Shown here: piece by piece, positions 1-50,515 of the stretch
Position numbering within the stretch: position 1 is the stretch's first letter
Layout of the letters: every line of letters starts with the position of its first letter
Source: Fragilaria crotonensis
Lineage: Eukaryota; Bacillariophyta; Fragilariophyceae; Fragilariales; Fragilariaceae
DNA length: 50,515 nt
NCBI GenBank assembly: GCA_022925895.1
Contig: JAKSYS010000464.1
Location: forward strand, 1-50,515
Reading direction: 5' to 3'
Notes under the pieces: model-generated
The model's input: only the letters and a program-made list of their open reading frames with translations
What the model was told of the DNA's origin: nothing
The model's database searches: none
Translations under genes and position numbers: made by a program

Positions 1-466
1 TTACATCTAAGAGTGCAGATCCGATGTCATGATGTTTATAATAACTCATTACTTCGTAATTCCGTACGAATGTTCGTATTTTTGAAAAAATCCTCCGACA
101 TGCGTGCATCACGTATGTTTTCCTACGCTCCTCAGGAACTGAAAATATCCCTTTAGCATTTTACGAGAACAGTAGGCAATTCCCGTTCCTTTTCAAAGAT
201 CAGGGTCTAAACCCTTTGTAATTACGAAACTGCAGCAAGTTCGTTTTTACTTTTGCGTTTTACGCACTGTTTCACCAATCAAAGCATTTGTTTCGTCTCC
301 GAATTATGATCCTCAGTAAGTATACACTGTTTCGTCTGACGTATAGCGTGCTGGTATTATGTTTAGTGATCAGTACGATGTATGATATGATACGTGTAAC
401 ATGTAGTACCAAATGTCTTCCTTGTCCTACAGGCATCACCGCCGTCTCTATTTTTATGAATGTAAC
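1..466. other. Left flank / 5' region of the first transposon
   Basis: No convincing gene. The stretch is AT-rich and precedes the transposase start at 467. A GTAAGT at 316 and a pyrimidine-rich CTACAG ending at 432 could bound a short 5' UTR intron, but no upstream coding exon joins in frame to the zinc-finger frame. I could not find the outer terminal repeat of the element, which may lie to the left of the window. Confidence 0.4.
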
Positions 467-3330
467 ATGTCGAAACGACGCCGGAAGCAACAAGGATGTG
501 CTCCAATTTATTGCGAGAATCCATTTTGTCCTCAGGATGGAAAGGCGTACACCAGCATGTCGGCATTTACTCAACATATTGGCAGATCAGCGTCATGCGA
601 ACAATATGTTCACGGTCATTTGAATTTACGTTCCATTACTCGCGAAAATGCCACCTCTCTACTGTTGTAACAAACACCAAAAAGCCCTCTGTGTTACGCC
701 GCGACATGGTAAACAACATACCGCCTCTTCCTGACGATGAAGAGGATTTGGGATTTGCAGTTACCGATGCACACAGTTTGCCATGTGATGACGAAGACGC
801 CATTTTCGACAACGAAAGCAATTGTCTTGACGTGCCTACCTTTGCTTTCCGGCCACCGCAAGAAGGTGCTGTTTTGTCCAGTAGTGGATTTATGTACACT
901 ACTCAACAAAAGTGGACCGTCGCATTGTTGAAATTACTGGACGACATAAATGCTCCTGATTACGCATTTCGTTTGATTATTGAATGGGCTTTATCCGCTA
1001 AAGATGATGGATACAGTTTTCAACCACCTGGCGGTGTTACACGGAATGCAAATGTTGATATTTTATTCAAGTCTGTACCTAATGCTCCCCTTCTTCGCCC
1101 CTCTATTCAACCCGTGCGGCGTGTTGACGGTTCCTCAAGCAACGTGATTGTTTTTGATTTTGTTCCTCAACTTCGCCTGCTCCAAAACCCCAGTGTCATG
1201 AAGCCAGAAAATCTTGCTATCAACTTTAATGCTCCCCTTTTGCGTTATGAAAGTCCTGGCAATGTTCTTGGTGAAGCATTGTCTGGTAGTGTATACCGTA
1301 CTGCTTATCAGCGCTTCATCAGCGACCCTTCTCGTCAGCTGTTTGTTCCTATTATTCAATGGATTGATCGCACTTCCGTGACAGGAAATGATAGGTTTTC
1401 TTTAAAACCTTACATGTTTACCCGCAATTTTACCGAATCATTTCGTCGAACATTCAAAGCTTGGGGTATCATGGATTTCTTCCAAAATCAAAAAAATCCT
1501 CAGCGCAAAACCAAACCAAAAACAAGGTGTCAACATTGGCAACTATCACGCCGAGCTTCGTGTTGTCTTAAATACATTCCGTTCTGCCAACAATCGTCTT
1601 CGAAATATAACTCTTCCTATTGGACCTAATGGAAGCATTACGGTGGATATTGTTACGTGCATTTTGTTTGTCATCCAAGACATGCAAGAAGGCGATATGT
1701 TGTGTGGTCGATATGGACCACACACCCTTTAATTAAAGGCATTGTCGCTCCTGTGATGTCAGTTACGACGACCTTGACAATCCAGAGGTTAATTGTACCT
1801 TTCTGCTTTCTCGCAATATGGATTTTATCGCTCAAAGTGAAGACAAAGAACTCCGGTCACGTTGGTCTCAGCACAAGTTGGATAATGCATTCAATCACAT
1901 GCCACTGGCTGATCCTGTACGTGGAATATTCGGCGCAACTCCTGTGGAAACCATGCACGCGTATCGTAAGGGTATGATTGAAATGGTAACCTTTCTTGTT
2001 TTGGATAATGTTCCGGCAAGCAAAAAGGCATTGCTTGACGATCTTGCATTAAAGTTTCACAAATCTCACCGTCAAACTTGGCGAGGTGAATACCCTGCTA
2101 CTGACTTCACAAATGGCATTACAAATCTGACCAAGATTAGTGCTTCAGAGCGACTCGGTTTGGTTTTTGTTTGTAATCTTGGCGCAATACCATGAAGGGT
2201 GGCAAATTTTGGAATCTGCGCTGAAACAACGTACAGATACATCTCTGACTGATGTAGTGGAATTACTCGAGGCCATGCTATGTTTTGATGCATGGCTCAA
2301 CCGAGACACGTTTTGGAATTTAGAAGACGCTGAAACTGCCAAAGAATCAGCACAATTTTCTATCAAAGTACTGATGGAAATGTGCAGCAACTACCTACCC
2401 ACAACAAAATCCAACCGCTGGAATTTTCCGAAATTCCACGAGTTACTGCATATTGTTGATGATATGTCAAGGTTTGGTGCACCCACCAATTATGTGCACA
2501 ACGTCCTGAATCTCTTTTGATTGCCGCCGCAAAGCAACCAGGAAGGCGTGCCCAGAAACGTCATCAGGAATTGATTACGAGCTCAAGCTGCACAACGTTT
2601 GGCTGCTTCAGGTATTATTGAAACAGTTTATGAGAGAATCTTTGACACTCCGTCGCTGTTGTCACACGAAAACATCACCCCACCAAGCACAAATTCAAAC
2701 ACTACGCAAGACAGAAAACTGCGCAAAGCCCAATTTCGAGCATTTCACAAAGTACGGACCTAGCTACCACTTGCACGATCCTCGAGCCATCGACCACTGA
2801 GCCTGGTAATGTTACTTATCGACAGTGCTGGTCAAGTACCACTAAAGTTGAGCACTTGACTTTGCCAACCCCTTGCTGATTTTCTTATGCGAAAAGTTTG
2901 GTCCCGAGTTCATATTTGCACACAGTACAAACGTGATGCATTCACCTTTCGATGTCATCCTGCTTTCCAATCTGGAAATGCAATCTATGATTGGATGTTA
3001 GTCAAATTTGAAACCAAAGCAGATGGCAATCAAGAAGCTGGTGTTGATTACTTCCCATGCAAACTTGTGGCTGTCGTATTCAATAAGGATGCTGTTGTTC
3101 CAAACGATGACGACAAATACCGACTTGTTGTTCAATGCACACTCAACCGAACTGGTGTTAAGTCTGTGTTGCTGACGGAATGGTGGTGGTCGCCTGAATA
3201 TGTGATTATATCACCAGCCGCCATTTTCAATCCGTGTTTTGTTATCACCATAAAGGAAGACCAATCTATTGTGATGGAGACATTAGCATACGAGAAGTGG
3301 CCAGGAGAATTTACAAACACTAAGTATTAG
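467..3330 (+). pseudogene. Decayed DDE-type transposase with N-terminal C2H2 finger (Plavaka/CACTA-like diatom family)
   Basis: The reading starts at ATG 467 with a basic MSKRRRKQQ stretch and a C2H2-like finger (C-x4-C-x11-H pattern around 500-600). It then passes through several frames: about 467-668, 668-1500, 1530-1730, 1760-2170, 2170-2517, 2520-2800 and 2887-3330. Each piece reads as convincing protein, for example the VPIIQWIDRT...SLKPYMFT core near 1340-1430 and the WSQHKLDNAF...FGATPVETMH block near 1860-1960. From memory this block order matches a transposase-like family very common in diatoms and distantly like fungal Plavaka (CMC superfamily). At least six frame changes in under 3 kb make it a non-functional copy unless many short introns or sequence errors are involved. 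It converges on the accessory region ending at 3362, only 31 bp away, suggesting both belong to one element. The superfamily name is inference; that it is a transposon gene is fairly safe. Confidence 0.6.
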
Positions 3331-3361
3331 GCACTTAAACAGAAACCGCAGCTTTTTATGT

Positions 3362-5624
3362 TCACTTAGCCCTCTTGGACGGGAGCGTCATAGCCTGAAT
3401 TCGATTCTTCTTTCCTCCCACGTATCGGAACATAAATCCTCTTCGAAAATCAATGAAAGTGCTCTTTTCTGTTTCCGTACAAGTGCAATAGTCCAGAGCT
3501 TTTTGACATAATGGAATTGCAACAATTTCGTTAGCATCGTAAATGAATCCTCCATGAATGGTAACCGCATGATTACTGTTGCCATCAGAAGCAAGAAGCA
3601 CACCCACGAATACCACAGTCTCGTTCAATTCATTTTCCAATCGAAATGTCGTGGCTTCCAGGCTGGCTGTAACCACTTTGGAAGTACCTCCGAGGCGTAG
3701 GTCATAACCTTCTTCAATGCATTAACTGTTCCATGGGCCAACTTTTCTTTTCCATACTCAGCGATCTTCGTAGCTTCATTGACAAATCCCAGCTCGAATA
3801 ATGCACTAGCAAAGGAATTTGATACGCATAGATCTTCCCCCTCGTTTTGGACAAAATGCACTTTTGGAGCGCCTGTTACCGTCAAATCAGGATGTTGGTC
3901 CAGTGATGACTTCTTCCAATCTCCAACAGGTATGTCAACGAATCCTGTTCGAGTCTCTTTAAGTTCGTTCAGAAATTTTGTTGGAAGTACATTATCAAGA
4001 AAATCCAAGTCTTTCTTGACTCGTTTTCCGTCGGCGTTTACCACGCTCCAATGAGGAGGAACAGTTATATCTTTTCGTGGAACTTCTTTCTTTTTCGGTT
4101 TTTGTTTCTGTGGGGAGCGTTTGACGGGTAGGTCCTCTTTCTGTGTCTCTCTCATCTCTATGACTTTGTCATAATCAAGAATGTTTCGAGTCTGTTCTGG
4201 AACAAATTTTACTCGCGTGATTTTCTTGTTCTCCAGAAACACTTCCATATCAGCTGGAATCGGAAAATACCTCCCATCGGACTCGAGGTTTAGCACATGG
4301 TTGATGACATCGTTAGCAAATCCTGCTTCCTTCCTGAACCACTCTTCTGTGACTGGGATATGTTTTCCACGTTATCACCCTCGTCGTCCGTGTACTGCAC
4401 ACGCGCCACGAATTTGTTTTCGGAACGCACATACTTAACGCCAGTTACTAACATAGCCTCGTCCAAAAGGTAATCATTTTCGAATTGTCTACGGAAATGT
4501 CGTCTTTCTTTCTTCATTGCCTTGAGCAGTTCTGTGTAGTACAACTTGATGATTTCCTTCTGACTTGTAGATTTCGCTTCTTCCACACTCGAGGTCATGA
4601 TCTGGCGATACCACTGCAGGTCCATTTGGTGTTGCTCATTCGAACTCCAGTTCCATTCAAGGAACCGCTTTTCAACGTACACATCCATTGCATTTGTGTC
4701 AATTGGTCTAACTTCATTGCATTTTCCCACTTTTCGTAATATGCAACAAGCAATTCCTGAGCAAACGGAGGCGACTCTTGTTCCAATAAGTTTGCTTGAC
4801 TTTTCGGTTCCATTTCGAGTACTTCTTGAATTCCGAAAAATGATTAGGATCACCACGTCCGACATCTTTCCAGTTTGCTTCCCACGTATTGAATTCCAGC
4901 ATATCATCTGTTGGTATTTCTAACCAAGGAAGATCTTCTCGTTTCAGCTTCGTTTGCTGGAACGATTCATGTGCATTTTGTTGAATGGAATTTGTCAACT
5001 CACGTCCACTCAACTTTCTCTTCTTGCTTTTTTTACGATAGCTTTTTTCTTGCTCGTGCACACTGTCTGATTCGGTAGGAAGTTTAGTTAGCTCCATTTG
5101 CCCGTCTTCGTGCATGGGATCATCTGCGTCCTTCGGAAATTGAGATAGCTCCATTTGCCTGTGTTCTTGATCGTGCACACTGGCTGTGTCGGGAGCAAAG
5201 TGAGATAGCTCGGCATCTGTTGGAAATTGATATAGCTCCATTTGCCCGTCTTCCTGCACGGGATCATCGGTGTTTGTCGGAAATTGAGAATGTTCTATTT
5301 GATCCACAACAGTTTCACCTTGTTGTGGACCGTTGTCCTTGGTTTCTGTACTTTCTTTTTCATCCGCAAGCTTCACTTCAAGGTCAATGAGGAAATCCAT
5401 TTCGGATCCATTTCCAACTTCAGGAACTTCATTTTCTCAATTCCTTTTTGGTCCACATATTCTTTGTTCGACGATTCTTCATCCTCCGAATCCGACGAAT
5501 CAGTTGATGGGTCCTCATTTGTTTCTTCACTATGTGTCCCTAGCAGTTCTAAAAGGGTTGAAGCTGCCCTGTCCTTTTCCCCTTCTTCGTGATGCTGAAA
5601 ATCATTGTGAGGCCATCTGAGCAA
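3362..5624 (-). pseudogene. Acidic repeat region plus papain-like Cys/His module of the transposon accessory protein
   Basis: Minus-strand coding continues downstream of the Ulp1 domain in several frames: 5624-5373, 5400-4714, 4813-4290, 4296-3625 and 3676-3362. The first part is Asp/Glu-rich (TDSSDSEDEESS) and has a loose internal repeat EDGQMEL..FPTD (three or four copies, about 5250-5060) followed by a Lys-rich KKSKKRKL stretch that could be nuclear-localising. The distal part contains CVSNSFASALFELGF at about 3840-3790, then NHAVTI and FIYDANE at about 3575-3530. This is a Cys...His...Asp/Asn order as in papain-fold peptidases. The fold assignment is inference from motif order only. It is separated from the Ulp1 frame by one frameshift near 5590, so the two were probably one protein originally. 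Confidence 0.45.
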
Positions 5625-7270
5625 GGCTTTTGTTTTTCGTAGCCAGTTTGATTGCTGTGCATCTCTTCAGTGGGACGAACTGAAACCCTTCTTGGTATAG
5701 TAATCCAATACAATTCTGCAAGTCGATCAAAAAGTACAAAGAATTCCTCCCGCAGATTTGCCAGGTAACAATCTTTTCCTGAATTACCGGTCAATTTATT
5801 GTTGTGTAATGTTCTTGGAAAATCGATGAAAAACTCAGGCTTATCGTCTGCTGCCACACCCTCAATCTCCTCAATAAATATATTGTAACGAGCAAAGGTT
5901 TTGCAGTACCTTTCATCATGCTCATTATTTTTCCCAACAACGTCACGGAGAATTGTGGCAACTGCAGCAAGAACACCGAACGCACAATTGTGTGTATCTA
6001 TCTGCTTTGGTAACCAGCGCCGCCCAGTAATCCTCATGGCCGGGAAGTACCGAGTACCCCTCAAATAATGTTTTGAAGACGAATGAAAAACTTCGAGCAT
6101 TTTCATTGGAACATCTTTAAATGAGGGCAGTTTGCAATGTTGCGAGAATGAATAGGCGAGATTCAACAGAAACAAAATGCCATGTTTCATTGGCATATCC
6201 CCAGATCCGCTTGGTTCATAAGGACAATAACGCAAAAATGTCGGAACTAAGTTTCGAGATTCAACAGGGGTTTCCGGGCCAAACGTATCAATACAACTCG
6301 CATTGAAGATGAAGGTTGCCGTCCAGTGATTTTCTGCGCAGAAGGGAAATACGATCAATTTCTTGGTGAGTATGCATGGGTTTGACCGAAGTACTTTTTC
6401 GACCACAAAATTCATAGTCTTGTAATGCAATTCTTCCTTTTCGTGAAGCTTCAACGATATTTCAAGCTCTGAACATAGTTTCTGAGTGAGTGCATCGTGT
6501 TCCTTAAGTCGTTCCTTCACGTTACAATATTCTTCCCACTTGGGGTGATCCTCATTTATAGAAAAAGTGAAGTCATTCACATTTCCTTTTGATGTGCGAA
6601 GGGTAGCACGTTGTGTCTTCAAAAATTGTAATTGCAATCTTGCATTCACATAATCCGAGTACGCTTCAGAAGCCAATGACACATTCTTTGTATAACTGCA
6701 TGGAATGATGGTAACATGATCATTGTATCGTCCATCAGCCATGATGACAGCAAGCATCATGTCCAATTCACCGAGGCTGATGTAACCAGTTCCATTCTTC
6801 TCGCTATGCTGGATGCGCCGAATGGACAACATCTCGCCACCGACACAAAATGCGTCAGGTGGGCATAAAGGATCCTGGAGGGGGTGTGGTAGCAAGACAC
6901 GGATGTGACTAAGCCCGGATGTCGCCGCAACAAAATCATTGTACAGTAACCTCGTGGTTACATCTCTTTGCTGCTGTGCTGTCGGCGGGTAACGGCACCA
7001 CATGACAGGCAGAGCAGTGGCATCACCATCAATACAAACAGCAGCATCAACATCAATAACTGATGTTGAACCTTTCACTGGCGTCAGAATGGCATCAGGG
7101 GCATCAACATCAATAACTGATGTAGAACCTTTCACTGTCGTCACAATGGCATCAGGGGCATCAACATCAATAACATCAGCAGGTGGAGCTTCAGTTCCTT
7201 TTGATGTTGAAACTTCAAATGTTGCTATAGGAGTCTCGACGTCAATGGAATCTGCATGTTCAGTTTGCAC
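5549..7270 (-). CDS. Ulp1/C48-type cysteine protease domain of the transposon accessory protein
   Basis: A long open frame of about 573 codons. The N-terminal 60-70 residues hold a repeated DVDAPDAI..VKGSTSVI unit. The C-terminal half has the Ulp1/SENP catalytic order: His-Trp in ENHWTATF (residue about 315), Asp in SCIDTFG (about 328), Gln in PKQIDTHN (about 422) and Cys in NCAFGVLAA (about 429). C48 proteases remove SUMO/ubiquitin-like proteins, and copies carried by transposons are known (KDZ/Zisupton, some MULEs). The initiating codon shown is GTG at 7270, and coding-like sequence (GNTNTPATEDGDALEAARK) extends upstream in the same frame, so this is an internal segment of a longer gene rather than a true start. 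The core domain is intact even though the flanking frames are broken. Confidence 0.65.
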   Translation of the reverse strand: MQTEHADSIDVETPIATFEVSTSKGTEAPPADVIDVDAPDAIVTTVKGSTSVIDVDAPDAILTPVKGSTSVIDVDAAVCIDGDATALPVMWCRYPPTAQQQRDVTTRLLYNDFVAATSGLSHIRVLLPHPLQDPLCPPDAFCVGGEMLSIRRIQHSEKNGTGYISLGELDMMLAVIMADGRYNDHVTIIPCSYTKNVSLASEAYSDYVNARLQLQFLKTQRATLRTSKGNVNDFTFSINEDHPKWEEYCNVKERLKEHDALTQKLCSELEISLKLHEKEELHYKTMNFVVEKVLRSNPCILTKKLIVFPFCAENHWTATFIFNASCIDTFGPETPVESRNLVPTFLRYCPYEPSGSGDMPMKHGILFLLNLAYSFSQHCKLPSFKDVPMKMLEVFHSSSKHYLRGTRYFPAMRITGRRWLPKQIDTHNCAFGVLAAVATILRDVVGKNNEHDERYCKTFARYNIFIEEIEGVAADDKPEFFIDFPRTLHNNKLTGNSGKDCYLANLREEFFVLFDRLAELYWITIPRRVSVRPTEEMHSNQTGYEKQKPCSDGLTMIFSITKKGKRTGQLQPF

Positions 7271-8341
7271 TTTCCTTGCAGCTTCCAGAGCATCACCGTC
7301 TTCTGTCGCTGGTGTGTTTGTGTTCCCTTGGAGACGAGACGATACAGGACATTGTCGAAGGTGGCACAGGTACGGTAACCATTCTTTTTCAAGTTAGAGA
7401 TACCTTGAAAAAAATTTTGGGTGGAGAGTGGACCAAGTTGTTGCGCAGTCCCACTTCGTTGATATCAAGGAAACCAATCGATTTGATAAATGCAAATGAG
7501 ATGGAATCAATTGCATTTACCTGCATGAAAATGTCAATCGTAATTTCACTGTTTTTTGTTGCTGTTTGCGTTTGCACAGTACGCAGTTCCGTATCCAGCG
7601 TTGCTCTCCGATTATCAAAAGCGCACCTTTTGATAATTAACTTCATCAGGAAAGAACCAATTCCTTTTCGACGCCACGATGAGAATAGGTGTGCGGGGAA
7701 GGGTCCCATGTCACGGACACCTAACCATCGAACGAATGCTGTCCCTGGTTTCTCATCATAACAAACACGGAAAGTCGTTGCTGCCACAACAATTGTATTT
7801 TTGTTACGCACAAAGAATTAGGCAACAGTGATTTTGCCTTTTGCCTGAAAGCAATCAAAGCAATTGTCTGATCGACTTTCAATCCGTCGGATACGATGAC
7901 CTGTTGTTCCTCGTTTAGTGAAAATGTCGTACTGTAGAAATTGAATAACATGCGATGCGCCCATTCTTGTAAACTCTCGTGCTGCTTTGACGGTGGCAGT
8001 TTTCTCGCTCGATTGATTAGGTTTGTCCGGTACAGAGCTTGGGTTTAAAAAATAACATCGTAGCCCCACCGGAATTGCTTGTTTTCTGGCTGTTTGTGAA
8101 TAACCTCCAACCAGTTGAGGTCAGTCGTCAATTTTGAAAATACGGAAAGGCGCATTGCTGTCAATGGGGTTTTGTGGATGTTTGCGTATACATCGTGGCT
8201 TTTTTGAGGCGTGGGACTGGTCCCATTTCGCACTTTACATGTATGCTCCCTAAATTCGTCAGCCTCCAAATACTGGTACAAATTCTCAAGGTGATCATTT
8301 GTACTAAAAATGTCCAAGGGCAATCCTTGATTCGAAATCAT
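7271..8341 (-). pseudogene. GNAT acetyltransferase-like N-terminal part of the transposon accessory protein
   Basis: Three minus-strand pieces (8341-8045, 8069-7818, 7811-7389) read as one protein. The last contains GNAT features: a TAFVRWLGV strand, the acetyl-CoA-binding RRKGIGSFLMKL motif (R-x-x-G-x-G type) and, after an acidic/polar stretch, IDIFMQVNAI...FIKSIGF, the usual C-terminal beta-alpha-GF signature. The pieces at 8069-7818 and 7811-7389 are in the same frame, separated only by an in-frame TAA at 7818-7820. The first two are separated by a frameshift at the T-run near 8048. Past 7389 a further coding-like stretch (NGYRTCATFDNVLYRLVSK) leads to the Ulp1 frame. Acetyltransferase substrate is unknown. 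Neighbouring Ulp1 and papain-like modules on the same strand suggest one multidomain protein. Confidence 0.5.
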
Positions 8342-9153
8342 AGCTTTGTGCTGCTTCGTCAGCGTTGATTGAGGAACGGTACCAGCACACAGTTTGTGTG
8401 TAGATTCAGCTGAATCTAGTTTCGGTTGCCTATGAACTCCGTGGAGACAATACGATCTTGGTGATCCACTGGTGAGGCACGACTGGTTCGGAAAGCGCTA
8501 TTACTGCGCAACCTCGCAGGTGACCAGGTGGAAGCACTTCAGAAAGCGGCAAGGACCCTGTTACCGCTTCACAACTAACGATACGAAGCACACAGCTTGA
8601 ACGGAAGGCGTGATTGTACTATTGATCTGGGGGATCAAGCGGAGGCTTCGGAATTGACGAACAAAAGAGATGAACACGCGTTCGTGTGATCGATGAAACG
8701 AAGTGTGAAGTGACAAAAACCATTTCGTACTACGGAGCGGTGTATGCATAGCTCGAATTCATGAAACGTAGAAACCTGGTATATTCGCCAATTAAAAAAA
8801 TCTGAACTGTCGACTTGCTAAACCGGCGTATGTACTGTTGCAGGACATATGTACATCGTACATCAATGATGTCGTATCGTACCATTATCCTAGAAAACAT
8901 ACGGCGACCTATGCTGTTCACAAATATCACGCGCGGCGGCCGGCGGCGGCTGCCTTGGATCTCGCAACTAGTACAGAATGGTACTGGACCTACTGCTGAT
9001 TTACGTCGACTCCATGATCACCCTCACTCGTAAAAAAGCTCATTTCGGTGTGCTATCGAAGTTCAAGTTTTGAAGATATCACGTGTGCATTCTTCAACAA
9101 AGGAGAAGGTATCAAACTGCCTTTGCGGTGATCGTTGTCGTTTAAATTTGATA
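8342..9153. other. Non-coding interval between two mobile clusters
   Basis: No gene supported. The stretch has a GC-rich CGCGCGGCGGCCGGCGGCGG tract near 8930-8950 and scattered GTAC-containing words. It presumably contains the right end of the first transposon and the left end/promoter of the next cluster, but no matching inverted repeats were recognised. Confidence 0.3.
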
Positions 9154-10769
9154 ATGCCACCAAAGGAGAAGCTTGCTAGAGGGAGAGGTTCTGCCTTCAA
9201 CACAGACGAGTTGACTTTTTTATTGACGAATGTCGAAAAGGTAATTCCTGCAGGCATAACTGGGTGGGACACCATTGAGAGATTGCACAAGGAGCAGTAC
9301 CCGGCTAGGAACAGCGAAGCGTTGAAGAGAAAGTTCGAAGCATTGCACAAGAGCGATGTTCCAGCAGATGAAAACAATGTGATGTACACACACATCATAA
9401 GGGCAAAAGCAGCGCGAAACCTCATTGTTGATGCGTTGAGGGCGGAGGAGGTCAATGGAAGCATCAAAATAAAAGAAGCTGGAGATGGTACAGAACGGAA
9501 GTTGGTAAAAAAGGACGTCTCCTCTGACGTGAATGCCGACAGCAAGGCGGAGTTTAAAAAACAAAATAAATCACTGGCAGATGACGGGAAAAAAACAGAG
9601 GCAAATGAAAATCATTCTTCAAACAATGTCAAGAAAAAGGAGGGAGCGCGTCCATTCCAAAACGACGAAATTAAATGCCTCTTGCAGCTCGTGGCAGGCG
9701 CTTTACCAGTGAGGTTAAACGATTGGGATGCCATTCACAATGCATATAGACAGAGCTATGGTTACAGGACGAGGAAGCTCTGAAGAGGAAGTTCACATCT
9801 TTGCTACGAACACCCGTTCCAGAAGGCGCAAGTAATCCAAACTGCGTGGTGGCAAGACAATTAAACGACAAAATCAAAGAAAAAGAATGAAGAACACCAT
9901 CGAAAAGGCTGCCTCAGAAAAAGCTAGAAAACACAATGCAGTGGCTGCCAAAACCAACGCAGGTTCCAAACTTCATAAGGGTGCGAGGAAGAAGGATAAC
10001 AAGAAAGACCAAGACAAAGAAAATGACGGAGATGATGACATGGTGGACAATGGGAAGGAAAACCAGGAAGAAAACGAAGAAGAAGAGGGGAAGACGACAA
10101 GGACGACGACGAGGATGACAAGGAGCATGACGACGAGGAAGAAGTGGGGACGACGACGACGAGGACGACGACGGGGCGACGGATAGCGACAGCGAGGCGG
10201 CGACGAGGACGAGGATAGCAGCGAGGGCAGCGAGGATGGCGAGGACGAGGAGACGGGGCGAGGACGAGGACGAGGACGAGGATGACGGCGGCGAGGACGA
10301 GGGCGAGGTTGACGACGACGAGGAAAAGAAGTGGAAAAGGGTTGCGAAGACTTCACAAAAAGTGAGAAGAGCGCAGGACTATGAGGTACGAAGGACGGGA
10401 CGGAAGTTTGGTTTGGTTCGCAAGAAGAAGACGGCAGAGGTGCAACAAATGAAAAATGAACATGTATTGTTGTTGAAAGAACAGACACACAAGCTGCTTC
10501 AACATAAAAGAAAATTGGAAAAGGAAATCGGCAGCGTAAAGGCAAAAAAAATGAAAGTAGGTAAGGTGATCGGAATCAAAAAGCAAAAGGAAGATAAGCT
10601 TGCTATGGTGCTTGGCGAGTTAGTAGACATCCACAAATTATTGCTGAAAGAGCGGAAGATTGAGAAACGGGTGAGAAAAATGGAATTGAAAATACAGTCC
10701 GAGTGCATGCTGTCGTTTATGAATTGGATGCAAGCAATGCTAGAGAGAAATGAAACAAAAAGAAAATAA
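9154..10769 (+). CDS. Two-repeat Myb/SANT-like (DUF6818-like) protein with acidic linker and coiled coil; frame-disrupted
   Basis: Starts at ATG 9154 (MPPKEKLARGRG). Residues about 12-66 form a Myb/SANT-like unit (FNTDELTFLL..V, WDTIERLH, YPARNSEALKRKFEAL), and a second unit follows near 9650-9830 (FQNDEIKCLL, WDAIHNAY, EALKRKFTSLL). From memory this matches DUF6818, a putative DNA-binding domain of plants and oomycetes. The second unit is split by an apparent missing base at about 9766 (TACAG where TACCAG would keep frame), and another frame change occurs near 9885. A strongly acidic Asp/Glu tract (about 10010-10330, GACGAGGAC-type repeats) follows, also out of frame in parts. The C-terminus (10320-10769) is a Lys/Glu-rich coiled coil ending KRK. 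The likely role is DNA binding, possibly for a transposon. Whether it is functional depends on whether the three or more frame changes are real. Confidence 0.5.
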
Positions 10770-10896
10770 TTTAGGGCCGTATAAGGTAGTAACTAGATGT
10801 ATTTTTTTTACCAACGCATCAGCTAAATGTTATTTGTTGCTTATAAACGAGACACGAACATGCACAATTTTCTTAGTCATCTTTGGAATGAGAGAT

Positions 10897-11324
10897 TTAC
10901 TTCGGTGAAAAAACCCAAGATGTGACATTAGGATCGTATGGAACAGAATAATCGTACGAGACAATGCACTCGCGTTCCTCTGTACCAGGAATAGTCTGCC
11001 ATGTAAAAATAGGAGGAGGCCAAAAGGCGTCGCGAACGTCGAAGTTTGCGTATTCCGACAAGTTGTCGTCGAGGCGGTGATTCTCGAGTACGTCGGATCC
11101 ACATTTGCAGGCAACGACGCTACGCATGGGTTGCCATGTGTTGTACAATTGGAATCGTTGGATGGAGCAGTCTTGTCATGAGCCTTGTAAGAATTGCAAT
11201 CGATCTCGTTTGTTGTAGTTGAATCGATCTCGTTTGTTGTAGTTGATTTGTCAATTGCAGAGATTGTTTGAGATGGTACGGAGCTTTTTGGAGGAATAGA
11301 GGAAGATGCCGGAGGACGGGACAT
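10897..11324 (-). pseudogene. Small unknown protein of the second mobile cluster, one frameshift
   Basis: From ATG 11324 a Ser/Thr/Pro-rich N-terminus (MSRPPASSSIPPKSS, then a duplicated STTTNEID unit) runs to about 11150. The better-looking downstream protein is in another frame, 11148-10897: acidic, with DVRDAFWPPPIFTWQTIPGTEE and ending VTSWVFSPK. One frame change near 11130 joins them. The duplicated unit corresponds to a direct repeat at DNA level (ATCGATCTCGTTTGTTGTAG, twice at about 11199-11245). I do not recognise the family. It lies opposite to and between two + strand genes and probably belongs to the same mobile cluster. Confidence 0.3.
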
Positions 11325-11660
11325 GATGATTGGGGTATGGTTGGGTTAGTAAGTGGAATTGTGATTTATTTCGCGCACAACACAAGGGAAAACACAAATG
11401 CTGATTCAAATGCACAAATGCTGTACTTGGCTGTACTTGTATGCTTTGGTACGATGTACAACGAATGCAAAATATGCTCATGCAGAATTTACCGCCTTGA
11501 TTTGAAAATTAAATACTGTTAACAGTCGACGAAAGTAAATAGTACCGCGGGAAGCGGCGGCATTTAAATTTTTGAAATCATAGCACTTTATACAAACCGT
11601 AATGTCATATAATTACAAAAAACCTCCAAGTAGAAAGTTTCTCTACTCTGTTTTTTTTAC
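11325..11660. other. Intergenic region upstream of the unknown spliced gene
   Basis: About 335 bp without a gene. It contains a short imperfect duplication (ACAAATGCTG twice near 11394-11420) and a T8 run just upstream of the ATG at 11661. It lies between divergently oriented genes, so it would hold both promoters. No clear TATA box was seen. Confidence 0.35.
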
Positions 11661-13141
11661 ATGCCAAGAACGAGCACAAAATCAGTCACCATGAGCGAAG
11701 CAAAAACAAGAAAGACAAAGCGTATGCCACCATTAAACTTGCGTACTGATTCTAATGCTATTGTTGAACAAGGTAAAGTTTCAGACAATGCATGTTTTGT
11801 GTATGATGTTCAGAATACAACAAAGCAAATTCATTTGCCAGATGAACAAAAATCAATTGCTGTGGAGCGGGTCGTTCACATTCCAAAAAACAAAGGAGGT
11901 AAGCCTTTGTTCACGGACAACAAAAAAACCTTGAACATGAGTATGACGGCAATTTCCGTGACAAACATGACGAGCATTGTGAAAACATGTGTCAAAACAA
12001 TTATTTTTCGTAAATGCAAGTTTTATTACAGAGATGTGCATGGACGTTACAGTACGAAAGAAAACACAATGTGTGGTCAGATTGTCAAACACTGCAATAT
12101 CACCGATCCAAACGAGGACTGGTGGTACCAGATTCGCCCGATTGTTGTCAACACCATTACGGATCATCGCAACAATTGTATTAAAGCTATACAAAACGAT
12201 TTAGCGGTACGTTTTCTTGGACATAATGCTGATTGGGCTTTTTCAAAGAAAAATACTAAACAAAACTTGAAACAGGACCTTACAATTACCGTGGAGGGCG
12301 ACCTATGTATGTTTATATGAACGGGACGCAGATTGATATTGATAAGCTGTTGATGATGCGTAAGAATTGTGGATTTTACTGTGAAATTATTGATATGTAC
12401 GCACCAGCAATCGTATCCTCCAAAGAATGGAACAACAAAAGCAAGATGAAGGCGTATTGTGGAACTGACAATCCAAAGGAATTCGGAAAACATATTTTGA
12501 CTGTTAGTGACGAGGCATTCCTGTTAATTGTGCTGATCAATTACTCTGCGCACTGGTATAGCGAGATTCAGAAGAAGGCAAAAGTGGTACGTTTGCCAAT
12601 GTGAACCTTTATACGATGTATTATTTCAGGAAACTAATGCCAACGTACAAACACTGGACAGGCACACAACGCATGGACTGCTCAAGATGAACAGGAACAT
12701 GTGGTGAGTAACTTCAGAAGGTAACAAGATAATTTCAAACTTGACTAACGATTGGTATTTCTACAGATCGCAGCAAAATATACATATTCACGAAAGAAGG
12801 GGCAGAAGAACAGTTTACGCCCAGATAACGGAGGCGGAAGTGGCTGGTCTGAAGAAGGCAAACAGTACTTTGACTTTTTATACCGAGCTGTACAGGCAGA
12901 CAGAAACCAACAGGCAGGAGTAGGTGGATCCAGAAAGGACGGCATTTCATTTAACAAAGAACTGTTGAATTTCTTTTTGGGCAGACAATTTGCAGAAGAA
13001 AACACATCGCATTCAGGGATGGAAAAGCCCGTGAAAAAGAAAAAGGTAACACATCACACGTGCGATGATTTCACAGACTCCGAAGATGAAAACGACAACA
13101 GTGCAGACCCAAGTCGCATTAACAACATAATTGCAATGTAA
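11661..13141 (+). CDS. Unknown spliced protein of the second mobile cluster (diatom repeat-family-like)
   Basis: Starts at ATG 11661 with a basic N-terminus. Exon 1 runs to 12586 with a one-base frame change near 12300 (CTATGTATGTTT). Two introns are supported by phase: 12587-12661 (GTACGT...ACTAAT...ACAG) and 12704-12766 (GTGAGT...CTAAC...CTACAG). The 42-bp middle exon encodes 14 residues (AHNAWTAQDEQEHV), and the last exon (12767-13141) encodes a basic patch (TYSRKKGQK), GGGSGW and an acidic tail (TDSEDENDNS). Cys/His-containing stretches (KCKFYYRDVHGRYS, MCGQIVKHC) lie in exon 1. I recall similar hypothetical proteins as a repeated family in diatom genomes, but I know of no function. Its position next to the Myb/SANT-like gene suggests both are parts of one mobile element. 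Confidence 0.5.
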
Positions 13142-14089
13142 AGCCTTTCAGTTCCATGTGCAACCACAAGGAATACGAGACGAGCGAAGCAGAAACACCG
13201 TCATAAAAATAAGAGAATACTTAAATCAACATTCAGGTAAATGCAAACGACGATATATTTTAGGAAGACTTCGCAATGCTTATTTACCAGACACGAGCAA
13301 AGTAAAAACAAACACTGGCCACTCGTGTTGACTGGGACGCTGCTCGGTTAAACCAGCATCAGTTAAACATACTTCATGTCAGAGGTTACGTAAACACTTA
13401 CTTGCTTGTGCTAGTAGGGTCCGAAACAAATACGTCGGAGAAAGAAAAAAGAACCGACAAATACGTATTGTACACATGGTAGTAATGAGCCTAAGACCAT
13501 GTTTTCTGACCTTGTTTGTTACAGAAACAATGAAAATATTACACGAATTTACTGAGGGACATTTTCAGAAATACGAACAAAAAGCTCGTAGGTGGAGAAG
13601 ATCGCTGAGCTGTATATCTCGTGAGTACCCGAAAAAACAATCCAAGAACCTGAACTAATTTTTTTCGAATTTACGTCTTGTAGACGGATTTGCACCCTTA
13701 GATGTATATGAACAATGTCAGCTCAGAACTACTGAGGTGATTACTTCATACACACTACACAGCAAACTTCTTCTTTTCGAATATCTAATTCAGGAATTGA
13801 AATTCATGATCACAAATGAAGAAGTGGTATAGTTCATATATTTAGAGTTCAAGAGTTCAGGAATCCCACCCGAGTGTTAGTAAAAATGAGTCAGTGAAAT
13901 TCAGGAATTGAAATTTTGGAGCTCAGGAATGCAAAGTATGAGCTCCTATGCAAGAGATGAAAAAGTTCAGGAAAAATAAATTTCAGAGTTCAGGAATACG
14001 AGGAAACCCGCTTCATACACATGATGTACAAGCTCTTTAGTCCTAAGTTTTTACCTATATTTTAGGTAAAAATTATGAACAAAAAATTA
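13142..14089. repeat. Region with scattered TTCAGGAAT repeats and a hairpin
   Basis: No gene supported. Between about 13785 and 14000 the word TTCAGGAAT or a close variant recurs about five times, twice extended to TTCAGGAATTGAAATT. At 14047-14071 there is a 9-bp perfect stem around a 7-nt AT loop (TTTTTACCT / AGGTAAAAA). The repeats look like remains of a minisatellite or of a mobile-element end. I see no inverted partner for them. Confidence 0.4.
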
Positions 14090-14184
14090 TCATATCAAAG
14101 ATAATTGGTTTTTCATATCCAAGAGCCGACTTGGTTTTGGCACCCTTAGATGTTGTTTGGTAGAGGATGTTACAGTAGAATTTT

Positions 14185-14435
14185 TGCACAGTAAGGATTG
14201 CACTGTAGAAGGTAGCATGGTAGTAGGGAGCATTGTAGGGGATTGCACGGTAGGAGGTTGCACGATAGGAGGTTGCGCGGTAGGAGGTTGCACGGTAGGG
14301 GATTGCACGGTAGAGGATTGCACGGTAGGTGGTAGCACGGTAGGTTGATGCACGGTAGAAGATTGCACTGTCAGTAATGGCACGGTAAGAAGAGACTGCG
14401 CGGTAGGAAATGGTGCGTTGGTGGCGGACAGCACA
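14185..14435. repeat. 15-bp tandem repeat array (GATTGCACGGTAGGA-type)
   Basis: About sixteen imperfect 15-bp units (consensus GATTGCACGGTAGGA, with GGTAGCACGGTAGGG-like variants). Because 15 is a multiple of three, both strands stay open. On the minus strand the array would encode (P/S)-P/S-T-V-Q pentapeptides within an open frame at 14686-14090; on the plus strand, C-T-V-G-G repeats. The minus frame has a plausible non-repeat N-terminus (MEKLKDLMPLFQPLL...) but no recognisable domain. I call it a repeat rather than a gene. Confidence 0.6.
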
Positions 14436-14686
14436 GTACAAGGACTCCGAATTGATTGCATAGGAGAGTTTTGAGCGGTAGAGTCTCGTTGCGCAGTACT
14501 ATGTGGTTTGGTAGAGGTATGCACGGTACGGTAGGAATCAGAAATCACTGGATTGTTACGGATCACTCGAGAGCACCACGGGAGCAAGGTACAGAGAATT
14601 TCAACGTCGTAGAAAAAGTACTGGATTTGCATGTAGGATGTGAGCAATGGCTGGAAAAGGGGCATCAAATCTTTCAGCTTTTCCAT

Positions 14687-16540
14687 CGTTCTGCTGGTTC
14701 CTCTGGCTGCATTGCAGCATGGCTTGAATGGTTGTTGCTGTTGAAGGTGAGGGAATCAAGTGGCATACGGAGGTGAGAGGGCTCGGAGGCCCTCTCTTTC
14801 ATGGTACTAGCTGTGCTCTTTTTCCTCGTAGAAATTATACTAGGTTTTCACATAGACGCTTGCGACTTTGCCCGGAGTGAAAATTCTCCGGTTGAAGATC
14901 ATAGTAATGTTTTCTGTGATAATGAGATGGCTGCAAAGAATTCAACCAGGCAGGAGTCAACCTTGAAGAAGAAACATCAGACAATGGGGTACCATTGCAC
15001 CTGTGAGCTTCAGGCTGTGAGGATGGTGCAGGGATTACTGAGGAGGATGAGGAGACTTACCTGCTAGATATCTTTACAAAGCTCGTCCTGGCAGGACCTA
15101 AGCCTTAGAATTTATCACAACGCATCCAATGGTAATGTGATGGCAATTTACCTGCAAAGCAGGTATCTGGCCTTGGCCTAGAGGCATAGGTGTGAATGGG
15201 CTAAATCTACTTGGAAATGGATACCCAGACAGCCTCTGGTGTCAAGGTGTTTTGTGAGGAGTGCAAAGCAATCCAGGCGCAACTGCATCACCAGCCAATG
15301 GATCAGTATTTAACTTGTAGGGACTGAACAAATTCAACTGTGTTTTATCAGATTTCTCTGTGTTTTGCTTCTACCTTTGTTCTATCCTTTCCACTAATGC
15401 CCTGATGCACCACACCAATAATGGATTACCACTAGTTACAGCATCATTTACTCATCATAAGCACCTGCAACTCACTTGGTCCCAAGGTACTATAGCAGTG
15501 TTGTTCACAAGTTGTAGATAAGTTTAGTTCTGGTTGGAGTGAATTACCCTACTGTGCTACAGCTACATTCACCAGAACAGGGTTTGCATTTTATCAAACT
15601 CGAAGGCCACTTGGAGGTCGGAGGTCTACGAGGATTTCGAGACTTGCAGCACACAAACAAAATTATGTCCACTTGCATATAACACAAAGGTGTGTTGAGA
15701 ATCCCAGATATTGTGAGTGTGGTACCACAGTACTTGCTCTGGTTATGGGGTGATAACTGCAGTTGTCAGGCCTTGACAATATCAGCATAGTAAAAGTTAT
15801 GAGTTTAGGATCTAACTTAAACTCCTCTTCCAGGTCCCTTTCTCTGTCTCTCCAGAACCTTCTTCTGTCTTCTTCCTTCTTTGTGTCTCCTTCTTGTCCT
15901 TCCCAGTTCTTTTATAGTGGACTTCTGTCCAATCTCCTACATGTTTAATGTTCTCCATTGACTTTCCATAGTTTTCGTCCTCCAATGGAATCTTGGTTTG
16001 TTGGACTCTTTGGAAATCCGTAGCGCGATTAATTTCAAATTCTTTATCCCAGTTCATTCCGTCCGAAGTTCGAATCTCTCTCAGCTTCGCCAACGACAGT
16101 ATTTACTGTCTCACCGGTACTGGACTTATCCAGTAGCCTACTATCCTCGACAAAGGTGTGCCAAGGTTGCGGAGTTACTATGAAATTTTGAGTGAACGTT
16201 CTGGAACGAGACAACGTCGGAAAAAAATCATGAGAAGATCGCGGACCTCCGAAAAGCAAAAAACTCTCGATAGAACGAGCCTGAAGTCGACATACCACAT
16301 ACCAGGTACAAGTACTACATACTGTGGTGTCTTGTATCGTTGTACATGATTCACAACGCTTGCTCACGACTCAGAGAAACGATTTCATGACAATTGTCTG
16401 AACAATTAACCTTAAGACAATTCAATTAAATACTTCCTAGTAACCGACTACACCTTTTCACATCTCATAACCTACGTCGAGAAAGTACAAGTTGCCGCGA
16501 TCCCTGAAGTCAAACCTCAATCCGCTTCGTATCTCACAAT
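14687..16540. other. Long interval without a supported gene; possible LTR-like remnant
   Basis: About 1.85 kb with no convincing coding sequence. Short open frames exist but have no family features. Around 15694 the sequence TGTTGAGAATCCCAGATATTG resembles the start of diatom copia-type LTRs as I remember them, and a pyrimidine-rich CTCTGTCTCTCC stretch near 15840 is also LTR-like. I could not identify a matching end, a primer-binding site or a target duplication. Confidence 0.3.
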
Positions 16541-17707
16541 CTAGGCCGAGAAAGTACAAGTCGCTGGATCGAATTTGCTCAAGTCAAATCTCGACGCGGC
16601 GACTTTAGCTCTCGTCGCCTGCAAATCAGCTCCATACGATCTATGCAAATAATCAGGCAACTTCCTGGCCAACACTTCCTGGCCCAATTTCCAAGCCGCC
16701 TCGGCTTCGGAAGGGGTGTGGAGACCCGCCAAGATTCGAGCATACGAGAAAGCGTAATCGAAGCGGAGGGCTTGGCAGTACTGGGCCGGAGTAAGTTCGA
16801 ACACAATCGACGTCCAAAATGCAGTTTGGGCGACACCAGCATGTCCGCTTGGCCACGACGGATGAGTCGGAGAACCTTGTGGATATGCTGTGAACTGTGT
16901 TGCCGCAGTCAAACTCCACCCCTCAATGATTGGAATCAAATCAGCTGGGACGCCATCTTCGGCGGTGAGTTCTCCTTGAGCAATCAAAAAAGCAATTTCC
17001 TCAGGGCGCGGACGACCGAAGGCCCATTTGAACACGTATGTGTAGGGCTGGATAGTGGCGATCGTCCACGCACTGATGGCGACATTGCGATGCTGGATTC
17101 CGATAGGATCGTTGACAGAACGGAAAGGAATAATTGTAGGATCAAGCTTGGCCCTCTGAGCGACAAAGGTTTGGAGCAGCTGAGTAGCCAGAACATTGGG
17201 GAAGTCGTTATTGACAACTTGAGCCACTTGGGGGAGGGTAGTGGCGCTGGACCAAACATCTGGAAGCGTGAAGAGCGACGAGGCAGTGCCATTCGCTCGA
17301 CGAGCAACTTGATAGTTAACAACAAATCGAAATTCTTGCCAGAAATGATCATTGCTATCAGTAGTGGGATAAGAAGGAAGAGTTCCAAGATAACGAAGAT
17401 AGGAGAACGCGTTCCTTCCTTTTCCGCCCTTGAGAATAGGTTCACCCTTAACCTCGGGGTCATTTGGACCCAGAGGGGAGGCCGCATTCGTCAGAGTTTT
17501 AAGAACGGTTGCAACGTTGCCTTGAATCGGATAGTCTTCCTTTTTCCAAGGCAAGTAAAGGGGTGCAAGACTTGCGTTGATAAATGGAGTTTTGGAGAAA
17601 CGAATACCCAAATCAGTTCCTTGAGCCGTTCCCCCCTTAGCAAGGGCAAAAAACAAGACGGAGAGAAAGCCCATAGCAAGGAGGCTGCTTGGATGTTTAT
17701 TGGCCAT
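16541..17707 (-). CDS. Secreted vanadium-dependent haloperoxidase / PAP2-superfamily protein
   Basis: A single exon of 388 codons from ATG 17707. This start gives a clean signal peptide (hydrophobic LLAMGFLSVLFFALAKGG, cleavage likely near GTAQG); an upstream ATG at 17776 would hide it. The vanadate/phosphate-binding signature is complete: K and RP in FKWAFGRPRPEE, SGH in HPSWPSGHAG, and R with H six residues later in YARILAGLHTPSE. This order is shared by vanadium haloperoxidases and PAP2 acid phosphatases. The overall length and long N-terminal helical part favour the haloperoxidase-like branch. Such enzymes oxidise halides with H2O2, usually outside the cell in algae, consistent with the signal peptide. 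Sequence alone does not distinguish haloperoxidase from phosphatase activity, nor bromide from chloride preference. Confidence 0.75.
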   Translation of the reverse strand: MANKHPSSLLAMGFLSVLFFALAKGGTAQGTDLGIRFSKTPFINASLAPLYLPWKKEDYPIQGNVATVLKTLTNAASPLGPNDPEVKGEPILKGGKGRNAFSYLRYLGTLPSYPTTDSNDHFWQEFRFVVNYQVARRANGTASSLFTLPDVWSSATTLPQVAQVVNNDFPNVLATQLLQTFVAQRAKLDPTIIPFRSVNDPIGIQHRNVAISAWTIATIQPYTYVFKWAFGRPRPEEIAFLIAQGELTAEDGVPADLIPIIEGWSLTAATQFTAYPQGSPTHPSWPSGHAGVAQTAFWTSIVFELTPAQYCQALRFDYAFSYARILAGLHTPSEAEAAWKLGQEVLARKLPDYLHRSYGADLQATRAKVAASRFDLSKFDPATCTFSA

Positions 17708-18379
17708 GGTTCGCGAACGTGGTGCAAGGAACTGGTTCTGGACGAACGATAGTCGACTTTCCAAATTTGTGAGCACATTTGAAGCAAACGGAGGATTGCA
17801 TGTTAACGCCTAATCTCTTCTTCAGACTGCATCTACAAATATTCAATGTCAAATCAAGGAGGTTCTGGATTTTTTTCTCTCCTCGTAATAAAATCTTGTA
17901 GCGTCTGCGAAGATAGGAGGCAAAGTTTCGGAACCCCTGTAGCGGGGCCTTCCTGAGTGCCGGTTAGGGTGCATGTCTGGGGTTATGGATCACGTCTGGA
18001 GAATCTTCATAGTTAGATTAGGATCTGGCGGAGCATATTGACCAAACTTTAACTTCGCAAAACCAACTGAATGGCAATGTAGATTCTATTTCGACATACG
18101 TTGATGTAGATTAACATGAAATTTTCATGTGTTTATCATCTGACGTATTTCACCACATGTTCATATCTCCCTTTGGACTCTCGACCAACGCGACAGGATT
18201 GAGATCTGACGTCAATGCATTCATATGATAGCCGCATGAGCGCTATTGGGACGTGAGCGTTTGATGGGATCGCAGGATTGTGCCTTCGAAGGTGTTCTCG
18301 CCCAGTCCGGTGCAGGCAATGTGAATCATTTCATGTGTATTATGTGTAATCAGAATCTGTGGTTACACATCGAAGCAAT
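17708..18379. other. Upstream region of the haloperoxidase-like gene
   Basis: About 670 bp without a gene; it should contain the promoter of the minus-strand gene ending at 16541. No repeat or clear promoter element was recognised. Confidence 0.3.
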
Positions 18380-19640
18380 TCAATGAGCTGTTCCGTGTTC
18401 CTTCAGTCCCCAATCTTCTGAGTCATCCGCACTGTAAGAATTGAAGAAAAAAATGGACAGCTGTATTGGATGTGCTGGACGTTGCTCCAGATCCAGCATT
18501 CTGTCTGGGTAACATTCACCGTTACTGAATATACTGCACGGTTTTGATCCTGGAGAGCCAGTGGCAGGCCAAGTTGGACGCGCTGGCAGCCCACCATGAA
18601 GCCCATCTTCGACAGCTCTAGACGGCACATAACGGGGACAGTGTCAATGTTTCCGACTTACTTAACAACAGTTGATCATCCCGAGGAAGAGAGCGAGTGT
18701 GAGTCGACGGTGGACGTGCAAAGCGACGACCACAAAATTGAAGGGCAGGACAACGATGATACTGCGCTCAACGTAGTCGAAACGAAATCAACGTCGGAAT
18801 CATTAGGTTCATCGTAATTATGGCGGCATGGATGCTGACGAACCGGTTCCAGAGGAGTTGGCGAATCCACATCAGGAACGGGCGAGGCAGTCCGTCGAAT
18901 GAGCGGAATTGCGTACGATTGGGATCGGCCATTGTCGTGAATATGGCATCGCTCGGTTGAGGTACTGTGTTCGGAGCCGCAGGCATGATTTCATCGCCAG
19001 AACTCTGCCACAATTATGGCATGCAAGTCCGATGAAAATCTTGAATGCTGGGCCAAGCCTGCTGAAATATTCCGATGCCTCTTGTGCTGCCACCAGAAAA
19101 CACGATTCGCGTGTTCTCCAAGTCTGCAGTGCATTCCGATAATACGGAACCCCGTAGATTACCATGAACACGTTTGTCTAGTCGTGTCCGTCTGGACCGC
19201 AAGGGTAACGATCAGGATCACATGGCACCATTACGAATTGCCAACCTACACGTTCACGTCCCGACGCAGATCGATTTGGAGAATTCGTACAGAAACGCAC
19301 AAATTGAAGAAGCTTCCTTGTCGGTAGGAATCATGCTGACCAAGGTGGAGCATTTGTGAAGGCATTGTCAGCCACCGAAGTGACGTGGTCCACAACGGCG
19401 TCTATTCTTGCAAAGGCTCATGCACAATGCAATACGTCGTGCATGTTGCAAATCGAGTGCCTTGGAGTCTTTTTCCAGGGAGCCGGCCTTTCGGTTCTCA
19501 AATCGGACCCCCAACTCCGTTTTACCATGGCAGTGTACGAACATGTAAAGGGGCCGTTTGGCGTTTGACGAAATTTCTCTGCGGTTCCGAGCAATTGTGA
19601 TTCTACCGGTAGTGATTTGAGATGATGCCCTTATAATCCT
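18380..19640. other. Possible degenerate gene or old mobile element, unresolved
   Basis: This is a relatively GC-rich stretch with short frames on both strands and frequent stops. On + there is an acidic segment (18596-18817) and a coding-looking stretch crossing two frames at 19174-19566 (IDLENSYRNAQIEEASLS, then MLTKVEH and LSATEVTWSTTASILAKAHAQC). On - there are other frames of similar length. I recognise no family, and the stops suggest a decayed gene. It could also be a non-coding RNA region or chance. Confidence 0.25.
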
Positions 19641-20240
19641 CATGATCATAAGTTATCAGTCATCGACTTCAGTTTAGCATCACCATGCTTAAGTCAGCTC
19701 TCACTCATGCTGGTACTAACAACAAGAGCAACGCTGTCTTCCTGAAGTTTGTGCAATGAATGTACAGAATCAATAGGACATGAGGGAGGAGGAGTGCATG
19801 TTCAAAACGTCGAACTTCAAATGTTAGGGCGTGATGACGATCGCCTCTAACTTTTTGGTGACCACCATGGAGTCATGGATACATTTTCGCAAACTTAAAT
19901 CCAACAACACTAATAAAATCTTGTCATTGACGTTACGGTAATGGTAGTTCTTCACTCATAATAACCTATTCAATATAGGGTGTGTGATGTATGATGTGTG
20001 TATGATGGTCGAAACTTCCGTGTGCCTGTGTTTCGTCGTACTTGTACTGGAGCATTTTTACTCGAGTACCTGGTACTTCTACCGGTATAGTCATTGGACA
20101 GTGCTACTGGTAGGAGGACGAGTACGCACTTACACCTTCGTCACAACAAGCATTGCCACTGTCTCATGTCATTCCAAGAAGACCTTAAAGCTATTGGACT
20201 GCGGTATACTCCAGAGTAGATCTCTAGAACAGATGCACAC
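19641..20240. other. Upstream region of the ClpC-type gene
   Basis: About 600 bp without a gene. It contains a TGTGTGATG-rich stretch (19980-20010) and several GTAC words shortly before the ATG at 20241. It probably holds the promoter and 5' UTR of the chaperone gene. Confidence 0.3.
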
Positions 20241-23088
20241 ATGGACCGAAAGGCTTTATCGGGTTGCACTAGGTGTTGGCAAACTGTTTTATTGCCATCG
20301 CCGTTGATCCTTAGACTGCTAGGCTGTTTTCTTGTAATTCTGAACAGATCTGGATGTGATGCTTTCGTTCGATCAGGAGTGTCCGTTTCAACATCAGTAC
20401 AAGGTCGCCAACAATACAAACAGCATCATAAACATTCAGGCGTGCATGGAGCTGCGTTTCTATTACCGGGTCACCGCACTTCAAAATTGTCAACGACGGC
20501 TGTCAATCTTGTGTTTCATAGACTATCCGATGATTGCATTGCAGCTCTCAATGTGGCTCAAGAGCAAGCGTCATTGCTGCAACAAGAGGAAATAACCAAT
20601 CCAATCATGTTGCTCGGTATCGTAGATTCACCACAAAGAGCCAAGAGTACATTGGACAAGTTTGGAATTACATGGCAAGCAGTTCGACAAGTCCTCAATA
20701 ATCTCATGGTTTCAAGTTCAATGTCAACCCCAAGACCGTCGGACTTTACCAATGCCAAATCAGATCTCCCGTACAGCAAGGAATTGCAGGCAACTCTCAA
20801 TGAGGCAGGGAAGCTTTCGACTTTAATGGGATCGCCAACCATCAATTCGGAACACGTTCTTCTTGCGCTTTTCGAATACAAGGAAGTTAATGGTCAGCCA
20901 CAAGCTAGTGGCAGAGGAGACAGTTGTGCGGCAATGGAAATTGTGGAACACATTGATGCCACTCTAGATGGAGAAGAAATTTGTCAGTCGTTATTGCGAA
21001 CGCTGTTGGAAGAAAGAGTGGAGGAAAATCTGAAAGCCAAGGAACTGGCTCAAGCCAAAGATTCCGAGACCAAACCAGCATCGATCTTGTCGGAGTTTGG
21101 CATTGATCTGACTCAACGAGCACGTGAAGGCAAATTAGATTTGGTCCACGAACGCGATGAAGAAATCTGGAACTGTTTGAGGATCCTCGTGCGACGTCGG
21201 AAGAAGAATGCATGTCTCATTGGTGAACCAGGTGTGGGGAAAAGCGCCATTGTCGAGGGGATTGCTCAAGTCCTTGTCTCTGATGAATGCCCACCCTTGT
21301 TGAAAGGATATCGCATTGTGGCGCTTGAGCTGGGAACACTCATCGCAGGAACAAAGTATCGTGGAGAGTTTGAAGAGCGAATCCGTGCCGTCATCAAGGA
21401 AGTTACAGACGAAGGTGCAGTACCAACGATACTTTTCTTGGATGAAATTCACACATTGGTTGGTTCAGGATCGACCGACAGCGGTGGGATGAACGCCGCT
21501 GGGTTGCTCAAGCCTGCTTTGGCTCGAAGGGAATTGCAGATATTGGGGGCAACTACAATATCAGAGTTCCAGAAGTATATTGCGAAAGATGCCGCCCTTG
21601 AACGGCGACTACAGTCTGTACTGGTGAAGGAGCCAACCGTGGACCAGACCATTAACATTTTGCAGGCGCTGCAGCCGTCTTACGAAAGACACCACGGTGT
21701 GAAGTTTATGTGGGAAAGCATTGTGGCAGCTGTGAAACTTTCGGACCGATACATTGGGGACAGATTCCTTCCTGACAAGGCAATTGATATCCTTGATGAG
21801 GCGGGCGCTCTCTGTCATCTTAGAAAATCTTCAGGCGGTACACACATTGTTGACGCGCAGATGGTGGCAAACATTGTGAGTGAATGGTCCAATATTCCAG
21901 TCGGTAAATTGAGCGATGACGACATGGATCGGCTGCAAGGCCTAGAGGACGAAATTTCCAGTCGTGTGAAAGGACAGGAGCGTGCAGTGAAGACAGTTGT
22001 GAAGGCGGTGCGTCGTGCTCGAAGTGGTATGCGCAATCCACGAAGGCCCATAGCCTCTCTTCTCATGTGTGGAGTCACGGGAACTGGAAAGACTGAGCTG
22101 TGTAAGACGCTCGCTGATACCTATTTCGGATCTGAAAAGGATATGATTCGTATTGACATGTCAGAGTATATGGAAAAGCACTCCGTGTCAAGGCTTACTG
22201 GTCCTCCACCAGGTTATGAAGGATATGTAAGTACTTCCATTATCCATTTGTTGGATCTCCTATAATAGATTCTTAACTCTTAACCTATGGCTCATCGTGG
22301 TAATTCAGGACGAAGGTGGGCAGCTTACGGAAGCTGTGCGCCGAGCTCCGCATTCACTGGTTCTCCTCGACGAGGTGGAAAAGGCACATCCTGACGTGCT
22401 CAATATTCTGCTGCAGGTTATGGAAGATGGCATCTTGACAGACGGAAAAGGAAGGACAATCTGTTTTAAGAACACCATTCTTGTCCTGACTTCAAACACA
22501 GGAAGTAAGCGCATTCTTGAGCTATCGAGAATGCATGATGGAAGACCTGAGTATTCCCAGCTTGTGGTCGCTGTGAAGAGGGAGTTAGAGGCGACCATGA
22601 AACCGGAGTTGTTGAACAGAATTGATGAAATTGTTGTTTTTGAGCCACTTTCTGACGAAGAGCTGACATTGATTGCTGCCATGATGGTCGTTGAAATTAC
22701 GGTGCGCGCACAGATGGAACGGGGTATCGACATTACCGTGACTCGGGCTCTCACGAAGAAGGTCGTGGAAGAGGGTCGAAAGTCGGCAGGTCAATTCGGT
22801 GCTCGACCAATGCGACGGGCAGTACAGCGTATTGTTGAGGACCCAGTAAGTGACGCCATCGTACAAGGTTTTCTTGCAGCAGACGACAGTGCAGTCTTCG
22901 ATTTAGTTGAAAATGCAGATGCATTTGATGGTTCCTATCAAGTTGCAGTGACGAGATCTCGGGACGCTGCAACACTGTACATTGATATCGAGGAGTCAAA
23001 TCGAGATACTCTTGTGGAGGAGCCTGATGCTATGGTTGAAGCAGACCCTGCACCAGAGGAGCTCAATGGATCTATTGTGGAGCGGTGA
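20241..23088 (+). CDS. Plastid-targeted ClpC-type Hsp100 AAA+ unfoldase
   Basis: Two exons (20241-22226, 22309-23088) joined by a GTAAGT...TTCAG intron of 82 bp give 921 residues. The N-terminus has a hydrophobic core (LILRLLGCFLVIL) ending CDAFVRSG, an ASAFAP-like bipartite plastid signal. A Clp N-domain follows (about residues 95-220). D1 has Walker A GEPGVGKS (about 328), Walker B LFLDEIHT (about 400) and the GTKYRGEFEER pore segment. D2 has Walker A GVTGTGKT (about 612), Walker B LLDEVEKAHP (about 680) and GPPPGYEGY. The segment between D1 and D2 is short, as in ClpC, without the long ClpB middle domain. ClpC feeds substrates to ClpP in the plastid stroma. Diatom plastid genomes usually carry their own clpC, so this nuclear copy is a divergent additional paralogue. 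I did not see a clear ClpP-docking IGF loop. It converges on the UBA gene. Confidence 0.85.
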
Positions 23089-23283
23089 GGTACAGGCCAC
23101 TCCATCCCTACAAGATGCTATAACGTATAGAGTCCCATACAATAAATCATGGTTCTCATATCAGATGAGAAACGTTGAAATTCAACTACGATGATGACCA
23201 AGGGATGGTCACAAGGCTATTAGTTGAGAAGCATTCATGGGAACAGAACTGATCTCAAAATGGAATACAATCCCATCATGAGA

Positions 23284-25145
23284 TTATTGTCTAAGAAGCT
23301 CGATTATTTCAACCTGCCTCGGTGGCGTGCTCATCTTGGGCTTCTTGGCCAGGGGTTCGAATACCACAACAACATCATCGTCGTCGTCGACGGGTTGTTC
23401 TGTGAGCCCATCACCTGGTGGCCGAGTCGGTTTGCCTCGGCGTTCGGCATCGCGCCGTTTGTCCACGAAAATAGCTGGGATGCCACCTTGTTGTTTCTCG
23501 AGCGTGTAAATGGATACTTCCAATTCACATATTGTGGATTCCATATCAGACACACACAGGTTCTCCTGTGATTTCCATTTCTCAGCTAAATCCACAAGAT
23601 AACACCAAGAGACATCCTTGTACCACTTGACTATTTTTTCCTCAAGTTTCAAAAAGTTGTGGAGTGTCGTTGAGTGCGTTTCCTTCAAGATTCGCAGCTC
23701 ATTCCCTGCATATTTCAACACTACAGATTTCGAGAAAAGACTAGAAGACAACTCCTCCATAGTGGCTCGTTCAAATCGGGCATTGGCATCCTCTTTACGA
23801 ATCATTTCCATTTGTTCTCGCAAGTCTTCACTTCGGGCCCGTGCTGCATCCATTTTCTTGGCTTCATCTTGTTCCTCGCGTTGTTTGATAATCCACATCA
23901 TACAATCATCCGGTCCCGCACTCGTAGGATTGGACCGAATCGCTTGCAGAATTTCAGTTTCGTTGTCAAATCCCATTTGATGCAATGCTGAAATGACATG
24001 TCGATCATGAAGGCTCAAGGGTCGGTCCTCTGATGCTGCCATAGAGTGATGAGCAGGAGCTGTGTTGTTGATTGCAGTTGCGTGTGTGCCTGGTTCACGC
24101 TTGACTTTGACATTCGACGCCGTTTGCGGTATCGATTGAGGCAACGGTACTGGAGGCATTCGGTAAGTAAATGCCGATGGGATATGGGCATGTCCAACAG
24201 TGGGACTGGGAGGAAATGGATATGGACACCGCATTGGATCGCCGTGCGGAAATCGGTGCATTCGAGGGTGAGGCGGAGGGACAAAGTGAAAATATCCATT
24301 CGACGTGCGTAAAGGAATGTAGGGATCTGGCGGAAGGCTTTGCGGTATTTGTCGCAGAGGAATAGGAGGTTGCAGGCCAATAGTGTAAGCTGGTGGTCTA
24401 GATGGTAACTGGGGTGTCACCGTGGCGGCAGGATGATTCCGCGAAGTCTGAACTTTATTCGATCGAGCAAGACCGGGGCTGGGATGGTTCGTCCGCGGTA
24501 GCGATTGCACGATGCTCTCATTGGACAAAACAAGCTCTAGCACGTCAACCCAATCCTTCTTTCTTGGCCCATATTTGATACGTATAGTGTCGAGGTTCGG
24601 TGGCAACCGAGGCTGCAGTTCTTTCCAAAGTAGAACAAGTTCTGGCACTGCGAGGAGAGAAAAGAGTGCAGTGTTCAGCACGATGGATCATGGTCACTTA
24701 TCTCGAAATGTGTACTTGCTTTTTGCACATTCCCAACTCTTGACACAGTGACTACTAGTATGAAGAAGCAGCCATCATCAAGAGCGCGCCTGATCCACGT
24801 TACAAAAGCCACCTTCCACAACTGTTACACAAACGATGACCTCTTCGATCCCTTACACTAGTTCACGATGAATTATTTGCATCGTGTGCTGTCGCGACAC
24901 AGCTCACTGCATCCATTATCCATTGTGTACAGTAGAATACTCAAGACAAAACGCGTCCATAGTCATGGTTCCGATTGCATGTTTGCACACTGAAACACCT
25001 CAAAAATCTCAATCATGTTCTCCAACAGTCACTCACCTTTTAGAGACTGCAACCCCCTGCAGGATATGCAATGGATCTTGTGCTCATCCAAACTGAGAAA
25101 ACTGGCAATCCATGACACTGCGTTGGCATTCAATTTCATTGTCAT
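23284..25145 (-). CDS. UBA-domain coiled-coil protein with proline-rich region
   Basis: Two exons on the minus strand. Exon 1 is 25145-25037, from ATG 25145 (MTMKLNANAVSWIASFL). A 389-bp intron follows (donor GTGAGT, acceptor CTCTCCTCGCAG), and exon 2 is 24647-23284. The junction keeps phase (K-V-PELVLLW). Total length is about 490 residues. The order is a short helical N-terminus, a long Pro/Arg-rich disordered region (LPSRPPAYT...PPPHPRMHRFP), a UBA-like domain (DRHVISALHQMGFDNETEILQAI), then a Glu/Lys/Arg-rich coiled coil and an acidic DDDDDVVVV stretch near the end. UBA domains bind ubiquitin; the MGF loop is typical. A role in ubiquitin-linked regulation is inferred, and no catalytic domain is visible. 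The intron assignment rests on splice consensus and phase only. Confidence 0.6.
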
Positions 25146-25732
25146 TTTAATAGGAACCTGTGTACTTCGAAAAAGGCTATTGTCGCAATTGGCACAGTAC
25201 TCGGAGTACTGTTGTACTGGAAAATGGTAACGTGGAGAATGCGCTCGGAGTAGTCTTCAGTCTATATTCTATATACTGGTATCGTGGTATAGATAAATCT
25301 ACATAGGAATACGTTTTTAAAAGAATTGCCGTAGTTCTTCCATTGAATACCCCTAATGTGAAGCATTACCATAATCTATGGATAAATGATCCCAGTCGTA
25401 CGCTCCGAGTTTTCAACCAGGGCGGGAAGTACTTGTACTGTATTACAGAGTTTGATACGGAGTACGGAGGACACAGTACTGTACTCCTGAATAGTGAGTA
25501 CTCCGAGTACCAGATACTCCAGTAGACTCGCGAGTGCAGGAAAAGCATGATGCGCCTGTTAATGACATTGGATATTAACGGTTGACCACGTGACATAGAT
25601 GCGTACGCCAAAGGCCAACCAATAGACGAGCCCACACGTACGTGCATTTCTCATTTTTAATTCTGGAAATCGAGGTGAAATAATCTTCGTCACAAAACTG
25701 GACCCAGAAGAACCGTCTCATCATTACTGCCA
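25146..25732. promoter_or_regulatory. Divergent intergenic region with GTAC palindromes
   Basis: About 590 bp between divergently transcribed genes, so it should contain two promoters. It is unusually rich in palindromic words such as GTACTCGGAGTAC (near 25198) and GAGTACTCCGAGTAC (near 25497). These resemble other intergenic tracts in the window. Their function is unknown. Confidence 0.35.
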
Positions 25733-27085
25733 ATGAAGTCAATGCGTTCTTGTCTTTCTGCTGCTTTGGCAGTCATCCTCGTCTTGTCCTCTGAAGCATT
25801 TGCTCCAGGAATTTCTGCAACAGGAAAACGATCATTAGGTGCTCATTTTAATGCCCTCGAGGCGTCGGACAAGCCTCTCACCGAACTATGTCAGATTACC
25901 AAGGAAGCCTGCGATGTCGTTTCTCCTCTTTTAAAAGGTGCGTTTGTGAATTGAATGGATTTAAACACTGGTCTCGAGAGTCACCCGCGGGAAACGAAAT
26001 GTCGTGTCCGTAACCTCTTCTGTTTCAAATGCGCTCATGATTCTATTTCAGCCCTGTACTCGCAGATCAAGATTGGAACCGGAACCTCCGACACTGCCGC
26101 GTTCAAGTCGGATGCCACATTCTTCACCATTGCGGATGGTATCGTTCAGCACATGTTCATTGAGTACCTCTTTGCCGGAGATAAATTTTTTGAAATTGTC
26201 GGAGAAGAAGATGACTCTGTGGTCAACATCCTTGAAACTCCATTCACTGTCGATGATTTGGTTGTCCCTGAAGAATTCGAAGAACTCATCTTGACGACTC
26301 TTCAACAAATCAAGGCTCTGGCAGCCCGTATTGATTCGACTGCCTACAGTGATATCACTATCTTTGTGGACCCAATCGATGGAACTCGAGAATTTGCAAC
26401 TGGAAAGGGCGACAAGGTAACTATTCTTGTCGGATACAACGATTCTGACGGCATACCCCAAGCAGGAATCATTTATCGACCCCTCACCACTCCTGCCACT
26501 TGGGCATCCGGTTCCAAGAAAGAAGACTTCAAAGACGGCGTTTTGGATACTCCAGAGGAACCAAACCCCAAGGGCGTACTCATCACGGATGGAAAAGTTT
26601 CACCATTCATCCGGAGCACCATTGAAAACTCTGGAATGAACATGGTTCCCTCCTTGGCATCTGGAAATCGTGTCCTCATGTTGGTCGAAGGCAAGGCCGG
26701 AGCGTACATTCGCGACACTGGTGGCTTCGCCAAGTGGGATACGAGTGGTCCACAGGCAGTCCTGGAGGCATACGGAGGCGTCATGGCGAAATTGCCGGCA
26801 TTCCTCGAAGACAAAACCATGATACCATACACTCACAAGAAGACCAAGTTGAATCTTGACTTTTGCAAACGGTCGGTGGGCTTGACCCTATCCAACGCAA
26901 GGGACAAGTCCATGTTCATTCCAGGTCTTGAGTCTATTGTCACGGACGTGCATCTCGTCAAGGAATACAGCTGTGTACAGGGACTTGTTGCATTGGCTCC
27001 TACCAAGATGGAGGCTTTCTATTTAAATGCAATCCACAGTGCGATGAACAATATCAGAAAGGAATCTCCTCCTTTCTACACCTAA
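25733..27085 (+). CDS. Plastid-targeted inositol-monophosphatase-family enzyme, 3'(2'),5'-bisphosphate nucleotidase (BPNT1/SAL1)-like
   Basis: Exon 1 is 25733-25937 and exon 2 is 26052-27085; the intron GTGCGT...TATTTCAG keeps phase (K-A-LYSQIK). The start MKSMRSCLSAALAVILVLSSEAFAPG carries a textbook ASAFAP motif (EAFAP), so the protein is predicted to enter the plastid. Metal-binding motifs of the IMPase superfamily are present: EIVGEED, VDPIDGTREF and GGFAKWDTSGPQAVL near the C-terminus. The best resemblance from memory is BPNT1-type, which removes the 3'-phosphate from PAP, a by-product of sulfotransfer and a retrograde signal in plants (SAL1). The exact substrate (PAP, PAPS or an inositol phosphate) cannot be fixed by eye. 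It converges with the YjbQ-like gene 75 bp downstream. Confidence 0.75.
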
Positions 27086-27160
27086 GCACCAAGGTAGAAG
27101 TGAACGGAAATGAAGGTCATTTAGATACCAGCCTAAGCAAGTTACGGTGTGTTTCATATT

Positions 27161-27748
27161 CTACTTTCCACCCGTGATTTGCACAGCAATACCACGGGTC
27201 TTGGGCCCATCAGCGTCTATTGCCAAAATGCTCTGATACTTACCCTTCTTCATTACTCCAGCACTGATAGGGATGCATTCGGAAGTTCCCAACATCATTG
27301 CAATCAAATGTGAATGTGTGTTGACTGGTTGCGTGCGACGGAAAGCCCGCCATGCATCGTCACCACCAGGCCAATCTTCCGGTCCGACGCGGTAGTCCAA
27401 ATCGTTGTGAAGATAAGGCCTGTTGGGAGGTGCCAAATTCAAAAAGTACTGGCGAATATCATCCACAAGTCTGCCTTCCATTTCGTTAATAGAGATTGAT
27501 AAGGTTGAATGTTTTGACAAGACTGTGACAGAACCTTCCTGGCAGCCGCTTTCGGACACAATGGCTTCGATTTGTGAGGTAATGTCAAAAATGGACATTC
27601 CGTGATCCGTTTCGATCTGAATTTCCTCATAATGAGTCATGAACTCCATCTGCAGATTCGTTTTTGTTGATCTAACCAATCTTGATGGACCAGAGAAGGC
27701 TGTGGCCAATGATAGTGTTGCCACGAGGGCAAATGCTTTGATCACCAT
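27161..27748 (-). CDS. YjbQ/UPF0047 family protein with plastid presequence
   Basis: A single exon of 195 codons from ATG 27748. The N-terminus MVIKAFALVATLSLATAFSGPSR is a signal peptide ending in an ASAFAP-like motif (TAFSGP), pointing to the plastid. The mature part fits the UPF0047/YjbQ family: SVTVLSKHSTLSISINEME (the usual H-T/S-x-x-L/G-I-x-N-E block), THSHLIAMMLGTSECIPI, and the final DGPKTRGIAVQI. The conserved Glu and His residues that line the putative active site in this family are visible. Bacterial YjbQ has been linked to a thiamine-phosphate synthase side activity; the physiological role in algae is not established. Confidence 0.8.
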   Translation of the reverse strand: MVIKAFALVATLSLATAFSGPSRLVRSTKTNLQMEFMTHYEEIQIETDHGMSIFDITSQIEAIVSESGCQEGSVTVLSKHSTLSISINEMEGRLVDDIRQYFLNLAPPNRPYLHNDLDYRVGPEDWPGGDDAWRAFRRTQPVNTHSHLIAMMLGTSECIPISAGVMKKGKYQSILAIDADGPKTRGIAVQITGGK

Positions 27749-28436
27749 TGTTAAAGTTGATCACACAATAAAATGTACTCCATCATGAAAAAGGTTGAGA
27801 TCAATTTTGTGACTGATCAACTTCGCGTGCGTGTGTATTCCAGTTTTTGTCCGTAGTTCGTACGACTACCGCAGTACTGTCTCATAATTTTATGGTGCTG
27901 TGACAAATGGGAAGGCTTGCAGGGGCGGTTTTCAGACATTCGTTCAGCGACTTCGACGATTCATGTGTTCCAGATAATTCGTTAAATGTTACAAAAGCAT
28001 GGACGTTTCGGAATGACTATTAAATAATGATGACTTAATCCGCATCAACGACGAAGTACTAGACTATGCGCACAAACAATTATATAAATGTGAGAATTAG
28101 GAAATTATGACTTAATGCTCAGTGTCAAAGTGTCAAACAATAATTAGACCTACTATTCGTAAAAACTTAGCTTGTGCCTACTAGAGTAGACCTAGTACAA
28201 CTAGCAGATCTAGTGCAGTAATTAGAAATAGAATGTTCTGGTAGGGAATGCCTCAATGCTCATATATATAAGAAAAGAACATGGCTGGGATACACTTGAA
28301 TTTGGACAGAACGAGTCTTATTGTACGCGGAATTTTTGGAGTAGTCGTACACAAGTATCAAAATAACACACACACAACACCATAGCAACAGATAACTCGA
28401 GAAAAGCATCGTCGGCATCAAGATCTTTGCGCCGCA
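27749..28436. promoter_or_regulatory. Divergent intergenic region with probable TATA element
   Basis: About 690 bp between divergent genes. A CATATATATAAG element at 28261-28272 lies about 165 bp before the ATG at 28437 and is the best TATA-like candidate in the window. The region 28170-28215 has a CTAGTA-rich tract (CCTACTAGAGTAGACCTAG). Nothing else was recognised. Confidence 0.4.
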
Positions 28437-31400
28437 ATGACGTCAACAACGAATTCACAAGCTGATCAACTCATACTGCTGGAGATTTTGAATGATGGCA
28501 TGTCGATGGTCAGTGCCGTCACCGGCTTCGATGATTTCGAAAGCCTCAACGAATCGTCCAAAACGCCGAAAACGTTTTTGAATGCAACTAACCTACTTTT
28601 GGGACGTGATGCAGAAATCAAGTTGCTGCAAGAATGTGTCGATCGAGTTTCCCTTGGTTCATCTGAGCTCCTGTTTGTCAGTGGCTCCTCTGGGGTTGGT
28701 AAGTCCTCCCTTGTCGAGTCCCTGAGACAAGGAATGGAGGAAAGTGACAAGTTTTATCTTGTCTCGGGAAAGTTCGATCAATACCTAAGGCGAGAACCCT
28801 TTTCAGCGATCAGCGCCGCATTTGGGGAACTTGTTGATCTTTTTCAACGGCATTCAAAGGCCGATGAAATTGTTGCCGCTCTCAGGACTGGACTCTCTCC
28901 TGAAGAGCTTCAGATTCTTTGCTCGTTTGTTTCAAGTTTGCAAACAGTGGTAGGTACTCCTGGCGATCCGCATGAATTCAGGTTGCGCCACTACCAAGCA
29001 TTCGATGGTTTTAAAATGATCTGTCAAAAATTTCTCCGTATCCTTTCTTCCTATGCTACTCTCTGCATCTTCCTAGATGACGTGCAGTGGGCTGATCCGG
29101 AATCCCTACAGGTACTCACGTCACTGGCAAAAGTCACGGAGTCTACCAATGTTTTACTTGTCGCAGCATATCGCGAGTTAACGCATTCACTTGAAGAATT
29201 TCTAGCGCAAGAATATGATCTCATGCAGACCCATGTTCTCCTCGAAGATCTTGATGAAGGGGCCGTGAATCAAACAATCGCCACCATTCTTGACATGGAG
29301 ACGTCAAAAACGCAACCGCTTGGCGAGCTCGTGTATTCACGTACCATGGGCAATCCTTACCATTTGATTCAGTTCATGCAGAGTCTCCATCGCAATCGAT
29401 TGATTTCATCGGAAGACAACTCGTGGACCTGGGACTTAGCTCAAATTCAATCCGATACGTTCGTTTCTGACAACGTTGCCGATCTCATCCTATCAAAGAT
29501 AGGTTCTCTGCCTGCATTCGTCCAGGGGATACTGAAATTGGGTTCGTGCTTAGGGTATCAATTCGATGCCGACCTTCTCAAGCGCATCGCTCTCGGGTTC
29601 TTGCCTCCACAAAATAGGGAGCAGATGGCTGATGTGTACGGCACTCGCATCGACCAAGCTCTAGAAGTGGGTATCAAGGAGGGACTACTAGAACGATGCA
29701 AAACAAATGGCGCAATCAAGTTCACTCATGATCGTGTGCAACAGAGTTTGTACGGGCTCTTTTCAGATCATGAGCTACCCACTCTTCACGTGCGCGTTGG
29801 ACGATTACTTCAAGAGTCGTTGCAGGAATTGGAAGACGTACAATCTCTTCTGGTCCTGACAGTACGTAGTCTTCAAGAATCGCTGATAGCATCTGATGAG
29901 AAGGTCGTTTCTCTCCTGTTCTTGACAGTCGAACAATTGAATCGCGGTTTAGAGTTGACTGATATTTCGGAAAGGGTGGGTATCGCTGAGCTCAATCTCA
30001 GGGCCTCGCAAGTCGCAATGTCCAAGAGCGCATTTCAGGCGTCGACTGACTACATTCTGGTGTCTTTCAGTTTGTTAGCTGCTAACTGGGAATCCGATTA
30101 CAATCTTACTCTTCGAGCTTATACTACTGCGGCGCAATACCATTGCTGCACAGGACGGTTCGAGGAATCGAAAGCCGCCGCCGACGCTGTCTTGCTTCAT
30201 GCCAAGACCAGCCTGGAGAAAATGCCAGTCTACTACACCATGATTGATGCTTTTGGTTCTCAAGACTTGCTCTCGGACGCTTTGGACCTTGGCAACAAGA
30301 TTCTGAATAAGGAACTTAAGGTCAAGGCCCCGTCGTGCCCATCCTAGTCAGATTGTCGCCGAACTGGGTCGCGTGACGCGTTTGCTGAGGCGGAAGACGG
30401 ACGATCAGTTGATGGACATGCCCGCAGTCTCAGATGAAGTCATGGCCGCTGCTATGCGAGTCACAGTTGCCCTTTCGATGATAGCCTTCTTCGCGCAAGA
30501 AAACATGAACTATCCCTTCTTGTGGGTCAGGGCGATGAAGTTGACATTGCTCCACGGCCAAGACCGACTCACTTCAACCATCTTCGCTTGTCATGGAATT
30601 GTCAATGCATTCATGGGACGATACACTGCAGCTCATCGCTTTGGTATGTTATCGCGGAAGCTTGTTTCTAAAACGGGTGCCTGGGACGATGAACCGGTGA
30701 CCGAGACCTTGATTTGCAGCTTTACCTCGCACTGGAAACTTCCCATTGCAGATCAACTCCCTTACAACGACAAGGCCTTTCGTGTTGGACTCGCTACAGG
30801 CAATACCAACTTTGCTGTTCTGGCCGATATCTCAAAGGTTGAAACGAACTTTGCGACAGGTGCTAAACAAGAAGACGCTCATGAAGGCGTGCCTCCCAAT
30901 TTGGCAGTGCGTATTGAATCTGCAAGGAAAGTCTGAGAACCCCTTGATTTTAACTGGAGACGCCATGGACGAAGACGAGGTTATTGATGAAGACTGCCAA
31001 ACTGGTTTTGACCTTGCCATGTCGAATGCTCATCAGCTCAAAATGACTCTTTCGTGCCTCTTCCAAGCTTGGGATGATTGCGCGGAAGCCGCCAGGATAA
31101 TGAAATCGCATCCTGAGATTTTCTTATGCATCTCAGCACATTGCTTTTCTCTTCCCTTTACACTTTTCTCTGGCGTCGCCTACTTCAACCTCGCAAGGTC
31201 ATCATGGCGACGACGGTACCTACGTGCCGCACGCAGGAACTTGAAACGCGCGCAACACTGGGTCGGCATTAATTGTCCAGATGCCTTTCCCGTCCACGCC
31301 ATTCTCTTGGCCGAAGAAACGGTGTTTCAAAAGAAATCTGACAGTATTGAAGAGGCGTACCGAACCGCTATTGCTGCATCTCAAACCGCCAAACAGTTGC

Positions 31401-31766
31401 ACTACGAAGCTTTTGCCAACGAACGGTGTGGAACTGTGTTGATAGAGATGAAGGAAGAAGCAAAGGCAGAGGCGTACATTATCAAAGCTATGCGACTGTA
31501 CAAAAAAATGGGGTGCAATGGCAAAAGTCGACCAAATCAGGCAACTGCTGCCGTCCGGCGTGAAACCTCCCACCGACATTGAGGAAGGCACTTTCACTTC
31601 GAACGAGAAGGCATCGAATGTTGCCTCCGCGAACAAGGAGAATGCGAACACGAGCTCCGCCTCTGGTAGCAATCCTTCAACAGAGCAATCGTCAGCAGGT
31701 GTTTCATCTCAACCTTCAGCGGAAGCTTCATCTGCCAAGGTCCCAGCTGAACCTTTGCACATCTAA
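28437..31766 (+). CDS. Large AAA_16-type ATPase with TPR-like helical region; three single-base frame changes
   Basis: From ATG 28437. An N-terminal helical lead is followed by a P-loop NTPase of the 'predicted ATPase'/AAA_16 type: Walker A GSSGVGKSS (about residue 83), Walker B LCIFLDDVQWADPE (about 212) and a sensor AAYRELTHS. The rest is helical and TPR-like (AARRNLKRAQHWV, EEAYRTAIAASQTAKQ), with the family's typical end YKKWGAMAKVDQ, then a Ser/Ala-rich tail. In other proteins this architecture couples to kinases, cyclases or transcription regulators; no such partner domain is present here. Three frame changes occur, all explainable by one extra base in a run: C4 at about 30328, A3 at about 30924 and A7 at about 31502. 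If those are sequence errors the gene encodes about 1,109 residues; otherwise it is a pseudogene. A TATA-like element lies at 28261. Confidence 0.6.
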
Positions 31767-32032
31767 TTAACAGGTGATCACACTTTGTGTTCTGTTGCGT
31801 TGGTATACAAACAAGTCTGCAAGGGTTCCGATCGCTCAACTACTCGATATATGTAATTCTTCTGCCGGTGTAGGTGTTTTCAACAATGAAGCGAAAGAAG
31901 ATCATCAGAGGCTGGATGAGGGTAGATCTGCAATGAGCAGACATGAGTCCACGCATACTTTGAGTATATGTGATCAATAATGGATTGCTTTTTGTCTACA
32001 CTATGCCATAATGATATGTTATCGATGTCACT

Positions 32033-33334
32033 TTATTTCGTTTGTGCCATGACGGCACCAATGCGGTTGCGAATATCGGCTTGATCGCCCAAATAACGTC
32101 CAGAAAGGGGACCAATAGCATCCGGATGGGCAATTGGCTTCAAGTTTTCATCCAGTTCGTAGACGAGAGGGGACACCGGTCGGGATGTTGAGTCCCGTAA
32201 TCTCGTCGGGACTAATGTTATCAAGATGCTTGACGAGAGCTCGCAACGTGTTTCCGTGCGCAGCAATCAATACGCGCTTGCCCGACTTGATTTCTGGAAC
32301 AAATACATTGTGCCAGTCCACCATGAAACGATCTTCTGTAAGCTTGAGCGATTCTGTCTTGGGCAACTCATCCTTGGGGATGTTGGCATAACGTTTGTCG
32401 TTGCCTGGATAGTAAATGGATGTTTCGTCCAATGGTGGTGGTGGAATATCATAGGATCGTCTCCAGATCAAGACTTGCTCCTTGCCGTATTTGTCCACTG
32501 TCTCTTGCTTGTTGAGTCCCTGAAGGGCACCGTAATGACGTTCGTTCAAACGCCAAGTATTGATGATGGGCAAGTACATGAGATCTAGATAGGTAGCAAT
32601 GGTGAGCGTTACAAAACAGTGGCATCAGCGATGGATCAAGGGGTCTAACAAGAAAGCCCATAGCTTCACTGCAATGGCCTTCAAAAAATACAACAAACCC
32701 ATGACACCCACACCGCACTCTACAGTCAACACAAAGGTCACTCACCCATTTCTTCGAGAATAATCCAAAGAGTCTTGATGGCACGCTTGAGAGTTGAAGT
32801 GTACGCCACATCAAAATCAAATCCAGCCTCCCGCAACAACACTCCTCCAGCGTGAGCCTCCTCCAAACCTTCTTCACTGAGTGGGACATCGGCCCACCCA
32901 GTGAACAAGTTTTCCTTATTCCACGTCGATTCTCCATGACGGACCAAAACGAGCGTGTACTTCATCGACATGAGAGACGAGGAAGTGCTTCTGTTTTTAA
33001 AAGAAAATGTCATGAGCATCACGTGATGAACAATCATAGACAAGGTTCACAGGCACCGCTGTCTGTACTAGCAACTCAACAACCGGCCATAAGAAGCTGC
33101 GGGTCATGCACTCCTCTCCAACAAATCTCTCACACAATACTCATTGCGTCATGTTGGTACGTACCTAGAACTACGAAGAGAATTGCTGCTACCCACAAAG
33201 GATCCATGGTTGCGCACATGAACATTCCGAGCAGGAGCAAAGGCCTCGGAGGCAACAGCAAGGAACACCACGAACAACATGGTCTTGCGGGTATTGGCAG
33301 TCAATGATTGAAATGTCGACATACTCATCATCAT
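32033..33334 (-). CDS. PGAM: Plastid-targeted 2,3-bisphosphoglycerate-dependent phosphoglycerate mutase
   Basis: Three exons on the minus strand: start (one of three ATGs at 33334, 33331, 33328, or 33322) to 33165, 32990-32746, and 32584-32033. The introns (GTACGT...ACAG, GTGAGT...CTAG) keep phase. Exon 1 encodes a signal peptide ending [11 protein letters not shown], a classic ASAFAP plastid motif. The catalytic phosphohistidine motif [10 protein letters not shown] opens the enzyme domain, followed by [28 protein letters not shown] (second His) and ITGLNIPTG. The enzyme interconverts 3- and 2-phosphoglycerate. One frame change sits at about 32175, where CCCC replaces the CCC needed to read [15 protein letters not shown]; the remainder to the stop at 32033 is intact. 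In such a housekeeping enzyme this is more likely a sequence error than a real break. It converges with the AAA/TPR gene. Confidence 0.8.
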
Positions 33335-34116
33335 ACACGGAATATTGATTTTTGATTGTAGTGTTGATCGTCGAATAGACTTCAAGTACCAGAATAGCTC
33401 TCACTCTAGAAAAAGCGACGTATGGACCTTGATGGCAAGGGCGGGGGATGTCAAAGGCAGCGCTATCACCTTCAGGTATTTTGTGAGTGATGTGTATGAT
33501 GTACTACTACACGATGATGTTTTGTTCCAGACGTCGCAAACCAATCAAGACACGTCGTCGTGTCGCCGTACGTCGTGCGGTGCATGAATGATGAATTTAT
33601 GGATCTTCAGATATGCTGCGTGTACGAATCTTCCTAGAACTGACGACAGACAGATGGGCAATCAACGAATGGCTCCGCCGCACATTTGCCCGTCAACCCC
33701 TGCATTTCGTTAGTGCCGGTATCATGCCTTGTACCAGGTACTGTTGATCCACTGGGTTTCGTGTACAACAGCACCAGGTACAGTACTTGTATCTTCTCAG
33801 CCACAACATACGCCAAGTCCTACATGTACTTACTACTGAGTACAGTACGCCGAATGGTGCTATGACGGTACACAGTACACACGTGTAAAGCTCCTACACA
33901 GTATGTCATTATGAGAGTCCAAGTCGTGTTTGTCTTATTAACTGATGACCTGTTCAAGATCTACGCGCATGGATTGCGGGAAGAACCAAATTGAGAATCA
34001 TATAATAACAGAAGAAGAGATGACTCGAGCGTTCTCAATGGTGAGAGTTTTTCCAAGGCAGCTACTAGAGTAGAATAGAAGCGCTCAACACTACTCTTGA
34101 CGATTAACTTCTAACC
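33335..34116. other. Divergent intergenic region rich in GTAC words
   Basis: About 780 bp without a gene, between the divergent PGAM and one-TM protein genes. It includes clusters of GTACCAGGTAC-like and AGTACAGTAC words (33725-33890). No other feature was recognised; it should hold both promoters. Confidence 0.3.
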
Positions 34117-34494
34117 ATGCCAGAGCCTTTGGAGATTGAAGAGGCTGCCGACGACAACGATGGTGACGAAGACGACGTGCTTGAGTCAATTGTGGTGCCA
34201 CTTGTTGGACGATCTTCCAAACCTTCAAGAGAATCCTTGAACAATCGCACGTCATCAAAACATAAAAGAAACGTAGGCACGTCTGGAGAAAGTCAAGACA
34301 ACAATGACGGTGGACAACTCAGTCTCTTTCTTTGGCTTGGTGCTGCCGTTGTCGCTTCCCTGATTGTGTACAACATGAAGCACCTTGGTGAAATGGAGGA
34401 TGCAGCCGCTGATGAGTTGCAAAGTTCGACAATTCATACCAGCAATGCTACTGCCTTGTCGGAATTTGTGAACAAGACAATCCATCCCCGATGA
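34117..34494 (+). CDS. Small acidic single-pass membrane protein, function unknown
   Basis: 125 codons. The N-terminal half is acidic and polar (EEAADDNDGDEDDVLES), followed by a short Lys/Arg patch (SSKHKRNV) and one transmembrane segment (LSLFLWLGAAVVASLIVYNM, about residues 68-87), then an acidic C-terminal tail with two N-x-T/S sites. No signal peptide precedes it, so a type II or tail-anchor-like topology is likely. I recognise no family. The ATG context and the stop are clear, and the composition is protein-like, but with so short a frame the call is moderate. Confidence 0.5.
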   Translation: MPEPLEIEEAADDNDGDEDDVLESIVVPLVGRSSKPSRESLNNRTSSKHKRNVGTSGESQDNNDGGQLSLFLWLGAAVVASLIVYNMKHLGEMEDAAADELQSSTIHTSNATALSEFVNKTIHPR

Positions 34495-35175
34495 ATGACG
34501 TTGTTCTACGAACCTTGAAGCTCATTTGCAAGATTTTTGATTACGCTCTGACTGTGGTGGTGGCGTACGTCATGCATGCCGCACATACATACCCCGTCTG
34601 GTAGTCAATTTCGTCGGGAGGAAAACGATTCAGCCAGTTGCTATTGATGCTGTCGCACAATGATGAAGGGAGAGAGTTTTTAACATGAAACGACCGGAAT
34701 TGTCCTTTTCTCGTAATTCGGACACGCAGCATGCTGAGTCACTCCTATACAACCAAGTTCGGTTGCTTGTTCAAGAAGCTGTGGTGTTGATCTTTATCGT
34801 TCCAGATCCAAACCTTTGTCATTCTGCTTCTCCATGATACCAACGTCTCGGCTCTCCTTTGTCCTGTACATGATAGTACCAGTACCAGTGTACCAGTACC
34901 GTCCATAAGTACAAGCACGCTACGCTCAACGACATTCACAGTTCCATACATGTTCACGGTTCACGGTTCACGGTACTTGTAGTGGTTTTGCTACAGTACC
35001 TTACTCTCACCACGATACCCTTGTCTTTAGAATCCAACCCTTCAAATTGGAATTTCCACCTCACTCTCTCAATGAGGCCTGTGTGGCTGTGCTGGGTTGG
35101 AGTAAGCGCCGAGAGGTGAGGAGGAACAATTGAGAATTGACGGTCACGATCATAGGATGATGATTGAAAACGGAT
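34495..35175. other. Intergenic region with GTAC tracts
   Basis: About 680 bp without a gene. The stretch 34860-35000 has dense GTACCAGTACCAG-like words and a GGTTCACGGTTCACGGTA triplication (34957-34975). It lies upstream of the P-loop kinase gene and probably contains its promoter. Confidence 0.35.
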
Positions 35176-36146
35176 ATGCAACAAAAGGGGATAATACTGC
35201 CGCTCCTAATTCTGCTTCAACTGGTTGGGTCCCTCGTTAGAAAGTCCTCGATTGCGGCAGCCTTCACCCCAAGTTTCACAGGAGGAGGATCCTTTCTTTC
35301 TCGACATGAAATGACAAGAATTCGAAATCTCGCAGACCATACAACTGAAACCAAAAATGATAACAATAATGGTGACAACGACAATTCCGACCATCCTCCA
35401 ATGGTGATTGTCTTTGGACGTCCAGTGCGGGCAAGACAACTGTGGCCGACCGCGCCGCTGCACTTCTTCATGAACAGTGCCAAAATAGCAAGGCCAGGAT
35501 CATCGAGGACGATGATGGTGATGAGGGCTGTGCTACCTACGGCAATGATAATGTTGTTCTAGCCCTCGATCTGGATGTTTGTGTCCCACAATGGATGAAG
35601 GATAATTTTGCCAAGGGTTGTATCCAACCTTGGCACAGCGATTGAATTTGCTGAATTGGCATGTGCCCATGTGGAGACAAAACACAAAGAGCACCACCAA
35701 CAGCAACGACTTATAGAGCAATACGAAAATGTCGATGATGCACCGACACCAACAATTCTTATTGTGAGCTTTTCCTTTGTCAATACGGATTTGAGGCATG
35801 CCTTTCGCCAACGATTTCCTCGTGCCCTGTGGGCTCTCGTAGATACGTCCGAGGACGAAGCTCAACGTCGCATCGAAGAACGACGGGGTCATTTTTACAA
35901 GGGTCGTCGTGCTCCCCCACCTCTACAGCAAGGTAATGATGACGCGACGACGGAAATGGCATTTACTACCAGCACCAGTGCAATCAAAAGTACCGGCACT
36001 AGTGGTACAGCGATTCAGGATGAGAACAATTCTGATTGGGAATTTGCTCCGTTACCTTTGATCATTTGATATTGCCAGGAGATGAATCGGTGGAAAGGAA
36101 TGCGGAACGAGTGGTTGATTTGGTACGAACGTCGCTATGGAAATGA
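35176..36146 (+). CDS. Plastid-targeted gluconokinase-like P-loop kinase; frame-disrupted
   Basis: Starts at ATG 35176 with MQQKGIILPLLILLQLVGSL and an ASAFAP-like AAAFTPS motif. The next recognisable block reads VIVFGRP, and after restoring one G missing from a GG pair near 35429 it continues as the P-loop GAGKTTVAD, then LALDLDVCVPQWM. A further frame change near 35620 leads to TILIVSFSFVNTDLR, LVDTSEDEAQRRIEERRGHFYKG, and another near 36050 leads to TFDHLILPGDESVERN, ending at 36146. The R-x-GHF signature and the P-loop fit the gluconokinase/shikimate-kinase-like family of small-molecule kinases; gluconate is the most likely substrate class but is not proven. The middle carries low-complexity Thr/Ser and Asn/Asp inserts. 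Three or four small indels separate otherwise coherent segments, so this is either an inaccurately sequenced gene or a young pseudogene. Confidence 0.5.
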
Positions 36147-36289
36147 GCGTGATAGTATGTGCCTGTGTGATATTAACAGTGAGGCTAAGTGTCAGGTTCA
36201 ATACGCAGATAATGCATTGACTCATAATTTCACAACGCAATTCATAATCCAGCACTCTACGCAACATTATAATACCAATATAGAAATGC

Positions 36290-37540
36290 CTAATAATCTC
36301 GATCTCGCGTAGATGCCATTTTTGGTGGTTGTCCTCCATTGCGGTCCAACAATCCTTGCCATATTTGATGCAATAATAGTAGTTTCCGAGTCTCTTTGGA
36401 CAGTGCCGTCGAACTGGTCATGTACGCGACACGTTCGGATGGTGTTGTGAGATTGGACAGTGCTGCCATGAGCTCATCATGGGCCACCCGTGCTTGTTCC
36501 AATACCAACGTGCGTTCGTCCGAATCCATCTGCAACAATTGTGCCAGCAATGTTTGTTCCAGGGCGGCAGTATCCCGTGCCATACGGACAGTCACATCGT
36601 TGTCTTCGTCGGCATTGTTATCGTTGTTGTTGTCTTGACCTGAACGCACCATTCCATTGGTTTGGGGCATTTCACTATCGTGGTTGGAATTGGAATGCGT
36701 CACAGACACGACCCTAGTAACACCTCCTTGTTCAAAATCATTAAGTTCATCTTGCTGCATGTGCATCGTCGCCACAGCAAGTGCCTGTCGAAGTTGGTGA
36801 ATGGTATCGGTAAAGATTTGTTCCAATTCGGCATCTCCTTCAACGAGACCTTGGAGTTGTTGATTGGCCGTGTCGGCATGATATCCCAAAGCTGTAAAAA
36901 ACAATTTTTGAATATACTGCATTCGTTCATGTGGAAAAACGAATTTTCCGACGACATCAGTGTCATAGAGACGCAATGTGGGATGATTGTTGCCACGAAC
37001 AATGGGACTGGAAAAACGACAGGATAAAAACTCCTGGACGGCGTCCAACTGGACAGCCGCTTGACAGAGACCACAAAAATCCAGAACTGCCGTTCTTGTC
37101 AATGGCGGGGATGAGGATTTTGTGGAACGAACTGACTGTTGCTGTTGATTTTTCAATGCCTGCTGCAACACCAGTCGCGCCAAAGCTTGACGAGCTGCCA
37201 TGGTCATGTTCCGCAACGGTCGTTCCAAATGAGTTGCATAATCCACATGAGTTTCCAAGCTTTGCAATTGGTTCTGGACTTGTTCGACCGTAATGACTTC
37301 TTCGGAATCTGTATCTGTATTATTAGTGGAAGCGGAATATGATATGTTTTGTTGATAATCCTGAACCACACTGGACAATGCCGATTGTTGAGTTTGCAAA
37401 ATGAGAATCCTAAAGTCGCTTAATGTCATAGATGAATTGGAACTATCCCATGACAGTGACACCAATTCCTCGGTGGCTTTCTCAAAGAATGATACCAGAA
37501 GGGCGGTAGGAACGGTTGGAACTGATGGTGCTAATGACAT
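36290..37540 (-). CDS. Helix-rich protein of unknown function
   Basis: A single uninterrupted frame of 416 codons from ATG 37540. It is strongly helical, with Gln-rich stretches (LVLQQALKNQQQQS), a central block with Cys residues (VLDFCGLCQAAVQLDAVQEFLSC), an aromatic PHERMQYIQKLFFTALGYHAD segment, an acidic Asn/Asp linker (DNNNDNNADEDND) and a C-terminal helical region (VLEQARVAHDELMAAL). There is no signal peptide or TM segment. I recognise no family. The long intact frame, absence of repeats and normal composition make it a likely real gene, convergent with the kinase gene 144 bp away. Confidence 0.6.
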   Translation of the reverse strand: MSLAPSVPTVPTALLVSFFEKATEELVSLSWDSSNSSMTLSDFRILILQTQQSALSSVVQDYQQNISYSASTNNTDTDSEEVITVEQVQNQLQSLETHVDYATHLERPLRNMTMAARQALARLVLQQALKNQQQQSVRSTKSSSPPLTRTAVLDFCGLCQAAVQLDAVQEFLSCRFSSPIVRGNNHPTLRLYDTDVVGKFVFPHERMQYIQKLFFTALGYHADTANQQLQGLVEGDAELEQIFTDTIHQLRQALAVATMHMQQDELNDFEQGGVTRVVSVTHSNSNHDSEMPQTNGMVRSGQDNNNDNNADEDNDVTVRMARDTAALEQTLLAQLLQMDSDERTLVLEQARVAHDELMAALSNLTTPSERVAYMTSSTALSKETRKLLLLHQIWQGLLDRNGGQPPKMASTRDRDY

Positions 37541-37907
37541 GGTCAGTGAGAAGCGTGGTTTTGTTTTTCGTTGGAACGATGTTAAGTGATTCTGGTGGCG
37601 ACATGCTGTGCTCTTGTGAAGACGTCGTGAGATTTTGTGCTACGAATACTGGAGTACTCGAGTACTGTACTCCCTACTACTCTTCGTCTGCAATATGTTC
37701 GTACAACGAGTCTATTGTAGTGTATCTTTTAAACGTATCTCTATTCTACTAGTATCTACTAATACTGTAGTATTAGAGTAGACTGTTTCTACGAGGCAAG
37801 GAATGCTGTGCATCCATAAATGATAAAAAATGTAATAATGTGTATAATCTGCACTGGTCACCGCCTCTTCACATAAACGCATATTCATGAATTCATCAAC
37901 TGTTAAT
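37541..37907. other. Intergenic region with palindromic GTACT words
   Basis: About 370 bp without a gene. 37648-37680 is a dense run of GTACTCGAGTAC-like palindromes, and 37735-37790 has CTACTAGTATCTAC and TAGTATTAGAGTAG. It is AT-rich toward the next gene. Confidence 0.35.
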
Positions 37908-38807
37908 CTACGGACTGCAACAAGTCAAGGTAATCTGAGCAGACCCTGCTGTGTTTGCCTGCACAACACATCCTTCTTCACCTGTACTATAGGTGTAACC
38001 GCTTGGGGAGGATGGAAAGGTAACACCACCAGCAATAGATCCAACTTTCCAGAGTGTTTTCGATTGTGCTTGGAAACCAGGAGTAGGAGAAGCCAGAGCG
38101 GTAACCGTGCAATCAAATACTTTTGTATACTGGCCATTGACAATTGGGCAGGACCATCCAGCCCACCCAGTAGACGAATACGCTAACACAGAACTCAACA
38201 CAGTCTGGGGATTCTGGCAGGTGCACGATATGGGAGTGGTCGTTGGAGCGCTCGTTGGAGTGCTCGTTGGGGTGCTCGTTGGAGTGCTCGTTGGAGCGCT
38301 CGTTGGAGCGCTCGTTGGAGTGCTCGTTGGAGTGCTCGTTGGAGTGCTCGTTGGAGTGCTTGTTGGAGTGCTCGTTGGAGTGCTCGTTGGAGCGCTCGTT
38401 GGAGTGCTCGTTGGAGCGCTCGTTGTTGGAGTGCTCGTTGGAGCGCTCGTTGGAGTGCTCGTTGGAGCGCTCGTTGGAGTGCTGGTTGGAGTGCTCGTTG
38501 GAGTGCTGGTTGGAGTGCTCGTTGGAGTGCTGGTTGGAGTGCTCGTTGGAGAGCGCGTTGGAGAGCGCGTTGGAGGGCTCGTTGGAGAGCGCGTTGGAGG
38601 GCGCGTTGGAGAGCGCGTTGGAGGGCTAGTTTTTGCCGCCTTTAGCAAACGCTGTTTGTCTTCATCCCTTCTGATGCTTCCCTTATCAAGCTTGACAGTT
38701 GTGATCCCACCGGGGGTGATGTCACTCTCCTGGGCATTGGTTGTGTCCCCAAGAATGCCGATGGCCGCGACGAATCCAAGGAACAGAGATGGAATGAATA
38801 GCTTCAT
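37908..38807 (-). CDS. Secreted Thr/Pro-rich tandem-repeat protein with C-terminal Cys domain
   Basis: 299 codons from ATG 38807. A signal peptide (MKLFIPSLFLGFVAAIGIL, cleavage near NAQESD) precedes a short charged segment. About 33 tetrapeptide units PT(S)x follow (TPTS, APTS; first RSPT/PPTR variants), then a 90-residue C-terminal domain with several Cys (SCTCQNPQT, GWSCPI, FDCTV, EGCVV, TLTCCSP) and aromatic residues. Such PT/PTS mucin-like linkers are common in diatom secreted and cell-wall-associated proteins and are probable O-glycosylation sites. The Cys domain may bind carbohydrate or silica-associated matrix, which is speculation. One repeat unit is 15 bp instead of 12 (gives TPTTSAP), showing a codon-sized slip. 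Confidence 0.7.
   Translation of the reverse strand: MKLFIPSLFLGFVAAIGILGDTTNAQESDITPGGITTVKLDKGSIRRDEDKQRLLKAAKTSPPTRSPTRPPTRSPTSPPTRSPTRSPTSTPTSTPTSTPTSTPTSTPTSTPTSAPTSTPTSAPTSTPTTSAPTSTPTSAPTSTPTSTPTSTPTSTPTSTPTSTPTSAPTSAPTSTPTSTPTSTPTSAPTTTPISCTCQNPQTVLSSVLAYSSTGWAGWSCPIVNGQYTKVFDCTVTALASPTPGFQAQSKTLWKVGSIAGGVTFPSSPSGYTYSTGEEGCVVQANTAGSAQITLTCCSP
38233..38627. repeat. 12-bp tandem repeat array inside the secreted protein gene
   Basis: About 33 near-identical 12-bp units (GGAGTGCTCGTT and variants GGAGCGCTCGTT, GGAGAGCGCGTT). On the coding (minus) strand they give TPTS/APTS/SPTR. Variation is mostly at two positions. The low divergence toward 38520-38230 suggests recent expansion or concerted change; length polymorphism between alleles is likely. 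Confidence 0.85.
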
Positions 38808-39270
38808 GGTGACTGTGGCTTGTTAGGTTTGAAGTTCTCGAGAATCACAACGAAACGAATCAAAAAGTTCCCAACCGAAATGCGTGAGAAAGAATGTTCT
38901 CTTAGGAGAAGATCGGACCGGGGCGATAGTTTAGAAGAGAAATCCCCGACAACTTTTCCAAAATTATGAGATAAGTTGCTGCAAAAATGAAATGAACGTG
39001 GATTGGTGTTCGCAATTTTTGAAGCGTTCGCATTTCTCACCGGTTCGCTCAGGAACATTCCAACGTAACTTGCAGTAGAAGGCATATGAGAATAGTTTGA
39101 CACCAGCTTGTTCTTGTGTTGACAAATTCTTCTGCTTATGACGATCCCTGAACCCGGAGCTGCCATTCCGAACTCGTATTCGTGCGTATGCTCATCTCTG
39201 AATGAAATGACGTATGCACAGTGCACAGTCGGAAACAAAATTTGGGAACTACCTGGTACTAGTACTACTA
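38808..39270. other. Upstream region of the repeat-protein gene
   Basis: About 460 bp without a supported gene. An open frame crosses it on the minus strand but has no domain and simply extends from the 5' flank. It ends at the CTAG that borders element A. Confidence 0.3.
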
Positions 39271-39274
39271 CTAG

Positions 39275-41879
39275 TGTCTAGCCTCCCGACGGGGTTAATT
39301 AACCCCAAATGGGGTTAATTAACCCCGTATTTGCACATCACAAAAATTGTTCGCAACTACTTGCAAATCTTCCGTTCGACTAGTGTCTAAACGCCCGGGG
39401 GGGTATCTTTAATTAAAGACAAATCTGTCTTTATTTAAAGATGGCCATTTTCGTACGTTTTGCAAGACGGTCAATGTACGTTCGATACCACCATCAACAC
39501 GAAATTCGACATTGACAATGGCCGATTGCCGTCATCAATATCTTGACACATCTACACTAATGATCATAATGTAACATTTAGAACCTATTGATTGTTCACC
39601 ATGGAAGGAGGCTAGGTGGGTATGAAAGTCTAGCTTTCCAGAAAATCATCATTCTCGTGGTGCAGTCCTAAACAGGCTTTCATCGGACAGGAAGTACGAC
39701 CATGTTGACAAGAAGAACTGGCAGACTTGGCATTGTTGACCTGAAAGACAGACAAAGAAGGCAGGGCACTGTCCACTAGCAATTCCCTTCCTCCTCTTGT
39801 TTGATCCCAGGTGACAGACAGTCCCAGTGCTTGGGTCACCAAGCAACTCAAGCTTTCGCAATCGTGCTTCGCTCCTTGCTCGACAACCACTGCACGCAAA
39901 CAGCAATGATTGCAACCTCACCTCTGTCTAAACAGAAGCACAAGAATCATGTTCTCCGTCATCAGATGGGACTGCTGGCGGCAAAGTCAGCATGACATGT
40001 CTAAGCAGAGCAAAGGTAGTGAGAATTCAGGATTCGAAGTAATTTGGAGTTCAACAAATATAACGGATCATCATTGCACTCAAGAATGTCAGCGCCAGAA
40101 CACTGCAATGAATGAACATTTGAGATTGGCCTCCATAGGAACCTACCTCTCAAGAGAACTTCCATGACAAGTGTTGCTCAGCCCATTTGAATCAATGCAT
40201 CAGGGCAAAAGATGAATTCGATACGTTGATTGAGGTCTCAAATGAAATGATCTTACGTAGCCTCCGTAGGGCATGTACCAAAAATATGGTTCCACATCAC
40301 CTTCATTTGCAGTGTCTAACTCACGAAGAGTGAAACTTAGAGATAGTCGTCCGTTACATACCTTCACTTCAGAGAACGTCCAAGACATTTCTTGCGGACC
40401 GTTTGAGTCAATTGGAGTGGACGATGATGAAAGAATGCGGCAAATAAGGCCTCAAACGATGACCTTGTGCATAGAGTGCGTAGGCATGTACTGAAAACGT
40501 GTTATTTTTGACCTTAAAACTCGCCAAGAAAGGGCTCTAGTTTTCCTTTCTAAAGCATAAACCAGGAACTGTCGCTAACTAAGAAACACCCATTTGGCCC
40601 ACAGGGTTTAACTCAATGGAAACACTTTGGCCGTCTTAATTTTGTCAAAAACGAAAAATGAAGAAGTTGAGTAAGGGTCGAAATTGATCTTTAATTAAAG
40701 ATTTCACCAGTGAGCGATCTTTAATTAAAATTTCGGCGTTAGACACTAGAAACTTGGGCAGTGGCTCAAGGACCCCATGATTGTGCATGCCATCAAAGCC
40801 CAGTATCTGTATATTGTTTTCATCGAGAAACAAGAGTTTTCTGCATCGATTTTCTTGACCCTCTGATTTTTTCCTGTCATTTCTGATTTAGACTAGCAGT
40901 AGAAATAATACCCGATGCTACATAAAACTCACTATTCTGACACTCCTTTTGGCCTGCGGTTTGTTTACGCTCATGTCAAATTCAACCAAAAGTAAGGTGA
41001 CTATTGTGTGTCAAATACATTGAAGTATTGTATCTAAACATGAAACTTGTCGGGCGTTCAATATTTAAGTGACAGCAATCAATTAGAGAAAGACATCAAA
41101 CCAGAAAAAAAGCAGAAGAATCCTCGTGTAGAAAAAATACCAAAGTCTACGAAGGAGTAGGTGGTTTCGAATCCCCCGGTTTTAGATAATTCTCATCTAC
41201 ATATAGAAAAAGCTGAGGTGATCATCATCTTCAGTTTACCTTCTATGGTGATGAAGTACTCAGGACATTTGACCAGCTTGAAGAATTCACAAGTATAGGT
41301 TGATCGGAAAAAGGAACCCCAACGGACAATTTCCACACAGAAATCGTGTAGAATTTGTACCAAGCGTTGAAAAAAATTCTCTACTATGACAGATTTTGAA
41401 TTAAGAGTCAGAAGATGATTTCGAAGCGCTCGGCTTAAGGAGTGAGGATGCCAGATACTTCGAAAAGTTGTCGGTCACCGGTCACGCAGTAATGTTTTTT
41501 CAAGGTCTCAATTTGGCTTTGCAGAGTTGAATAAATTTGGACTTCAAAAAAAAACTGTTTTGAAGTTACGTAGAACCTCTACCACACTCTACGCAAGTTT
41601 GCATACCTTTAGTCAGAGACTGATCGGGGATGAAAGACGAAGTATCGCGCTTTTCTTTCACATCAGTGACTTCCACTGAAAACAAAGAAAGGAAAATGGA
41701 TCAAATGGATGCACTTAAGTATCGTCATCTTGCAACATAGATGACTGCAATTGGAGCACTTTTTCTGTGGCCGTGGTATTAAATGTACAGAAAAGCGTCT
41801 TGCACACGTACGAAAATGACAGGGTTAATTAAGGCAATTGACGGGGTTAATTAACCCCAAGGCTCCGGGAGGCTAGACA
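39275..41879 (+). mobile_element. Element A: CTAG-flanked, non-autonomous transposon interrupted by element B
   Basis: The left terminus TGTCTAGCCTCCCG (39275) and right terminus ending CGGGAGGCTAGACA (41879) are inverted repeats, flanked by CTAG at 39271-39274 and 41880-41883. Two GGGGTTAATTAACCCC palindromes lie inside the left end (39291-39306, 39311-39326) and one at the right (41843-41858), with a degenerate half nearby. Without B and one CTAG the element is about 1.24 kb, the same size as A' without C (about 1.23 kb). There is no coding sequence. Its right ~350 bp is shared with A' (inverted) and with the right half of D. Confidence 0.85.
39384..40745 (+). mobile_element. Element B nested in A, with demonstrable empty site in A'
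   Basis: Left end TGTCTAAACGCCC at 39384, right end GGCGTTAGACA at 40745; CTAG occurs on both sides (39380-39383, 40746-40749). The sequence outside, TTCCGTTCGA-CTAG | CTAG-AAACTTGGG, corresponds in the inverted copy A' (about 46752-46768) to TTCCGTTGGACTAGAAACTTGGG with a single CTAG. That is the uninterrupted target, so B inserted with a 4-bp duplication. Subterminal sequences hold ATCTTTAATTAAAGA-type palindromes rather than the GGGG version. No open frame with family features was found; it is presumably non-autonomous. Confidence 0.85.
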
Positions 41880-41883
41880 CTAG

Positions 41884-42139
41884 AAGGCAGGTGAGAATAG
41901 GTTGACACCAGCTTGTTCTTCCGCTCATTTTTGTGTGCCGTGATCCGTGATGCATGTGATGCCGGATGACACCACTCCTGAACCGAGCAAGAATTGTGTA
42001 GTGTGTGCGTGGGGTGAGGGGGGTTTTGTATCTTGTACTTGAAGGTTGATGAGAATAGGTTGCAAAGGCTGTCCCACATATATTAACATTTATGAGCTTC
42101 TCAATATGCATTAACATTTATTCGGCTGTTCCCTATACC
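41884..42139. other. Interval between element A and the hAT-like element
   Basis: About 255 bp without a gene. It contains a GGTGAGAATAGGTTGACACCAGCTTGTTCTT-like stretch (41890-41920) that resembles, in inverted orientation, a segment at 39085-39115 in the flank left of A. This suggests the flanks themselves contain an older repeat into which A inserted. Confidence 0.35.
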
Positions 42140-42493
42140 CAGGGGTGGGCAATTTAGGCGATCCGGCCGGCGCGCCTACCAGCGCCTAAAATAGGTTAAT
42201 TTAGGCGCTTTGTCAGACTTTGATTTAGGCGCAGGGGTTAGGGGTTAGGGGTACGGTACAGTGCCTCCGTGCCAGTACAAAATCGGGTTTAGAAATAACA
42301 ACCGTACTACAGTAGTTGAAATACAGTGAGCTACTGGTACCCACTACTGTTTATCGAAGTACTGTATACTGTATATTTATATATATATACAGCACGATGA
42401 TGAATATGTGCAATAATTTAGGCGCTTTGTCGAAGTCGAATTTAGGCGCCTATGCCCCTTTTTGAAGGCGGCCGCCTTAGAAACCCACCCCTG
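42140..42493 (+). mobile_element. hAT-like non-autonomous element (CAGGGGTGGG termini)
   Basis: Both ends carry CAGGGGTGGG in inverted orientation (42140 and 42493), followed by related subterminal GGCGC motifs: TTTAGGCG...TTTAGGCGC at the left, GCGCCTAT...CGCCTTAG at the right. The motif TTAGGCGC occurs at least five times. Flanking 8-mers are CCTATACC and CCTATCCT, an imperfect duplication. CAGGGG-type termini with 8-bp duplications are typical of hAT transposons. The interior is non-coding and includes a TATATATATATA tract. Confidence 0.6.
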
Positions 42494-43192
42494 CCTATCC
42501 TACTATATTATAAATTAATTGTGTGCGTGTGTGCGTGCGTGCGTCCGTCTGTTACGGAGTATGACCACTCTGGGGTACTGGATCAAATGAATACTGTCTC
42601 ATACTCGGAGTATGATATATGTCATACATGCATACTGGAGTACTCCGTAAGCGATGTCGGTAAGATTTGCATATCGTTAGTTGCGTCAGTCGTCGTCTGT
42701 TACGGAGTATGACCATCTGGGGTCTGCTACTTGCGTATAGTACTGAACTGTACAAACAGTACACACAACCGTGCACAACCCATACCGTACACGTATTCCA
42801 AAAGTCCGACCAATTGGGAGGTACATATGTACACGTTGGACGTTTTGGAAAATATCAGAAGCCACAGCGCCAGCCCGATCCGGCCACATTCAAGGCGAGT
42901 GTGTTCCTCTCGACTAGCCGTATCTTGTGTGTTTTGAAAAAATATACAAGCAGTTTCAGTCTCGTATTCCATATATTCTTCATAGTTAAAAGAACGTTTC
43001 CGCATGATGCTATGATATATATCTTGAATGTACGACAAGGTACCGTAGATACAAGCTCTCTACGAGTACTAGACAGAGTGCCGGAGTGCTGAGTGCTGAG
43101 TCAGGGGGAATGAGCGTTTCTTCTTCCATTGACGGCGTTCCCATTAAATATTTCCACCTGCATTGTAAGGTTCCACTGTAGAAGTACTTGTA
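42494..43192. other. Repeat-rich interval without a gene
   Basis: A (TG/CG) microsatellite lies at 42517-42548. The 19-mer CTGTTACGGAGTATGACCA occurs at 42549-42567 and again at 42697-42715, each followed by CT/TCTGGGGT. GTAC-containing words are frequent. No protein-coding frame with recognisable features was found. Confidence 0.45.
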
Positions 43193-43671
43193 CTCCCTCT
43201 GTCCCATAAAAAACCTCCCAGAACTTTTAACGAGAACACGTTTTCACCGTTACAATCAGTCATTCTGGTGTAGAAAATGATATCAATCCTACGAGCTGAC
43301 CATGCTGGCGCGTTGTGGATAAAAAAATTGCGCGTGGCGGTTATTTCCCCGTTTCGCCAATACCCTAAGTACTTTTGATTTGCAATACGTTCTTTGCATT
43401 GTGTCTTCACGACTTGTCTTGATGTTGCACTTCCCTCGTCAACAAAAGACGAAGAGATGATTCCTGAAGTTCGGTTACTCAAATGTCCTTCTGCTTGGTG
43501 TTTCACCAAAAAACTTGAATGGGCTGATTTTTCTGACTTTGAAATTGAAAAATGAACATTCAAATCATAAAGCCGACATTCACGTTTATTTGAATGACCT
43601 GACGTTTCGGGAGAATGCCAAAATTTTTTCTAAGTAGTGATCTCTCTGGTGTGTTTTTTATGGGACAGAGT
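43193..43671. mobile_element. Stowaway/mariner-like MITE
   Basis: The ends form inverted repeats: CTCCCTCTGTCCCATAAAAA at the left (43193) and, reading inward from the right (43671), ACTCTGTCCCATAAAAAAC. A TA dinucleotide flanks each side (43191-43192 and 43672-43673). The CTCCCT-GTCCCATAA terminus is characteristic of Stowaway-type MITEs moved by mariner transposases. The 479-bp length is at the upper range. A minus-strand open frame covers much of it but its end is encoded by the terminal repeat itself, so I do not call a gene. Confidence 0.65.
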
Positions 43672-44569
43672 TATTGATGTGTATAATTGAAATCTTGAGA
43701 CGAGTGTGGCATTATACCGTATAATACAGTATTATAGTACCAAATGGTATTATACAGCACAACCGTACAGTGATGAGTACCCTACTAGAGTACTGAACAC
43801 ACGGAGCTGTACTACATCATCGTAGAATCCCTCCACGTCAAAAACCAAACGCAGTGCCTTGTTTGCTACAACAGTGCTACAGTGTTGCTGCCACCATCAG
43901 ATACGTTGACTGTTACTCGAGACAACAAAGTGAAGGAATGATTTAACCTTAGAAACCTCCATAACCATGACACTGAATAGTAGTTTTCTTGCTGTTGACT
44001 AGTATTAGTAAGGTAGCTCATCTTGTTCTCCATCATTTACAAAGAGGCATTCATCCGCAATGGTGTCTATTCCACCAGACAAGTCAATCTTATAGTAATC
44101 GAATTCATCGCCAGCATCCTCAACATTGTTCTCCACATCATCAAAGAAAAAATCACCTTCCTCTTCGTCACCTGGCAAATCGAGCTAGCAGAACATTTGC
44201 AGTACTTAGTCTTGGACCCGCCCTCAGGCAGGTATACGGCACCAAAATGAATCCAGATCTCACTCTTACTTTTCATTATAGACAACTCGTTAGTACTCCT
44301 AATGGATTTGTGTGCCTGACGATACAAAAGGCATCAAATTGCTGCCACAAGTTTGGAGTTACTATGCCTGAAACTGCATTCCTCTGATGATTGCTCACGC
44401 ACGCAAATGGTAGCATCACCATATCACCATTAACCCTTAAGGCTAACAAGCATTCCAATTATACAAATATACCATACCAAAAAAACGAGTGTGGTATAAT
44501 ACAGTGGTATAATACCGCGGGTATAATACCCCAATTAAACAAACACATCAATAGACAGAGGGAGTACAG
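43672..44569 (-). pseudogene. Possible relic of a BED-finger transposase (about 44290-44000) in repeat-rich DNA
   Basis: On the minus strand around 44290-44210 there is a KSEIWIHFGAVY...KTKYCKC segment that resembles the first half of a BED zinc finger (W-x-x-F ... C-x-C). A frame change leads into an acidic stretch (LPGDEEEGDFFFDDVENNVEDAGDEFDYY) down to about 44010. BED fingers are typical of hAT transposases. The His pair of the finger was not found, so the call is weak. At 43700-43760 and 44485-44530 lie similar GGTATAATACAG/GTATTATAC tracts that may be ends of another element. Confidence 0.3.
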
Positions 44570-45020
44570 CAGAGTCCTGCACCGGGTATGAAGCCTGTGC
44601 CCATGGGTACCCAAGGCTGCCGGTAGGCAGGCTTGGACCACCCATGACCCACCCACGCTTCGCGCGGTCACGGCTGGACCACCGTTACCCACCCACGCCC
44701 GGTAGGGCGGTAACCACCCATCTACACCCACTGCCCATTTTCCTGCAAAATTCAGCCCGCCGCAGGCATTTTTCTAAAGTTGCTCTCACCGCGTACTATA
44801 CTCTACTACTCCTTACTAGCTACAGTATACTTGGAGTACAATGGTCGATTCGCGTTGGCAGGCTTGGACCACCCATTACCCACCCACGCTTTGCGAGTCA
44901 AGTTGGGACCACCCATTACCCACCCACGACTGGTTGGGCATGCCCATACCCAACCATTAACCATGGGTATGGGTGGGTAGTGGGTGGGTACTGGGTATGG
45001 GTACCCAGTGCAGGACTCTG
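44570..45020 (+). mobile_element. hAT-like non-autonomous element with perfect 8-bp target duplication
   Basis: The inverted termini CAGAGTCCTGCACCGGGTA (44570) and, from the right end (45020) inward, CAGAGTCCTGCACTGGGTA differ at one base. The 8-mer GAGTACAG directly flanks both sides (44562-44569 and 45021-45028). The interior repeats a GGACCACCCATTACCCACCCACG-like unit four times, and the right end has a matching GGGTGGGTAGTGGGTGGGTA inverse. CAGAG..-type ends with an 8-bp duplication identify a hAT-like element. No coding capacity. Confidence 0.8.
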
Positions 45021-45143
45021 GAGTACAGTACTCAATACTCTGTGTCGTGCGAATTCAGCCAGTATTTCACATTTCAAGCCGTAGATTTTTACGCCGAAAT
45101 TAGTCAAAAACGTCATCAATTCTATTCGTGTGATCACACTAGT

Positions 45144-45616
45144 ATATATAAAACCTAATTATAGAGGGTTAGCACCGTCTAGGAACCGTGAGGTTCCCAG
45201 AGTGTACCCCGTTCCGGCGTGCGTTAGCACGCGAGAACTTAATTACTACTGCTGTGGTTGGTTACCGTACTGTGGGGAAAAAACTTTGTATGGTTGTCTG
45301 ACGTTTGCCGTCGATTGCATGGAGTTGCACGGAGGATTTGATGAGTCGTAGCCATCTGCGTCGTGTTGAGGATGACCCTGATAAGAGTTTGTTCAAGCTT
45401 CTATTGCATAGATGTCGATCGTCGAAGCGTAGTAGCTGGGGGCGTTGGTGGTAGTAGGATACTTCGACTTGTTCTGCGGTGCGAGCGGTGTTGAGATTTT
45501 TGGTCTGTGTCTCTTCGTGTAGGACTGAGTTGCGAGCAAGCCAGAGAGTGCGTGTGAAGATGTGGATGGCGGAAATGCTCGTGCGGAGTCTCTGGAGTCC
45601 TTTGGGTTGATCTGAT
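45144..45616 (-). mobile_element. 5'-truncated LINE-type retrotransposon fragment with 18-bp target duplication
   Basis: The minus strand from about 45605 to 45250 encodes a polypeptide end with RTLWLARNSVLHEETQTK, then VSYYHQRPQLLRFDDRHLC and SLNKLLSGSSSTRRRWL. This pattern is what I remember from the C-termini of diatom non-LTR (LINE-like) polyproteins. A stop follows near 45265, then a 3' region ending in a TATATA tail at 45143-45149. The 18-mer TTCGTGTGATCACACTAG occurs immediately on both sides (45125-45142 and 45617-45634), the expected result of target-primed insertion of a truncated copy. The family identification is moderate; the duplication is seen directly. Confidence 0.6.
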
Positions 45617-46782
45617 TTCGTGTGATCACACTAGTGTCTAGCCTCCCGGAGCCTTGGGGTTAATTAACCCCGTCAATTGCCTTAATTAACCCCGTCATTT
45701 TCGTACGTGTGCAAGACGCTTTTCTGTACATTTAATACTACGGACCACATAAAAAAGTGCTCCAATTGCAGTCATCTATGTTACAAGATGACGATACTTA
45801 AGTGCATCCATTTGATCCATTTTCCTTTTCTTCATTTTCAGTGGAAGTCACTGATGTGAAAGAAAAGCGCGATACTGATTTTTGTCCCAATCAGTCTCTG
45901 ACTAAAGGTGTGCAAAAGTGCGTAGAGTGTGGTAGATGTTCTACGTACCTTCAAAACAGTTTTTTTTGAAGTCCAAATTCATTCAACTCTGCACAGACAA
46001 ATTGAGACGTTGACAAAACATTACTGGTGACCGATGACCGACAACGTTTCGAAGTATCTGGCATCCTCACTCCTTAAGCCGAGCGCTGCAAAATCATATT
46101 CTGACACTTAATTCAAAATCTGTCATAGTAGAGAATTTTTTCCAACGCTTGGTATAAATTCTACACGATTTCTGTGTGAAATTGTCCGTTGGGGTTCCTT
46201 TTTCCGATCAACCTATACTTGTGAATTCTTCAAACTGGTGAAATATCCTGCGTACTTCATCACCATTGAAGGTATACTGAAGATGATGATCACATCAGTT
46301 TTCTATCATGAGATGAGAATGGTCTAAAACCGAGGATCCGAAACCACCTCATCCTCCGTAGACTTTGGTATACATTCTACACGATTCTTCTACGTTTTTT
46401 CTGGTTTGATGTCTTTCTCTAATTGATTGCTGTCGCTTAAATATTGAGCGGCAGACAAGTTTCATGTTTAGAAACAATACTTCAACGTATTTGACACACA
46501 ATAGTCACCTGACTTTTGGTTGAATTTGAGATGATGAGCGTAATCAGCGGCAGGCCAAAGGAGTGTCGAAGTGAGTTTTACGTAGCATCGGGTATTATTT
46601 CTACTGCTTTTCTAAATCAGAAATGACAGGAAAAAATCAGAGGGTCAAGAAAATTGATGCAGAAAAACTATTGTTTCTCGATGAAAAACAATATGCAGAT
46701 ACTGGGCTTTGACGGCATGCACATTCATGGGGTCCTTGAGCCACTGCCCAAGTTTCTAGTCCAACGGAAGATTTGCAACTAG

Positions 46783-49568
46783 TGTCTAGCCACCCGGGGC
46801 CATGGGGTTAATTAACCCCGTCATTTGCCTTAATTAACCCCATCAAATTTTTGCGACTCCGTGTACAAAAAATACTATCATCTACTCAAAAATGGTGTTG
46901 ACCATGACGGTCAATACGGATGTGTTCACACTAATGAAAGCACATTGAACTATTGAGATTAGGCTTACAACTCATCAAGGTGTGCATGGTTTCGAGCCAG
47001 GTGGTTCAAAAAGCACCGTTGGCCATTTTTTGTTGCACAAAGATACACAATTTTTCCATCATCACCGCAATCTGAGCACTGCCATGTCGTCTTCTTCTGA
47101 CACTCCTTGCACCTCCCTTGATATCTGAATGTGGTTTTTTCGCCTTTGCTGTTCTTCAGGCGCTTCACAGGTGTTAAATGAGTGAGCACACCAGCCCTTG
47201 GACCTCCACTTTCAAGTGCTCGGATACAGGCATCTTGAAACGACCTTCCGGAAGTAGGCGATGACCGAGGTCGCGTTACTCGACCTCTATTGCCATATGA
47301 ATTGTCAATGAGCTCTTCCGAAAGAACAGAATAGAATTCCTTTTGATTGTATTCAACGGTTGGTGCATTCTTAAAGGCAGAAAAGACGAGCCAGGTATCA
47401 ACAATGATCATCGAAAAAATTGATAAATTCACTCGTGTAGACCAATCCTTTGTCTCAATTTTCTTTTCAATCCGAAGGTCATCCTGTCGCAGTCTGTTGT
47501 GTTTGTCGATAGCTGCACATGTAGAGTAGTAAAGCTCTGCAATCTTTGGTTGCTTTATGGAGAACATCACCTGCTCTGGAGCTGCGTTCGGAGTTTGATC
47601 CACCTGTCTCCAACGACAGCGAACGTAGGGTGTTCCATCTTCAAGGGAACCAGCACTTGAAATAAAGTACCGACGCTCACGATCCATCCAGACGAATGCA
47701 CCCAGTTCTGGTGTGAGCTCCGCATCGATGGCTGGCACTGCTCTCTTCAATGCCATGAAGTCTCCTCGGTTTGCCAGCTCCACGCTTGAAAGGAATGCTT
47801 TCGGAAAACCTCGAGTTGCTGTCTTCACAACTCCAATGAAACGAGGCCATTCCTGAATAATTCTTCTGCTGCTCCCACTGAAGCAAAGTACGAATCGGCA
47901 CAAACAATCCTGTTTGAACCAAACCAAGGTGCAACAACTTGTTTCAAAACGTTCGTACCATGTAGCAAGCTTGTCTCGTTTGCTCCGAACACTTCCTCTT
48001 CCACGCCAGGAAGGTCAACACCCTTCACAAGCTTAAGGCGAAGCATCACGCCACTCCTTCCACACGCTGCATTCTGTATTTCACAGCCATTCTCAGGCTT
48101 ACGATCAATTGCAACATACTGAGGGAGGCCATGGTTGATCCAGTGCCCTCCCTGACCGTACCAACGGCTCATAGATTCGTCGACACAGATTAGATCGGAA
48201 GGGTTGAAGTAATTTGCACGATGGTCGTTGAAGTTGTTGACGAAGTCGTCAACCAGCATCCATCGATATTGCTCTGAGGATACCCCCTCGTCAGGGACGT
48301 CAGGCTGGTGACTCCACCGAAGGCATCGAAAAAGGTCTTCAAACCTGTGTTTCGACATGCCTGTCAAGCCAAATTGTGGCGCAGGTCGATACTTTGACCA
48401 TGCCGTCGTTTGCCACAAGGAGGTCCTGGTGGTGAACTCAAACTTCGTGGTGAGGATGAAAATGCCAAACAATTTTAACAACTCACTCTCTGTTGTCTCC
48501 CTTAACTCCAGCTTGCTCAATTGACGGTTCGTCCATCCAACCATATCAAGAAGTTGCTTTGGAGGGAACATCAAGAGAAAAAAATCCAACGGCGACATAT
48601 CCTGCGTTCCTGCCCTGTTTTGACCAGGAACAAATACTTCACCAACCATGTTCCTAATACTCCAAACACGCAGTGGTACATTGCCATTCAATGGCGGGTC
48701 ATTGATTGCCGCCCTTACCCATTCAATTCCATTAACAGTTGCAATGGTTTGACGTGCAGAATTATTTTCCTCGTTCCCTGCTTCCTCATCCTCTTGAGGG
48801 AATTCTTCAGTATCATCAGGAGAAGTAGCCGGTGCAACTATTTCACCCACATTGTTCTCGGCAATGTTCACGGGCATTGGGTTGGGATCGTTCGTTGCAG
48901 GGGATGTGGAGGTTGGATTTGTTGCAGCAACTGAAACGGAGTTTTGATTCACGCTTTCAGTCACGAGTCCATTGCCATCGTTGGGAATGCTTGGAACGTG
49001 ACCGGCCTTCACTGACCTTGAATTCAGTGTGGTTGTCTTTATTGTATTCCCACCAAGGAAATAGTTTGCTGTGATCAAAGTCACGGTACGCTTCTTGGTG
49101 GATGATGGGGTTGTGTCAACGCGACAGACCATTCCGTTGAGAAGCTTGGTTTTTCGCGTTGCTTCCGTATCTTCGATGGCACTCGATCAGGGAAGTCACA
49201 TGGATAGCTTTTGCGTGCACCCTTGCACCAAACTGGAAACGAGGATCCGTTGCGCTCATTTTGAGATCAATCGATGAAGATGGAGATGAGCATTGACGGC
49301 ATGAATATCATGGTCCGGAGAATTCCCATAACCCAAAAAATTCACGAAAAAAAATTACAGCTCCAGAATTTCTTTAATAACTCAATTACAAACAACATCC
49401 ATCAATTGCCTATTTAAACCATGCAACCTTTTACTGTTCCAAGGAGATTGGCCAAGTTTGGAGTCCAACGGACCTTCTCCAAGATAAGGGGAAGCATATC
49501 CGAGATTGGCAAATACGGGGTTAATTAACCCCAAATGGGGTTAATTAACCCCGTCGGGTGGCTAGACA
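46783..49568 (-). mobile_element. Element C: piggyBac-type transposon with CTAG target duplication
   Basis: 2,786 bp. Perfect inverted ends TGTCTAGCCACCCG (46783) and CGGGTGGCTAGACA (49568), flanked by CTAG (46779-46782, 49569-49572). Palindromes GGGGTTAATTAACCCC at 46804-46819, 49517-49532 and 49537-49552. It contains the PGBD-type transposase gene, covering most of its length. The flanks, read on the minus strand as GTTCGCTA-CTAG and CTAG-TTGCAAATC, correspond to GTTCGCAACTACTTGCAAATC in A (39350-39368): in A the site reads CTAC, in A' CTAG. A short divergence between the copies thus created the target. C is the likely source of transposase for A, B and D. Confidence 0.85.
46965..49259 (-). 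CDS. PiggyBac/PGBD-type (DDE_Tnp_1_7) transposase, two single-base frame changes
   Basis: From ATG 49259 (MSATDPRFQFGARVHAKAI). An apparent extra A in the A5 run near 49158 shifts frame; the main frame then runs from about 49150 to 47850 and, after one missing base near 47850, from there to the stop at 46965. Order: short N-terminal domain, Ser/Thr/Pro-Asn-rich linker with acidic EEFPQEDEEAGNEE, then DDE_Tnp_1_7 core: RFEDLFRCLRW, the first Asp in LICVDESMSRWYG (about 48182), QYVAIDRKPENG, the second Asp in IVCADSYFAS (about 47898) and a third acidic pair in HNRLRQDDLRIE (about 47478). The C-terminal Cys/His domain (CKECQKKTTWQCSDCG...CFLNHLARNH) is the piggyBac-type zinc-binding tail. All catalytic residues seem present, so apart from the two indels the gene looks intact and could be active. 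Confidence 0.8.
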
Positions 49569-49658
49569 CTAGTAGCGAACAATTTTTGTGATGTGCAAAT
49601 ACGGGGTTAATTAACCCCATTTGGGGTTAATTAACCCCGTCGGGAGGCTAGACACTAG

Positions 49659-50406
49659 TGTCTAAAGGCCCGACGGGGTTAATTAACCCCATTTGGGGTT
49701 AATTAACCCCGTATTTGCGATTCTCCGAAATGCTTCCCCCTAATCTTGTCCGATGTCCGTCGGACTCCAGACTTGGCCTATCTCCTTCGAACACTGACAG
49801 GTTGCATGGCCTACGTAGGCAATAGCTCAATGTTGTTTGTTATTCAGTTATTAAACAAAATCTGGAGCTAAAAAAATATGCGTGTAATTTCGTCGTTCAT
49901 TTTTGACCATGACATCACATCGTCCACAGCTCACGATGTTCAAATCCAATTTAGCTCATAAGTGGCGGACATGATTCTCCGAAAGGCTGTCGTACATCAA
50001 TCACTCAGCATGTTTGTCTCAAAGTCTCAACACGACATTGTAGAATTGAATGAAAATGGACTTACAAAAATAAAAAGCTGTTTTGATCTTACGTAGAACA
50101 TGTACCAAGCGCTACGCAAGATTGCATGCCCGTAGTCAGAGACTGATTGGGGATGAAAAAATGAAATATCGAGCTTTTTTTCACATCCCTGATTTCCACA
50201 AAAGTTAAACAAAGAGGAAAATGGATCAAATGAATGCAGATAAGTGTCATTATCTTATGACATTGATGAGTGCAAACAGAGTATTTTTTCCAGTGGTCCG
50301 TAGTATAAAATGTACAGAAAAGCGTCTTGCACACGTACGAAAATGACGGGGTTAATTAAGGCAAGTGACGGGGTTAATTAAGGCAAGTGGTCCGGGCCTT
50401 TAGACA
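49659..50406 (+). mobile_element. Element D: short CTAG-flanked chimeric non-autonomous element
   Basis: 748 bp. Inverted ends TGTCTAAAGGCCCG (49659) and CGGGCCTTTAGACA (50406), flanked by CTAG at 49655-49658 (shared with the right border of A') and 50407-50410. The left ~200 bp resembles, in inverted orientation, the right subterminal part of C (about 49340-49568: GGAGATTGGCCAAGTTTGGA / TCCAGACTTGGCCTATCTCC). The right ~350 bp resembles the right end of A (41540-41860), including the ACAGAAAAGCGTCTTGCACA block. Palindromes at 49675-49690 and 49695-49710; the right end has GGGGTTAATTAAGGC half-sites. No coding capacity. Confidence 0.8.
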
Positions 50407-50410
50407 CTAG

Positions 50411-50515
50411 ACAAAACTGGAAAAAACACGTTCAAGCATTGGCCGGAAAAGGAATGAAAATTTCACGAAAATGACCGAAGTAGGAGAAACTGAGCAAATT
50501 TTTTCACGTGTTGTC
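50411..50515. other. Right edge flank
   Basis: The last ~105 bp lie outside element D and contain no recognisable feature. Confidence 0.3.

What the first reader, a model, noticed from the sequence alone, without database searches (positions are those of the whole stretch)
46783..49568. A piggyBac-type transposon that duplicates CTAG instead of TTAA
Seen: element C has perfect inverted ends TGTCTAGCCACCCG, is flanked by CTAG on both sides, and encodes a PGBD/DDE_Tnp_1_7 transposase with the Asp residues and Cys/His tail. Known: characterised piggyBac elements insert at TTAA and duplicate it. Inference: this lineage has changed target preference to another 4-bp palindrome (CTAG) while keeping TTAATTAA inside its subterminal palindromes, perhaps a memory of the ancestral site.
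Basis: partly seen in the sequence, partly recalled or inferred. Interest (0 to 1): 0.88.

Follow-up and report, generated by a model that had tools for sequence, protein, structure and literature searches.

The report
Diatom piggyBac-like transposons targeting CTAG
A lake diatom carries a large family of jumping genes built like the well-known piggyBac transposon, but they insert at and duplicate the four letters CTAG instead of TTAA, so a targeting rule treated as this group's hallmark has changed in nature.

The parts
46783..49568 (-). Element C: 2786-bp transposon, 14-bp inverted ends, frame-broken transposase on the minus strand
46779..46782 (.). CTAG, left target duplication of C
49569..49572 (.). 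CTAG, right target duplication of C
47825..49186 (-). First part of the transposase frame of C (PF13843 profile positions 1-229)
46965..48014 (-). Second part of the transposase frame of C (PF13843 positions 232-346) and Cys/His tail
46804..46819 (.). Subterminal palindrome GGGGTTAATTAACCCC of C; two more at 49517-49532 and 49537-49552. Proposed binding sites of the Cys-rich tail (inference)
45635..49654 (.). Element B' (TGTCTAGCCTCCCG ends) into which C is inserted; CTAG at 45631-45634 and 49655-49658
46700..46777 (+). Part of B' that is the unoccupied counterpart of A's target site, with a single CTAG
39275..41879 (.). Element B, about 92% identical to B' over 1143 aligned positions; CTAG at 39271-39274 and 41880-41883; its 39290-39383 stretch is the unoccupied counterpart of C's target (GTAG in place of CTAG)
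39384..40745 (.). Element A nested in B (TGTCTAAACGCCCG-type left end, diverged right end); CTAG at 39380-39383 and 40746-40749
49659..50406 (.). Element D, 748-bp non-coding element in tandem with B', sharing CTAG 49655-49658; right CTAG 50407-50410

Best explanation
Element C and its kin are cut-and-paste DNA transposons with a piggyBac-type DDD transposase. They insert by a 4-nt staggered joining at the palindrome CTAG, so CTAG is duplicated. Shown: the exact 4-bp duplication; the strong CTAG preference, with a few copies at TTAG, CTAA and CTTG; recent movement; homology and predicted fold of the transposase, with three conserved Asp and a Cys/His tail. Inferred: excision through hairpins on the 4-nt flank, as in piggyBac; reading of the target by the loop after the first catalytic Asp, which in piggyBac grips TTAA and here is 6-8 residues longer and strongly conserved; binding of the Cys-rich tail to the subterminal palindromes; mobilisation of C, B, B', A and D in trans by intact copies elsewhere.
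Against: 6 of 41 pairs do not match: three become CTAG duplications if 2-4 extra junction bases are allowed, one differs by a single base, two stay unexplained. C456 and L060 are also unexplained. Both ends of C456 lack CTAG. No excision event or transposition was observed. The loop is in a low-confidence part of the model (residues 379-401), so its role rests on sequence and on piggyBac alone.
Confidence: 0.85

Rival explanations
1. The duplication is only TA; the element really ends GTGTCTA...TAGACAC, and CTAG appears because the palindrome runs into the element.
For: CTAG/CTAG pairs alone cannot tell the two apart; some single ends read GTAG, with only the outermost base changed.
Against: CTTG/CTTG on two elements has no TA, and TTAG/TTAG and CTAA/CTAA are identical over 4 bases with the fifth differing. 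Several GTAG ends are CTAG plus extra bases.
Confidence: 0.02
2. CTAG is part of the element's end and is carried along; there is no target duplication.
For: CTAG is nearly constant beside TGTCTA.
Against: Unoccupied sites hold the tetranucleotide once; identical TTAG, CTAA and CTTG pairs.
Confidence: 0.02
3. The elements are moved by an unrelated transposase (for example one of the IS5/Harbinger kind), and the piggyBac-type gene is a passenger.
For: Recalled only, from no call: IS5-type elements favour YTAR sites.
Against: The only Pfam family over its cut-off in the proteins scanned is PF13843. The gene sits between matching ends in locus after locus, in subfamilies 46-79% identical to C's transposase.
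Confidence: 0.02
4. TTAA is ancestral and TTAATTAA in the palindromes is a relic of it.
For: Animal elements, including piggyBat, use TTAA in the papers seen; most CTAG-lineage palindromes seen have a TTAATTAA core.
Against: Palindrome sequence varies by subfamily; the second lineage in the genome uses variable sites; the tree has no root.
Confidence: 0.1

Closest known systems
piggyBac (Trichoplusia ni) and piggyBat (Myotis)
   Same: DDD catalytic core and fold, Cys-rich tail, 4-bp duplication of a palindrome with central TA, subterminal palindromic repeats
   Different: CTAG, not TTAA; ends TGTCTA, not CCYT; loop after the first Asp 6-8 residues longer; an added N-terminal domain
Pokey of Daphnia (PMC3849761, passages)
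   Same: piggyBac kind; tolerates other outer bases; tandem copies sharing a target duplication
   Different: 88% of insertions at TTAA; TTAT, ATAA and CTAA are minor; no CTAG in the table seen
Animal piggyBac families with non-TTAA duplications (PMC10813416, passages)
   Same: TTAG, CTAA, GTAA, TATG and others reported
   Different: Scattered cases that the authors put down to few mutations; no lineage-wide CTAG rule in the passages seen
PiggyMac of Paramecium (PMC3077386, passages)
   Same: piggyBac-derived; 4-base 5' overhangs centred on TA with free outer bases, like the variable-site lineage found here
   Different: Domesticated, removes germline DNA, no CTAG preference
piggyBac-related element of Phaeodactylum and Thalassiosira (PMC2806351, one passage)
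   Same: Diatom element weakly related to piggyBac
   Different: No target duplication given in the passage seen

Membership tests
piggyBac superfamily | DDE_Tnp_1_7 (PF13843) transposase | tested here: met
   E 1.3e-27 for C, 1.6e-45 for an intact relative
piggyBac superfamily | DDD triad in a piggyBac-like fold | tested here: met
   [not shown]
piggyBac superfamily | C-terminal Cys-rich domain | tested here: met
   Five invariant Cys; first part of the tail aligned with animal PGBDs
piggyBac superfamily | 4-bp target duplication | tested here: met
piggyBac superfamily | Duplication is TTAA (hallmark in PMC2872659, and PMC9587614) | tested here: not met
   CTAG in 47 of 50 ends and 31 of 41 pairs; no TTAA pair
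piggyBac superfamily | 12-19 bp inverted ends with a CC[C/T]T terminal motif (PMC2872659) | tested here: not met
   Length 14 bp fits, but ends begin TGTCTA
piggyBac superfamily | Seamless excision through 4-nt hairpins | not testable with these tools
   Needs an assay
piggyBac superfamily | Groups with piggyBac elements in a rooted tree | tested here: inconclusive
   Unrooted tree of 67 proteins without outgroup
Kolobok | 5'-RR/YY-3' ends and TTAA duplication (PMC9587614) | tested here: not met
   Ends start TG; duplication CTAG; Pfam gives PF13843

The most novel reading that the evidence does not exclude
The target code of a piggyBac-type transposase was rewritten in nature at its two outer bases (T..A against C..G, inner TA kept) by a 6-8-residue insertion in the loop after the first catalytic Asp (WYGxGGxWINxGLPxY). 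A second lineage in the same genome dropped the outer-base rule altogether, so target choice in this fold is an evolvable property of that loop. Filler bases (T, AG, TAG, TAAG) at some junctions are remnants of the donor's 4-nt flap.
Probability: 0.4. Interest if true: 0.85.

Novelty: new variant of a known kind. Interest (0 to 1): 0.72.

Why it matters
TTAA duplication is used to recognise piggyBac elements, and the piggyBac structure paper argues that the outer T-A contact cannot be satisfied if T is replaced (PMC7351741, passages). A lineage for which CTAG is the rule, beside one with free 4-bp sites, gives natural material to find which residues read the target, and might yield piggyBac-type gene-delivery tools with another site. 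Annotation that demands TTAA would miss such elements; this genome has 84 listed DDE_Tnp_1_7 matches, fragments included.

Tried and rejected
Rejected: TA-only duplication and CTAG-as-element-end. A 6-bp ACTAGT duplication, because the base beyond CTAG varies. TTAATTAA as fossil target: not supported.

Led nowhere: the genome-contig scan gave no relative. The viral-contig scan gave one contig (L071); it has a left end CTAG-TGTCTATCC, but I found no right end in the 9.3 kb held, and did not check whether the contig is viral. No site spanning both flanks was found for the C415 and C682 copies; the right flank of C415 is the start of another repeat. First searches for inverted ends in the variable-site loci failed until two copies were compared. 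Apart from piggyBac, piggyBat and Tn5, no fold stood out for the catalytic core. The paper search for DDE_Tnp_1_7 with diatom returned nothing.

Rows dropped: one search left out 5 of the 94 ends (no TGTCTA) and typed 52 of the 70 rows; one search repeated the pairing with all 70 rows and gave the same 23 pairs. Six of the 89 ends counted have a mismatch in the inverted repeat and were listed only because they have C four bases out; without them CTAG is 66 of 83. One search lists the first 100 of 151 matches; I used its exact ones only. The pattern missed seven ends seen.

Full report
What is there. Element C runs 46783-49568 with 14-bp perfect inverted ends TGTCTAGCCACCCG and CTAG on both sides. 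Its DDE_Tnp_1_7 transposase is split over two minus-strand frames, and the likely start lies in a third. The same part of the window holds four further elements with TGTCTA ends and CTAG flanks: B (39275-41879) with A (39384-40745) nested in it, B' (45635-49654) with C nested in it, and D (49659-50406), which shares one CTAG with B'. Tandem sharing of a target duplication is also reported for Pokey (PMC3849761, passages).

The host. Proteins named Transposase IS4 of Fragilaria crotonensis lie on contigs whose lengths equal those of C592, C691, C608 and C218 of this assembly, so the window is from that freshwater diatom. The assembly has 62.1 Mb in 881 contigs.

Is CTAG the target? Yes. A's site exists unoccupied in B': 87 aligned bases, 4 mismatches, one CTAG. 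C's site exists in B (A removed) with a single GTAG where C has CTAG twice: 91 aligned bases, 3 mismatches, no gap. Searched without regard to the flank, 50 ends TGTCTAGCCNCCCG are in the genome, with none of the reversed control pattern. 47 of 50 carry CTAG; the other three are both ends of C456 and one end of C501, which is CTAG plus one extra T. CTAG makes up 83 of 50512 window tetranucleotides. For the TGTCTAAASGCCCG type (94 matches, reversed control 2), 72 of 89 ends carry CTAG, or 66 of 83 if six ends listed only because they have C in that place are left out. Of 41 paired elements, 31 are CTAG/CTAG, four have identical other duplications (CTTG, CTTG, TTAG, CTAA) and six differ. In the four, the fifth base does not match, so the duplication is exactly 4 bp. 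CTTG holds no TA, which removes a 2-bp TA duplication. Around the 30 transposase loci, the pattern found 52 ends, 50 CTAG and 2 GTAG; one search shows seven more ends that this pattern missed (L048, L049, L050, L054 twice, L060 twice), six CTAG and one GTAG.

Odd junctions. In L034, C153, C647, C45 and C501, CTAG is followed by one to four extra bases (TAG, AG, TAAG or T) before the element. Of the six differing pairs, this turns C153, C647 and C45 into CTAG duplications; C43 differs by a single base (CTAG/CCAG); C188 and C592 stay unexplained, as do C456 and L060. The extra bases could be left from the donor's 4-nt flap; this is inference.

Activity. C is 99.64% identical over 2788 aligned positions (2 mismatches, 6 gap openings) to a copy on C608 whose flanks differ. 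Ten other loci have stop-to-stop frames of 758-811 codons. C itself is broken, so it would move only with help from another copy.

Phylogeny. In a quick unrooted tree of 67 proteins, animal PGBDs, the CTAG lineage and the variable-site lineage are each set apart by branches with SH-aLRT 99-100. CTAG copies occur in each main branch of their lineage (the 19-row branch has support 94), so CTAG targeting is probably old within it; the targets of the environmental proteins are unknown. With three groups and no outgroup, nothing can be said on which target is ancestral. One contig from another source (L071, 61% identical protein) has a left end with CTAG before TGTCTATCC.

Palindromes. GGGGTTAATTAACCCC in C's subfamily corresponds to TGTCCTTAATTAAGGACA, TCTTTAATTAAAGA or weak versions in others. 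Their placing and variation suit binding sites of the Cys-rich tail better than a memory of TTAA; no binding was tested.

Literature. My searches cover open-access papers only. The six or fewer papers holding piggyBac, CTAG and a target-duplication term were judged by title and start of abstract; none appeared to describe a CTAG-specific lineage. Non-TTAA duplications are in print for Pokey (12% of insertions in the table seen) and for a few animal families (PMC10813416, passages).

Verdict. The CTAG duplication is real and holds across the lineage in this genome. The element works like piggyBac by fold and by geometry of duplication, but fails two textbook marks of membership (TTAA, CCYT ends). 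I file it as a new variant of that kind, not as a standard piggyBac.

Noticed in passing
L061-L064, L067-L069 (contigs C162, C2, C259, C201, C24, C416, C706 of the same genome): A second DDE_Tnp_1_7 transposon lineage with CGG ends makes 4-bp duplications of variable, A/T-rich sequence (20 of 23 pairs identical).
   Followed up: yes
L034, C153, C647, C45, C501 junctions (L088-L091, L094-L097): One to four extra bases (T, AG, TAG, TAAG) sit between the CTAG duplication and the element end, possibly the donor flap.
   Followed up: partly
[not shown]
   Followed up: no
C54 (contig of 105902 bases): A public protein on this contig named xylulose kinase of Fragilaria crotonensis carries the transposase domain PF13843 (P0178), so the name looks wrong or the protein is a fusion.
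   Followed up: no
49655-49658: B' and D share one CTAG, so one element inserted into the target duplication of the other.
   Followed up: partly
C415:37824-37934, with near-identical copies on C497, C785, C391, C394, C218, C17, C61: Another repeat, beginning GGGCCACCCTTATGAG, directly abuts the CTAA duplication of one element.
   Followed up: no
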